Assembly: GCA_002733885.1 (NCBI GenBank)
Contig: NVXJ01000002.1
Location: 60,025-110,775 of the forward strand
Direction of reading: 5' to 3'
DNA: 50,751 nt
Source of the DNA: Arcobacter sp.
GTDB taxonomy: Bacteria > Campylobacterota > Campylobacteria > Campylobacterales > Sulfurimonadaceae
A program made the translations under genes and the position numbers. Below, in pieces: positions 1 through 50,751 of the stretch (positions are counted from its first letter, which is position 1; every line of letters begins with the position of its first letter). The notes beneath the pieces are model-generated. The model ran no database searches, was not told the DNA's origin, and saw nothing but the letters and a program-made list of their open reading frames with translations.

Positions 1-1
1 A

Positions 2-1648
2 AAAGCACCTCTTATTGATACGAAGTTAAATCCAATTGGCTTAGTAGGTATTTCAAAAGATATAACGAATGAGCATGAGTTGGAAAAACAACTTATACAG
101 TCAAATAGTTTTTTAGTTGATGCACAAAGTATTGCAAAGGTTGGACATTGGGACTGGGATATACTGACTGAAAAACTTTTTTGGTCAGATGAAGTTTATA
201 AGATTTTTGGCTATACGCCTCAAGAATTTGGTGCAAGCTATGAAGCTTTTTTAGCCACTATTCATCCTGATGATAAAGAGATGGTTTCTAAGGCTACCCA
301 AGAAGCTGTTGATAATCATTCCAATTATGACATCTATCATCGCATCATCTTACCTGATGGAAGTGAAAAAATTGTTCATGAATTAGGATATGCCTTGTAT
401 GACAATAAAAATATTCCTATACAGATGATAGGAACCGTTCAAGATGTCACCAAATTTAAAGCCGTACAAAAAGAGTTAGTAGAACAAAAAGAAGCCTTTG
501 AAAAGATTTTTGAGTACTCTTCGGATGGGGCTACACTCATTGAGAATGGAAAATTCATTGCTTGTAATCAAGCTGTTATTGATATGATGAAAGCTTCTAG
601 TAGAGAAGACTTTTTAGAGTTGCACCCTTCTACCCTCTCACCAGAATTTCAACCTGATGGGAGAGCCTCTTATGAAAAAGCAGACAAGATGATGAGTATC
701 TGTTTAAAAAAAGGTCATAAGAATTTTGAATGGGTACATCAACGAAAAAATGGAGAAAACTTTTGGGCAGAAATTTTATTAACACGTATTCATATCAAAG
801 ACAAGGTTATTATTCATGCTTCATGGCGCGATATTTCTGAACGAAAAGCCTTAGAAGAGACCTTGCTTACATCCAATAAAAAGTATCAGAACTTAAGTCA
901 AGAACTCGATAGAAAAGTCAAAGAACAATCTGCGCAGATGATTAAGCAGTCACGTATGGCACAAATGGGGGAATTACTTAGCATGATAGCACATCAATGG
1001 CGCCAACCATTAAGCTCAATTGCTGCTATTGCCAGCGCCGTAAAGATTAAAATTTCTTTAGCCAAAGACAGTGATATTAGTAAAGAAAACAGTGACTTTT
1101 TAGATTCTCAGATGGATAACATTGAAACACTAACGCAAGACTTATCCAGTACGATAAATGATTTTAGAACCTTGTATAAGCCGGACAAAATAATGAAATA
1201 CTTTTACCTAAATGAGCCTATTGATAAAGCCTTTAAACTTTTAGAAATGTCTCTTAATAGAGATACTATTAAAATTGAAAAAGAGTACGCACAAAATATC
1301 TCCTTACTTATGCATGGAAATGAAGTCATGCAAGTAGTACTTAACATACTTAAAAATGCTGAGGATAATTTCATTGAAAAAAACATAAGTAACCCTTCCA
1401 TCTTTATTAGAACTTTTATAGATGACCTTACTGCTAATATCATGATTTGTGATAATGGTGGAGGTATTAATGAAAAAATCATGGAAAATATTTTTGATCC
1501 ATATTTTTCTACCAAGGATGAGAAAAATGGAACAGGCTTAGGTTTATATATGTCAAAAATTATTATTGAGCAACATCATAAAGGTAGTTTAGAAGTTAGT
1601 AATACAGATAAAGGGGCTTGCTTTACTATAAAACTGCCTCTTCAATAA
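2..1648 (+). CDS. PAS-domain sensor histidine kinase (HWRQPL-type), 5'-truncated by window edge
   Basis: Frame is open to base 2 upstream of the listed TTG start and reads ...KAPLIDTKLNPIGLVGISKDITNEHELEKQL, a typical PAS/PAC end; H-box MIAHQWRQPLSSIAA, N-box NILKNAEDNF, G-box [22 protein letters not shown]. Confidence 0.93.
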   Translation, partial: KAPLIDTKLNPIGLVGISKDITNEHELEKQLIQSNSFLVDAQSIAKVGHWDWDILTEKLFWSDEVYKIFGYTPQEFGASYEAFLATIHPDDKEMVSKATQEAVDNHSNYDIYHRIILPDGSEKIVHELGYALYDNKNIPIQMIGTVQDVTKFKAVQKELVEQKEAFEKIFEYSSDGATLIENGKFIACNQAVIDMMKASSREDFLELHPSTLSPEFQPDGRASYEKADKMMSICLKKGHKNFEWVHQRKNGENFWAEILLTRIHIKDKVIIHASWRDISERKALEETLLTSNKKYQNLSQELDRKVKEQSAQMIKQSRMAQMGELLSMIAHQWRQPLSSIAAIASAVKIKISLAKDSDISKENSDFLDSQMDNIETLTQDLSSTINDFRTLYKPDKIMKYFYLNEPIDKAFKLLEMSLNRDTIKIEKEYAQNISLLMHGNEVMQVVLNILKNAEDNFIEKNISNPSIFIRTFIDDLTANIMICDNGGGINEKIMENIFDPYFSTKDEKNGTGLGLYMSKIIIEQHHKGSLEVSNTDKGACFTIKLPLQ

Positions 1649-1652
1649 GCTT

Positions 1653-2708
1653 CTAAAGGGATTTGAATTGTTTATGTATTATTCTAATCTCATCAATATT
1701 TTTAATAAAAAGATTACATAAGTAGGGATCAAAATGTTTTCCTCTTTGCTCTTGTAAATAGTCCATAGCTTCCTCAAATGACCAAGCTTTTTTGTAAGGA
1801 CGAACAGAGGTCAAGGCATCAAAAACATCGGCTAAGGCTGTAATCCGACCATAAATATGTATTTCTTCAGCTTTTAGTCCTCTTGGATAACCACTTCCAT
1901 CATATTTTTCATGATGCGTATGCGCAATAATTGCCCCTGCTTTTAAAAAAGGATTTTCACTGGTTTCAAGAATCTTCATCCCTATATGGGCATGTTCTTT
2001 CATCTCTTTCATCTCATCTTCATCTAGTTTACCAGGTTTTAATAAGATAGCGTCACTGATACCGACTTTTCCAATATCATGTAAGGGCGAAGCATTAAAA
2101 ACCACCTCTTGTTCATGCCTATCCAAGCCATACGCCTTAGCAAGAAGTCTTGAATAGTGCGCCACTCGAGAGACATGGCTCGCGGTTTCAGGATCTTTGT
2201 ATTCTGCGGTATTTGAAAGTACTTTTAAGGCTTCTTTTTCTCGTTGAATTAAAGCTTGCGTAGCTCTAGCCACCTCTTTTTCTAATTGATGATTAAAATC
2301 ATCCAAAATAAGTTGAGACCGCTTTAATTTAGAAACATTTTTCATTCTAGCACGGTATTCAGCTGCATTAAGCGGTTTTTTCAAGAAGTCTATAGCCCCT
2401 TCATTTAAAGCCAAAAGCTTTATCTCTTCGTTATCCCCTGCTGCAGTTATCATAATTGTTAATATATTTGAATTAATTAAATGTGCTTCTTTCATCAAGA
2501 CTATACCATTCATATATGGCATCATATAATCAACAAGCATAATATCCACTGGATGTTTTTTTATATGGACCAAGGCCTCTTTTGGATCATCAAAGGTCAA
2601 AATATCAGGGTAGATTTTTAAGGACAGGGCTTTTAAAAGCTCTAAATTAAAAGGTTCATCATCCACCGCAATTACATAAAGTGGCGTAGTAAAATCTTTA
2701 GTATCCAT
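1653..2708 (-). CDS. Response regulator with HD-GYP domain (c-di-GMP phosphodiesterase-like)
   Basis: REC (VIAVDDEPFNLELL, MLVDYMMPYMNG) then HDIGKVGI / HHEKYDGSGYPRGL HD-GYP motifs; internal ATG at 2708 preferred over the listed 2771 start, which overlaps the upstream gene. Confidence 0.92.
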   Translation of the reverse strand: MDTKDFTTPLYVIAVDDEPFNLELLKALSLKIYPDILTFDDPKEALVHIKKHPVDIMLVDYMMPYMNGIVLMKEAHLINSNILTIMITAAGDNEEIKLLALNEGAIDFLKKPLNAAEYRARMKNVSKLKRSQLILDDFNHQLEKEVARATQALIQREKEALKVLSNTAEYKDPETASHVSRVAHYSRLLAKAYGLDRHEQEVVFNASPLHDIGKVGISDAILLKPGKLDEDEMKEMKEHAHIGMKILETSENPFLKAGAIIAHTHHEKYDGSGYPRGLKAEEIHIYGRITALADVFDALTSVRPYKKAWSFEEAMDYLQEQRGKHFDPYLCNLFIKNIDEIRIIHKQFKSL

Positions 2709-2709
2709 C

Positions 2710-5700
2710 TTAAGTTTCTTCCCTATATGCTTGAATACTTTCAAGATAGTGTTCCAACTGCGTAATTTCATTAGAAAAATCCAACTGCTTTTTCTTTCTT
2801 ACTAACTTCTCTATTAAAACTGCTAAGTCTGTCACCTTTTGAAGACATAATGAACTGCTTGCTCCTTTTAACTTATGTGCTTGAGCATAAAGTTCTTCAT
2901 AATCTTGAGCTTCATTCGCCTGATTCATCTGCTTTATAACATTCCTTGTTGTAAACACAAATTTACCAAATAAACTGCTCATAATATCTTCAGGAAGTTC
3001 TAAAAATTCACCTGCCATATTCAAACTTTTAGTAATTTCTCCCGAAGAAATATCAAAAAGTGTACAGGCTTGTAATGAAGGAAAAAGATTATTAAGCAGA
3101 GCTAATACCTCACTATTTTTAATTGGCTTAGCAATATGGGAGTACATACCTACTGTTTTAAATTCCTCTACATCTTTTTCCAAAACATTTGAAGTCAAGG
3201 CGACTATAGGTGTATCTTGATTTTTAGAAGAAAACCTTAGGATTTTTTTTGTTGCTTCTATACCATTTAATTCAGGCATATTGATGTCCATTAATATCAG
3301 ATCATATACCTCTTCTTGTGCTTCTTTCACTGCTTTTTTTCCGTCATCAACAATCTTTATTTTAATCTGATATTTTTTGAGTAGTTCTTCAATAAGCATT
3401 TGATTAACCTCATTATCTTCTGCTACTAATACCCGTAATTTACTTCCGTCAAAAATCTCTTTTGACTTAGATGAGCTACTCTGTAGCGCATAATGGGACA
3501 AGACACTATATAATCGTGTAGAACAGCGATGATAACAGTTAATAACTTGAAGGCTTGGAGTACTGGATTGAAAGTTAGACTTAGTATCAATGCAGATAAC
3601 AAGTACATTATCCTTGTTAATCTGAGCATGCAACTCCTGCGCCTCTTTTTCATCAAACACTATACAAATAGCAGATTTTTCTTTTCTCATTTTGTCTGTT
3701 TCAATTAAAGAAGCATTAAGGCCAAATTCCTCTAGATATTTTAATATATTTTCACTCTGACTACCCTTGTTTAATACAAATATTTGTTGATTATTTAATA
3801 ATTTTTTTAGTCGTATTTTTTCTTTACATTTATCAAATGTAAGACTAAATGAAAACCGACTTCCTTCACCTTTATTACTTTTAAGCTTAATCACACCCCC
3901 CATTAAATCAACCAAGGATGCACTTATACTAAGACCTAGACCCGTTCCACCAAACTGACGCGTTGTGGATGTGTCTTCTTGAGTAAAGGCTTCAAAAATA
4001 GTTTCTTGACGTGAACTAGAAATACCAATTCCCGTGTCTTCAACACAAAACTTAATTTCTTGATTTTTTAGAGTATCCTTTAGTAAGCTAAGTTTAATAG
4101 CAATATTTTGTGTTTTAGGGGTGAACTTTACCGCATTGTTTATCAGATTTGACAGAACTTGATTAAGATGAAGTTCATCCATTCTTAGACATTCACTAAT
4201 ACCCGTATCAAGTTCTAAAGTGTAAACTAAAGACTTCTCTTGTGTTTGAGGTAAATAGTTCATATACAAGAGTTCCATCTCTTTATAGAGGTTAATGTCT
4301 TTCATGCTTATCTGCATCTTTCCTTGTTCAAGTTTTGAAAAGTCTAAGATGCCATCTACCACGCCTAAGAGCATTCTAGCCGAGTGTTCAATGACATTAA
4401 TATACTGACGCTGTTCTTCATTTAGTATACTTTCACTAAGTAAGCCAGCAAAGCCTATTATGCCATTCATTGGTGTTCGAATTTCATGGCTCATATTGGC
4501 AAGAAAGTCTGATTTTATGTTTTTAGTTTCTTCTGCTTTTACCCGGGCATTCTCAATTTCTGTAATATCACTAAGGGTTAAAATGTACATAGTTTTTTTA
4601 TCTAAAACAATCTTTTTCGTGCCTATACGAAAGGTTAATATCTTCCCATTTTTATCTACAAGGTATTCTTTTACAATTGAGGTAGTAGTTTCTGCTTCAA
4701 AGCTACAATTAACATCACAACCCTTGAATAGACCTTCTTTATTAACATAAAGTTCACACAGACATTTATGCTGACTTAAAAAATCATTAATATCTGTATA
4801 ATCAAAGGCGTCAAAAAATTTTTTATTTAAAAAACTAATAACGCCATCTTTGCCTGTAAGAGCAACTATACTTTCTTGATTGTCTAATATATGGTGGAGG
4901 CGAAGTTTTTGCTCCTCCAAACTTTTTTCATATAAAATAATAGAAGTGAAATCTTCTCGTAATGCCATATATTCTACAATTTCTCCTAAATCATTTAAAA
5001 TAGGAAAGATGGTGGCATGAACATAATAACTGCTTCCATCTTTTTTTCTATTTTGTAACATACCTGACCAGACTTCTTTTGCCTTCAGAGTTTTCCACAT
5101 CTGCCTAAAAACTAAAGCAGGGGTATCTTTATGACGGACAATACTATGGGGTTGGCCAATGAGTTCTTCTTGCGCGTACCCACTTAAATCACAGAATTTT
5201 TTATTACTGTACGTAATTATTCCTCTAGCATCCGTTTTTGATACCAAGGTTGCCTTATCCAAGGCATCTTGATACTGCTGTAATAAAATATTTAAACTCT
5301 TATTGGCAAGAAGCTGTTCATTTAATTCTTGTGTTGTCACTTCCATAAGATGAGAAACAACGGAAACAGATTTTCTAAGCTGTTTAGGATGAAGTAAATT
5401 GCTATTAAACTTTGTGTTAACTTTTTTGGACTCAGACAAGCCTAAAACAACACTCGTAAGATTAAAAAGATGATTTTTTCCCTGAGAATATGAAAATTCT
5501 CCATAGCTTACAAAGCCTGCTTGAGGTGCCATCTCAGACAGGAGCCTATATTCTACTTCCAAATAATTATTAAAAAATGATTTTCTTGTGGCACACGAGT
5601 AAATAAAAAGAGACTCTAATGGCTTTATGGACGCTTTTACATAAATATCTGCAGTAGTTTCTATCACACTTTTTTCATCTTCTACCGCAAAACGAACGAT

Positions 5701-6534
5701 CGTACCTTCAGGTATACAACCTGAAAGTTCAAGAGACTTATCTTCATTTACCTTAAGAATAGATCGGGCTACTTGAAGCCCATCATCATCAAAACTCAAA
5801 GGAAATTCTAATAAAGACTGAGAGGTATTAGATAAGACATTCTTTCCAAGATATTTTTCATACACCAAAGAACAAGCTTCTCCATCAATTTCATACACAC
5901 GATTTTTATCTGCCCGTGTCACTTTCATATCTTTACCAATACTCTTCCAACCAAAATTATATGCATTAAACAAATGTAAATCGGCATTATCTAAAGAAAC
6001 GGCTACTAAGCCCTTTGTTAAAGTTTGTGTATCTGATATTATAAAAGAACTATTATTGAAGGCATAATTATCTCCTGAAACACCTCCTACTAAAGTAACC
6101 TTATCCCCACCCGCTTCATGAAAACTTTTTAAAAATTCGTCAACCTCATAATCCAAACCATCTATAAATAAGATAATACATTTTGTGTCTTCTTTGATTA
6201 ATGTCTCTGCCATATTTTTACCCGAAACATGCGCAGCCTCTTGCGAAATAAAAGAAAATAAATCTGTGTTTTCAAAGCTTGTTATGCTTATGAGAAGTGT
6301 GCCTTCATGCATCTTACCGTCTATTATTTCACCGCAACTGCTTGAACCAATGATAATGGCTTCTTTAATATAACTTTTTATCAGACAAGTAACTTCCTTC
6401 ACCTTTTTTTCATCTAAGCTACCATCAAAAATTTGGACGAGTATGGACTTGGCTAAAGGGGTATCTTGCCACTGACTTTTAAGCCATATCTTTAGTTCGG
6501 AGGAATTTGTATAAATCAAGTTTTTACTGTTCAT
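2710..6534 (-). CDS. Hybrid sensor histidine kinase, FIST-N/FIST-C + PAS + PAS + HisKA/HATPase + REC + HPt
   Basis: FIST-like N-terminus (EAIIIGSSSCGEIIDGKMHEGTLLISI), Aer-like PAS (GQPHSIVRHKDTP), DFLANMSHEIRTPMNG H-box, LMDINMPELNG REC, AHKLKGASSSL HPt; ATG at 6534 has an AGGAAAA RBS, unlike the listed 6600 TTG start. Confidence 0.9.
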   Translation of the reverse strand: MNSKNLIYTNSSELKIWLKSQWQDTPLAKSILVQIFDGSLDEKKVKEVTCLIKSYIKEAIIIGSSSCGEIIDGKMHEGTLLISITSFENTDLFSFISQEAAHVSGKNMAETLIKEDTKCIILFIDGLDYEVDEFLKSFHEAGGDKVTLVGGVSGDNYAFNNSSFIISDTQTLTKGLVAVSLDNADLHLFNAYNFGWKSIGKDMKVTRADKNRVYEIDGEACSLVYEKYLGKNVLSNTSQSLLEFPLSFDDDGLQVARSILKVNEDKSLELSGCIPEGTIVRFAVEDEKSVIETTADIYVKASIKPLESLFIYSCATRKSFFNNYLEVEYRLLSEMAPQAGFVSYGEFSYSQGKNHLFNLTSVVLGLSESKKVNTKFNSNLLHPKQLRKSVSVVSHLMEVTTQELNEQLLANKSLNILLQQYQDALDKATLVSKTDARGIITYSNKKFCDLSGYAQEELIGQPHSIVRHKDTPALVFRQMWKTLKAKEVWSGMLQNRKKDGSSYYVHATIFPILNDLGEIVEYMALREDFTSIILYEKSLEEQKLRLHHILDNQESIVALTGKDGVISFLNKKFFDAFDYTDINDFLSQHKCLCELYVNKEGLFKGCDVNCSFEAETTTSIVKEYLVDKNGKILTFRIGTKKIVLDKKTMYILTLSDITEIENARVKAEETKNIKSDFLANMSHEIRTPMNGIIGFAGLLSESILNEEQRQYINVIEHSARMLLGVVDGILDFSKLEQGKMQISMKDINLYKEMELLYMNYLPQTQEKSLVYTLELDTGISECLRMDELHLNQVLSNLINNAVKFTPKTQNIAIKLSLLKDTLKNQEIKFCVEDTGIGISSSRQETIFEAFTQEDTSTTRQFGGTGLGLSISASLVDLMGGVIKLKSNKGEGSRFSFSLTFDKCKEKIRLKKLLNNQQIFVLNKGSQSENILKYLEEFGLNASLIETDKMRKEKSAICIVFDEKEAQELHAQINKDNVLVICIDTKSNFQSSTPSLQVINCYHRCSTRLYSVLSHYALQSSSSKSKEIFDGSKLRVLVAEDNEVNQMLIEELLKKYQIKIKIVDDGKKAVKEAQEEVYDLILMDINMPELNGIEATKKILRFSSKNQDTPIVALTSNVLEKDVEEFKTVGMYSHIAKPIKNSEVLALLNNLFPSLQACTLFDISSGEITKSLNMAGEFLELPEDIMSSLFGKFVFTTRNVIKQMNQANEAQDYEELYAQAHKLKGASSSLCLQKVTDLAVLIEKLVRKKKQLDFSNEITQLEHYLESIQAYREET

Positions 6535-6705
6535 TCGCAATTTTCCTGTCTTGATAAAAGTTTTTCTTATCTTATCTAATCTAATTATTTCTTTAAACAA
6601 GCTAAAATTACTATTTGATTAAAAATAATATTTAATTATAGTACTTTAGCGTTTTTTTAACTACAGCTGTGTTATTATCAATGAATTACAACATAAGTAG
6701 GCATA

Positions 6706-8019
6706 ATGCAAAACAAAATTCTGATTGTTGATGATAATGAAGTCAACCTTGAACTCATCACCTTATTGATCCAGCAATATACCAAAGAAAAAAAGATAGA
6801 CCTTCAAGTAATTACGGCAGAAAATGGGCAAGAGGCTATAGATGCTTGTGTTCATGGAGATATTGATATTATTTTCATGGATCTTATGATGCCCACTATG
6901 AACGGCAATGAAGCAACCAAAATAATAAAAGCCAATCATCCCCATGCGATGGTTATTGTCATTTCAGCCTTAGGTGATGAGGGCCGACAAAAAGAGATGT
7001 TACTTAATGGAGCAGAAGACTATATGACAAAGCCCGTAAATGGTCCTTTGTTTAAGAGTCGTCTTCACAATTACCTGCAATTAATTCAAACACGTAACCA
7101 CATTTCACACTTGCCCAAAACACATAACCTCTTTACCTCTAAGGTGTATAACTATCACATGGACTTTTTTATAAGCAGTGAAGCTGACTTGTCTGAGTTT
7201 TGGGAAGCCTTTTTGATTCGATTAGACTTTCAACGTCATATTGAAGACTTAAGTGACTTTATTCGTTTTATTTATAGATTTGGAAGCTTACAATTAAACA
7301 AAGGCTACCAGTTTCATATTTTTATAGAAGAAGATGCTGATAATTTTTACTTTACCCTTGATAACATCCAACTACTTGGATCTGAAAAAGTCAATACCAT
7401 TGTACAAAAATATTATAAAGAAGGTCTTTTCCTCTGTGAGGCAAATCACTTGAGCTTTATCTTAGCAAAGACATCCCTTCAAGAGGTGAATATTTTGGTT
7501 CAAGAGAAAGTAAAAAGTGAAGAACCTGCAAAGGTTATCCCTATCATGAGTACACAAAAAGATCAAGAACTTCAAACCTTTGATATCTTAGATACTGAAG
7601 AACTTGAAGACTTTGAAGACCATCTACTTAAGCTTAAATCTCTTATCTTGCTTATGGAAAACAGTAAACTTGAGGCCGAAGATATACAGAACTTATGTCA
7701 CAGCTTAAAAGAAACAGCCTCTATATTATCCATTCCTAATGACACCTATGTACTTTCTAATGCCTTACAAGAACTAACCCATGCTATACAAGACAATCAA
7801 GAATATTTTCACGAAAGTTCTGAACAACTTTTTGATTTCATCAATGCATTTATACATGATTTGATATTTTGGAAGAATAAAATATTTTATGAAGGTGCAC
7901 CAAGTGTAAGCTTTTTAAACGATTCAATTACCAGCAATGCCAATATGCTTAATGCTCTTTTGCAACCTCAAGACAATGCAATAAGCAATGAAGATGTGGA
8001 TGATATTTTTGATTTTTAA
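6706..8019 (+). CDS. Response regulator with long uncharacterised C-terminal region ending DDIFDF
   Basis: N-terminal REC domain KILIVDDNEVNLELI ... IIFMDLMMPTMNGNEATK ... DYMTKPVNG; C-terminal half not recognised. Confidence 0.88.
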   Translation: MQNKILIVDDNEVNLELITLLIQQYTKEKKIDLQVITAENGQEAIDACVHGDIDIIFMDLMMPTMNGNEATKIIKANHPHAMVIVISALGDEGRQKEMLLNGAEDYMTKPVNGPLFKSRLHNYLQLIQTRNHISHLPKTHNLFTSKVYNYHMDFFISSEADLSEFWEAFLIRLDFQRHIEDLSDFIRFIYRFGSLQLNKGYQFHIFIEEDADNFYFTLDNIQLLGSEKVNTIVQKYYKEGLFLCEANHLSFILAKTSLQEVNILVQEKVKSEEPAKVIPIMSTQKDQELQTFDILDTEELEDFEDHLLKLKSLILLMENSKLEAEDIQNLCHSLKETASILSIPNDTYVLSNALQELTHAIQDNQEYFHESSEQLFDFINAFIHDLIFWKNKIFYEGAPSVSFLNDSITSNANMLNALLQPQDNAISNEDVDDIFDF

Positions 8020-8031
8020 TAAGGATGATAT

Positions 8032-9066
8032 ATGGATTTAATTAAAGACTTACATGCCATCAGCTCGAGACTAAACCTTCTTTATATTGAAGATGATGAA
8101 CAACTCAGAGTCCAAATGACAGGCATCTTTCAAGAGCTTTTCAATGAGGTCGACACAGGTGAAAATGGTATTGTCGGCTTAAACTTGTATACCAATCGTC
8201 TTAAGCAAAGACAAAAACCTTATGATATCGTCATCACCGATATTAATATGCCTGAAATGAATGGTATTGAACTCATTGAGGCCATCTATCAAACCAATCC
8301 CTTACAGCCTATTATTGTCGTATCCGCACATAATGAGTCTGAGTACCTTTTAGAGTTATTATACCTTGGCATTGATAGCTTTTTAATCAAACCTGTAAAG
8401 CACAATGCCTTAGTAAGCACCTTATATAAAGTCACTAAGAGCATTGAGAATGAGAGGCTTGTGAATAAGCATTATAAAGAAATTGAAGAATTAAACACCC
8501 AACTCTCCTTTAAAAGTCTCGAGCTTGAAAAGAGTAATGACGAACTCCACAGTAAAAACATCGCCTTAGAAAAATCCATGCGGATTATCGAAGGGATGCA
8601 ATATAAAGACCATCTCCATAGAAAGATAAGTCTACCTAGCAATACCTTAACCGTGCACACTAAAAAAGAAAAAGATGATACAAAAAGCAATCCTCTTCTC
8701 TTTCAAATTGAAACAATCATCAGTACCATTGCCTTACAGTATCCTAATAAAAAGATAGAAGATACACAATTGCATGATCTTTCAAAAGCACTCAGTACCT
8801 ACCTCAATTCACTTCCTAAAGACGAAGATTTTCTTATCCTAAGGCTTTGCTTTAGCAAACTGGCAAGTGCCTTAGAACAAAGACCAAAATGCAGTTCAAT
8901 ACAAGAGTTAGAACGTATTATTGGAATTCTTGAAAGTTTTTTCTTTGTGTATAGTAAATGGGAAAAAGAATGGAAAAATATTGAGAAAGAGGATTTTAAA
9001 ATGTTTTGTATATCTATTGATAATGAAGTTTCTACACTTATAGATGTTTGGAACTGTAAAATATAA
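8032..9066 (+). CDS. Response regulator with coiled-coil C-terminal region
   Basis: REC motifs LLYIEDDEQLR, DIVITDINMPEMNGIEL, DSFLIKPV; paralogue of CDS at 35785. Confidence 0.88.
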   Translation: MDLIKDLHAISSRLNLLYIEDDEQLRVQMTGIFQELFNEVDTGENGIVGLNLYTNRLKQRQKPYDIVITDINMPEMNGIELIEAIYQTNPLQPIIVVSAHNESEYLLELLYLGIDSFLIKPVKHNALVSTLYKVTKSIENERLVNKHYKEIEELNTQLSFKSLELEKSNDELHSKNIALEKSMRIIEGMQYKDHLHRKISLPSNTLTVHTKKEKDDTKSNPLLFQIETIISTIALQYPNKKIEDTQLHDLSKALSTYLNSLPKDEDFLILRLCFSKLASALEQRPKCSSIQELERIIGILESFFFVYSKWEKEWKNIEKEDFKMFCISIDNEVSTLIDVWNCKI

Positions 9067-9069
9067 GAT

Positions 9070-10204
9070 ATGTTAAAACATATCAAAAGAGTTAAACTTG
9101 GCCTTATATTTTCAATAAGTTTTATCTTGTTTATTACAGGTCTTTCAATTTCTTATTATCAATATCACAGTATTATAAAAGAATACATCTTCTTTATCAA
9201 AACTCATTAAAATCACTTCAAAAACAACTCAACACCTATTCAAAAACAAGCTTACCTTCCCAAGATATAAGTAAGCCCTTGTATCAACAAGGCAGAAAAA
9301 ACTTCATCGTCTTATCTCTCCTCTTTTTGAACTTTTTAAAAAAGATATTGATTTTTTAAAGATTATGACCTTTAGACTAAAAGACGGCTCTACCTTTTTA
9401 CGTTTACACAAACCCGAGATGTTTGGTAATAAAGTCAACACATTTAGAACAAGTATATTAAATGTAAATAAAGAGCATACAATACAATCTAGACTGGCAC
9501 AATTAAGAGAGATGATTAGTATGATTGCGCATCAATGGAGGCAACCCTTAGCTGCTATTTCTGCTACAGCAATCGTCCTTAAGATGAGAAGAGACCTAGA
9601 GAAGTATGACTTAACTAAGCAAGAAGAAAGAGAAGCTTGCCTCATTGACTTTAAATATGAACTACAAAAGATAGAAGACTTCACTCAAACCTTGACCTTA
9701 ACGATTAATGATTAATGATTTTAGAGATTTTTATAAGTTCAATAAACACTTTAGCTTAATGCCTATAAAAAAAGCACTTAGCATTATTAAAAGTTCTTTA
9801 ATATCTTAAAGTATCACGATAATTGAAGACTATCAAGACTGTACAAAACTTGATCTTTTAGAAAATGAAATCGTGCAGGTTCTGTTAAACCTCTTTAAAA
9901 ACACTCAAGATAATTTTCAAATCAAAGACCTTAAAAACAATAAAATATGGATCAGTACCACCAATATAGAAGATGGTGTTTTAATCAGTGTCTATGCTAA
10001 TGGAGGAGGAATAGAGGAGGAGATACTGCCTAAGATATTTGACCCCTACTTTTCAACAAACATGATAAAAATGGTACAGGATTGGGACTTTATATGTCAA
10101 AAACTATTATTGAAGAACATCATGGAGGAACCCTTCGTGCTCTTAACAAAGATGAAGGTCTGTGCTTTCATATTTCTTTGTATAAAAAAGCTAAAACTAA
10201 GTAG
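9070..10204 (+). pseudogene. Degraded cache-type sensor histidine kinase
   Basis: HWRQPL-kinase fragments spread over three frames: N-terminal TM (MLKHIKRVKLGLIFSISFILFITG), cache fragment (KIMTFRLKDGSTFLRLHKPEMFG), H-box (MIAHQWRQPLAAI), N-box (LLNLFKNTQDNF), G-box ([21 protein letters not shown]) separated by frameshifts and in-frame stops. Confidence 0.88.
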
Positions 10205-10214
10205 CCGCAAATAA

Positions 10215-11324
10215 TTAACGGCTGAGGATATTTGTTCTTTTTACCCAAAGTTCATTTTGAGCTTTTTGCCACTTTCTATCCACAAAAAAGCCTGTAATTT
10301 TCACCCATTTATCCTTAGCTATATTACTTGTAAACGAACGGGTGTCTTCCCATATTTCTATTACTTTACCATTTGGCTTATCATATACAGTACTTTCACC
10401 TTGCATTCTATATACACCTGAAGCTTTTCTCTTTTCCTTCGAAGGTTTAGTTTTTATTGGTAGCTTTTTTGGCACTCTCATTTTTTCTTTTTTTAAGAGT
10501 TTGGGAAAAGGGTTATCATCGATACAAAGACCCTTAGCGTTTGTCACTATTTTGATCGTTTTTATTTTTTTATTTTTACATGTATTTAAGGCTGTGAATA
10601 AGTTTTTATTTTCAATTTGCAGTAACTTAGTCTGTTCTTTACTTATTTCAACCTTGCTTTCTAGTAAGGCCTTATCTTTTTCTAAGGCCTTATAGCTATT
10701 TGTAGAGGGAGAAACAGGGGTCCTAGAACTTACTAAGCTAGTCTTTTTTAGTTTTTCATTAGACTCTTGAAGTTCTTTTACCTTACTTTCACTCGTCTTT
10801 AAGCTTTTTTCTAAAGATACAAGCTTCTGTTCATTCACTAACAAACTTTTTTCTAAACTTTGTTTATCTTTTACAAGTAATACAAGGTTTAGAGATTCGT
10901 CTTTATTACGTTTAAGTTTGTTCACCTGTTCTAGTAGAGACTGGTTCTTACCTACTAAAATTTGCGCTGAAGAATTAAGCCTTTTATTTTCTTTTTCTAA
11001 CTGATTTAGCTTAGACTCCAGTTCTTTAAGTCTTATACTTTCTTGTTTTGCAGTTTCATGAGCTTGTTTCAATTTTGTATTTTCAAACTTCAGAGCTTGC
11101 ATCTTTTTCTTGTCAGATGAGGGGTTTAGACCTTTCTTAGACAGCAATTCATTTTGCTCTTTAATTTGAGATAGACACTGCTCATTCTTATGAACAGAGT
11201 CTTCATATCGTTTTCTTAGTTCACTGACTTCATCCACAACACTTTGCATACGTTCAACCATGATATCACCTGCAAAAAGGGGAATTGTCAAACTCAAGGT
11301 CAAAATAATCTTTTTTATATTCAT
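10215..11324 (-). CDS. Exported coiled-coil protein with SH3-like C-terminal region
   Basis: Signal peptide MNIKKIILTLSLTIPLFAG, long heptad-rich region, C-terminal YRMQGESTVYDKPNGKVIEIWEDTRSF...KWVKITGFF. Confidence 0.7.
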   Translation of the reverse strand: MNIKKIILTLSLTIPLFAGDIMVERMQSVVDEVSELRKRYEDSVHKNEQCLSQIKEQNELLSKKGLNPSSDKKKMQALKFENTKLKQAHETAKQESIRLKELESKLNQLEKENKRLNSSAQILVGKNQSLLEQVNKLKRNKDESLNLVLLVKDKQSLEKSLLVNEQKLVSLEKSLKTSESKVKELQESNEKLKKTSLVSSRTPVSPSTNSYKALEKDKALLESKVEISKEQTKLLQIENKNLFTALNTCKNKKIKTIKIVTNAKGLCIDDNPFPKLLKKEKMRVPKKLPIKTKPSKEKRKASGVYRMQGESTVYDKPNGKVIEIWEDTRSFTSNIAKDKWVKITGFFVDRKWQKAQNELWVKRTNILSR

Positions 11325-12436
11325 TATATTTCTCTCTTTTTTAGTACCACACCCATCTCTAAATGATGAGTATAAGGAAATTGATCAAAGGCAGCCATTT
11401 GAAGAAGTTCAAAATCTTCACTAAGGTCTTCAAGGTCACGCTTTAATGTTTCAGGATTACAAGAGATATAAATCAAATGTTTAAAACGTTTACAAAATTT
11501 TCTAGCCTTTTCATCTAAGCCAGCGCGTGGAGGGTCAACAAAAAGTGTTTCTAACTTGTAATCATCTAAGTTAATATCCTTCATTCGTCTAAACACTCTA
11601 AGGCCATCTAATGCTTCTGTAAATTCTTCGGCGCTCATTCGTACAAACTCAATATTATGTGTATCATTTAAACGCATATTTTCTTTAGCTGCATTTATAG
11701 ACGACTTAGATATCTCAGTGGCTAAGACCTTATCAAAGACCTTCGCAAAAGGAATAGTAAAGTTCCCTGCCCCACAATACAATTCGAGTAAATCACCCGA
11801 AGAGCCCTTAGCCTGTTCCAGTGCCCATGTAACCATTTGTTCATTGACATAAGGATTAGGCTGAGTAAAAGAGTTTTCAATTTGTTTAAAAATGTAATTT
11901 TTACCTGCAAAGTTCAAAGTTTCAGTTACATAATCTTGACCAACAATCACCTTTTGTTTTCGTGATCGACCTATAATATGTATGCCTAAGTCTTGTGACA
12001 GTTCTTTAGCTAAAATAGACCAGGCCTCATCAAGTTTGATATGGTAAATAAGACTTACCACTATCTCTCCCTTAGTCGTTGAGAGAAAATCTATATTAAA
12101 AAGTTTTGTTCCCATCTTCTTTTTATCTATGGCCGCAAGTAAAATAGGCATTAGAGTATTAATCTCAAGATTAACCATGGGACACTTATCAACTATGACA
12201 ACGCCATTTTTATCAAGAGTATTCATAGCATATGAGATATCATCACCATTATGCCAAAGCTTGAACTCTGAGCGGGCTCGGTAATGTTCATCTTTTGATT
12301 TAGCTATATCATATGAGCCACTATAAAGGCTAGAAAACATCTCTTTTACACCCGAAAGCTTTTGTTCTAATTGTTCTTCATAAGAGAGATCATAAAGTTT
12401 ACAAGACCCACAAACCCCAAAATATTCACATTGCAT
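11324..12436 (-). CDS. trmA: tRNA (uracil-5-)-methyltransferase TrmA
   Basis: DLLELYCGAGNFTIPFA, FVDPPRAGLDEK, YISCNPETLKRDL motifs; TrmA-like length. Confidence 0.9.
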   Translation of the reverse strand: MQCEYFGVCGSCKLYDLSYEEQLEQKLSGVKEMFSSLYSGSYDIAKSKDEHYRARSEFKLWHNGDDISYAMNTLDKNGVVIVDKCPMVNLEINTLMPILLAAIDKKKMGTKLFNIDFLSTTKGEIVVSLIYHIKLDEAWSILAKELSQDLGIHIIGRSRKQKVIVGQDYVTETLNFAGKNYIFKQIENSFTQPNPYVNEQMVTWALEQAKGSSGDLLELYCGAGNFTIPFAKVFDKVLATEISKSSINAAKENMRLNDTHNIEFVRMSAEEFTEALDGLRVFRRMKDINLDDYKLETLFVDPPRAGLDEKARKFCKRFKHLIYISCNPETLKRDLEDLSEDFELLQMAAFDQFPYTHHLEMGVVLKKREI

Positions 12437-12454
12437 TTACATTTCCATCTTTTA

Positions 12455-13186
12455 TTATTTAATACTGGCAATTAAATTACCAATGAGGAGATTCCATCCA
12501 TCTACAAGTACAAAAACAAGTATCTTAAAGGGCATAGATATCATTACAGGAGGAAGCATCATCATACCCATAGACATAAGAATAGAGGCCACTACCATAT
12601 CAATAACTAAAAATGGTAAAAAGAGTAAAAAGCCTATCTCGAAGGCTGTCTTTAGCTCAGAAATCATAAAGGCAGGCAAGATAACAGAAAGAGGAACATC
12701 ATCAATAGTATCTGGATTATTCATCTTTCTAATTCTAAAAAATAGGGCTAAATCTTTTTCTCTTGTATTTCTAATCATAAAGCTTTTAAAGGGTTTTGTT
12801 GTTCTCTCAAAAGCCACTTCATAATTAATTTGCTCTTCAATATAAGGTTTTATCCCATCATCATAGGCTTTTTGACCTATAGGTTCCATTACAAAGATAG
12901 TCAATATCAAGGCAAGCGATACTAAGATTTGAGTTGGTGGAATTTGTTGTGTTCCCATTGCCTGTCTCATAAAGCCAAAAACAATAACAAAACGAGTAAA
13001 GGTTGTCGTCATTAATAATAAACTTGGCGCTAAAAAAAGTATGGTTAGCATCAATATAACATTGATAGATGAAACCAATTGAGCAGGGGTATCAGGTGAT
13101 GATAAGGATAAGTTTATGGTTGGAACTTCTAAGGTCTCAGCAAGGACTGATAAACTTAGAAATAATAGTAAGGAAATTATTCTCAT
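12455..13186 (-). CDS. fliP: Flagellar biosynthesis protein FliP
   Basis: TTFTRFVIVFGFMRQAMGTQQIPPTQILVSLALILT and IDMVVASILMSMGMMMLPPVMISMPFKILVFVLVDGWNL. Confidence 0.97.
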   Translation of the reverse strand: MRIISLLLFLSLSVLAETLEVPTINLSLSSPDTPAQLVSSINVILMLTILFLAPSLLLMTTTFTRFVIVFGFMRQAMGTQQIPPTQILVSLALILTIFVMEPIGQKAYDDGIKPYIEEQINYEVAFERTTKPFKSFMIRNTREKDLALFFRIRKMNNPDTIDDVPLSVILPAFMISELKTAFEIGFLLFLPFLVIDMVVASILMSMGMMMLPPVMISMPFKILVFVLVDGWNLLIGNLIASIK

Positions 13187-13968
13187 TGTTTAAGTGATTT
13201 AGCCTTATCAAGAATAGATTTTTTAAGATCAGATTCTTCTTCATTTTTACTTGCGTAGAAGTATAGCTCAACTCTGCGGTTTTTTTCTCTACCTTTTATA
13301 GTTTCATTACTTGCCTCGGGTCTATAATCTGCGAAACCTGCCGCGTGCATTCTATTTGGTTTAACACCACCTATAAGGAGCTCTTTTAAAACAGCAATAG
13401 CCCGACCTGCTGAAAGATCCCAATTATCTTGAAAAGAGCTTTTACTTCCAGGAGGCGTATTATCCGTATGTCCTCTAACACTTAATTCTAAATCATTTGG
13501 AAGTTCTTGAACTAAAAGTGCGATTCGCTTTAAAAAGAGTAAGGCATCTTCATTTTCAATCTTAGCCTCACCCGCTTTAAAAACTAAAGAAGCAGGAAGA
13601 CGAAGAACAAAACCTGACTCACTTTCTTTTAGTGTAACCGCAGGTCCCTTCCCTTTTTCCATCATTTCATTCATTTCAGCAATGGCTTGTTTAATACGAT
13701 TGACTTGTTCAGAGCTTTCATCTCTGTTTTCTAAAGGGGTAGATTCCAAGATACGTTGTTTTGAAATCTCTGTTTTAGTTCCCCCTTCAAGAACAGACAT
13801 TGCCCCTGCTAGTGAACCAATAGCCTCCGAAATCTTTTTCGCGTCCATACTTGACATAGAAAGAAGAAGTACGAAAAAACATAAAAGAAGTGACATAAGG
13901 TCACCAAAGGCCGCAAGCCAAGCAGGAAGACACTTCGCACAGTCGCAGGGTTTTTTCTTTTTACCCAT
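13183..13968 (-). CDS. motB: Flagellar motor stator protein MotB
   Basis: AWLAAFGDLMSLLLCFFVLLLSMS transmembrane segment with stator Asp; OmpA-like C-term VRGHTDNTPPG ... GREKNRRVELYFY. Confidence 0.93.
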   Translation of the reverse strand: MGKKKKPCDCAKCLPAWLAAFGDLMSLLLCFFVLLLSMSSMDAKKISEAIGSLAGAMSVLEGGTKTEISKQRILESTPLENRDESSEQVNRIKQAIAEMNEMMEKGKGPAVTLKESESGFVLRLPASLVFKAGEAKIENEDALLFLKRIALLVQELPNDLELSVRGHTDNTPPGSKSSFQDNWDLSAGRAIAVLKELLIGGVKPNRMHAAGFADYRPEASNETIKGREKNRRVELYFYASKNEEESDLKKSILDKAKSLKQ

Positions 13969-13973
13969 GTTTT

Positions 13974-14738
13974 TTACTCAAACTGACTGACTCTATCGCC
14001 AGGAGAAAGGAAAGATAAGAGCTTTGCCTCAAGCGTACGTGGGTTATCCCCCGCTTGAATAGACATAATCCCCTCTAAAATAACCTCTTTTACAAGATTT
14101 TCTTCATCATTACGGATTAAAAGGATATTTGCAATAGGCGCACCAAAAATATTACCAATCATTGCGCCGTACATTGTAGTAAGTAAGGCAACGGCCATTG
14201 AAGGACCAATGGCTGAAGGATCTGCCATATTTAAAAGCATGGCAACCAGACCAATAAGGGTACCAATCATACCCATAGCCCCAGCAAATCCTGCCCATTG
14301 ATCAAAAATGGCAGCATTTCCCTTATGACGAGTGCTTGTTTGATCCATCTCAATTTCAAGTAAGTCACGAATAGTATCAGGCTCATTTCCATCTACTGCC
14401 ATAGATAAGCCTTGTTTTAAAAACTTATTTTCTTCTGTGTTTGCAGCGGCTTCAAGAGACAATATACCATCACGCCTTGCTTGAGTGGCATATTCAACAA
14501 GTTTTTTTATAAGCTCTTGTAAATCTTCTTGAGGAGGTTTAATAGCAACCATAAAGATCTTAACAAAGTTCTTCATTTGCTCCATTTTAAAACCGATTAG
14601 AAGAGAACCCATAGATCCACCAATAACGATCAACATAGAAGGAATATCGATATATGCACCTATACCAACACCCATTGCCATTGCACCAAATAAAAGTGCA
14701 AGAATCAGAACCAGACCAATGACTGTACCTAAATCCAT
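13974..14738 (-). CDS. motA: Flagellar motor stator protein MotA
   Basis: MotA/TolQ-like; GAMGMIGTLIGLVAMLLNMADPSAIGPSMAVALLTTMYGAMIGN. Confidence 0.95.
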   Translation of the reverse strand: MDLGTVIGLVLILALLFGAMAMGVGIGAYIDIPSMLIVIGGSMGSLLIGFKMEQMKNFVKIFMVAIKPPQEDLQELIKKLVEYATQARRDGILSLEAAANTEENKFLKQGLSMAVDGNEPDTIRDLLEIEMDQTSTRHKGNAAIFDQWAGFAGAMGMIGTLIGLVAMLLNMADPSAIGPSMAVALLTTMYGAMIGNIFGAPIANILLIRNDEENLVKEVILEGIMSIQAGDNPRTLEAKLLSFLSPGDRVSQFE

Positions 14739-14926
14739 TCATACCCCAAAAATTATATTTTATATTAAGTTATTATTACTTAATTTTTATAAAGGAAGCT
14801 TAAACTAAGGCTTCCTAAACTAACTAAGACAAGATTCTTGCCATAGCTGTCTTAAGATCGGTAAATTTTTAAAAAAGATTACCTAAAAGTCACAATTTAA
14901 ATATCATAAGTTTGAATTAATTCTGT

Positions 14927-14932
14927 TATAAT
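14927..14932 (+). promoter_or_regulatory. Putative sigma70 -10 box (TATAAT) upstream of glmU
   Basis: TTGAATTAATTCTGTTATAATTTC about 30 bp before the glmU ATG, AT-rich upstream. Confidence 0.45.
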
Positions 14933-14961
14933 TTCAACAAAATCATACAAAAGAAAAAACT

Positions 14962-16260
14962 ATGAACTTATCTATCGTTATATTAGCTGCGGGAAAAGGC
15001 AGCAGAATGAAGTCAAATACCGCAAAGGTCCTTCATCCTATCTCGGGTAAGGAGATGCTTTACTTTATCATTAAAGAGTCTTTGAAAATATCGAATGATA
15101 TTACTGTTGTTATACATCATCAAAAAGAGGCTGTGCAAGAAGCAATGATGAAGCACTTTGGAAATAAGATTAATTTCCTTGTTCAAGATGCAGACAACTT
15201 TCCAGGCACAGGTGGGGCAGTGATGGGAATTAGACCACAACATGAAAAAGTTTTGGTTCTAAATGGGGATATGCCTCTTATTACAGCACAAGCCTTAAAA
15301 GGTTTTGAAGACTCTAAGGCTGATATTACTATGTCTATCTTTGATCTTGAAGATTCTTCAGGATACGGACGCGTTATTATTGGAGACAGTGGAGTTGAAC
15401 GTATTGTTGAAGAAAAAGATGCAAGTGATGAAGAAAAGAAGGTAAGCACCGTTAATGCAGGTATTTACTCTTTTTCAAAGGCTGTTATCCAAAAGTATCT
15501 TCCTCTTCTTTCAAATGACAATGCTCAAGCCGAGTACTACCTTACAGATCTAATTTCAATGGCAAAAAAAGATGGACTTGAGATTGAGCCTCTTTTAGTT
15601 GATGAAGAGCATTTTAAAGGGGTGAATTCAAAATTTGACCTAGCCACTGCAGAAGAGATTATGCAAGGACGCATTAAAGAAGCTTGGATGAAGTCTGGGA
15701 TAAGTATGCAACTTCCTTCTACTATCTATATAGAAGAAGGCGTTACCTTTAACGGCGAATCCATCCTTGAAAATGGGGTAAGATTATGTGGAAATACCTT
15801 AATTGAAGATTCTCATATAAAGTCGGGTTCAGTGATTGAAGACAGTATCATTAAAAATTCTGATATCGGTCCCTTAGCCCATATTCGTCCTCACTCTCAT
15901 ATACAAGACACACATATTGGAAACTTTGTAGAAGTCAAAAAATCAACACTCAAGGGTGTAAAAGCAGGTCATTTAGCCTATCTTGGAGACTCTCAAATAG
16001 AAGAAGGAACGAATGTAGGAGCAGGCGTAATTACATGTAACTATGATGGGAAGGCTAAGTATCAAACTATCATTGGTAAAAATGTTTTCATAGGTTCAGA
16101 CACCCAGCTTGTGGCCCCTCTTATTATAGAAGATGATGTAATCATTGCAGCAGGAACGACAGTCACAGCAGGTAAGCTTGAAAAAGGTTCTTTATCAGTG
16201 AGTCGTGCCCCACTTAAGTCAGTAGCTGGTTTTTATTATAAGTTCTTTGGAAAGAAGTAA
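14962..16260 (+). CDS. glmU: Bifunctional UDP-N-acetylglucosamine pyrophosphorylase / glucosamine-1-phosphate N-acetyltransferase
   Basis: ILAAGKGSRMKSNTAKVLHPISGK start, C-terminal left-handed beta-helix repeats, NYDGKAKYQTIIGKNVFIGSDTQLVAP. Confidence 0.97.
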   Translation: MNLSIVILAAGKGSRMKSNTAKVLHPISGKEMLYFIIKESLKISNDITVVIHHQKEAVQEAMMKHFGNKINFLVQDADNFPGTGGAVMGIRPQHEKVLVLNGDMPLITAQALKGFEDSKADITMSIFDLEDSSGYGRVIIGDSGVERIVEEKDASDEEKKVSTVNAGIYSFSKAVIQKYLPLLSNDNAQAEYYLTDLISMAKKDGLEIEPLLVDEEHFKGVNSKFDLATAEEIMQGRIKEAWMKSGISMQLPSTIYIEEGVTFNGESILENGVRLCGNTLIEDSHIKSGSVIEDSIIKNSDIGPLAHIRPHSHIQDTHIGNFVEVKKSTLKGVKAGHLAYLGDSQIEEGTNVGAGVITCNYDGKAKYQTIIGKNVFIGSDTQLVAPLIIEDDVIIAAGTTVTAGKLEKGSLSVSRAPLKSVAGFYYKFFGKK

Positions 16261-16288
16261 GACAGCTTAAGAAAGCTTGCCTTGAACT

Positions 16289-16313
16289 AGTTTGCACCCT
16301 TAGCGTGCAAACT
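16289..16313 (-). terminator. Hairpin overlapping the 3' end of rny
   Basis: AGTTTGCAC-CCTTAGC-GTGCAAACT perfect 9-bp stem; rny stop codon lies in the loop; no strong U-tract. Confidence 0.5.
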
Positions 16314-17868
16314 CTATAGCCCTACATTCACGAATAACCGAGACCTTTATATCTCCTGGAAAATTCATTTTTGATTCTATCTCTTTAGCAATTTCTTTGG
16401 CTAACAAAGAAGATTCATCATCATTTAAAAGCTCAGCATTAACAATCACGCGAACTTCACGTCCTGCATTAATAGCGTAGGCTTGTTTAACACCTTTTTT
16501 ACAAGAGGCTATCTCTTCTATCTCAGTAACACGTTTCAAGTAGCTTTCTAAAACTTCTCTACGTGCCCCTGGTCTAGCAGCAGAAAGAGCGTCACCCGCA
16601 CATACTGCGGCACATTCTATACTCTTAATCTCTTCTAAGCCATGATGGGCTGGAATGGCATTTAAAACAACAGGGTCTTCATTATATGCCTTAGCTAATT
16701 CCAAGCCAAGGTCAACATGATTACCACCCTTATCATGGGTTAATGCCTTACCTATATCATGTAAAAGACCTGCGCGTTTAGCCAAAATCTCATCTCCGCC
16801 TAATTCAGCAGCAATAATACCTGCTAAGTTAGCCACTTCTAAGGTATGCGCAAGTGCATTTTGCCCGTATGAAGCGCGATAACGTAAACGTCCAATAAGC
16901 TTTAAAAGTTCAGGATGAATACCTTTAATATTCATATCCCTTGCAATTTGTTCCCCTTCAGCAAGAACAGAATCTTCAAATTCATCTGTCACTTTTTGAA
17001 AGATCTCTTCAATACGCGCAGGTTGAATACGTCCATCTTCAATTAAAAGTTCAATAGTACGTGTTGCAATCGCGCGTCTGTATAAGTTAAAACTACTTAA
17101 TAAAATCGCGTGAGGTGTTTCATCAACAATGATATCAACACCCAGTAACATTTCAAGGGTTTTAATATTTCTACCCTCTTTTCCAATAATACGTCCCTTT
17201 AACTCATCATCATTTAAGTGAACACTGTTAACAAGTCTTTCTGAGGCAAACTCACCTGCAAACCTTGAAGTTGCTTGCGCAAGAATATAATTTGCCTTGC
17301 GCCTTCCCTCATTATTAGCTTCTTTTTCATATTTTCTTACAATATGAGATACTTCTTCTCGTGAATCTTCTTCCACTTTTTTTAAAAGTAAGTTTTTTGC
17401 TTCTTCGCGGGTTAACCCCGCACCACTTTCTATAATCTTTACCGCCTCATCTGAACGGCTTAAGTAATCGTCTTTTTGTCTCTGCATAGAACGTGTTGTA
17501 CGTTCAAGTTGTACATTTAGGTTGTCAGTTTTAGAAGCTTCTATCTTTATACGACGAAGTTCTTCCACCTTAAATTCTTCAAAGTTTTTTTCTTTGTCTT
17601 CAATATCTTCGAACTTAGACTTTAATGATCTTTGGGCGTCTTCTATTGCCTCATCAAATCTTTTTTGAGCCTTATTTCCAATATCTTGAGCCTTGAAATT
17701 CGCCTTATGAAGCAGAAGTTCTGCCTCAGAATCTATCACCTTTGCCTTTGCCTTTGCTTGTTCGCTTAAGGCGTCAAATTGAGCATTGCTTAACTTTTTT
17801 GAGATAAAAAATCCGATTACTCCGCTGACGGTAGCAATCCCACCGCCTAAGAGAATCTGATTTAACAT
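16300..17868 (-). CDS. rny: Ribonuclease Y
   Basis: N-terminal TM, KH domain (GRIIGKEGRNIKTLEMLLGVDIIVDETPHAILLSSF), HD domain (AGLLHDIGKALTHDKGGNHVDLG). Confidence 0.97.
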   Translation of the reverse strand: MLNQILLGGGIATVSGVIGFFISKKLSNAQFDALSEQAKAKAKVIDSEAELLLHKANFKAQDIGNKAQKRFDEAIEDAQRSLKSKFEDIEDKEKNFEEFKVEELRRIKIEASKTDNLNVQLERTTRSMQRQKDDYLSRSDEAVKIIESGAGLTREEAKNLLLKKVEEDSREEVSHIVRKYEKEANNEGRRKANYILAQATSRFAGEFASERLVNSVHLNDDELKGRIIGKEGRNIKTLEMLLGVDIIVDETPHAILLSSFNLYRRAIATRTIELLIEDGRIQPARIEEIFQKVTDEFEDSVLAEGEQIARDMNIKGIHPELLKLIGRLRYRASYGQNALAHTLEVANLAGIIAAELGGDEILAKRAGLLHDIGKALTHDKGGNHVDLGLELAKAYNEDPVVLNAIPAHHGLEEIKSIECAAVCAGDALSAARPGARREVLESYLKRVTEIEEIASCKKGVKQAYAINAGREVRVIVNAELLNDDESSLLAKEIAKEIESKMNFPGDIKVSVIRECRAIEFAR

Positions 17869-18424
17869 TTAGTTTCCTATATTTTATAGTTTTTGGAGTA
17901 ATATAAATATCAGCTTGAATATCATAATAATCTGTAATTTTTTCATCACAAAGACATTCATCTAACTGAACAAAAATTGTAATGGGTTTAGTATCTAGGG
18001 TTGGAAAGAACCTGTCATACATTCCCTTCCCAAAACCAATTCGCCTTGCATCTGAATCCACCCCAAGAACAGGCACAATAGCAACATCAACATTTTTAAT
18101 TTTTTTATGTGTATTATTTGGCTCACTAACACCGAATTTACCAATGCTCAGTGGCTGTCGATATGGTACCATCTTAAAACTTTCGCCAACCATAAATGGC
18201 ACATAACATTTTATTATATTTCTTTTTCTATTTTCTAATAATTTACGTAAATCAACCTCATATCCAAGGGGCAAATAAAACAGTATAGAAGAAGGATTAA
18301 TCTCATCTAGTATCTTTCCCAGTACTTTAGAAACCCGATGTTCTTTATAAATTTTGTTATTTAATGAAGCAGTTTTTAACTTTTTCATGCAGAGTTTACG
18401 AAATGATGCCTTATCTATACTCAC
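17774..18424 (-). CDS. 5-formyltetrahydrofolate cyclo-ligase family protein
   Basis: VLGVDSDARRIGFGKGMYDRFF signature; C-terminus overlaps rny by 95 nt. Confidence 0.9.
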   Translation of the reverse strand: MSIDKASFRKLCMKKLKTASLNNKIYKEHRVSKVLGKILDEINPSSILFYLPLGYEVDLRKLLENRKRNIIKCYVPFMVGESFKMVPYRQPLSIGKFGVSEPNNTHKKIKNVDVAIVPVLGVDSDARRIGFGKGMYDRFFPTLDTKPITIFVQLDECLCDEKITDYYDIQADIYITPKTIKYRKLNVKSDSLRRWDCYRQRSNRIFYLKKVKQCSI

Positions 18425-18530
18425 ATTAAGCCTTAATAGTATAATATCGCGTTTAAATTGTGTGTCAAATCACAGACATTGCACACACAAAATGATAATA
18501 TACCCATAATATATCCAAAGGAAATTTTAA

Positions 18531-19082
18531 ATGTCATTAAAAAACCTTCTCGTCAGCCTATCTACAGTTTTTATCTTAGCTGCCTGTAGTGATTCATCAC
18601 AAGATGAATTAAATTCTCTAGTATCGAAGTCTACTTATGAGCTTAAAGACCTTAAAAATGTTGAGTATAAGATTATTAAAGAGGGCAGAAACTTTAGTGT
18701 TGAAGGATTAGAAGACAAGGTTATCATATTTGATATTTTTGCAACCTGGTGTCCTCCATGTAGGGCAGCAGCACCTAATCTTTCTACCTTACAAAAAAAT
18801 TACAAAAATGAAATAAAGATTATTGGTATTTTAATTGAAGAAGATAAGTCAAACACTTATGTACAGCGTTTTGTAGATACATATGGAGCGGAGTATAGTA
18901 TTTCTAATGCCCCCGACAACCATGACCTAGCTCGCGCAGTTGCTGCGACTACAGATGTTGGACAAGGATTCCCTATCCCTTTAATGGTAATGTTTTATAA
19001 GGGCAAGTATATAAACCATTATATAGGCGCGGTACCTGAAGAGATGATAGAAATGGATATTAAAAAAGCTATGGGTAAATAG
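18531..19082 (+). CDS. TlpA-like thioredoxin-fold lipoprotein
   Basis: Lipobox LAAC; FATWCPPCRAAAPNLSTLQ. Confidence 0.93.
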   Translation: MSLKNLLVSLSTVFILAACSDSSQDELNSLVSKSTYELKDLKNVEYKIIKEGRNFSVEGLEDKVIIFDIFATWCPPCRAAAPNLSTLQKNYKNEIKIIGILIEEDKSNTYVQRFVDTYGAEYSISNAPDNHDLARAVAATTDVGQGFPIPLMVMFYKGKYINHYIGAVPEEMIEMDIKKAMGK

Positions 19083-19095
19083 GGAGAAAATACAA

Positions 19096-19977
19096 ATGTT
19101 TGGTTTTTTCAAAAAAGGTCTCAGTAAAACAGCCGATGCCATTAAGACTATTGTTCCAAAGAAAAAAATAAAAATTTCAAAAGAAGAGCTCGAAGATATC
19201 TTACTTGAGTCTGATGTCCATTATGATCTTATAGAAAAAATTCTTAATGAGATTCCTTATGATGAAGTAAAACGTGAGCACTTAGAACCAAAACTTTTAG
19301 CCTGTTTTAATTGGACTTATTATGATGAAAAAGAGTTTGAGCTTCCTAAGGTTCAACTTATCATTGGCGTTAATGGAGCCGGTAAGACAACTACCATTGC
19401 TAAGCTTTCACAAAAGTATTTAGATGAGGGTAAACAAGTGATGCTAGGCGCGGCAGACACTTTTAGAGCAGCGGCCATTGAACAACTAACACGTTGGGCG
19501 CAAAAGATAGGGGTACCTATTGTTTCTACAAAGCAAGGGCATGACCCTTCTGCTGTTGCCTTTGACACTATTGCCTCAGCTAAGGCTAAAAACTTTGATT
19601 ATGTTTTAATTGATACCGCAGGACGATTACACACCCAAACTAATCTTGCAAATGAGCTTAAAAAAATTGTACGTATCTGTGACAAGGCACATTCTGGAGC
19701 CCCTCATGATAAGATTCTTATCTTAGATGGAACCCAAGGAAACTCAGCCATAGAGCAGGCTCGAGCCTTTAATGAGATGGTTAAGATTGATGCGATTATT
19801 ATAACAAAGTTAGACGGTACAGCTAAGGGTGGTTCAGTTTTTAGTATTGCCTACGCTCTTGAAATACCTATTATATATATAGGTATAGGCGAAACACCTG
19901 CTGACTTAGTGGCCTTTGATAAACATGAGTTTGTTAATGACTTTTTAGATGCAATCTTTATAGAAGAAACTGTTTAA
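19096..19977 (+). CDS. ftsY: Signal recognition particle receptor FtsY
   Basis: GVNGAGKTTTIAKLSQKY, DTFRAAAIEQL, DTAGRLHTQTNL, TKLDGTAKGG. Confidence 0.97.
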   Translation: MFGFFKKGLSKTADAIKTIVPKKKIKISKEELEDILLESDVHYDLIEKILNEIPYDEVKREHLEPKLLACFNWTYYDEKEFELPKVQLIIGVNGAGKTTTIAKLSQKYLDEGKQVMLGAADTFRAAAIEQLTRWAQKIGVPIVSTKQGHDPSAVAFDTIASAKAKNFDYVLIDTAGRLHTQTNLANELKKIVRICDKAHSGAPHDKILILDGTQGNSAIEQARAFNEMVKIDAIIITKLDGTAKGGSVFSIAYALEIPIIYIGIGETPADLVAFDKHEFVNDFLDAIFIEETV

Positions 19978-19978
19978 A

Positions 19979-20003
19979 AAAAGATGACATTATGTCATCT
20001 TTT
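19979..20003 (+). terminator. Intrinsic terminator after ftsY
   Basis: AAAAGATGACA-TTA-TGTCATCTTTT perfect 11-bp stem. Confidence 0.8.
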
Positions 20004-20051
20004 CCCTCTATTTTAAAATCTTATCTTATAGTATTTATATAAAGGACTTCC

Positions 20052-21398
20052 ATGGCCAAGAAAAAGAAAGTTTTATTTGAATGTCAGCACTGTGGTTTGA
20101 CCTCTGCTAAGTGGATGGGAAAATGTACCAACTGTGGTACATGGGATTCCTTAGTTGAGCTTAATGAACAAGAACAAGAGATTGTAAAACTTACTTCAAA
20201 GACTTCGGGTTCAAGTAAGGCCAAGGCTATTACAGAAATCCTTGAAACTGAGGTTGAGAGGTTTTCTTCTAATGATGATGAATTAGACCTTGTTCTTGGG
20301 GGTGGAATTGTTCCGGGTTCACTTACTCTTATTGGGGGAAGTCCTGGTGTTGGAAAGTCAACCCTACTTTTAAAAATCGCTTCTAACCTTGCTAAACAAG
20401 GTAAAAATGTTTTATATGTAACAGGGGAAGAGTCAGAAGGCCAAATTAAACTTCGTGCCAATAGACTTGATGCCAATAATAAAAACCTTTATTTACTAAG
20501 TGAAATACGCTTAGAGCAGGTACTTTTAGAACTTACCGAGCGTTCTTATGAATGTATTATTATTGACTCTATTCAGACCTTATATTCTGACGCCATTTCT
20601 TCTGCTCCGGGTTCCGTTACTCAAGTAAGGCAAATAACCTTTGATCTTATGCGTATTGCTAAAGAAAAGAAGATTGCAATTTTTCTAATTGGTCATATTA
20701 CAAAAGAAGGTTCCATTGCAGGACCACGTGTACTAGAGCATATGGTAGATACCGTTTTATACTTTGAAGGTGATTCTTCTCAGGAATTAAGAATTCTTCG
20801 TGGTTTTAAAAACCGTTTTGGACCCACCTCTGAAATAGGTGTTTTTGAGATGAAGGCAGAAGGACTCGTTTCTGCAAAAAATATATCCTCACGTTTTTTC
20901 TCTAAAACAAATGCCCAACCGGGTTCAGCACTCACTGTTATTATGGAAGGTTCTAGACCTATTATCTTAGAAGTACAAGCCCTTGTATCTGAATCTCACG
21001 CACCAAATCCTAAACGTCAAGCAACAGGATTTGAAAATAACAGGCTAAACATGCTTCTTGCCTTACTAGAACGAAAACTAGAAATACCTCTAAATCAATA
21101 TGATGTGTTTATCAATATAACAGGTGGTATCAAAATCACAGAAACCTCTGCTGACTTAGCAATACTAGCCGCCATCATCAGTAGCTTTAGAAACAGAGCC
21201 ATTTCAAAAGAAACCATTTTCATAGGTGAAGTATCCCTAGTAGGCGATGTAAGAGAAGTCTACCAACTAGACCCAAGACTAAAAGAATCCGCCTTACACA
21301 AGTTTTCAAAGGCCCTAATAGCAAAAAAACCCGCCGACACCTTTGGTATTAAATGTTATGAGGTAAACGAGGTAAGTAAGCTTATTGATTGGATGTGA
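20052..21398 (+). CDS. radA: DNA repair protein RadA
   Basis: Zinc finger CQHCGLTSAKWMGKCTNCGTW, GGSPGVGKSTLLLK, KNRFGPTSEIGVFEM. Confidence 0.97.
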   Translation: MAKKKKVLFECQHCGLTSAKWMGKCTNCGTWDSLVELNEQEQEIVKLTSKTSGSSKAKAITEILETEVERFSSNDDELDLVLGGGIVPGSLTLIGGSPGVGKSTLLLKIASNLAKQGKNVLYVTGEESEGQIKLRANRLDANNKNLYLLSEIRLEQVLLELTERSYECIIIDSIQTLYSDAISSAPGSVTQVRQITFDLMRIAKEKKIAIFLIGHITKEGSIAGPRVLEHMVDTVLYFEGDSSQELRILRGFKNRFGPTSEIGVFEMKAEGLVSAKNISSRFFSKTNAQPGSALTVIMEGSRPIILEVQALVSESHAPNPKRQATGFENNRLNMLLALLERKLEIPLNQYDVFINITGGIKITETSADLAILAAIISSFRNRAISKETIFIGEVSLVGDVREVYQLDPRLKESALHKFSKALIAKKPADTFGIKCYEVNEVSKLIDWM

Positions 21399-21477
21399 GT
21401 TCGGAAAATTAAACGCCCACTTCTGGGCGTTTATCCGAACGAAACCGTAGGGGATGTGCCGAAGGCTTAACATCAAT
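21399..21477 (+). repeat. Structured intergenic repeat, copy A
   Basis: GTTCGGA..TAAACGCCCA-CTTC-TGGGCGTTTA..TCCGAAC hairpin followed by ACGAAACCGTAGGGGATGTGCCGAAGGCTTAACATCAAT. Confidence 0.65.
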
Positions 21478-21505
21478 AAAAAAAGCGAAGCTTTCTCCAC
21501 TAAAA

Positions 21506-21585
21506 GTGAACGACACCTGCGTGTCGTTCACCTGTGCGAAACCGAAGGTGATGTGCCCCCTGGCACCACCGAAGGCCTAAGCAAT
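21506..21585 (+). repeat. Structured intergenic repeat, copy B
   Basis: GTGAACGACAC-CTGC-GTGTCGTTCAC, 4 nt, GCGAAACCGAA, second hairpin GGTG-at-GTGCC-CCCT-GGCAC-CACC, GAAGGCCTAAGCAAT. Confidence 0.7.
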
Positions 21586-21813
21586 TCAAGAAGTAAAACC
21601 TCTTCTTTCCAAAAATGAACCAACATCCGCCTAATATAAAAAATACAAGGCATTAACTACCTAAAAACACCCCTCTTTATCTATCCTACATTTCCAAAAC
21701 AACACAAAAACCACAAACTTTAAATCATCACTCCAAAACTATACAAATTCACTACTCAGATTTATCATTTCTCTAGTATAATCTAAATATATATACTATT
21801 AAGGACTACTTTC

Positions 21814-22086
21814 ATGAATAAATGTGGTATCGACGCGGAATACAGAGGAGAAGAACGTTATTCTAAACTTTCTCTAGCCTACGCAAATGCTGAAGAAGAA
21901 AAAAAGATTAATGATGCCTTTGATGAAGTGACTTCAAAATATACTATTCAACCACAAACCTATATTTCTGATATTACTGATGGTCGTAAGGTTCTTGTTA
22001 TTGAATATCATGATGATTATGATAGAGATGCAGGTACAATCTTTGAAGAAATAATGAAAAAACTTGATATCAAAGAATGTAGTTAA
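21814..22086 (+). CDS. Hypothetical protein (90 aa)
   Basis: ORF MNKCGIDAEYRGEERYSKLSLAYANAEEEKK..., preceded by AAGGA RBS-like sequence. Confidence 0.7.
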   Translation: MNKCGIDAEYRGEERYSKLSLAYANAEEEKKINDAFDEVTSKYTIQPQTYISDITDGRKVLVIEYHDDYDRDAGTIFEEIMKKLDIKECS

Positions 22087-22388
22087 TCGCCTTAAACAAA
22101 GATACAAATAGTACTAGATACAAGGGCCTTCATGGTCCATTCTACCCCACTTGTAAAAAACAGCAATAGTAGCTAAAACAATCAACTAAGGTATTGAGAC
22201 AGGACTTAATCTCTTATACTAAAATAAAAAAATTTATAGAAGATTTTCTATTATCTTATTCCTCTTTGGCTTACTTTTTATCAATTCTAACTAAAATACA
22301 AAGATTATCTTTGAAACTTCTTAGCAGACCTTCACAAAGCTCGTTTCTTCGCTATAATGTAATCAACTAACCAATCAGGAGACCTTAA

Positions 22389-22913
22389 ATGGCTGAAGAA
22401 GAAAATACTGAAGAAACAAATAACGATACTGCCGAACCAAAAAAATCAAATAACCTTGTTTTAATTATTATTGCTGTTGTTCTAGTTCTAGTCTTAGCCA
22501 TTGTTGGCGTTGTCGTTGTTATGCTTGCAGGTGGTGATGATGCACCACAATCAGCGCAAAGCCAGCAAAGTGCAAAAAATAAGCCAATGAAACTTATGGA
22601 TTCAATGGAAGTTGGACCAATGTTTCCTTTAGATACTTTTACAGTCAACCTACTTAGTGACAGTGGAAGACGTTACTTAAAAGTACAAATGAACTTAGAA
22701 CTAGATGACGAAGAATTAGCAGCAGAGCTTGAAAGTAAAACAGCGGTGGTAAGAGATGTATGTATACGCTTATTATCTTCTAAAACATTAGAAGAAATTT
22801 CCACTGCAAAAGGGAAAGATAAGCTTAAAGAACAAATTGTTAATCAGCTTAACTTGCGTATGCGTGATGGAAATATCAGAAATGTGTACTTTACAGAGTT
22901 TGTAGTCCAATAG
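22389..22913 (+). CDS. fliL: Flagellar basal body-associated protein FliL
   Basis: Single N-terminal TM, FPLDTFTVNLLSDSGRRYLKVQMNLELDD, C-terminal VYFTEFVVQ. Confidence 0.93.
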   Translation: MAEEENTEETNNDTAEPKKSNNLVLIIIAVVLVLVLAIVGVVVVMLAGGDDAPQSAQSQQSAKNKPMKLMDSMEVGPMFPLDTFTVNLLSDSGRRYLKVQMNLELDDEELAAELESKTAVVRDVCIRLLSSKTLEEISTAKGKDKLKEQIVNQLNLRMRDGNIRNVYFTEFVVQ

Positions 22914-22914
22914 A

Positions 22915-23271
22915 TTGATTGGCATAGACCTAATAAAGACACCAAGAATGAAGGGCTCTATTGAGCGCTTCGGAAACAAGTTTTTAAACCGCTTTTTATC
23001 CCCTGAAGAAATCTTACTTATTAAAGACCATAAAACGGCTGCCGGCTTTTGGGCTGCTAAAGAAGCTTGTTCAAAAGCCTTAGGTTGTGGAATAGGCAAG
23101 GAATGTGGTTTTCAAGATATAAAGATAAGTAAAACAGCTAAGGGTGCACCTCATATAAGCCTTTCACAAAGACTTATAAAAGACTATAAGATTAATGATA
23201 TATCTGTTTCTATCACTCATGATGGGGACTACGCCATGGCCGTTGTTGCTATTGAAACTACGAAAAGCTAA
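22915..23271 (+). CDS. acpS: Holo-[acyl-carrier-protein] synthase
   Basis: IGIDLIKTPRM ... FLSPEE ... FWAAKEACSKALG ... VSITHDGDYAMAVV; TTG start abutting the fliL stop. Confidence 0.93.
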   Translation: MIGIDLIKTPRMKGSIERFGNKFLNRFLSPEEILLIKDHKTAAGFWAAKEACSKALGCGIGKECGFQDIKISKTAKGAPHISLSQRLIKDYKINDISVSITHDGDYAMAVVAIETTKS

Positions 23272-23472
23272 TCAACCACCACCTACAAAGTCCAGTAACT
23301 CTATCTTGTCACCATCATTTAAAAGGTGTTCGTTCCAAGACTCTTGTTTAACAATATTCATATTAACAGCTGCTGCCATCACCTTATCGACTATACCTAA
23401 GTCATTCATCATCTCTAAAAGTGTTATTTCTTCTTGATATACCTTATCTTCACCATTTACTATAAGCTTCAT
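23272..23472 (-). CDS. thiS: Sulfur carrier protein ThiS
   Basis: 66 aa beta-grasp-like protein ending GG(G): DKIELLDFVGGG. Confidence 0.85.
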   Translation of the reverse strand: MKLIVNGEDKVYQEEITLLEMMNDLGIVDKVMAAAVNMNIVKQESWNEHLLNDGDKIELLDFVGGG

Positions 23473-23617
23473 TCTATTTCTCCATAATTATTATATTGTC
23501 AATATTATTTGCGAAAGTATAGCACTTCTTTGGAGTAAATTCTAATAGTCATCATACTAAAACTGAAATTAATGGGGCACCTGGTCGTATTTTAGTACCC
23601 CTTACAAATTAGAAGCT

Positions 23618-24610
23618 TTAGGCCTGCTGTCTAAAAGACATCATCTTAAAGCGTTCCCCTAAAAAGTCAGGTAAAAACAGTGGCTTGGCGCGTTCTATCT
23701 CATAGGTGTACATTTCTTCACCACCCTGCTCTTTTAACATTTCTAAGAGCTCCAATAAGCCCATATCAATAAGGGCCAAGGCCTGAGTCTTATATGAGGT
23801 CATTTCAATGTCTGCCTCGGCGTAGGCATCTTTTAAGTGCTCAAAACAAACATCATAAGTGATATCGCAATCGCAAAACACATCAGATAGATTTAAATCT
23901 TCATCAAAAAGAGGAATTACCTTATGTTCTTTATATATGCGTATGGAAAAATCAGGTCTTGCCTGCATCTCTCCATAATCATAAGTCATAAACTCAAAGG
24001 TCTTTGCCGCAGACTTCATCTCTAAGGCAAATGCTTCATAACCCAAGGCTATTTCGCCCTTATCCTTATGATACTTCTTTGCTTTTTCACTTACCCAAGC
24101 GTTTTCTTCCTCAAAAATAATCTTTCCTTCTTTCATAGTACCTATTTTATCTTTATAAATAAGCTCACATGAAAAGGCATCAAAAATTTCATTGGCTATA
24201 AAAAAAGCCGATTCTAGATTAAGTTCACTTAAGGATCTAACATGAGAAAGCTTAACAACGTCTCCAAAAGATTCTTCAAAATATTTATCTTGCGTCTCTT
24301 GTAAAAAGTCAAATTTTTCTACTGTTATAAAAGAAAGTGTATCTAAGAGTTCAGGTCTTAGTGTATAGATAAACTGCACTATGTCAGCCGATAAATAACC
24401 CTTATGCGCGCCAATCTCACAGATTGTGGTATTTGAAGGCAAAAAGCCCTCATCTATTAAAGAAATAATATGCTTAGCTATACTACCTCCAAAATATTTA
24501 GAAGTAGATACAGAGGTATAAAAGTCACCCTCTTTTCCAATTTCTTTATATTTTGTATAATATCCATCTTGACCATACAGCCAATCATACATATATTCAC
24601 TAAACTTCAT
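23618..24610 (-). CDS. SAM-dependent methyltransferase, MidA/NDUFAF7 (COG1565/DUF185) family
   Basis: GDFYTSVSTSKYFGGSIAKHI ... ICEIGAHKGYLSADI ... FIANEIFDAFSCE. Confidence 0.8.
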   Translation of the reverse strand: MKFSEYMYDWLYGQDGYYTKYKEIGKEGDFYTSVSTSKYFGGSIAKHIISLIDEGFLPSNTTICEIGAHKGYLSADIVQFIYTLRPELLDTLSFITVEKFDFLQETQDKYFEESFGDVVKLSHVRSLSELNLESAFFIANEIFDAFSCELIYKDKIGTMKEGKIIFEEENAWVSEKAKKYHKDKGEIALGYEAFALEMKSAAKTFEFMTYDYGEMQARPDFSIRIYKEHKVIPLFDEDLNLSDVFCDCDITYDVCFEHLKDAYAEADIEMTSYKTQALALIDMGLLELLEMLKEQGGEEMYTYEIERAKPLFLPDFLGERFKMMSFRQQA

Positions 24611-24646
24611 TTTCTAAGCCTTTTATTTTATCTATCAGTAAGATAT

Positions 24647-25873
24647 TTAGGTGTTATTATTAATTAATTTTTCATATAAATTTAAAAGTTCTAACTGCTT
24701 ATCAAGTTCAAATATCTTTTGCTCAACCTTCTCAATTTCTACAGAGTTTTTCAAATTTTGCACATCATACTGGGTCTTATACCCAGCTGTATATAGTTGC
24801 TGTGTGTCACTTAAAAGCGTGGCATAAAGTGTTTCATTTTCCTTTGATAAGGCTATCTTTTTTTGAAAGTTTTTTAAATTTTCACTCACTTGTTCATATA
24901 AGGCAAGAAGCTCACGTTTTTTATCTTCTACAAGGACTAAGGACTTAAGATATTGAACCTGAGCCGACTCCACATCTCTAAGGCTATTAAAATCTATAGG
25001 CATACTTGCCTTTAAGCCATAATTATAATAAGCCGTTTCAGGAGGACTTGGTACGTTTGACCCAGCAAAAGAAGGATTTTCTAGCTTATCCCAATTATAT
25101 CCCGCTGTTATACTCACTGTAGGTAAATACTTAGATAAGGTTACATCCTTATTATATAAGTTCTTTTCACCCTCACTTTGCACCTGTTTAACATCAATAT
25201 TATTTTCTAAAAAGTTTTCTTGACTTATGAGGTCTAAGGAAGGGACTCTTGCTTCCTCATAATTCAAGTCACTAATTGCACCAAACTTTGAGATTAGACG
25301 TTCTTGATTTGTTTGCAAATCATATAAGGTCTGTGTCACCTTATTCTTTTCAATAATCGCATTATTTAAAAAACCAGAATCAAGTTGTCCGTTTAAATAT
25401 TGCTCTTTTTTTTGTTCTAAGTTAATACGTGAATTATCAATTTGAAGTTCTTGTTTAGTAATACTTAAACGACCTTGTTTAATTTGCATAAGCAAGGACA
25501 CTGCGTCTTTAATCATCTTTCTTTTGGCCACGTCTATACTGTACTTATTATAAGCGTAAGAGGCCTGTGCAAATTTTATCCCATAATAAATACCACCACT
25601 TTTAAAGATAGGTTGGTCCATGACAATAGCCGCATTTTGCGTCTTTTGTGTAGGAGAACCTGTTTCATTATAAGGGTTACTTTTAGAGATAGAATAACGC
25701 AATTGTAAGGGCTGAATCCAAGAATCTCTTAACTTCTTTTTTTCTAAAAGACTTTTTTCATAATCATAAGAATATTCTTTTGTCTTAAGATCTGAAATAT
25801 AAGATTGGAGGTCTAAGTCTTGAGCATTAAGAATACTTATTAAGGCAAGGTTATAAAGAAGAAAGTGCTTCAT
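24647..25873 (-). CDS. TolC-family outer membrane efflux protein
   Basis: Signal peptide; long helical repeats; LKASMPIDFNSLRDVESAQVQYLKS typical of OEP proteins. Confidence 0.85.
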   Translation of the reverse strand: MKHFLLYNLALISILNAQDLDLQSYISDLKTKEYSYDYEKSLLEKKKLRDSWIQPLQLRYSISKSNPYNETGSPTQKTQNAAIVMDQPIFKSGGIYYGIKFAQASYAYNKYSIDVAKRKMIKDAVSLLMQIKQGRLSITKQELQIDNSRINLEQKKEQYLNGQLDSGFLNNAIIEKNKVTQTLYDLQTNQERLISKFGAISDLNYEEARVPSLDLISQENFLENNIDVKQVQSEGEKNLYNKDVTLSKYLPTVSITAGYNWDKLENPSFAGSNVPSPPETAYYNYGLKASMPIDFNSLRDVESAQVQYLKSLVLVEDKKRELLALYEQVSENLKNFQKKIALSKENETLYATLLSDTQQLYTAGYKTQYDVQNLKNSVEIEKVEQKIFELDKQLELLNLYEKLINNNT

Positions 25874-27038
25874 CTAAACGCTTAAACCCTTCTATGATTT
25901 CTTCATCACTAATCGTCAAAGGTGGTAAAAATCGCAAGGTATTTCGTCCTGCCTTAAGCATTAGTAGGCCCTTATCATGTGTGGCCTTAATAATATTAGC
26001 TAAGGTCTCAGCATTTTTCACACGTAAACCTCTCATCAAACCAAAGCCTACACTTGAGGTAAATAAATTTCTATTATTTGAAAAAACTTCTTCTAATTTT
26101 GCCTCAAATTTTATAAAGGTTCTGTCTAACTCCCCTGAGTCTTTAAGTTCTGACAAAATATCCATAACGGTATTTGATGCAGCCGTTGAAAGGTAATTTC
26201 CTCCAAAGGTAGATCCATGATCCCCTGGGGTAAGAACTTCTTTTTTAGAGGTCATCACAACACCAATAGGAACACCTCCCCCAAGGCCTTTTGCAAGTGT
26301 AATAATATCAGGTGTAATCTCATACACATTTGAGGCTAAAAACTCACCCGTACGGTAAACACCTGTTTGTACTTCATCCACAATAAGTAAGATGTCTCTT
26401 GACTTTAACATCTTAGATAGAGCTTGAACCTTTGTCTTATCAAGGGGCTGAACACCACCCTCACCTTGAACAAGTTCAATCATAACCGCTACCGTATGGT
26501 CATCAATCATCCCTTCAATCGCGTCTATATCACTAGCATACGTAAAGCCATCAGGAAAGGGACCAAAATAATTATGCATCACTTCTTGACCTGTTGCTTT
26601 TAAGGCCGTAATAGTACGTCCATGAAAAGACTGGTCTAAGGTAATAATTTTATATCTCTTCGTTTCGCCTTCTATCTCACCATACTTACGTGCAATTTTA
26701 ATAGCGCCTTCATTTGATTCAGCCCCTGAATTTGCGAAAAAACATTGCATGTCATATCCACTAAGGGAAACAATGCGCTGTGCACATTTAGCCTGTGGCT
26801 CTATAACATAAAGGTTTGAGATATGGGTGATACTGCTAACTTGATCACAAATGGCCTTGCTAACCTTATCATTAGCATGACCAACACTAACAACGCCTAT
26901 GCCTGAAGTGAAATCTATATAGTCATTACCCTTATCATCTTTTAAAGTTGCATTTTTTCCAGATACGAAGTTTGTATAGTTACGTCCATAAGTGGGGATA
27001 ATATATTTTTTATCTAATTCTTGTAAGTTGTTTTTCAT
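25851..27038 (-). CDS. argD: Acetylornithine aminotransferase (class III aminotransferase)
   Basis: FTSGIGVVSVGHAND, FANSGAESNEGAIKIARKYG, VDEVQTGVYRTG, TLAKGLGGGVPIG, STFGGNYLSTAA. Confidence 0.92.
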   Translation of the reverse strand: MKNNLQELDKKYIIPTYGRNYTNFVSGKNATLKDDKGNDYIDFTSGIGVVSVGHANDKVSKAICDQVSSITHISNLYVIEPQAKCAQRIVSLSGYDMQCFFANSGAESNEGAIKIARKYGEIEGETKRYKIITLDQSFHGRTITALKATGQEVMHNYFGPFPDGFTYASDIDAIEGMIDDHTVAVMIELVQGEGGVQPLDKTKVQALSKMLKSRDILLIVDEVQTGVYRTGEFLASNVYEITPDIITLAKGLGGGVPIGVVMTSKKEVLTPGDHGSTFGGNYLSTAASNTVMDILSELKDSGELDRTFIKFEAKLEEVFSNNRNLFTSSVGFGLMRGLRVKNAETLANIIKATHDKGLLMLKAGRNTLRFLPPLTISDEEIIEGFKRLDEALSSL

Positions 27039-27048
27039 AGAGGATTCC

Positions 27049-27160
27049 TTATTTAGTTATTTTATTCAAAAAAAGGTGAAATTGTTCACCTTTTTTTGAA
27101 GTATCCTGATTTAGTTATTTTACTCAGAAGAAAAGTGAAGTTATTCACTCTGCTTCTGAG
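27049..27160 (-). repeat. Tandem duplication (58-bp period) of a 16-nt AT-rich motif plus hairpin
   Basis: TTATTTAGTTATTTTATTCA (27049-27068) and TGATTTAGTTATTTTACTCA (27107-27126), each leading into a hairpin. Confidence 0.75.
27065..27100 (-). terminator. Strong hairpin/terminator between adaptor gene and argD
   Basis: TTCAAAAAAAGGTGAA-ATTG-TTCACCTTTTTTTGAA, 16-bp perfect stem with U-run, potentially bidirectional. Confidence 0.8.
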
Positions 27161-27968
27161 GTATTTTAAATTCTATTTTATATAGTTTTGAAAATTGTTT
27201 TGGTGCCCTTATTAGTATCTCCGTCTTATATGAAGATATATGTTCTGTATCGCTTAGGGGCCAAATCTTATCAATTTTATATGTACTTTTTTCATTATTA
27301 AGATAAATTATTTTTTCTTTTATCCCTTCTAACTCATTAAGGTTTAAAAATATGGTTAGCTTAGCACGGGAGATATCAGCAACCTGAGCTAAATTCATTC
27401 CAGGGTTAACCACCTGTCCTTTTTTGACATATAACTCATATAAGACCATGCCCTTAGCCTTAATATGCTTATCTTTGATAGAACGTTTAAGTTGAGCTAG
27501 TCTTAACTCAGTATCATTAAGCCCGGAACTTATTGTTTCTAATTTTTCCAGGGTACTTAACTCAAGATTTTGTGTACTTGAAAGGTCAAAAAACTCTTTG
27601 TCTTTTTCAACACTTGATTTAATAGGAAGGTCTTTAATTCTTTCATAATTTTTATTTTTCTTTTCAATCATAATTGAAAGGTTATTTGCCATTTTTTTAT
27701 TAAGTTCTAAACTTTTTTGCAAGTTGATCTTTTTTGCTTTTAAAAGAAGTAATTCTTTTTGATCTAATTCATCATCAATGCGAATAAAACTAGCTGAACC
27801 AAGTATCTTACCTTCGAATCTTTCATCTGATTTAATAACCAGTCCTGAGACATTAGACTGCAAGGTGTACAAGAGATAAGGTTCAGCCTTTGAATAATAT
27901 TCAGAGCCCATTAAAAAAAGGCTTAAGCTTATAAATAATATTATACTTTTCATAAGATGATTATACAA
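27141..27968 (-). CDS. Efflux periplasmic adaptor (HlyD/MFP-like) protein
   Basis: Signal peptide, SNVSGLVIKSDERFEGKILGSASFIRIDDELDQKELLLLKAKK ... GMVLYELYVKKGQVVNPGMNLAQVADISRAKLTIFLN. Confidence 0.75.
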   Translation of the reverse strand: MYNHLMKSIILFISLSLFLMGSEYYSKAEPYLLYTLQSNVSGLVIKSDERFEGKILGSASFIRIDDELDQKELLLLKAKKINLQKSLELNKKMANNLSIMIEKKNKNYERIKDLPIKSSVEKDKEFFDLSSTQNLELSTLEKLETISSGLNDTELRLAQLKRSIKDKHIKAKGMVLYELYVKKGQVVNPGMNLAQVADISRAKLTIFLNLNELEGIKEKIIYLNNEKSTYKIDKIWPLSDTEHISSYKTEILIRAPKQFSKLYKIEFKIPQKQSE

Positions 27969-28079
27969 TAAATATTCTCTATATTAGGCTTCAAACATTT
28001 GTTTATTATCTATGCTATAATTATTTTCAATACGATATCTTTGTTAACGCAGCTTCAGATATTTTACTAAGGACTAAAC

Positions 28080-29030
28080 ATGTCATTAATGGACCACGTT
28101 GATGCTTCCACTCAACTCGCAAAAAACAATGAGGTACAACTTCTCGTTTTTAAGGCTTCAATGGGTGAAGACTCTCCCTACTACGCAATAAACGTTTTTA
28201 AAACACGAGAAGTAGTAGAGGCTAAGAATCATTTTCTTACTCAGATTCCTTCTTCTCACCCTTTTCTTGAGGGCACTATTGTCCTTCGAGGTGTACAAAT
28301 ACCTATCTTAAACCTACCCCTTTGGCTAGACCATCCTATCACTTATGAAGACCAAGAAAGTTCTAGACTCTTGATTTGTGACTTTAATGGTATTATTATT
28401 GGTCTACGTATTACTGAGGCCCACCGTGTTATTAAAAAGAATTGGTCTGATATGCATGCGCCTGATTCTTATAATATGAATGACCATGCAAAGGTTGTAA
28501 ATGATACACGATTAGAAGATGGTAGCATTTGTATGGTCTTAGACTTTGAGCAACTTTTAGCTGATGTTATACCTTCTGCCATGGTAAATGTGGACCAATC
28601 TCCTGAAAATATTCGTGATGTTATCATTCCCGAAAAACTACGTAATGGGAAACTTCTTATTGCAGAAGATTCAAAGGTTGCACAAAGACACTTACATCAA
28701 ATACTAACAAAGGCAGAAATTAATCATCAAATCTTTAATAATGGAAAGCTTCTTATGAATTATATTACTGCCCTTCCTGACAAGTCTATAATCCCCGCTA
28801 TTGTTACGGATATAGAAATGCCTGAGATGTCTGGGTTTACAGTTATTCGTTTATTAAAAGAAAGTCCGGAAACGGCTAATATTCCTATTATAGTTAATTC
28901 TTCTATGACGGGAGATAATAATAAGCGAGAGGCTGAGAGTTTAGGAGCAGATGGTTTTGTTAATAAAACAAAAAGTCATGATATTCTTCCCTTAGTCATA
29001 CAACTTATGGAAGAAAAAGGCTTAAGTTAA
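28080..29030 (+). CDS. cheV: Chemotaxis protein CheV (CheW-like + REC)
   Basis: CheW-like N-term (YYAINVFKTREVVE ... GTIVLRGVQIPILNLPLWL) and REC (LLIAEDSKVAQRHL, TDIEMPEMSGFTVI). Confidence 0.93.
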   Translation: MSLMDHVDASTQLAKNNEVQLLVFKASMGEDSPYYAINVFKTREVVEAKNHFLTQIPSSHPFLEGTIVLRGVQIPILNLPLWLDHPITYEDQESSRLLICDFNGIIIGLRITEAHRVIKKNWSDMHAPDSYNMNDHAKVVNDTRLEDGSICMVLDFEQLLADVIPSAMVNVDQSPENIRDVIIPEKLRNGKLLIAEDSKVAQRHLHQILTKAEINHQIFNNGKLLMNYITALPDKSIIPAIVTDIEMPEMSGFTVIRLLKESPETANIPIIVNSSMTGDNNKREAESLGADGFVNKTKSHDILPLVIQLMEEKGLS

Positions 29031-29986
29031 GGCCCACTAAAGTTTTTAATAATATCTTCCACTGTTTCTAATGTCTTAATACCTTCCACACTTTTTCCTG
29101 CTTGGAAAAAGCCTTGTTGAGACTTCTTTCCTTTAACAAGATCTTTTAAATTTTTTATAGAGCGTAACATATACACAAGACGAACAAAGCCCTTTAATAA
29201 AGAGTTTTCTAACATCCACGAAACAAAGGCATTAGGTTCTAGGCCTAGTCTTTGTATATAAGGTGTATTAATGACACTCACCTTTACACCTGTTAAATTT
29301 AAAGAAAACACTATGTCTTCTTTTTTAGCCTTAAGGATTGCTTCTTTATACTCACTTGGAACCTTACACTCTACGCTTGCTATAAAACGTGTGCCCATTT
29401 GAACGCCCGCATAACCTAAGTCTAGTACCCTATCATAAGTCTGTTTATCTCCAACACCACCCGCGCAGACTAGGGGAAGACCTAAGCCTTTTAACTCCTC
29501 ATATAAAATCTTGGCCTCAATATTCCCTGCATGTCCTCCAGCATTTGAATTAACACAAATAAGACCATCAACCTTAGCTTTTATAGCTATACGAGCCCAT
29601 TTAAGCTCTGTTACATCATGATAAACCTTAGCTCCTGACTTATGTACTTGTGTAACAACCCAGTCTGGCTTTCCTAAGGAGGTGATAAAGAATCTAATCC
29701 CTTCTTCTAGTGCGATCTCAATCCACTCTTTCATTCGGTCTTCATACTTCTTAGAACTTTTTTCAATGAGTACATTCATGCCTATAGGTTTAGAGCTAAG
29801 ACTTTTAATATAACGTATACCTTCTACAAAGTCATATCCATGGACATAGGTTAAGGATATTGGCTGAATAATACCTATACCCCCCGCCTCAGATACTGCT
29901 GCTACAAGCTCAGGGTTTGAGCAAGGATACATGGGGCCACCAATAATAGGAACTTCAATACCTGCATCTTCTAAAAATTTATTCAT
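29027..29986 (-). CDS. Nitronate monooxygenase family (2-nitropropane dioxygenase-like) protein
   Basis: PIIGGPMYPCSNPELVAAVSEAGGIGII ... NSNAGGHAG ... VCAGGVGD ... AGVQMGTRFIAS. Confidence 0.87.
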   Translation of the reverse strand: MNKFLEDAGIEVPIIGGPMYPCSNPELVAAVSEAGGIGIIQPISLTYVHGYDFVEGIRYIKSLSSKPIGMNVLIEKSSKKYEDRMKEWIEIALEEGIRFFITSLGKPDWVVTQVHKSGAKVYHDVTELKWARIAIKAKVDGLICVNSNAGGHAGNIEAKILYEELKGLGLPLVCAGGVGDKQTYDRVLDLGYAGVQMGTRFIASVECKVPSEYKEAILKAKKEDIVFSLNLTGVKVSVINTPYIQRLGLEPNAFVSWMLENSLLKGFVRLVYMLRSIKNLKDLVKGKKSQQGFFQAGKSVEGIKTLETVEDIIKNFSGP

Positions 29987-30462
29987 TATTTTTCCTCAAG
30001 TTCAAAGAGACCAAGCTTCCAAAGAACAGAAACTTTGGCCACACATTCACCTTGAACATCAAAAATATCTGCGTAAACCATAAACTCCGTATCTTTATTT
30101 ATTTTAGGGAGTTCACATTTACACACAGCCCTCAAGGTACCTCTGGCCTTTTTTAAAAACTCTATAGATATATGCTTAACTATACCTCTTATATTAGGCT
30201 CTAAAGAACCTAATACAGCTATACCGCTGGTAAATTCGCCTAGGTTGGTTAGTGCGATGGCATGAATGGAATTAAGATGGTTTCTATTTTTCTTTTTGTC
30301 TTTTAATAGTACTTGTGCGTGGCCTTTTTCTAAGACATCGATACATGCTCCCAAGGAACCGGTATAAGGATTAACAAAACGAATAAGATAGGAAAAAAAA
30401 GCCTTTCCCAGAGGTATATTTGAAAAATACTTCCAAAAACTAAAAACCTTTTGTATAGACAT
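29986..30462 (-). CDS. Hotdog-fold DUF4442-like protein
   Basis: NPYTGSLGACIDVLEKGHAQVLLKDKKKNRNHLNSIHAIALTNLGEFTSG. Confidence 0.75.
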   Translation of the reverse strand: MSIQKVFSFWKYFSNIPLGKAFFSYLIRFVNPYTGSLGACIDVLEKGHAQVLLKDKKKNRNHLNSIHAIALTNLGEFTSGIAVLGSLEPNIRGIVKHISIEFLKKARGTLRAVCKCELPKINKDTEFMVYADIFDVQGECVAKVSVLWKLGLFELEEK

Positions 30463-30473
30463 TTCAGACTCCT

Positions 30474-31193
30474 TTAATAAGGAAATATTGTATATTCAGA
30501 TTTAAAATAAATCTCTTTAAAATCATCTTGGAGTATAAGATTTTTCATTCTTTCATCCCATATCTTCATTAATTTTTTTCCCTTTTTACTTTTAGTAAAG
30601 GCAGGATATAACTTTAATTGCAAGATTGTTTTCTTAGCAAATTCTTTAGAAGAAAGCTTTGCCTTAGATAAATAAACTTGAATATCTTCTTTCTCATCTA
30701 TAAAAACATCAATACGATCACTTTTTAACTGTTTTAGCCCATTTATTCTGTTGCTTGACTCTTTAATTTTCATCTTAACATTAAGGTACTTATCATAGTC
30801 ATAACCTCTAATCCATCCAAGAGTAAGGCCATCTAAGCTTTCCTTACCCTTCCATTCTTCTATCGTTTCATGCCTAAAGATAGCCACAACAATATCTTGG
30901 TCAAAATAATACTTAGGATACAAGGCAAAAGATTTTTCATCCTTATAAGCAGCTAAGAAGATATCAGCATTATTACTATGTACCAGTTCAGTGGCCTCAC
31001 TATAAGAAACGTGTTTTTTTATAATGCTGTAGCCAAGAGGTTCATAAACGCGCTGCATAATTTCCCAGTACAAACCTGTACCATCTCTATTAGTAGCACC
31101 CTTCCATGATTCAGTGGCAATAATAATTTGTTTATCAACTTCAGCCCAGAGAAAAGATGAAAAGAAAATTAAAAAAATTAGTATAAATTTCAT
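30474..31193 (-). CDS. Extracellular solute-binding protein family 3-like periplasmic protein
   Basis: Signal peptide; ATESWKGATNRDGTGLYWEIMQRVYEPLGY ... IDVFIDEKEDIQVYL. Confidence 0.75.
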   Translation of the reverse strand: MKFILIFLIFFSSFLWAEVDKQIIIATESWKGATNRDGTGLYWEIMQRVYEPLGYSIIKKHVSYSEATELVHSNNADIFLAAYKDEKSFALYPKYYFDQDIVVAIFRHETIEEWKGKESLDGLTLGWIRGYDYDKYLNVKMKIKESSNRINGLKQLKSDRIDVFIDEKEDIQVYLSKAKLSSKEFAKKTILQLKLYPAFTKSKKGKKLMKIWDERMKNLILQDDFKEIYFKSEYTIFPY

Positions 31194-31311
31194 ATATATC
31201 CTTATTGCTGCAAAAAGGCAACAATTGTATAAGTATAAATTATTATATCAAAAGAAGTTCATACAAAAAGTTAAAAGTTAAATTTTAGAAAAAGAAAGAG
31301 TATCAAAGGCT

Positions 31312-31656
31312 TTAGACCTGAGTACATACACGCTGTATATCTTCAGCAAGCCCTTCATTAAAGCCAAATTCAACATTAAATTCACCATTTGAGTGCAAGT
31401 TGTAATTTAATGTATTCCAATTTTCTTTTGTTTTAGCTTGTAATTCAATAAGGTCATTCATTAATATTTTTTTATGCTCTTTTATAGAAGAAAAGGAGTT
31501 TGCTTCACTTCCATCTACTTGTAGATATCCACCAGATATTTTTAGGGCTAAGGAATGTAGTTCAACTTCTAGGACCGCGTCACAAAAGCTTCCATCTATA
31601 CCCTTAATCAGCATCTGAGAAATACTATTATAAATTTCATCTATAGAACGCGTCAT
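31312..31656 (-). CDS. Hypothetical protein, possibly DUF600/YezG-like
   Basis: C-terminal KENWNTLNYNLHSNGEFNVEFGFNEGL resembles YezG-family pattern. Confidence 0.55.
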   Translation of the reverse strand: MTRSIDEIYNSISQMLIKGIDGSFCDAVLEVELHSLALKISGGYLQVDGSEANSFSSIKEHKKILMNDLIELQAKTKENWNTLNYNLHSNGEFNVEFGFNEGLAEDIQRVCTQV

Positions 31657-31739
31657 ATTAATCCTTAAAGAAACTATTTTATAATGATAAACATTTATTG
31701 TTCCAAAAAAGAAAATAAGTAAAAAAGGGGGAAATTAAA

Positions 31740-31757
31740 TTAGCCCCAAAGGGCTAA
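31740..31757 (-). terminator. Putative terminator downstream of serA
   Basis: TTAGCCC-CAAA-GGGCTAA stem; minus-strand trailing CCCCCTTTTTT. Confidence 0.55.
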
Positions 31758-31760
31758 GGA

Positions 31761-33344
31761 TTACATACGTGCGTAGTCTACGCTTATACAAGCATCAAGC
31801 TCGCTAAGTTCTTTAAGTGTTGTTTTACTCACATCTGAGTCAGTAATAATTACTGCTAGTGCTTGGTTCTTGTTGCGACCTAAACGGAAATCCGCAATAT
31901 TTACATCATGTTTGGCTAAGGTTGTACCAATTTGACCGATAACACCTGGAACATCTGTATTTTTATAAATAATGAGGTTGCCCTTAGGTTCGATATCTAA
32001 GTCAAATCCATTAATATCAACAATACGTTGAACATCTTCATCAAAGATAGTCGATGAGATTTCTACTGTATCTTTTTCTGTTGTTAGTTTAACCGTAATT
32101 CTATTTTTATAAATACTTGTACTTGCTTCTTCTTCAAAATCAAGTAAGATACCACGGTCTTGTGCTACAAACTCTGCATTCACGTAATTAATCTTCTCTC
32201 CTAAAGCTTCTGATAATGCACCAACCGTTACAAAGGTCATAAGTGACTTTAGGTAAGCCGAAATATCACCCTGAGCAGATATTTTAATAGACTTAACAGG
32301 CGCCTTATTAATCTGTGCCGCTAAGAAGGCTGTTTTTTGTGAAAGTTCTAAGAACGGCTTCACAAAGGCAGGAATCTTGTTTTCATCTATAGGAAGATTA
32401 AAAGCATTTTTAAATTCAATTCCCTTTGCTGCATTAAGGGCTTGAGCTGCTGCTTGAGTACCAATGTTATACTGAGACTCAAAGGTATTTGCACCAAGAT
32501 GAGGAGAAACAACAATGTTATCTAGGTCTAATAATGGGTGGTTAATAGCAGGTTCTTTGTTAAACACATCAATACCGGCAAAACGAATTTTTCCAGACTT
32601 CAAGTTGTTAAAAAGGGCTTCTTCATTATAAAGACCACCACGAGCACAGTTAATTAAAACCACACCGTCTTTCATCTTAGCCATTTCAGCCTCATCAAGC
32701 ATGTTTAATGTTTCTTGATTTTTTGGTGTATGAATAGTGATGATATCACAGGCTAAAATATCATCAAAATTAGTTGTATATTCTACACCAAGGTCAGTTG
32801 CCTTAGATGAAGAAATATATGGGTCATAAGCGACAACATCCATTTCAAATGCCTTCGCACGAATAGCTACACGGCTCCCAATGTTACCAAAACCGATAAC
32901 ACCAAGCTTTTTGCCCTTCATCTCATAACCATACCATTTTTCTCTTTTCCAGATTCTCTGGTTTTTAAGATGGTCATGTGAGTAAGGAAACATTCTCATA
33001 CAAGAAAGCATATGTGTCATTGTAAGCTCAACTGCTGCAATAGTGTTAGCAGTAGGTACATTCATAACAATAATACCTTCTTTAGAACAACCTTCAATAT
33101 CTACATTATCAACACCAACACCTGCTCTAATTACAGCCTTAAGTTTCTTAGCAGCGGCAATAAATTTAGTATCTACATCAGTAGAGCTACGAGTGATAGC
33201 GATGTCTGCTGTCGCAATAACATCTAAAAGTGCAACTTTATCAATATCAGCGGCAAAAACATATTCAATTTGATCGTCATTAGCAAGCATATCAAGACCG
33301 GCTTGGTGGATATGGTCACATACTACTACTTTTGGCTTAGACAT
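31761..33344 (-). CDS. serA: D-3-phosphoglycerate dehydrogenase
   Basis: IRAGVGVDNVD, LGVIGFGNIGSRVA, INCARGGLYNEEAL, C-terminal ACT domain (TDVPGVIGQIGTTLAKHDVNIADFRLGR). Confidence 0.97.
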   Translation of the reverse strand: MSKPKVVVCDHIHQAGLDMLANDDQIEYVFAADIDKVALLDVIATADIAITRSSTDVDTKFIAAAKKLKAVIRAGVGVDNVDIEGCSKEGIIVMNVPTANTIAAVELTMTHMLSCMRMFPYSHDHLKNQRIWKREKWYGYEMKGKKLGVIGFGNIGSRVAIRAKAFEMDVVAYDPYISSSKATDLGVEYTTNFDDILACDIITIHTPKNQETLNMLDEAEMAKMKDGVVLINCARGGLYNEEALFNNLKSGKIRFAGIDVFNKEPAINHPLLDLDNIVVSPHLGANTFESQYNIGTQAAAQALNAAKGIEFKNAFNLPIDENKIPAFVKPFLELSQKTAFLAAQINKAPVKSIKISAQGDISAYLKSLMTFVTVGALSEALGEKINYVNAEFVAQDRGILLDFEEEASTSIYKNRITVKLTTEKDTVEISSTIFDEDVQRIVDINGFDLDIEPKGNLIIYKNTDVPGVIGQIGTTLAKHDVNIADFRLGRNKNQALAVIITDSDVSKTTLKELSELDACISVDYARM

Positions 33345-33402
33345 ATAAAAATTCCTTTATAAATAAAAATAAAAAGACTCATCTGAGCACTTTTATTTGT
33401 AT

Positions 33403-33885
33403 TTATCTTATAATCTTTTTTATTCTTGCATTTATAGCATAATTTTTCAATGTTTTTACTATATTTTCTAACTGTTTGAGGTTTTTAGAGTAGATTACAA
33501 GTTTCAATTCCTCTTTTTTCTGTTCAAACATGTATTTTATCTTGTGTTGTTTCAAAACTTCTTTTAAACAAAAAAGCTGATAGGGGTCAAGATCACCCGC
33601 ATCTAGTCTATAAATCCTTGTTTTTTTAGGTGGGTCTTTGAGGTCCACTTCAACAAAAATTTCAGTTACGGGGTAAAAATAACCTTCATCCTCATGTTCT
33701 GAGAAACGTTCTATCCATTTCTCTTTACTTGGGATGTTTGGAAGGTCTTGTGCTTGAGGAATATCTGCCTTATCGGCGTATATACTTGCATCATTTTGAT
33801 TCACTTGAACCAAAAAGAGAACCAAAAAGAAGGCGACTCCAACAAAGATTGCTGGAAATAACCATTTAGCAAGTACAGAATGCAT
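33403..33885 (-). CDS. Conserved inner-membrane-anchored protein between rpsA and serA
   Basis: N-terminal TM (LFPAIFVGVAFFLVLFLV); position between rpsA and serA conserved in Campylobacterota (from memory). Confidence 0.75.
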   Translation of the reverse strand: MHSVLAKWLFPAIFVGVAFFLVLFLVQVNQNDASIYADKADIPQAQDLPNIPSKEKWIERFSEHEDEGYFYPVTEIFVEVDLKDPPKKTRIYRLDAGDLDPYQLFCLKEVLKQHKIKYMFEQKKEELKLVIYSKNLKQLENIVKTLKNYAINARIKKIIR

Positions 33886-33891
33886 TTATGC

Positions 33892-35550
33892 TTACTTTAG
33901 TTGGTCTTTGATAAGATCACCCAAAGAGTTACCTGTGTCATTTTCAGCATTTACTTGTGCTAAAACAACCTGGTCTTGTAAACGCTGTAGTTTCTTAACG
34001 GATAAACGAATACGATCACGTTTAACATCAATAACAGCGATTACCGCTTCAATTTCATCACCTGGGTTAAGTTCTTCAGCAATTAATGGCTCAAGATCTT
34101 CATTACGAATAAGTGCGTCCATGTCATCTTCAAGTGAAACAAATACACCGAAATCTTTAACATCACGAACCTTACCCTTAACAATCTCGTTAACCTTATG
34201 CTCTTTAGCGAACTTATCAACAGGAGACTCAAGAAGTGCCTTACGGTTAAGAGAAATTTTCTCTTCTTCACGGTTGATTTTAACAATCTTAACTTCAACC
34301 TCGTCACCAACCTTATAAAGGTCTCTTGCTTTTGTACTTTTATCCCATGAACAGTCTTGGTTATGTAAAAGACCTTCAACCGTACCAACACGTACAAATG
34401 CACCAAAGTCAGTTAAAGTAGTTACTGTACCTTTAATGATATCACCTTCTTTAGAAACCTTAATGAACTCATCAAATGGCTTAGGAAGAAGTGTCTTAAG
34501 AGATACACGAAGCTTATGCTTAAGAGGATCAATTTCGATAACTTCAACATCAATTTCAGCACCAACTTCTAAATAATCTTTTGGTGATTTGATGTTCTTG
34601 TCCCAAGTGATCTCAGAAACATGTAAGAAACCTTCAATATCATTACCAAGGTCTACGAATACACCATATGGCTCAACATTAGAAACTGTAACAGTGATAG
34701 TATCACCTTCATCTAGTTCAGACTCAACTTCTTCCCATGGATCAGACATAACAGCCTTAATAGAAAGAGATAAATGACGCTTGTCTTTATCATAAGAAAT
34801 TGCCTTACATTCAACAACATCGCCTTCTTTGTAGTACTTAGAAGGATTAACCGGACCCTTATAAGAGATCTCGTTGTAATGAACAAGACCATCAACACCA
34901 CCAACGTCTACGAACATACCATAAGAAGTAATCTTCTTAATAGTACCTTCAACAACAACGTCTTCTTCCATAAGCGCATCAATGATTTGCTTACGTTTTT
35001 TGCGATCTTCATTAAGAAGTTTACGACGAGAAAGAACGATTGAAGATTCAGCTTCATCAATCTTAATAACCGCTGCTTTAACCTTACGTCCGATAACATT
35101 GTCATCATCTTTAAGTGCTGCAAGAGACTTAGGCATAAAGAAAGCTACACCGTCTAACTCAAGAATATAACCACCACGGTTCTTCTTAGTAACAGTCGCT
35201 TCAACAATTAAGTCTTCATAATCATCTTTATGCGTAGTAATGAATTCAAGAGTTTTTAATTGCTCTAAAACTTTCTTATGTGAAATACGTGGACGTTCAT
35301 TACGAAAGCCAGTAATCATTACTTTAATAGTGTCATTAACATTATATTTGAGTTCGCCATTTTCATCTTGAATCTCATTTAGGTATAAAATACCCTCTAG
35401 TTTTTCACCCACATCTACGAGTGCCTTGTCTTCTTGAATCTCTACGATGATACCATCAGCTACACGATTTGATTCTTCTGATCGTTTTTCTGATGCTTCA
35501 AACATCGCCGCAAAGTCTTCTTCTTCCATTGGTTCGAGCTCTTGAGCCAT
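33892..35550 (-). CDS. rpsA: 30S ribosomal protein S1
   Basis: Multiple S1 domains, e.g. GTIKKITSYGMFVDVGGVDGLVHYNEISYKGP, GTVTTLTDFGAFVRVGTVEGLLHNQD. Confidence 0.97.
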   Translation of the reverse strand: MAQELEPMEEEDFAAMFEASEKRSEESNRVADGIIVEIQEDKALVDVGEKLEGILYLNEIQDENGELKYNVNDTIKVMITGFRNERPRISHKKVLEQLKTLEFITTHKDDYEDLIVEATVTKKNRGGYILELDGVAFFMPKSLAALKDDDNVIGRKVKAAVIKIDEAESSIVLSRRKLLNEDRKKRKQIIDALMEEDVVVEGTIKKITSYGMFVDVGGVDGLVHYNEISYKGPVNPSKYYKEGDVVECKAISYDKDKRHLSLSIKAVMSDPWEEVESELDEGDTITVTVSNVEPYGVFVDLGNDIEGFLHVSEITWDKNIKSPKDYLEVGAEIDVEVIEIDPLKHKLRVSLKTLLPKPFDEFIKVSKEGDIIKGTVTTLTDFGAFVRVGTVEGLLHNQDCSWDKSTKARDLYKVGDEVEVKIVKINREEEKISLNRKALLESPVDKFAKEHKVNEIVKGKVRDVKDFGVFVSLEDDMDALIRNEDLEPLIAEELNPGDEIEAVIAVIDVKRDRIRLSVKKLQRLQDQVVLAQVNAENDTGNSLGDLIKDQLK

Positions 35551-35784
35551 ACAAATATCCCTTGTTTACGGACCGTCTTTAAGACCGCCTCAAATAAAAA
35601 TTTGCAAATTATAGCTAATTCTTCCTTTTTATTCCTTTATACTATAAATAAATTATAAAAATTATAAGTTTACAAGCTTATAGGGTTTAATGTAATAAAC
35701 TAAGCTTGAATTATAGTTAGCATTGTTAAAATTAATAGAAATAATTTTTAACTAAATAGAACTTTTTCTATAAATGGTGGGACC

Positions 35785-36870
35785 ATGCATACAATTAAAG
35801 ATTTACACAAATATTCTCATAATCTTAATGTCTTATATGTTGAAGATGATAAAGACCTGAGAGAAGAAACAACCATACTTTTTAAAATGCTTTTTAAAGA
35901 CATTGATACAGCTGAAGATGGAGAGATAGGTTTAGATCAATATAATCAAAAGTCTTATGACTTGGTTATCTCTGATGTTAACATGCCTAACATGAATGGC
36001 ATAGATATGTGTAAGAAGATAAGAGAAGTTAATCCTGAACAAAAGATATCTATTGTATCTGCACATGACGAGTCTTCTATTTTAATGGACCTCATTAAGG
36101 CAGGGGCAGATGGTTTTATACTTAAACCTATGCATATGGATGACTTAATTATTGCCTTATATCCTGTGTGTAGAGATGCATATACACAAATAGTTAATAT
36201 AGAACTTGTAAATGAGTTAAATGAAAAGAATGAAATACTTCAAGAACAAAATAAAAAGTTGCGTTCCTCAGGCAATACCATAGAAACAAAACACCAACAA
36301 TTAGGTGAACTCATTCAAGAAAAAAATGATTGTCTAAACAAGGAAGAAAAAAAAGAGTTAAATGTAGCTGAAGAGGTATTACAAGACTATTTTGAAGAAG
36401 ATGTAGACGAAGGGGAAGAGAATGTAGTCTTCTTAAGCGATCATTGTGCAGACCTCTCAGAAATTTTTATGGAAATACCTGAAATCATCTCAGCCTACGC
36501 AGAAAATCCTGACGAAAATGAGGTCCAGAAAATTTCAGGACTTTTATCTAAGGCTGCTTCTGTACTCGTGTATTATTCCCCCTATCTAGACCTTTTATCT
36601 ACAAGCTTCACAGAACTTTCTGTTACCTTAGAAAATAACTTAGAAACCTTTATAGAAATTATGAAAGTTAATCCCCAGTCTGTATTAATGCTTTTTGACG
36701 CGGTGAGTGCGGATATGGAAAGGTATATAGAAAGATTTGCGGTTGAGTCTTTAGCTATGAAAAATATCCATCATATACATGAACCAACGGCCCTTAGTAT
36801 TCAACAGATTATTACACTCATCCTTCCGCCTCCAGAAGATGAAGGAACAGATGATATTTTTGACTTTTAA
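35785..36870 (+). CDS. Response regulator with uncharacterised helical C-terminal region ending DDIFDF
   Basis: REC: VLYVEDDKDLREE, YDLVISDVNMPNMNGIDM, DGFILKPM. Confidence 0.88.
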   Translation: MHTIKDLHKYSHNLNVLYVEDDKDLREETTILFKMLFKDIDTAEDGEIGLDQYNQKSYDLVISDVNMPNMNGIDMCKKIREVNPEQKISIVSAHDESSILMDLIKAGADGFILKPMHMDDLIIALYPVCRDAYTQIVNIELVNELNEKNEILQEQNKKLRSSGNTIETKHQQLGELIQEKNDCLNKEEKKELNVAEEVLQDYFEEDVDEGEENVVFLSDHCADLSEIFMEIPEIISAYAENPDENEVQKISGLLSKAASVLVYYSPYLDLLSTSFTELSVTLENNLETFIEIMKVNPQSVLMLFDAVSADMERYIERFAVESLAMKNIHHIHEPTALSIQQIITLILPPPEDEGTDDIFDF

Positions 36871-36896
36871 TTGTGAGAAGCGTAAAATAAAGGTGA

Positions 36897-36986
36897 GCAA
36901 CGTTAAATAAAGGTGAACTGCTTCACCTTTATAGTTGCGGAACCGAAGTCGATGTACGTTCACGTACCGACGAAGGCCTTAGCAAT
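36897..36986 (+). repeat. Structured intergenic repeat, copy C
   Basis: GCAAC..ATAAAGGTGAA-CTGC-TTCACCTTTAT..GTTGC, GCGGAACCGAA, second hairpin GTCG-at-GTACG-TTCA-CGTAC-CGAC, GAAGGCCTTAGCAAT. Confidence 0.7.
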
Positions 36987-37025
36987 GACAACCTAAGTGT
37001 CAATATATTTCTCAAATAAAAAGTA

Positions 37026-37856
37026 TTAAGAAGAAAGTTCTTTAATCTTAGCCGTCACCTGCTTAATAATCCAGTCCGGTGTAGAAGCACCCGCACTAAC
37101 ACCACACTCTTGCTTACCCACAAACCATGCCCTATCTAAGTCATCAGGCCCTTCAACAAGATAAGAACTCTCACAATTATCCTTAGAAATTGAATGCAAT
37201 TCCTTTGTATTAGATGAATTTTTCCCACCAATAACAACCATCACATCAGATGCTTGTGCAAGGGTTTTAACCGCATCTTGGTTATCAAAGGTTGCATTAC
37301 AAATGGTGTTAAACACACGAACCTCTTTATGGGAGCGCATAAGGTGATTACATACCTTCATAAACTCATCTACCTTACGTGTGGTTTGAGCAACAACGGC
37401 TATTTTTTCATAAAAAAACTTACCCTCAAGTTCTTCTACAGATTCAACAACAGTAACCCCTTTTTCTGCGTAAGACATAACACCCTTAATTTCAGGATGA
37501 TTTACATCTCCAAAGATAACAATGTCATATCCTTGCTTGCTCATCTCTTCACAGATTTGTTGAGGCTTAGTGACATAAGGACAGGTTGCGTCAATAACGT
37601 CTATCTTTTTCTTATGAAGTAAGGCTAGTTCATCCTTAGGTATACCATGGGTACGGATAACAGCCTTATCTCCTTCCTTAAAGGTAGAAATGTCTTCAAC
37701 CAAAGAAACTTTAAAGTCTATCTTTAAACGATCAATCTCTTTTCCATTATGAATTAAGGGACCATAGGTAGCGGCACCAACATTTTCTTCTGCAATTTTA
37801 ATCGCGCGTTTCACACCAAAACAAAATCCATAATTTTCAGCTAATTTTACATTCAT
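37026..37856 (-). CDS. ispH: 4-hydroxy-3-methylbut-2-enyl diphosphate reductase
   Basis: AENYGFCFGVKRAI, IRTHGIPKDE, DATCPYV, VSAGASTPDWII. Confidence 0.97.
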   Translation of the reverse strand: MNVKLAENYGFCFGVKRAIKIAEENVGAATYGPLIHNGKEIDRLKIDFKVSLVEDISTFKEGDKAVIRTHGIPKDELALLHKKKIDVIDATCPYVTKPQQICEEMSKQGYDIVIFGDVNHPEIKGVMSYAEKGVTVVESVEELEGKFFYEKIAVVAQTTRKVDEFMKVCNHLMRSHKEVRVFNTICNATFDNQDAVKTLAQASDVMVVIGGKNSSNTKELHSISKDNCESSYLVEGPDDLDRAWFVGKQECGVSAGASTPDWIIKQVTAKIKELSS

Positions 37857-37865
37857 ACTTTTTCC

Positions 37866-39149
37866 TTACAGCTCTACTTTCGTAATTTCTTTTAAGATAT
37901 CAAAGAAATTTGGGAAAGAGGTTTGTATGCATTGTATATTTTCAATCTTCATTCCACATCTAAGACCACCAATGGCAAAACTCATAGCAATACGGTGATC
38001 ACCAAAAGAGTTAATCAGTGCAGGCTGAAGTACTCCACCTGTTACTGTATAACCATCTTCATACTCAGTTGTTTTAATATCACAATTATTAAGATTATCA
38101 ACCACTGTTTTAATTCTATCAGATTCTTTAACCCGAAGTTCTTCCGCATTTTTTATAACAGAAGTACCCTCTGCACAGGCCATAGCTATAGAAAGAGCAG
38201 GCAGTTCATCAATTAACCAAGAAATATTTTTTTCAATAGTAATAGCCTTTAAAGGAGCATAACTAACCGTAATATCTCCAATAGGCTCATACTTTTCATC
38301 TTTCAAATCATAAGTAATTTGTGCGCCCATTTTTTCAAGTGCCTTAAAGGCTTCAATACGTGTAGGATTAAAGGTAACACCTTCAATAATAACAGATGCA
38401 CCTGGAGTAATTGCCGCCGCTACCCCAAAGAAAAATGCTGATGAAGGGTCTGCAGGAACTCGAATAATCAAGGGAGACAAGAGACCTTTTAAAGGCTTAA
38501 TCTTCGTCACTAAACCTTCTACTTCAAGCTTAGCTCCCATACCTTTTAACATACGTTCAGTATGATCACGAGAAAGTTCAGGTTCTTCGTATGAGCATTC
38601 TCCATCCGCGTGAAGAGCAGCTAATATCATGGCTGACTTAACCTGAGCAGAAGCAATCTTAGACTTATAAGTATAGGCTTTAAGTGAACCACCACGAATA
38701 CTAAGAGGCGCTAACGAGCCCCCAGCTCTTCCATCTAAAAAAGCACCTATATCTTTTAAGGGTGTTGTTACACGCTTCATAGGTCTACGCTTTAGATATT
38801 CATCACCTGTTAAAATAAAGTGTCCTTTTGCTGAGGCTAAAAGCCCACAAAAAAGACGCATGCCTGTTCCTGAGTTTCCACAATCTAAGATATCAAAAGG
38901 TTCTTGAATTCCATTTGAAGAGATACGAATCACCCTTCCATCATCTTCAACTTTTGCCCCTAAATCTTTTACGATTTGAAGGGTATTCATAGTATCTTCT
39001 GCACGTAAAAAGTTTTCTATGACAGATTCACCCTTAGCTAAAAGCGAAAACATAGCGCAGCGGTGAGAGATAGACTTATCGGGCGCAATAGAATCACATT
39101 TAAGCTCAAAGCCTTCAGTAATACTATAAATTGTGGCTGTACTCATCAT
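37866..39149 (-). CDS. aroA: 3-phosphoshikimate 1-carboxyvinyltransferase
   Basis: [62 protein letters not shown]. Confidence 0.97.
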
Positions 39150-41476
39150 CGTAATGCAATCCCTAACTTCTCATTTAGAGCAGATAAAATATCGTCCATT
39201 GATGAAGTAATATCTTCTTCTTCTAAGGTCTTGAGTTCTGATTGAAGCATAAAACGAAGTGTTAAACTCATATTATCCCCCAATTCTTCACTCTCATAAA
39301 TATCAACAGGATAGAAACGAATCACTTCTTCACTTTGAGCCTGGGAAATAACATTTCTTAGCTCAGCATATTTAAGGGACTTAGGAATAACGACTGACAA
39401 GTCTCTATAAGAGGCTTGAAACTTTGAATAAGAAGAGAATGTTTTTAAATTATATTCAAGAGTATCAAAGGAGATTTCACAAAGATAAGTATTATCTAAA
39501 TCATACTCTTTTGCTACGCTAGGGTGTAATTTAAAAAGTGTTCCCATAACATTTTCATCAACAACAATCTCAGCCGACTGGTAAGGATGAGCTAAACCGT
39601 GAGAAATTTTTACAGGACGAAGTTCAAAGGAGCCAATGACATTAGAAATATTTTGTACAAATTTTTCAAAACCTACTGAGTCAGGCTTACCATGATTATT
39701 AATACTTTCTATTGATGATTGACCTGAAAAAAGAAATCCCATCTTAATCGTTTCATTTCTAGAACTATCAAAAACAGAACCTACTTCAAAAAGTTTAACT
39801 TGTTTACGTCCTGACTTGGCATTAGCGCTTGCGGCTTCAACAAGACCTACACATAAGGTCGAACGAAGGGTATCAAGTGTTCCTGCAATAGGATTAACAA
39901 GGTCTAGTTCTTCTTTTAAAACATCAAAACCAAATTTCTTAAGCTTAGATCTTTCATTAAACACAAAATGCACAGACTCATTAAAACCACAAGAAGCTGC
40001 TTTTTGACGGTAAAACTTTCGTTTAGCAAAGAACTCACTGGCATCATTTGCATGAGGTTGTTCAGTAAAGGCATAAGGTTTAGAGGGAATATTATCAATT
40101 CCAATAAGACGTACAATCTCTTCAACTATATCTTGGTCATGGCTTACATCATGTCTAAACTGAGGTACACCCACTACAATCTGACCAGCCTGAGACTTAA
40201 GCATATTAAAACCAAGGTTTTTAAGAACTTGAGTAACATTTGTTTTTTCAACATCCATACCAATAGTGTTATTAATATCTTCTATACTCATATGAAGTAC
40301 CACTTCTTCATGAGGTGAGTTAAGCTCTAAGCTTCCTCCAAAGATTTCTGTTTTAGCGTAGGTATTAAAAAGTTCTTGACAGTATTCTAAACCAAATTCT
40401 AAGTTTGGCTCAGACCCACGTGATGTACGGTAAAAAAGAGGACCATTTGTAATCTTCTTCTCAGCCATCTTACGTGAAATTGTGTCAGGATGGATATACG
40501 ATGCTTCAAGTATAATTATTTCATCTTCTTTGCTTACACGTGATTCATCATATTGGATAATTCCGATGGTTGAGGCCTTTACCTTCCCCTTTGTTACTGC
40601 ATATCCATTTTCATCTTTTTCAAGAACAATTTGCGCCTTATCTTGAGACATAGGAAAAGAAGAATATCCATAAGCTCTTAAGATAACACCTGAAGAATAC
40701 GTCGCATAAAATATAAGTGCATCAATTGCTGACTTACATTCTTCTTCTATCATAGAAAGTCTAAGGCGTAAAAGTAAAGGAAGGGTAAAACTATTTTGTT
40801 TAACCGCCTTATACATAAGACTTACATCTGTGTCTTTGGGATGCGTTAATTGTAATATACGACCTATTCCAACCTGTTTGTCTTCAGCCACAGATTTTTG
40901 ACGTTCTTTTAACTCTATATTAAAGGCTGCTGAAAGATCACGTGCAACCCCATTAATACTCAAACAATCACCACGATTAGCCGTAAGTTCAAGTTCTATC
41001 AGTTCATCATTAAAATAAGGATTATCACAAAGTGCGTCCCCTAACTTAAGTTCACCAATACTCTCATCAAGTATCATAATCCCATCTTCAACCGCAGGAA
41101 GTCCAAGTTCTGTTGATGAACAAATCATTCCAACAGACTCAACACCACGAAGTTCAACAGGTTTAATCTTAAGTCCCCCAGGCATAACGGCACCAATAGT
41201 AGCCACAGCCACAAAAATATTAGCCTTTACATTTGAAGCACCACATACAATTTGACGAACCGATGTTCCGATATCAACCTGACATACATTTAATTTATCT
41301 GCGTCAGGATGTTTTTCACAAGAAAGGACATGACCAATAACAATCTTTGCAGGAACACTATAAACCTCATGTCTATCTACTTCAAGACCAATAGCATTAA
41401 ATGTCTTACAAAGTTCATCTCCACTTTTAGCTTCAATGTCTATCCACTCGTTTAACCAGCTTTTTGTAATAATCAT
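39146..41476 (-). CDS. pheT: Phenylalanine--tRNA ligase beta subunit
   Basis: tRNA-binding domain ([13 protein letters not shown]), [22 protein letters not shown]-terminal FDX-ACB; 776 aa. Confidence 0.97.
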
Positions 41477-42465
41477 TAAAATTGCTCCAATAGTCTCATG
41501 TCACCCTCAAAAAGAGAACGTAAATCAGGAATTTGATGAATCAGCATTGCAAAACGCTCAATACCTAGACCAAAGGCATATCCACTTACATTTTTGTAAC
41601 CAACTGCGTCAAAAACATTTGGATCAACAATTCCACAGCCAAGTACTTCTAACCAACCTGTCTTAGAACAAATTCTACAGCCTTTTCCCTCACAAAAGAT
41701 ACAAGAAATATCCACTTCAGCTGAAGGTTCAGTAAACGGGAAAAATGAAGGACGAAAACGCACTTCTACATCACCAAACATATGATGTAAGAAGCCCTCA
41801 AGAATAAACTTCAAGTTTGCAAAAGAAACCTTCCCTTTTTCATCTACAAGAAGTCCTTCTATCTGATGGAACATAGGCGTATGTGTGATATCAAAGTCAC
41901 GTCTAAACACAGAACCAGGGGCTATCATACGAATAGGAGGTTGTGTATTTAACATCGTTCTAATTTGAACAGGAGAGGTATGTGTACGCAAAAGTTTTTC
42001 ATCTTTAAAATAAAAAGTGTCTTGCATATCGCGGGCAGGATGGTACTTTGGAAGGTTTAGTGCTTCAAAGTTATGAAAGTCATCTTCAACCATAGGGCCT
42101 GTTTCAACAGAAAAGTTAAGGTTTGAAAAATATTCAATCACTCTGTCCATTGTATCCATTACAGGATGTGTTGCTCCACGCTCACTCGTAGGCGAAAATA
42201 AAGAAACATCTATACCTTCTGCTTTCATGGCTTCTTGAAGTGCTGCTGTTTCTAAAATAATTTTCTTTTCATTTAAAAGTGTGTTTAATTTAGCTTTTTG
42301 TTCATTAAGTTCTTTAGCTATCTTAGCCTTATCTTCATTTGCTGCATTTTTCATCTCAGCAAAGGCCTTGGCTAACACGCCTTTTTTTCCAAAAATGCCT
42401 ACACGTATTTCTTCTATAGATGCAGGAGAATCTGCTTTTTCAATCTTTTCAATCCACTCGGTCAA
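41476..42465 (-). CDS. pheS: Phenylalanine--tRNA ligase alpha subunit
   Basis: [68 protein letters not shown]-type C-terminus. Confidence 0.97.
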
Positions 42466-42592
42466 AGTAGTTCCTTGGGTAGAGATATAGTATATAATTT
42501 CGCGATTATAGACAAATATCCATTACAAAGCCCTTTAAGCAATTTCTTTCTTTTATTTTTTAGGTTATAATATTTAAAACTAAGGACTTTAA

Positions 42593-42949
42593 ATGTGTAT
42601 ATTTTGTAAAATTGTAAACAGCGAACTACCTTCTAACCTAGTAAAAGAAAACGACGACTTTATGGCCTTTCATGACCTTAACCCAAAGGCACCCATTCAT
42701 ATCTTAGTTATCCCGAAACAACATGTTGATAGTTTTAATGAAGTTACTCCGCAGACTATGGCTGGCATGACTAGCTTTATTCAAGAAATAGCTGAAATTG
42801 TTGGAATTAAAGAATCAGGTTATAGAGTAATAACGAATGTTGGAGATAATGGAGGCCAAGAGGTTAAGCACCTTCACTGGCACGTTCTTGGTGGAGCTAA
42901 GCTTGCTTGGGGACATTTTGCAGATGCAGAATCAAGTAAATTTCTTTAA
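42593..42949 (+). CDS. HIT family (HinT-like) protein
   Basis: CIFCKIVNSELPSNLVKENDDFMAFHDLNPKAPIHILVIPK and HLHWHVLGG. Confidence 0.95.
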   Translation: MCIFCKIVNSELPSNLVKENDDFMAFHDLNPKAPIHILVIPKQHVDSFNEVTPQTMAGMTSFIQEIAEIVGIKESGYRVITNVGDNGGQEVKHLHWHVLGGAKLAWGHFADAESSKFL

Positions 42950-42983
42950 AAGAAGCTAGGGGTTCTCGCCCCACTTTCTTTTT
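42949..42983 (+). terminator. Putative terminator after HIT gene
   Basis: AAGAAG-cta-GGGG-ttctcg-CCCC-act-TTCTTTTT with 3x3 internal loop. Confidence 0.55.
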
Positions 42984-43069
42984 CTTAAACTATCCACTAT
43001 TTCTGTTATAAAAAACGCCCCAATTAAAACCATCATTGTATAAAATATATATATCATATAATACTCCAT
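42956..43069 (-). CDS. Putative 37-aa single-span membrane miniprotein (not in supplied ORF list)
   Basis: MEYYMIYIFYTMMVLIGAFFITEIVDSLRKRKWGENP*; hydrophobic core followed by RKRK. Confidence 0.45.
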   Translation of the reverse strand: MEYYMIYIFYTMMVLIGAFFITEIVDSLRKRKWGENP

Positions 43070-43138
43070 CGTAAAATCTAACACAGTATAAACTATCTTC
43101 AGATTTTACATCAAAAATATTACAAATTCATTACTTTA

Positions 43139-44311
43139 TTACGGAATTAAGTGCTCATACTTTTCATCTGTTAATATCTTCATAAAAGCGACAAGCGCAT
43201 CAATATCAGCATTACTTAAAGGCAGACCAGACTCTAATTCAACTGTATTAACAGTAGTAGGAACTTCAGCAGCATTCCATACATTTCCTGTTTCAGGGTT
43301 AATAGAATGATTTCCTTGTCCATCCATATGGTCATAAAACTCAACAACTGTTTTTAAATTTTTAAATACTCCATTATGCATATAAGGAGCCGTTACTGCT
43401 ACATTTCTTAAGGTAGGAATTCTAAATTTCCCATCATGATTACCTGGCGTTGGACCCGCTTGCACAGTAGGGTTATTCATAAGTCCATGGTCTACAGGAA
43501 GTGCTGGAAGCCCAATACTCACTGTATTTGCTGGAACTCCAATATTTTCATACTTATAGTTTGTGAAGGCATCATTTTCACTTTCAATAAAACTTTTTAG
43601 TTGATGACAATTATTACAGTTATTATTGTTCCCTGCAAAAAACAAGTTTTTACCTGTTGTTTCTTCTGCTGTTAGGGTGTATTCCCCTTTTAAATACTTA
43701 TCGTACTTAGAATCAAAAGTAGAAAAAGCTTTAGTTCTTTCAAAGGCAGCAATAACTTCAGTCATTGCTGTATATGAAGCATTTATATCATCAAAAATAT
43801 TTTCTCCATACAAGCCCTTGAAACCCGCCACATAATCTGCATTCTCCATCAAACGATCAACCACAGCCTGCTTAGAAGGCATATTCATTTCAACAGGGTT
43901 TAAAGGCGGTCCACCTGCTTGATCTTCTAACCTTGAAGCTCTTCCATCTAAAAATTGCCCTCCAATGTATTCTCCCCCTTCAAACGTAAACACAGGTGTT
44001 AAGGCAGCATATGCTGCAGTGGGTGCATTTCTATTTCCTAAAGAAGCCCCATCATCTCCCAATGAAACAGCACCTTCAACCCCATTAGCTCTATCGTCAA
44101 CAAGGCCATGGTCTAGGTTATGACAGGTTGCACAAGATTGTGTACGATTAAAAGAAAGGTTTGGCTCGGAATATAAGGCCTTTCCTAATGCTTCTTTTGA
44201 AATACTTTCTGCTTGGACTTGAGGGTCTGAAGATCCACCCCCGCCCCCACCACATGCACTTAAAAAGGCAAGCGCACTTAGACTTAAAACTATTTTTGTA
44301 ATATTTTTCAT
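43139..44311 (-). CDS. Di-heme cytochrome c peroxidase / MauG-like lipoprotein
   Basis: Two CxxCH (CATCH, CNNCH), FRIPTLRNVAVTAPYMHNGVFKNLKTVVEFYD; lipobox LSAC; ATG at 44311 has AGGAAAG RBS, better than listed 44344. Confidence 0.92.
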   Translation of the reverse strand: MKNITKIVLSLSALAFLSACGGGGGGSSDPQVQAESISKEALGKALYSEPNLSFNRTQSCATCHNLDHGLVDDRANGVEGAVSLGDDGASLGNRNAPTAAYAALTPVFTFEGGEYIGGQFLDGRASRLEDQAGGPPLNPVEMNMPSKQAVVDRLMENADYVAGFKGLYGENIFDDINASYTAMTEVIAAFERTKAFSTFDSKYDKYLKGEYTLTAEETTGKNLFFAGNNNNCNNCHQLKSFIESENDAFTNYKYENIGVPANTVSIGLPALPVDHGLMNNPTVQAGPTPGNHDGKFRIPTLRNVAVTAPYMHNGVFKNLKTVVEFYDHMDGQGNHSINPETGNVWNAAEVPTTVNTVELESGLPLSNADIDALVAFMKILTDEKYEHLIP

Positions 44312-44377
44312 AGTATCTTTCCTATCTATCATATTTATTTTCATCCTTCCATGGAAGAATTCTAAAGGTCATCTATT

Positions 44378-45679
44378 TTAAAAGATGAAACCTAAAGAAG
44401 CTGTTACAGCTTCTTCGTCTGCTAAGGTAGCGTCAGCGTTATAATCTTTAATCCAATAATCTAACTTAACCACTACATGAGGATCTGGATAATAAGCAAA
44501 ACCTGCTGTGTACTCATTAAACTTATGATTATCAGGCAAAGTAGTATCATCATTTGCATCCATGTTTAAATGTTCAATTTCAACATAAGGAAGTAATCTT
44601 TGTGTACTTGAGCGTAAAACATTGTACCCCGCTGTTACATAAGCACCATATACCTTAGAAGAAAGTTCTACCCCTGGTATTTTGTCATAATCACCCATAT
44701 CACCAAATACTGCTAAGGCAGAAATTTCCCAGTCATTGTTCTTATAAGTAGCATGTACTTCTGCCATTGTCACAGCAACATTAGCATCTATACCTACATA
44801 ATCTAAATCTCCACCCGTATTTGAGTGATAAAATGATGTTCCAGCTACCAAACCTGAGCCAAAGTCATATTGAGCTCTTGCTACAATACCAAAATCATTT
44901 GTCGTTTGCTTTGCCCCTCTTCTACCTTGTTGTATAAACGTACCTTCTTTATAATCACTCGCATCTGGAGCACTGACCGTCCCTATATAATATTCAAAAT
45001 CATCAATCTGACCAAAAAGTAAAGCTCCATTGGTGTGCCAAGTTGAAGGGATAATGATAGTTTCAACCGTAGGTCTTTCTGCTGTTAAGTAAGCCACAGG
45101 CTCGTGATTTAAGTTAATATTTCCAAAAGGCACTAATACATGACCAACACGTAAAGAAGCTTCTTTTGAAAACATAAAGTCAATATAAGAAAACTCTATA
45201 ATTGCATATTTATAATCATTTCCATCATCTTGTGTTTTTGCGCCACCATCTTCAAATTCAATCTCTGTATTCATGACAATCCAGTCATTAAATCTAAATC
45301 CTATGTAAGGTACAAAACGAACCACATTTGTTTCTATTTTTTTACGCCTCTTATTTGCATTATCAGAACCACCATTTTTAAATTCTGTATACTTTTTAAG
45401 CTTATACTCACCATACCCACCAATAGACACTACAGATTTTGTGTGATACACCTTAGATGCCGCTACCCCTAAAGAAGAAAAACTTTCTGATTCAGAAGCA
45501 GGCATAAACATCTCATTTTTTATAGAGACTAATTCTTCTACTAAAGACTCATTTGTTTGTGACTGCTCTATCTTAAGCTCTTTCATTTCAGAACGCAACT
45601 CATCTAATTGTTTTTGTAAGTCAGCCTCTGAGGCTAAGACTAAACTTGATACTAACAAACTCATATACATTTTATTCAT
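44378..45679 (-). CDS. Porin-like outer membrane beta-barrel protein
   Basis: N-terminal coiled coil, repetitive amphipathic strands, C-terminal Phe (TASLGFIF). Confidence 0.78.
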   Translation of the reverse strand: MNKMYMSLLVSSLVLASEADLQKQLDELRSEMKELKIEQSQTNESLVEELVSIKNEMFMPASESESFSSLGVAASKVYHTKSVVSIGGYGEYKLKKYTEFKNGGSDNANKRRKKIETNVVRFVPYIGFRFNDWIVMNTEIEFEDGGAKTQDDGNDYKYAIIEFSYIDFMFSKEASLRVGHVLVPFGNINLNHEPVAYLTAERPTVETIIIPSTWHTNGALLFGQIDDFEYYIGTVSAPDASDYKEGTFIQQGRRGAKQTTNDFGIVARAQYDFGSGLVAGTSFYHSNTGGDLDYVGIDANVAVTMAEVHATYKNNDWEISALAVFGDMGDYDKIPGVELSSKVYGAYVTAGYNVLRSSTQRLLPYVEIEHLNMDANDDTTLPDNHKFNEYTAGFAYYPDPHVVVKLDYWIKDYNADATLADEEAVTASLGFIF

Positions 45680-46569
45680 TTTTTTCCTTTGAACCCTAGG
45701 GGATATAAAAACAGTCCCTTAAGTGATTGATAATTTTTCATTTCATCTCTTGCTAAACCAAAACGAAGGTTTGAGACACCTTGTGAAAAAGAGGCCGTCT
45801 TAAAAATATGGTCCCATATACTTAAGTATCCTCCATAGTTTTTATTGTAGGCATCCTTAGAGTGATGCATCTGATGCATTTTTGGTGATATCACCACATA
45901 CTCAAGCCATTTAAAAAAGCCTAATGGAACATGCGAATGACGTAGGTTTGATCCAAATAGCATAAAAATAAAGGCAATAGTATTAACGCCTAAAATCTGA
46001 TAAACCCCTAAATAAGCTTTAAACCAATATAAAAAGGCTCCCGTTACAAGGCCTATACTCAAAGCGTAACGTAAGCCAAACAAAAGGTTTTCTAGGGGAT
46101 GAACCCTGTACAGTGTTAAGGGTGTTAAAACCCTAGCACTGTGGTGAACCTTGTGAAATCTCCATAAAAAAGGGATCTCATGCATAGCCCTGTGTAAAAC
46201 ATAACGGGTAAGGTCATTAAAAATAAAAACGGCTAAGGTATATAAGAGCATTACACTCCATTTACCCCAAAGTCTTGTACTCTCAAACAGACCAAAATAG
46301 TTGTTTAAAAATGCACTTGTTTCTAAGGCTATTTTCATAGCACCAAACATTAGAGGCAAGATAATAAATACCTTAATAAGTACCATCAATACAAAATAAA
46401 TATAATCCAGTTTTGCGGATGGGTGCCCCCAAATTGCCTTTGAAAACAAAGCCCGTTTGTGTCCTCTTTGTAAATAAAAATATCCCATCATAAATGAGCT
46501 AATAATAAACACCCAAAAGATACGCTTATGCGGATCTAAAAAATATTCAAAGCCCATATATGTTTGCAT
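45676..46569 (-). CDS. Sterol desaturase / fatty acid hydroxylase superfamily membrane protein
   Basis: Di-iron histidine boxes HRAMH, HKVHH, HQMHH among TM segments. Confidence 0.9.
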   Translation of the reverse strand: MQTYMGFEYFLDPHKRIFWVFIISSFMMGYFYLQRGHKRALFSKAIWGHPSAKLDYIYFVLMVLIKVFIILPLMFGAMKIALETSAFLNNYFGLFESTRLWGKWSVMLLYTLAVFIFNDLTRYVLHRAMHEIPFLWRFHKVHHSARVLTPLTLYRVHPLENLLFGLRYALSIGLVTGAFLYWFKAYLGVYQILGVNTIAFIFMLFGSNLRHSHVPLGFFKWLEYVVISPKMHQMHHSKDAYNKNYGGYLSIWDHIFKTASFSQGVSNLRFGLARDEMKNYQSLKGLFLYPLGFKGKK

Positions 46570-46572
46570 TTT

Positions 46573-47640
46573 TTAATCTCCATCTGCTTCAATAAGCTTA
46601 GGGGTAATGTTTAATGCAAGTACTAAAGTGACATAATACGCATCATGTAATTCTACTAAGGCATTATAAAGTGCTGTTAGTTCAGTTGATGGAACAGAAG
46701 TCTTCATCGGTTTAGGAACCGCTCGTACCGCTAATAGCGCATTGTCAATTTTTGAAATAATAAAGCTTGCTTGTGAGCTAGCATCTTTTCCTGCCATATA
46801 AGCACTTAAACCATCTTCTGAATTAGGTTCAAAAAGGTTTTTGTGTGCTTGAATAATTTCTTCAATCCCCTCAGCCGAATATCCTGAATAAAAATACTCT
46901 AAACGTGAGGCATCAGGACTACCTGCATACTTAACTGTAAGACCTGCAATATCACCTACTCTCCACTCTTTAAGCTTATACGAACTATCGATAAGTTGAT
47001 TAACTAAGTTTTCTACCGAAGCATCTCCATCACGAACAAAGTCAGTATCTGTGTTATAAAAGTTAGCTATTGTAAAACTTTGATCCCTTAAATTTTGAGA
47101 AATCACAAGTAAAACATCTGCACGTCTTCCAGAATTTGCTTGAAATTTTGTTAATAATGCACCCACAGATTCAGCGTCTCCAAAAAGAGTATATTCTGCG
47201 GAATCAATCCTTATATACGATATATTTGCAACACTACTACTGGCTGCAAAAACTGCATCTAAAGAGGTTTTAATATTAATATTTCCTATGTGCCATAAGT
47301 CTATGTCTTTTCGCGGAGTTTCCATAGCACTGTCAATATCATTTGCAACATATAATGCTTCTACCCTCTTCCAAGAAGAGATAAAGTCTTTTAAAGCACT
47401 TTGAGCAGAACTTATGTTTGTACTGTCTTGTAATGCAACTAAGTTTTGCGCAGCCAAGAGTAAGGCATCTGCCTTATCTAAGTTAGCATTAGCGTCTACT
47501 ATTAATACATTATTAATGCCTTCGACACCCGTGGAACTTACAGTACCTGTAGGTAGTCCTGTTTCTCCATCAAAGCTATTATCTCCGCCACAGGCACTTA
47601 ACATCAATATTAAGACTGTGCTTATCATGGTTTTAATCAT
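46573..47640 (-). CDS. Imelysin-family lipoprotein (variant active-site motif)
   Basis: Lipobox LSAC; imelysin-like helical repeats, EYTLFGD in place of EFLLWGQD. Confidence 0.75.
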   Translation of the reverse strand: MIKTMISTVLILMLSACGGDNSFDGETGLPTGTVSSTGVEGINNVLIVDANANLDKADALLLAAQNLVALQDSTNISSAQSALKDFISSWKRVEALYVANDIDSAMETPRKDIDLWHIGNINIKTSLDAVFAASSSVANISYIRIDSAEYTLFGDAESVGALLTKFQANSGRRADVLLVISQNLRDQSFTIANFYNTDTDFVRDGDASVENLVNQLIDSSYKLKEWRVGDIAGLTVKYAGSPDASRLEYFYSGYSAEGIEEIIQAHKNLFEPNSEDGLSAYMAGKDASSQASFIISKIDNALLAVRAVPKPMKTSVPSTELTALYNALVELHDAYYVTLVLALNITPKLIEADGD

Positions 47641-47658
47641 GTTTTATCCTTGTGATTT

Positions 47659-49023
47659 TTATAAAGAATTCAGAAAGTCTAATAAAGACTTTCTGTCTTT
47701 TTGGGCTAAGTTCATAAAAGATTTTTTACTTTTTCTTGCCTCTCCACCATGCCATAAGATGGCTTCTTCAATAGATTTAGCCCGCCCATCATGAAGGTAG
47801 TTGGCCGCACCACTTACGGTGTTTCTTAAACCTAAGCCCCATAAAGGAGCCGTTCGCCATTCATTACCTTGTGCAAGAAATTCAGTGACTTCATCGGCTA
47901 AGTCTTGGCCCATATCATGCAAGAGTAAGTCAGTAAAAGGATGAATAACATTTCCATCTTTTGTAGTGAAACTATTTACATGACATGAGACACACGACAG
48001 TTGTGTAAAAAGCTTAGCCCCTTCTATTACATTAGACGCTTTTTCTTGTTTTGGCACTGCCAAATTAGAGGTGTAATACGTTACGGCATTTAATCTTTTT
48101 TCAGGCACATCAAATTCATGTTTTCCCTTAGGCGATTGCAAACATTCTTGTTCAAAAGGGCTACAATTTTCATTAGGAAAATAAGGATTCGTTAAACCCA
48201 TATCATTAATCATTGCACGCGCGACTTGATACTTTACAGAAGCAGCAGAAGCCTTCCATGTAAAACGTCCCAAGACAGATTTATTTGATTCAGGCGAATA
48301 AACCCAGTTCGCTTTACCAGAAATACCATCTTCATTTTCATCTTCTATATCTTCATGGGCTAAAATAGCTTCTGTCGAAATAGCTTCAAGTTCACCTAAG
48401 CCTATAAGAATAGACCCTATACGAGGTGAAAAGATAAGTTCTTTATCAAAGGGACCATATTGCAAATCATTTATGCTATAACTCGGCTTGGAAAGCGTTT
48501 TAATAGTTCCATCAGAATACACCATATGAAGGTTTGTGTATTCTACACGTGTTTTTCCTTCATACGGAACATGCCTATTTCCATTAATATTGAGCTGTGC
48601 CCCATAATGAGGATCTGGAACCAAACCATTTTTAATATCTGTTTTATTTTTTAGTGCAAGCCTAAAAAGAAGTGAACGGTTCATTTCACCTTTTTTATTG
48701 ACTGCTACCCCTGAACCATTATTGGGATGGCAGCTCATACAGGTATTAGAATTAAACAAAGGACCTAGCCCATCTCTAGCTGTTGTTGAAGCGGGTGCTT
48801 GAACCCAAGGAATCCTAAAAAAACTTTTTCCGAGCCTGAAATTTGAAAGCTCTTCTTTACTAATATTTGAATTAGCATGGGAAAAGGACTTTAAACTTCT
48901 ATCTGATATGGAATTTTTTCCAGCAAGAAGGGTATAATCGTAATTTGCATTTGATGAGGAAGTGTTATCTGAACAAGCAGCCGCAAAAAATGCGACGGCT
49001 AGAATTGAAAAATATGTTTTCAT
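47659..49023 (-). CDS. DUF1111-type di-heme oxidoreductase / putative peroxidase lipoprotein
   Basis: CMSCHPNNGSG and CVSCHVNSF heme motifs, GLGPLFNSNTCMSCH, APLWGLGLRNTVSGAANYLHDGRAKSIEEAILWHGGEA. Confidence 0.92.
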   Translation of the reverse strand: MKTYFSILAVAFFAAACSDNTSSSNANYDYTLLAGKNSISDRSLKSFSHANSNISKEELSNFRLGKSFFRIPWVQAPASTTARDGLGPLFNSNTCMSCHPNNGSGVAVNKKGEMNRSLLFRLALKNKTDIKNGLVPDPHYGAQLNINGNRHVPYEGKTRVEYTNLHMVYSDGTIKTLSKPSYSINDLQYGPFDKELIFSPRIGSILIGLGELEAISTEAILAHEDIEDENEDGISGKANWVYSPESNKSVLGRFTWKASAASVKYQVARAMINDMGLTNPYFPNENCSPFEQECLQSPKGKHEFDVPEKRLNAVTYYTSNLAVPKQEKASNVIEGAKLFTQLSCVSCHVNSFTTKDGNVIHPFTDLLLHDMGQDLADEVTEFLAQGNEWRTAPLWGLGLRNTVSGAANYLHDGRAKSIEEAILWHGGEARKSKKSFMNLAQKDRKSLLDFLNSL

Positions 49024-49027
49024 AAAA

Positions 49028-50500
49028 TTAGTTTATAGAGATACCAATATCAGTTCCAACATTAACCATCATATTACCCATTGTAACTAGCTCAGTAGCT
49101 AATGCTTTAATTCTATCTGCATCAGCTCCAGGAATAATTTGGTAATCAAAGTGTTTTGTTGTTTTAGCAAGGTTATCGATGGTACTAACCTTAGTATCAA
49201 TAGACGTTAATGCTGCATCAATGTTAGCTTTTGTTGCATCACTTACTAAGTCATAAAAACTTGTTGTAGTAGCAGCATCTATATTATCTGCAGGGTTTAA
49301 AGCCGTGTACTGACCTTTTAAAGTATTAACAAAGCCCTTAATATCTTGCGCAATATCTCTGTGTGTGTTGTCTGAGAAGCATGAATGCTCATCTTCTTCA
49401 CTTGCTGTATCAACAGAAGCCGAAATACGTTCAGCCGATAGTTCTGAACTTACAAATACACCCATACCCGTCATAATATCTTTTAAAGCTGTAGTAGCAT
49501 CAATATTTTTAGAAGTATCTGAACCTGTCAACTCACCTAAAAGTGCCGCACGGTAACAACCGTCTACATTAGCAGAATCGCAATCACCACTGGTTGTTGT
49601 TAACCAAGCTGATCTAACCATGGTAAGGTCAGCAATAATTTTATTAGCTGCAGCCTTAAGATAAGCACCTCTTCTTGTCGCTTCACCTGAACCATTTGTA
49701 TAATCTGTAAGTGGACGTTGACCGGCTACTGTAGCACCTGGCGTTACTAAGTCAACTGAAGGATCACCTGCTTTATTATAATCTTGATCTTGTCCCCATA
49801 ATAAGAACTCAACGGCATGATATCCAGAAGCAACATTTGCATCACCACCAGCCTCATTTAAAGAAGTAATTAAACCTGTAGTAATTGTTGTAGTATCAAA
49901 TACTGCACCTAAGTTTGCAACCGTACCATCTTGAGCATCAAATGTTTCCATATCAACATCTGTTGATCCACCTTCTGCACCATCTGCTGTACCTGTTGTT
50001 CTAGCAACAATGCCGCCACCTGTATTTGCATTACCAGTTGCAATAATAGTATCTATCATTGCTTCATCTAATGGCCAAGCATTCAGTTGTCCTTCTAGTT
50101 CGCCATACGCATCTTTTACCCATTGTGCTGAACCATCACCATCAATTGGACCACCTGAAAGTCTAAAGATTTCTGTTTCAAGATATGGTTCACGAGAATC
50201 AATCCATGCTTGCTTTGCCGCATCCATTTGACCTTGTGTTGCGCCAGCACCCGCATCTACAAAGGTATCAATGGCAGTTTTTAACGTATTGGCTGCTGTA
50301 ATTGAATCTGTATAAGATGCTAATGCGATATCTGCATATGTTGTTAAAACAGCTGTAGACTGTGCTGCGGTAATACCTGTTGTTGGTGTTACTGTAGCAG
50401 GAGGAGTTTCATCTCCACCACCGCCTCCGCCACCACAACCACTTAAAGCCATTACGGCAACTAAACTCATTGAACTTAAGATACTTTTACTAAATTTCAT
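49028..50500 (-). CDS. Imelysin-family (M75-like) iron-regulated lipoprotein
   Basis: Lipobox LSGC followed by poly-Gly; GYHAVEFLLWGQD (GxHxxE) and GGPIDGDG motifs. Confidence 0.92.
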   Translation of the reverse strand: MKFSKSILSSMSLVAVMALSGCGGGGGGGDETPPATVTPTTGITAAQSTAVLTTYADIALASYTDSITAANTLKTAIDTFVDAGAGATQGQMDAAKQAWIDSREPYLETEIFRLSGGPIDGDGSAQWVKDAYGELEGQLNAWPLDEAMIDTIIATGNANTGGGIVARTTGTADGAEGGSTDVDMETFDAQDGTVANLGAVFDTTTITTGLITSLNEAGGDANVASGYHAVEFLLWGQDQDYNKAGDPSVDLVTPGATVAGQRPLTDYTNGSGEATRRGAYLKAAANKIIADLTMVRSAWLTTTSGDCDSANVDGCYRAALLGELTGSDTSKNIDATTALKDIMTGMGVFVSSELSAERISASVDTASEEDEHSCFSDNTHRDIAQDIKGFVNTLKGQYTALNPADNIDAATTTSFYDLVSDATKANIDAALTSIDTKVSTIDNLAKTTKHFDYQIIPGADADRIKALATELVTMGNMMVNVGTDIGISIN

Positions 50501-50562
50501 TTCTATCCCTTATTGATAATATTTATCGAAATCATAATCAATTAAACTTAAATTAATATAAT

Positions 50563-50585
50563 AGTAATGATAATTCTTATCATTA
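50563..50585. promoter_or_regulatory. Fur box upstream of the imelysin operon
   Basis: TAATGATAA-TTC-TTATCATTA perfect palindrome; 15/19 match by eye to GATAATGATAATCATTATC. Confidence 0.85.
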
Positions 50586-50698
50586 AATAAGTAAAACAAA
50601 TGAGTTTAGTTTATAATAACAATTATCAAAGTAGCTAGGTTGGGTAAGTTTGGGAAAAAAATTTATATTATGTATGTGAATTATTTAAAAAAAGAAAT

Positions 50699-50725
50699 TA
50701 TCTGAATATAGAAATTATTCAGATA
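50699..50725 (-). terminator. Hairpin terminator for right-edge minus-strand gene
   Basis: TATCTGAATA-7 nt-TATTCAGATA stem followed on the minus strand by ATTTCTTTTTTT. Confidence 0.7.
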
Positions 50726-50751
50726 TAAGTTGATTGCGTCCAGAATTTTTT
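50715..50751 (-). CDS. C-terminal end of a GGDEF-domain (diguanylate cyclase-like) protein, truncated by window edge
   Basis: Minus strand reads ..KNSGRNQLISE*, resembling the typical AKxxGRNxx end of GGDEF domains. Confidence 0.55.
   Translation of the reverse strand, partial: KNSGRNQLISE

Follow-up and report, generated by a model that had tools for sequence, protein, structure and literature searches.

The window, which denotes here the whole stretch of DNA of 50,751 nucleotides that was analysed, corresponds to C51:60025-110775 of a 3.15-Mb genome in 60 contigs (G000). It contains three copies (A, B and C) of a structured repeat. Copies A and B follow the gene radA (20052-21398, + strand), which encodes an AAA_25 (KaiC-type ATPase) protein with a LapB zinc ribbon and a ChlI-like C-terminus. 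Copy C lies between a response-regulator gene (35785-36870, + strand) and the convergent gene ispH (LytB; 37026-37856, - strand), which ends 29 nt after this copy. The RadA protein shows 90% identity to that of the Campylobacterales MAG JAJRQV010000050.1 (L027/G001) and 79-82% identity to those of Sulfuricurvum. In another genome (G018), radA is followed by the same 3' flank as in Sulfuricurvum sp. PD_MW2 and, due to this, the family denoted f1 is likely to be the Sulfurimonas/Sulfuricurvum family. The genomes compared in this work are mostly MAGs and the gene calls are open reading frames.

The three copies in the window

A covariance model built from 17 copies of G000 (inclusive of A, B and C) gave exactly three matches in the window, viz. 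21396-21485 (A), 21501-21596 (B) and 36894-36997 (C), all on the + strand and all in the places where an initial annotation of this DNA had reported them. The loops of hairpin 1 (CTTC, CTGC and CTGC), the linker rCGrAACCGwAG, the AT bulge in hairpin 2 and the conserved end GAAGGCyTwAgCAAT are also as described there. However, copies A and C start 3 nt earlier than was annotated, at the sequence TGAG, and hairpin 1 is longer than noted, in that its inner stem of 11 bp is joined through an internal loop to an outer stem of 5 bp, the terminal loops being the same. The outer stem begins with the pair G21399-C21440 in copy A and G36897-C36938 in copy C.

Translation of radA ends at the very TGA with which copy A begins (21396-21398). 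Hairpin 1 of this copy (21399-21440, loop CTTC at 21420-21423) is followed by the linker CGAAACCGTAG and the tail CGAAGGCTTAACATCAATA, hairpin 2 being deleted. The lack of most of hairpin 2, which had been noticed in the initial annotation, is indeed a deletion, as the orthologous copy behind radA in JAJRQV010000050.1 (L027, the same sequence as in G001) is complete, with different stem sequences in which the pairing is kept. Copy B is a tandem unit without the TGAG tag and the outer stem; its inner stem (21506-21531, loop CTGC at 21517-21520) is followed by hairpin 2 with the AT bulge (21547-21570) and the end GAAGGCCTAAGCAAT (21571-21585). Copy C is complete (107.7 bits with the covariance model) and its TGAG tag (36894-36897) begins 23 nt after the response-regulator stop codon TAA (36868-36870); it contains hairpin 1 (36897-36938, loop CTGC at 36918-36921), hairpin 2 (36948-36971) and the end GAAGGCCTTAGCAAT (36972-36986). 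Directly before it is found a partial copy of 20 nt (36874-36893, + strand; TGAGAAGCGTAAAATAAAGG), which represents the 5' end of another unit and terminates in AAAGG exactly before TGAG. A 5' fragment of the same kind is present at L110 2039-2062, and it is possible that these fragments result from nested insertion or slippage.

Structure, covariation and distribution of the family

The complete unit, of about 100-140 bp, is made up of TGAG, hairpin 1 (5 + 11 bp, loop CTGC), the linker GGAACCGAAG, hairpin 2 and a GAAGGCC tail. Hairpin 2 consists of 4 bp, the AT bulge and 3-5 bp, closed by CC...GG. The 5' tag among 107 copies is TGAG, TGAA or TAAG, and certain other families of the order have GGAG instead; the loop CTGC is seen in 78 of the 103 folded copies, and the sequence of the outer stem is freely variable (GAAGC, GACGC, GCCGC, GTTCGG and others). 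No match at copies A and B was obtained in Rfam 15, neither above the gathering cut-off nor at E<=5. Integron attC sites were also considered and, judged by the outer stem, the family does not match them, as their conserved R boxes (RYYYAAC...GTTRRRY) would be expected in this stem, which varies freely.

In a plain MAFFT alignment of the 17 copies, 97.0% of the paired cells can pair (74.3% in shuffles), double changes are seen in 20 of the 29 pairs, and the covariation score is 0.551 as against 0.153 for shuffled alignments, 0/500 of which score as high; when the pairing partners are slid, only 29-45% remain paired. Similar results were obtained for 15 copies located at the stop codons of radA, argS, RNase J and groEL in different genera (96.6% paired, 21/26 pairs with double changes, score 0.566), where 3 one-sided changed cells are found versus 78 double ones; the copies in both sets are hand-picked and not independent, but the margin is large. 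The covariation is present in both hairpins and, with 36 matches of the model in G000, the view that these copies form a single modular family with covarying stems is borne out.

However, the changes in the stems are nearly all from one Watson-Crick pair to another, and G-U pairs account for 4.4% of the hairpin-1 pairs in comparison to 10.7% in 24 tRNAs of the same loci (p=5e-7). As hairpin template switching or templated repair gives double changes without selection on RNA (PMC8794818), the covariation seen here should not be interpreted as proof of an RNA function. Of the earlier inference, the part that the stems change in sequence yet keep pairing is upheld, whereas its reading as selection on RNA structure is weakened by the low G-U content and the nearly exclusive double changes. 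DNA hairpin-templated repair could be the source of this pattern, and the preponderance of double Watson-Crick changes together with the scarcity of G-U pairs makes the family a candidate for hairpin-templated mutation upholding palindromes; it is also a warning that covariation by itself need not indicate selection on RNA.

Concerted evolution within a genome was considered as well, but the similarity of hairpin 1 within a genome (0.74), at orthologous sites (0.69) and among unrelated copies (0.67; coding ends 0.71) differs too weakly for this to be claimed. Tandem arrays often have units with identical hairpin 1 and, in the arrays L126, L219, L225 and L161, adjacent units often share the inner stem of hairpin 1 but differ in the stems of hairpin 2, indicating that the two hairpins evolve separately. 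After radA in two genomes (L282 in G030 and L283 in G014), a nested palindromic insert is present in the loop of hairpin 1, with the outer and inner stems still paired. Pairing of the 3' tail with the gene end was checked by eye, and no consistent pairing was seen.

The family extends far beyond the three copies of the initial annotation. The covariance model, whose E-values are rough and whose copy counts are not independent, gave 36 matches in G000 at E<=1 (33 of them at E<=1e-4), and among relatives the element was found in 32/60 genomes with 1-33 copies each, many of them in tandem with a period of 83-105 bp. In a scan of the phylum Campylobacterota, it was detected in 43/249 genomes and 27/56 genera, and the same genes (viz. 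radA, argS, RNase J and groEL) bear it in several genera. Several copies lie close to contig ends in G000 (contigs C25 and C43), and it is possible that the repeats interrupt the assembly and that more copies exist than were counted. A search of viral contigs for the exact core pattern gave 0 matches.

Position at stop codons and presence or absence among relatives

In 45 of the 107 dereplicated copies, radA included, the upstream gene terminates exactly at the TGA of the tag; in 10/107 its stop codon lies within the first 14 nt of the element and in 9/107 it is 5-40 nt before it. To the left of the element is the 3' end of a gene on the same strand in 89/104 copies and, in 12/104, the beginning of a gene on the opposite strand; 47/104 copies are between convergent genes. 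A location bias 3' of genes, which had been raised as a feature to examine, is thus clearly seen. Further, an A occupies the position 3 nt ahead of the tag in 89/107 copies and the last sense codon is ATG in 34 of the 45 copies with the exact stop-codon position, although these position counts take orthologous sites repeatedly and probably correspond to about 12 different genes ending in ATG and about 9 others. Met is an uncommon C-terminal residue, being found there in 2/35 long ORFs of the window, one of which is radA.

Site comparisons for individual genes, evaluated by Fisher counts, show the same preference. Among 30 radA genes, the element is present in 7 of the 13 with an ATG-stop end, and a decayed remnant is seen in one more (G004), whereas it is present in 0/17 genes ending in TTT, TAT or TAC before the stop (filled-or-decayed 8/13 vs 0/17, p=2e-4). 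In four genomes (G012, G013, G024 and G029), radA does not end in ATG-stop and bears no element, yet elements occur elsewhere in these genomes. The empty ATG sites of radA read TAA or TAG and the filled ones read TGA-G. For argS, 6/18 ATG-stop genes are filled as against 0/11 others (one-sided p=0.04, two-sided 0.06).

At two other genes the element is present in G000 alone, viz. ppk, which is empty in four congeners, and an NAD-glutamate-dehydrogenase-like gene, which is empty in five. Based on these distributions, copies are gained, or lost in parallel, inside one genus. The empty dehydrogenase sites of G005 and G004 already read TGAG. In IS200/IS605 elements a fixed target is retained 5' of the insertion, and TGAG may similarly be a target that is kept upon insertion, judging from these two sites, although the empty ppk sites read TAA, GGC or TGAC, not TGAG. 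The 3' junction and any target duplication are not definable from the empty sites compared, as the sequence downstream of them is not alignable. The IS200/IS605 family and its non-autonomous derivatives (PMC8266576) have subterminal hairpins and insert 3' of a fixed target of a few nucleotides, which would match TGAG followed by hairpins; however, here no transposase is found beside any copy, the hairpin units are in tandem and the stem sequences are unconserved.

Relationship to REP elements and interpretation

The candidate identity of a REP-like element is borne out by the tens of dispersed copies at gene 3' ends. As described in the text of Di Nocera 2013 (PMC3733652), GTAG REPs share with the present family a short tag before a palindrome, complementary variation of the stems, tens of grouped copies and a position beside gene 3' ends (within 20 bp there), where the stop codon is often contributed by the tag (as TAG in those elements and as TGA here). 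However, by the same text, the tag of those elements is GTAG (with GYRG/GTMG variants) rather than TGAG/GGAG; they consist of a single palindrome of 20-40 bp with stems of 5-13 bp in place of two hairpins in about 100-140 bp with a hairpin 1 of 5 + 11 bp; head-to-tail tandem units, common here, are rare among them; and in at least some genomes their associated RAYT gene is flanked by the repeat, whereas none is so flanked here. CGTC REPs, in the account of PMC3733652, are likewise palindromic, tagged at one end and without a dedicated transposase, but they have a CGTC tag, stems of 8-9 bp and one hairpin, as against two hairpins and no CGTC tag here. Due to these differences in tag, in the single short palindrome and in the RAYT flank, the family is not filed as a GTAG or CGTC REP, although it may well work like one despite its different tag and structure. 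Sulfurovum sp. NBC37-1 is listed in that paper with both GTAG and CGTC REPs, and part of the TGAG family may already have been seen in this strain, the comparison being with the text of PMC3733652. A text search of the literature on REPs in Sulfurimonas or Sulfurovum yielded no account of a TGAG family with two hairpins. Knowledge of REPs comes mostly from gamma- and alphaproteobacteria, and their choice of gene ends and effect on translation are still debated. The TGAG family occurs in another phylum, has a stop codon as its first bases, preferred preceding codons and a second covarying hairpin, and its natural presence/absence pairs (radA, argS, ppk and the dehydrogenase gene) make the choice of gene ends and the effect on translation directly testable.

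We consider it rather probable that these copies constitute a REP-like miniature repeat family of Campylobacterota, formerly or still mobile, which inserts 3' of TGAG and is transcribed as a hairpin abutting the terminating ribosome. In this interpretation, the presence/absence among congeners shows that copies have reached new sites, in the G000 lineage at least, probably via a single-strand hairpin in the manner of REPs and by some enzyme. The two empty dehydrogenase sites and the position statistics suggest that they would land 3' of TGAG, preferably where TGA is a stop codon; the units would then multiply in tandem, and their arms would drift with complementarity kept. As the element is on the coding strand with hairpin 1 directly after the stop, it is expected to form the 3' end of the mRNA upon transcription. 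According to published footprints, about 12-13 nt, counted from the stop codon, are covered by a ribosome that has this codon in its A site. Such a footprint would take in the outer stem and the internal loop, and the 11-bp inner stem, from about +14, would fold at the edge of the terminating ribosome. Its consequence may be a slowing of termination or recycling, or a block to 3'-5' exonucleases. Those E. coli REPs that form a strong mRNA hairpin within 15 nt of a stop codon, where it is expected to meet the terminating ribosome, are reported to cause ribosome stalling and tmRNA tagging (Liang, Rudd and Deutscher 2015, as cited in PMC12306157); in the present family the hairpin follows directly (0 nt), the stop is part of the repeat, and the effect is a predicted one.

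Several observations speak against the REP-like interpretation. No cognate transposase is seen, the element flanking none of 31 Y1_Tnp loci, and G014 (a single contig) and G053 (two contigs), which are complete or nearly so, contain copies without any Y1_Tnp gene. A TGAG target alone does not explain the ATG preference and, by our own rough estimate, the occupied stop codons are more than expected for random insertion at TGAG with purifying selection. The radA, argS, RNase J and groEL sites are common to several genera and fit old vertical retention too. A vertically inherited cis-acting mRNA element (a 3'-UTR regulator or processing site) under selection for RNA structure, without real mobility, would explain these shared gene ends, the strong covariation at them and the recurrence of gene-specific flanks (e.g. 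AATAGTYCACC after groEL in G029 and G011). However, it would be difficult to reconcile with ppk and dehydrogenase copies present in one of five or six congeners, with the many unrelated host genes, with the G-U share of 4.4% versus 10.7% in tRNAs, and with a hairpin 1 that is about as similar at orthologous sites (0.69) as at unrelated ones (0.67), coding ends showing 0.71; we regard it as unlikely. A similarly low probability is given to the possibility that the elements home to stop codons, chiefly ATG-TGA and TGA followed by G, by means of a non-RAYT enzyme recognising the folded two-hairpin single strand. If true, homing of this kind would make the element always a ribosome-facing 3' structure of the mRNA and leave the protein undamaged.

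The tag, hairpin, tandem arrays and location at gene ends would also fit a true GTAG-type REP family with a drifted tag, mobilised by a RAYT (TnpA_REP), as would the two RAYT-like Y1_Tnp genes of G000 and the report of GTAG and CGTC REPs in Sulfurovum noted above from the text of PMC3733652. Y1_Tnp genes are present in 30/60 genomes and in 20/32 of those bearing the element (a weak overlap, p=0.07). However, the tag is TGAG (GGAG in certain other families within the order) and never GTAG, for which the E. coli enzyme tolerated no substitution in SELEX (PMC8266576). The RAYT partner envisaged in the initial annotation is likewise not borne out, as the element (E<=1) is found in the flanks of about 1.5 kb of 0/31 Y1_Tnp loci, and the RAYT-like Y1 transposase gene on contig C57 of G000 (L107, 3002-3337) lies between unrelated AATAAAGGGGACAGGGTACTTTA-type repeats, which form a separate family. 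A drifted GTAG family is judged to be quite improbable. Still less credible, to the point of being very improbable, is a family of intrinsic transcription terminators, which was among the initial candidates and would be consistent with copies at gene ends, 47/104 of them between convergent genes; hairpin 1 runs into the fixed linker CGGAACCG and hairpin 2 into CGAAGGCC, never into a T-run, and no terminator-like site is found on the sense strand inside A, B or C.

Some copies occur in longer or unusual settings. A composite of about 250-300 bp is common to L130 (G000 C51:217068), L133 (C23:20297) and L134 (C18:20354); it reads TTGGGTAAAC..., contains an extra hairpin AGCTTATGTCC...GACATAAGCT and ends in GTGTGAATAATGTGTAG. 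These composites were considered as an autonomous version, but they contain no element-encoded ORF, and a gene between two copies in G028, considered as an element gene, is an ordinary cellular reading frame. In G053, a GGAG-tagged relative at L182 (3495-3590), the copy whose context was checked, is located in the 16S-23S spacer, with a tRNA on one side and the 23S gene on the other, and has the same orientation as the rRNA; with the copies at positions 1236078 and 1644911 of the same contig, three copies of equal score are present in this genome. Copies at L168 (G030), L265 (G014) and L184 (G039) are beside tRNA 3'-end fragments (CGTCCACCGCGCCA or similar), with a tRNA gene nearby at L168 and L184, and it looks as if duplicated tRNA ends have trapped the element with its flank.
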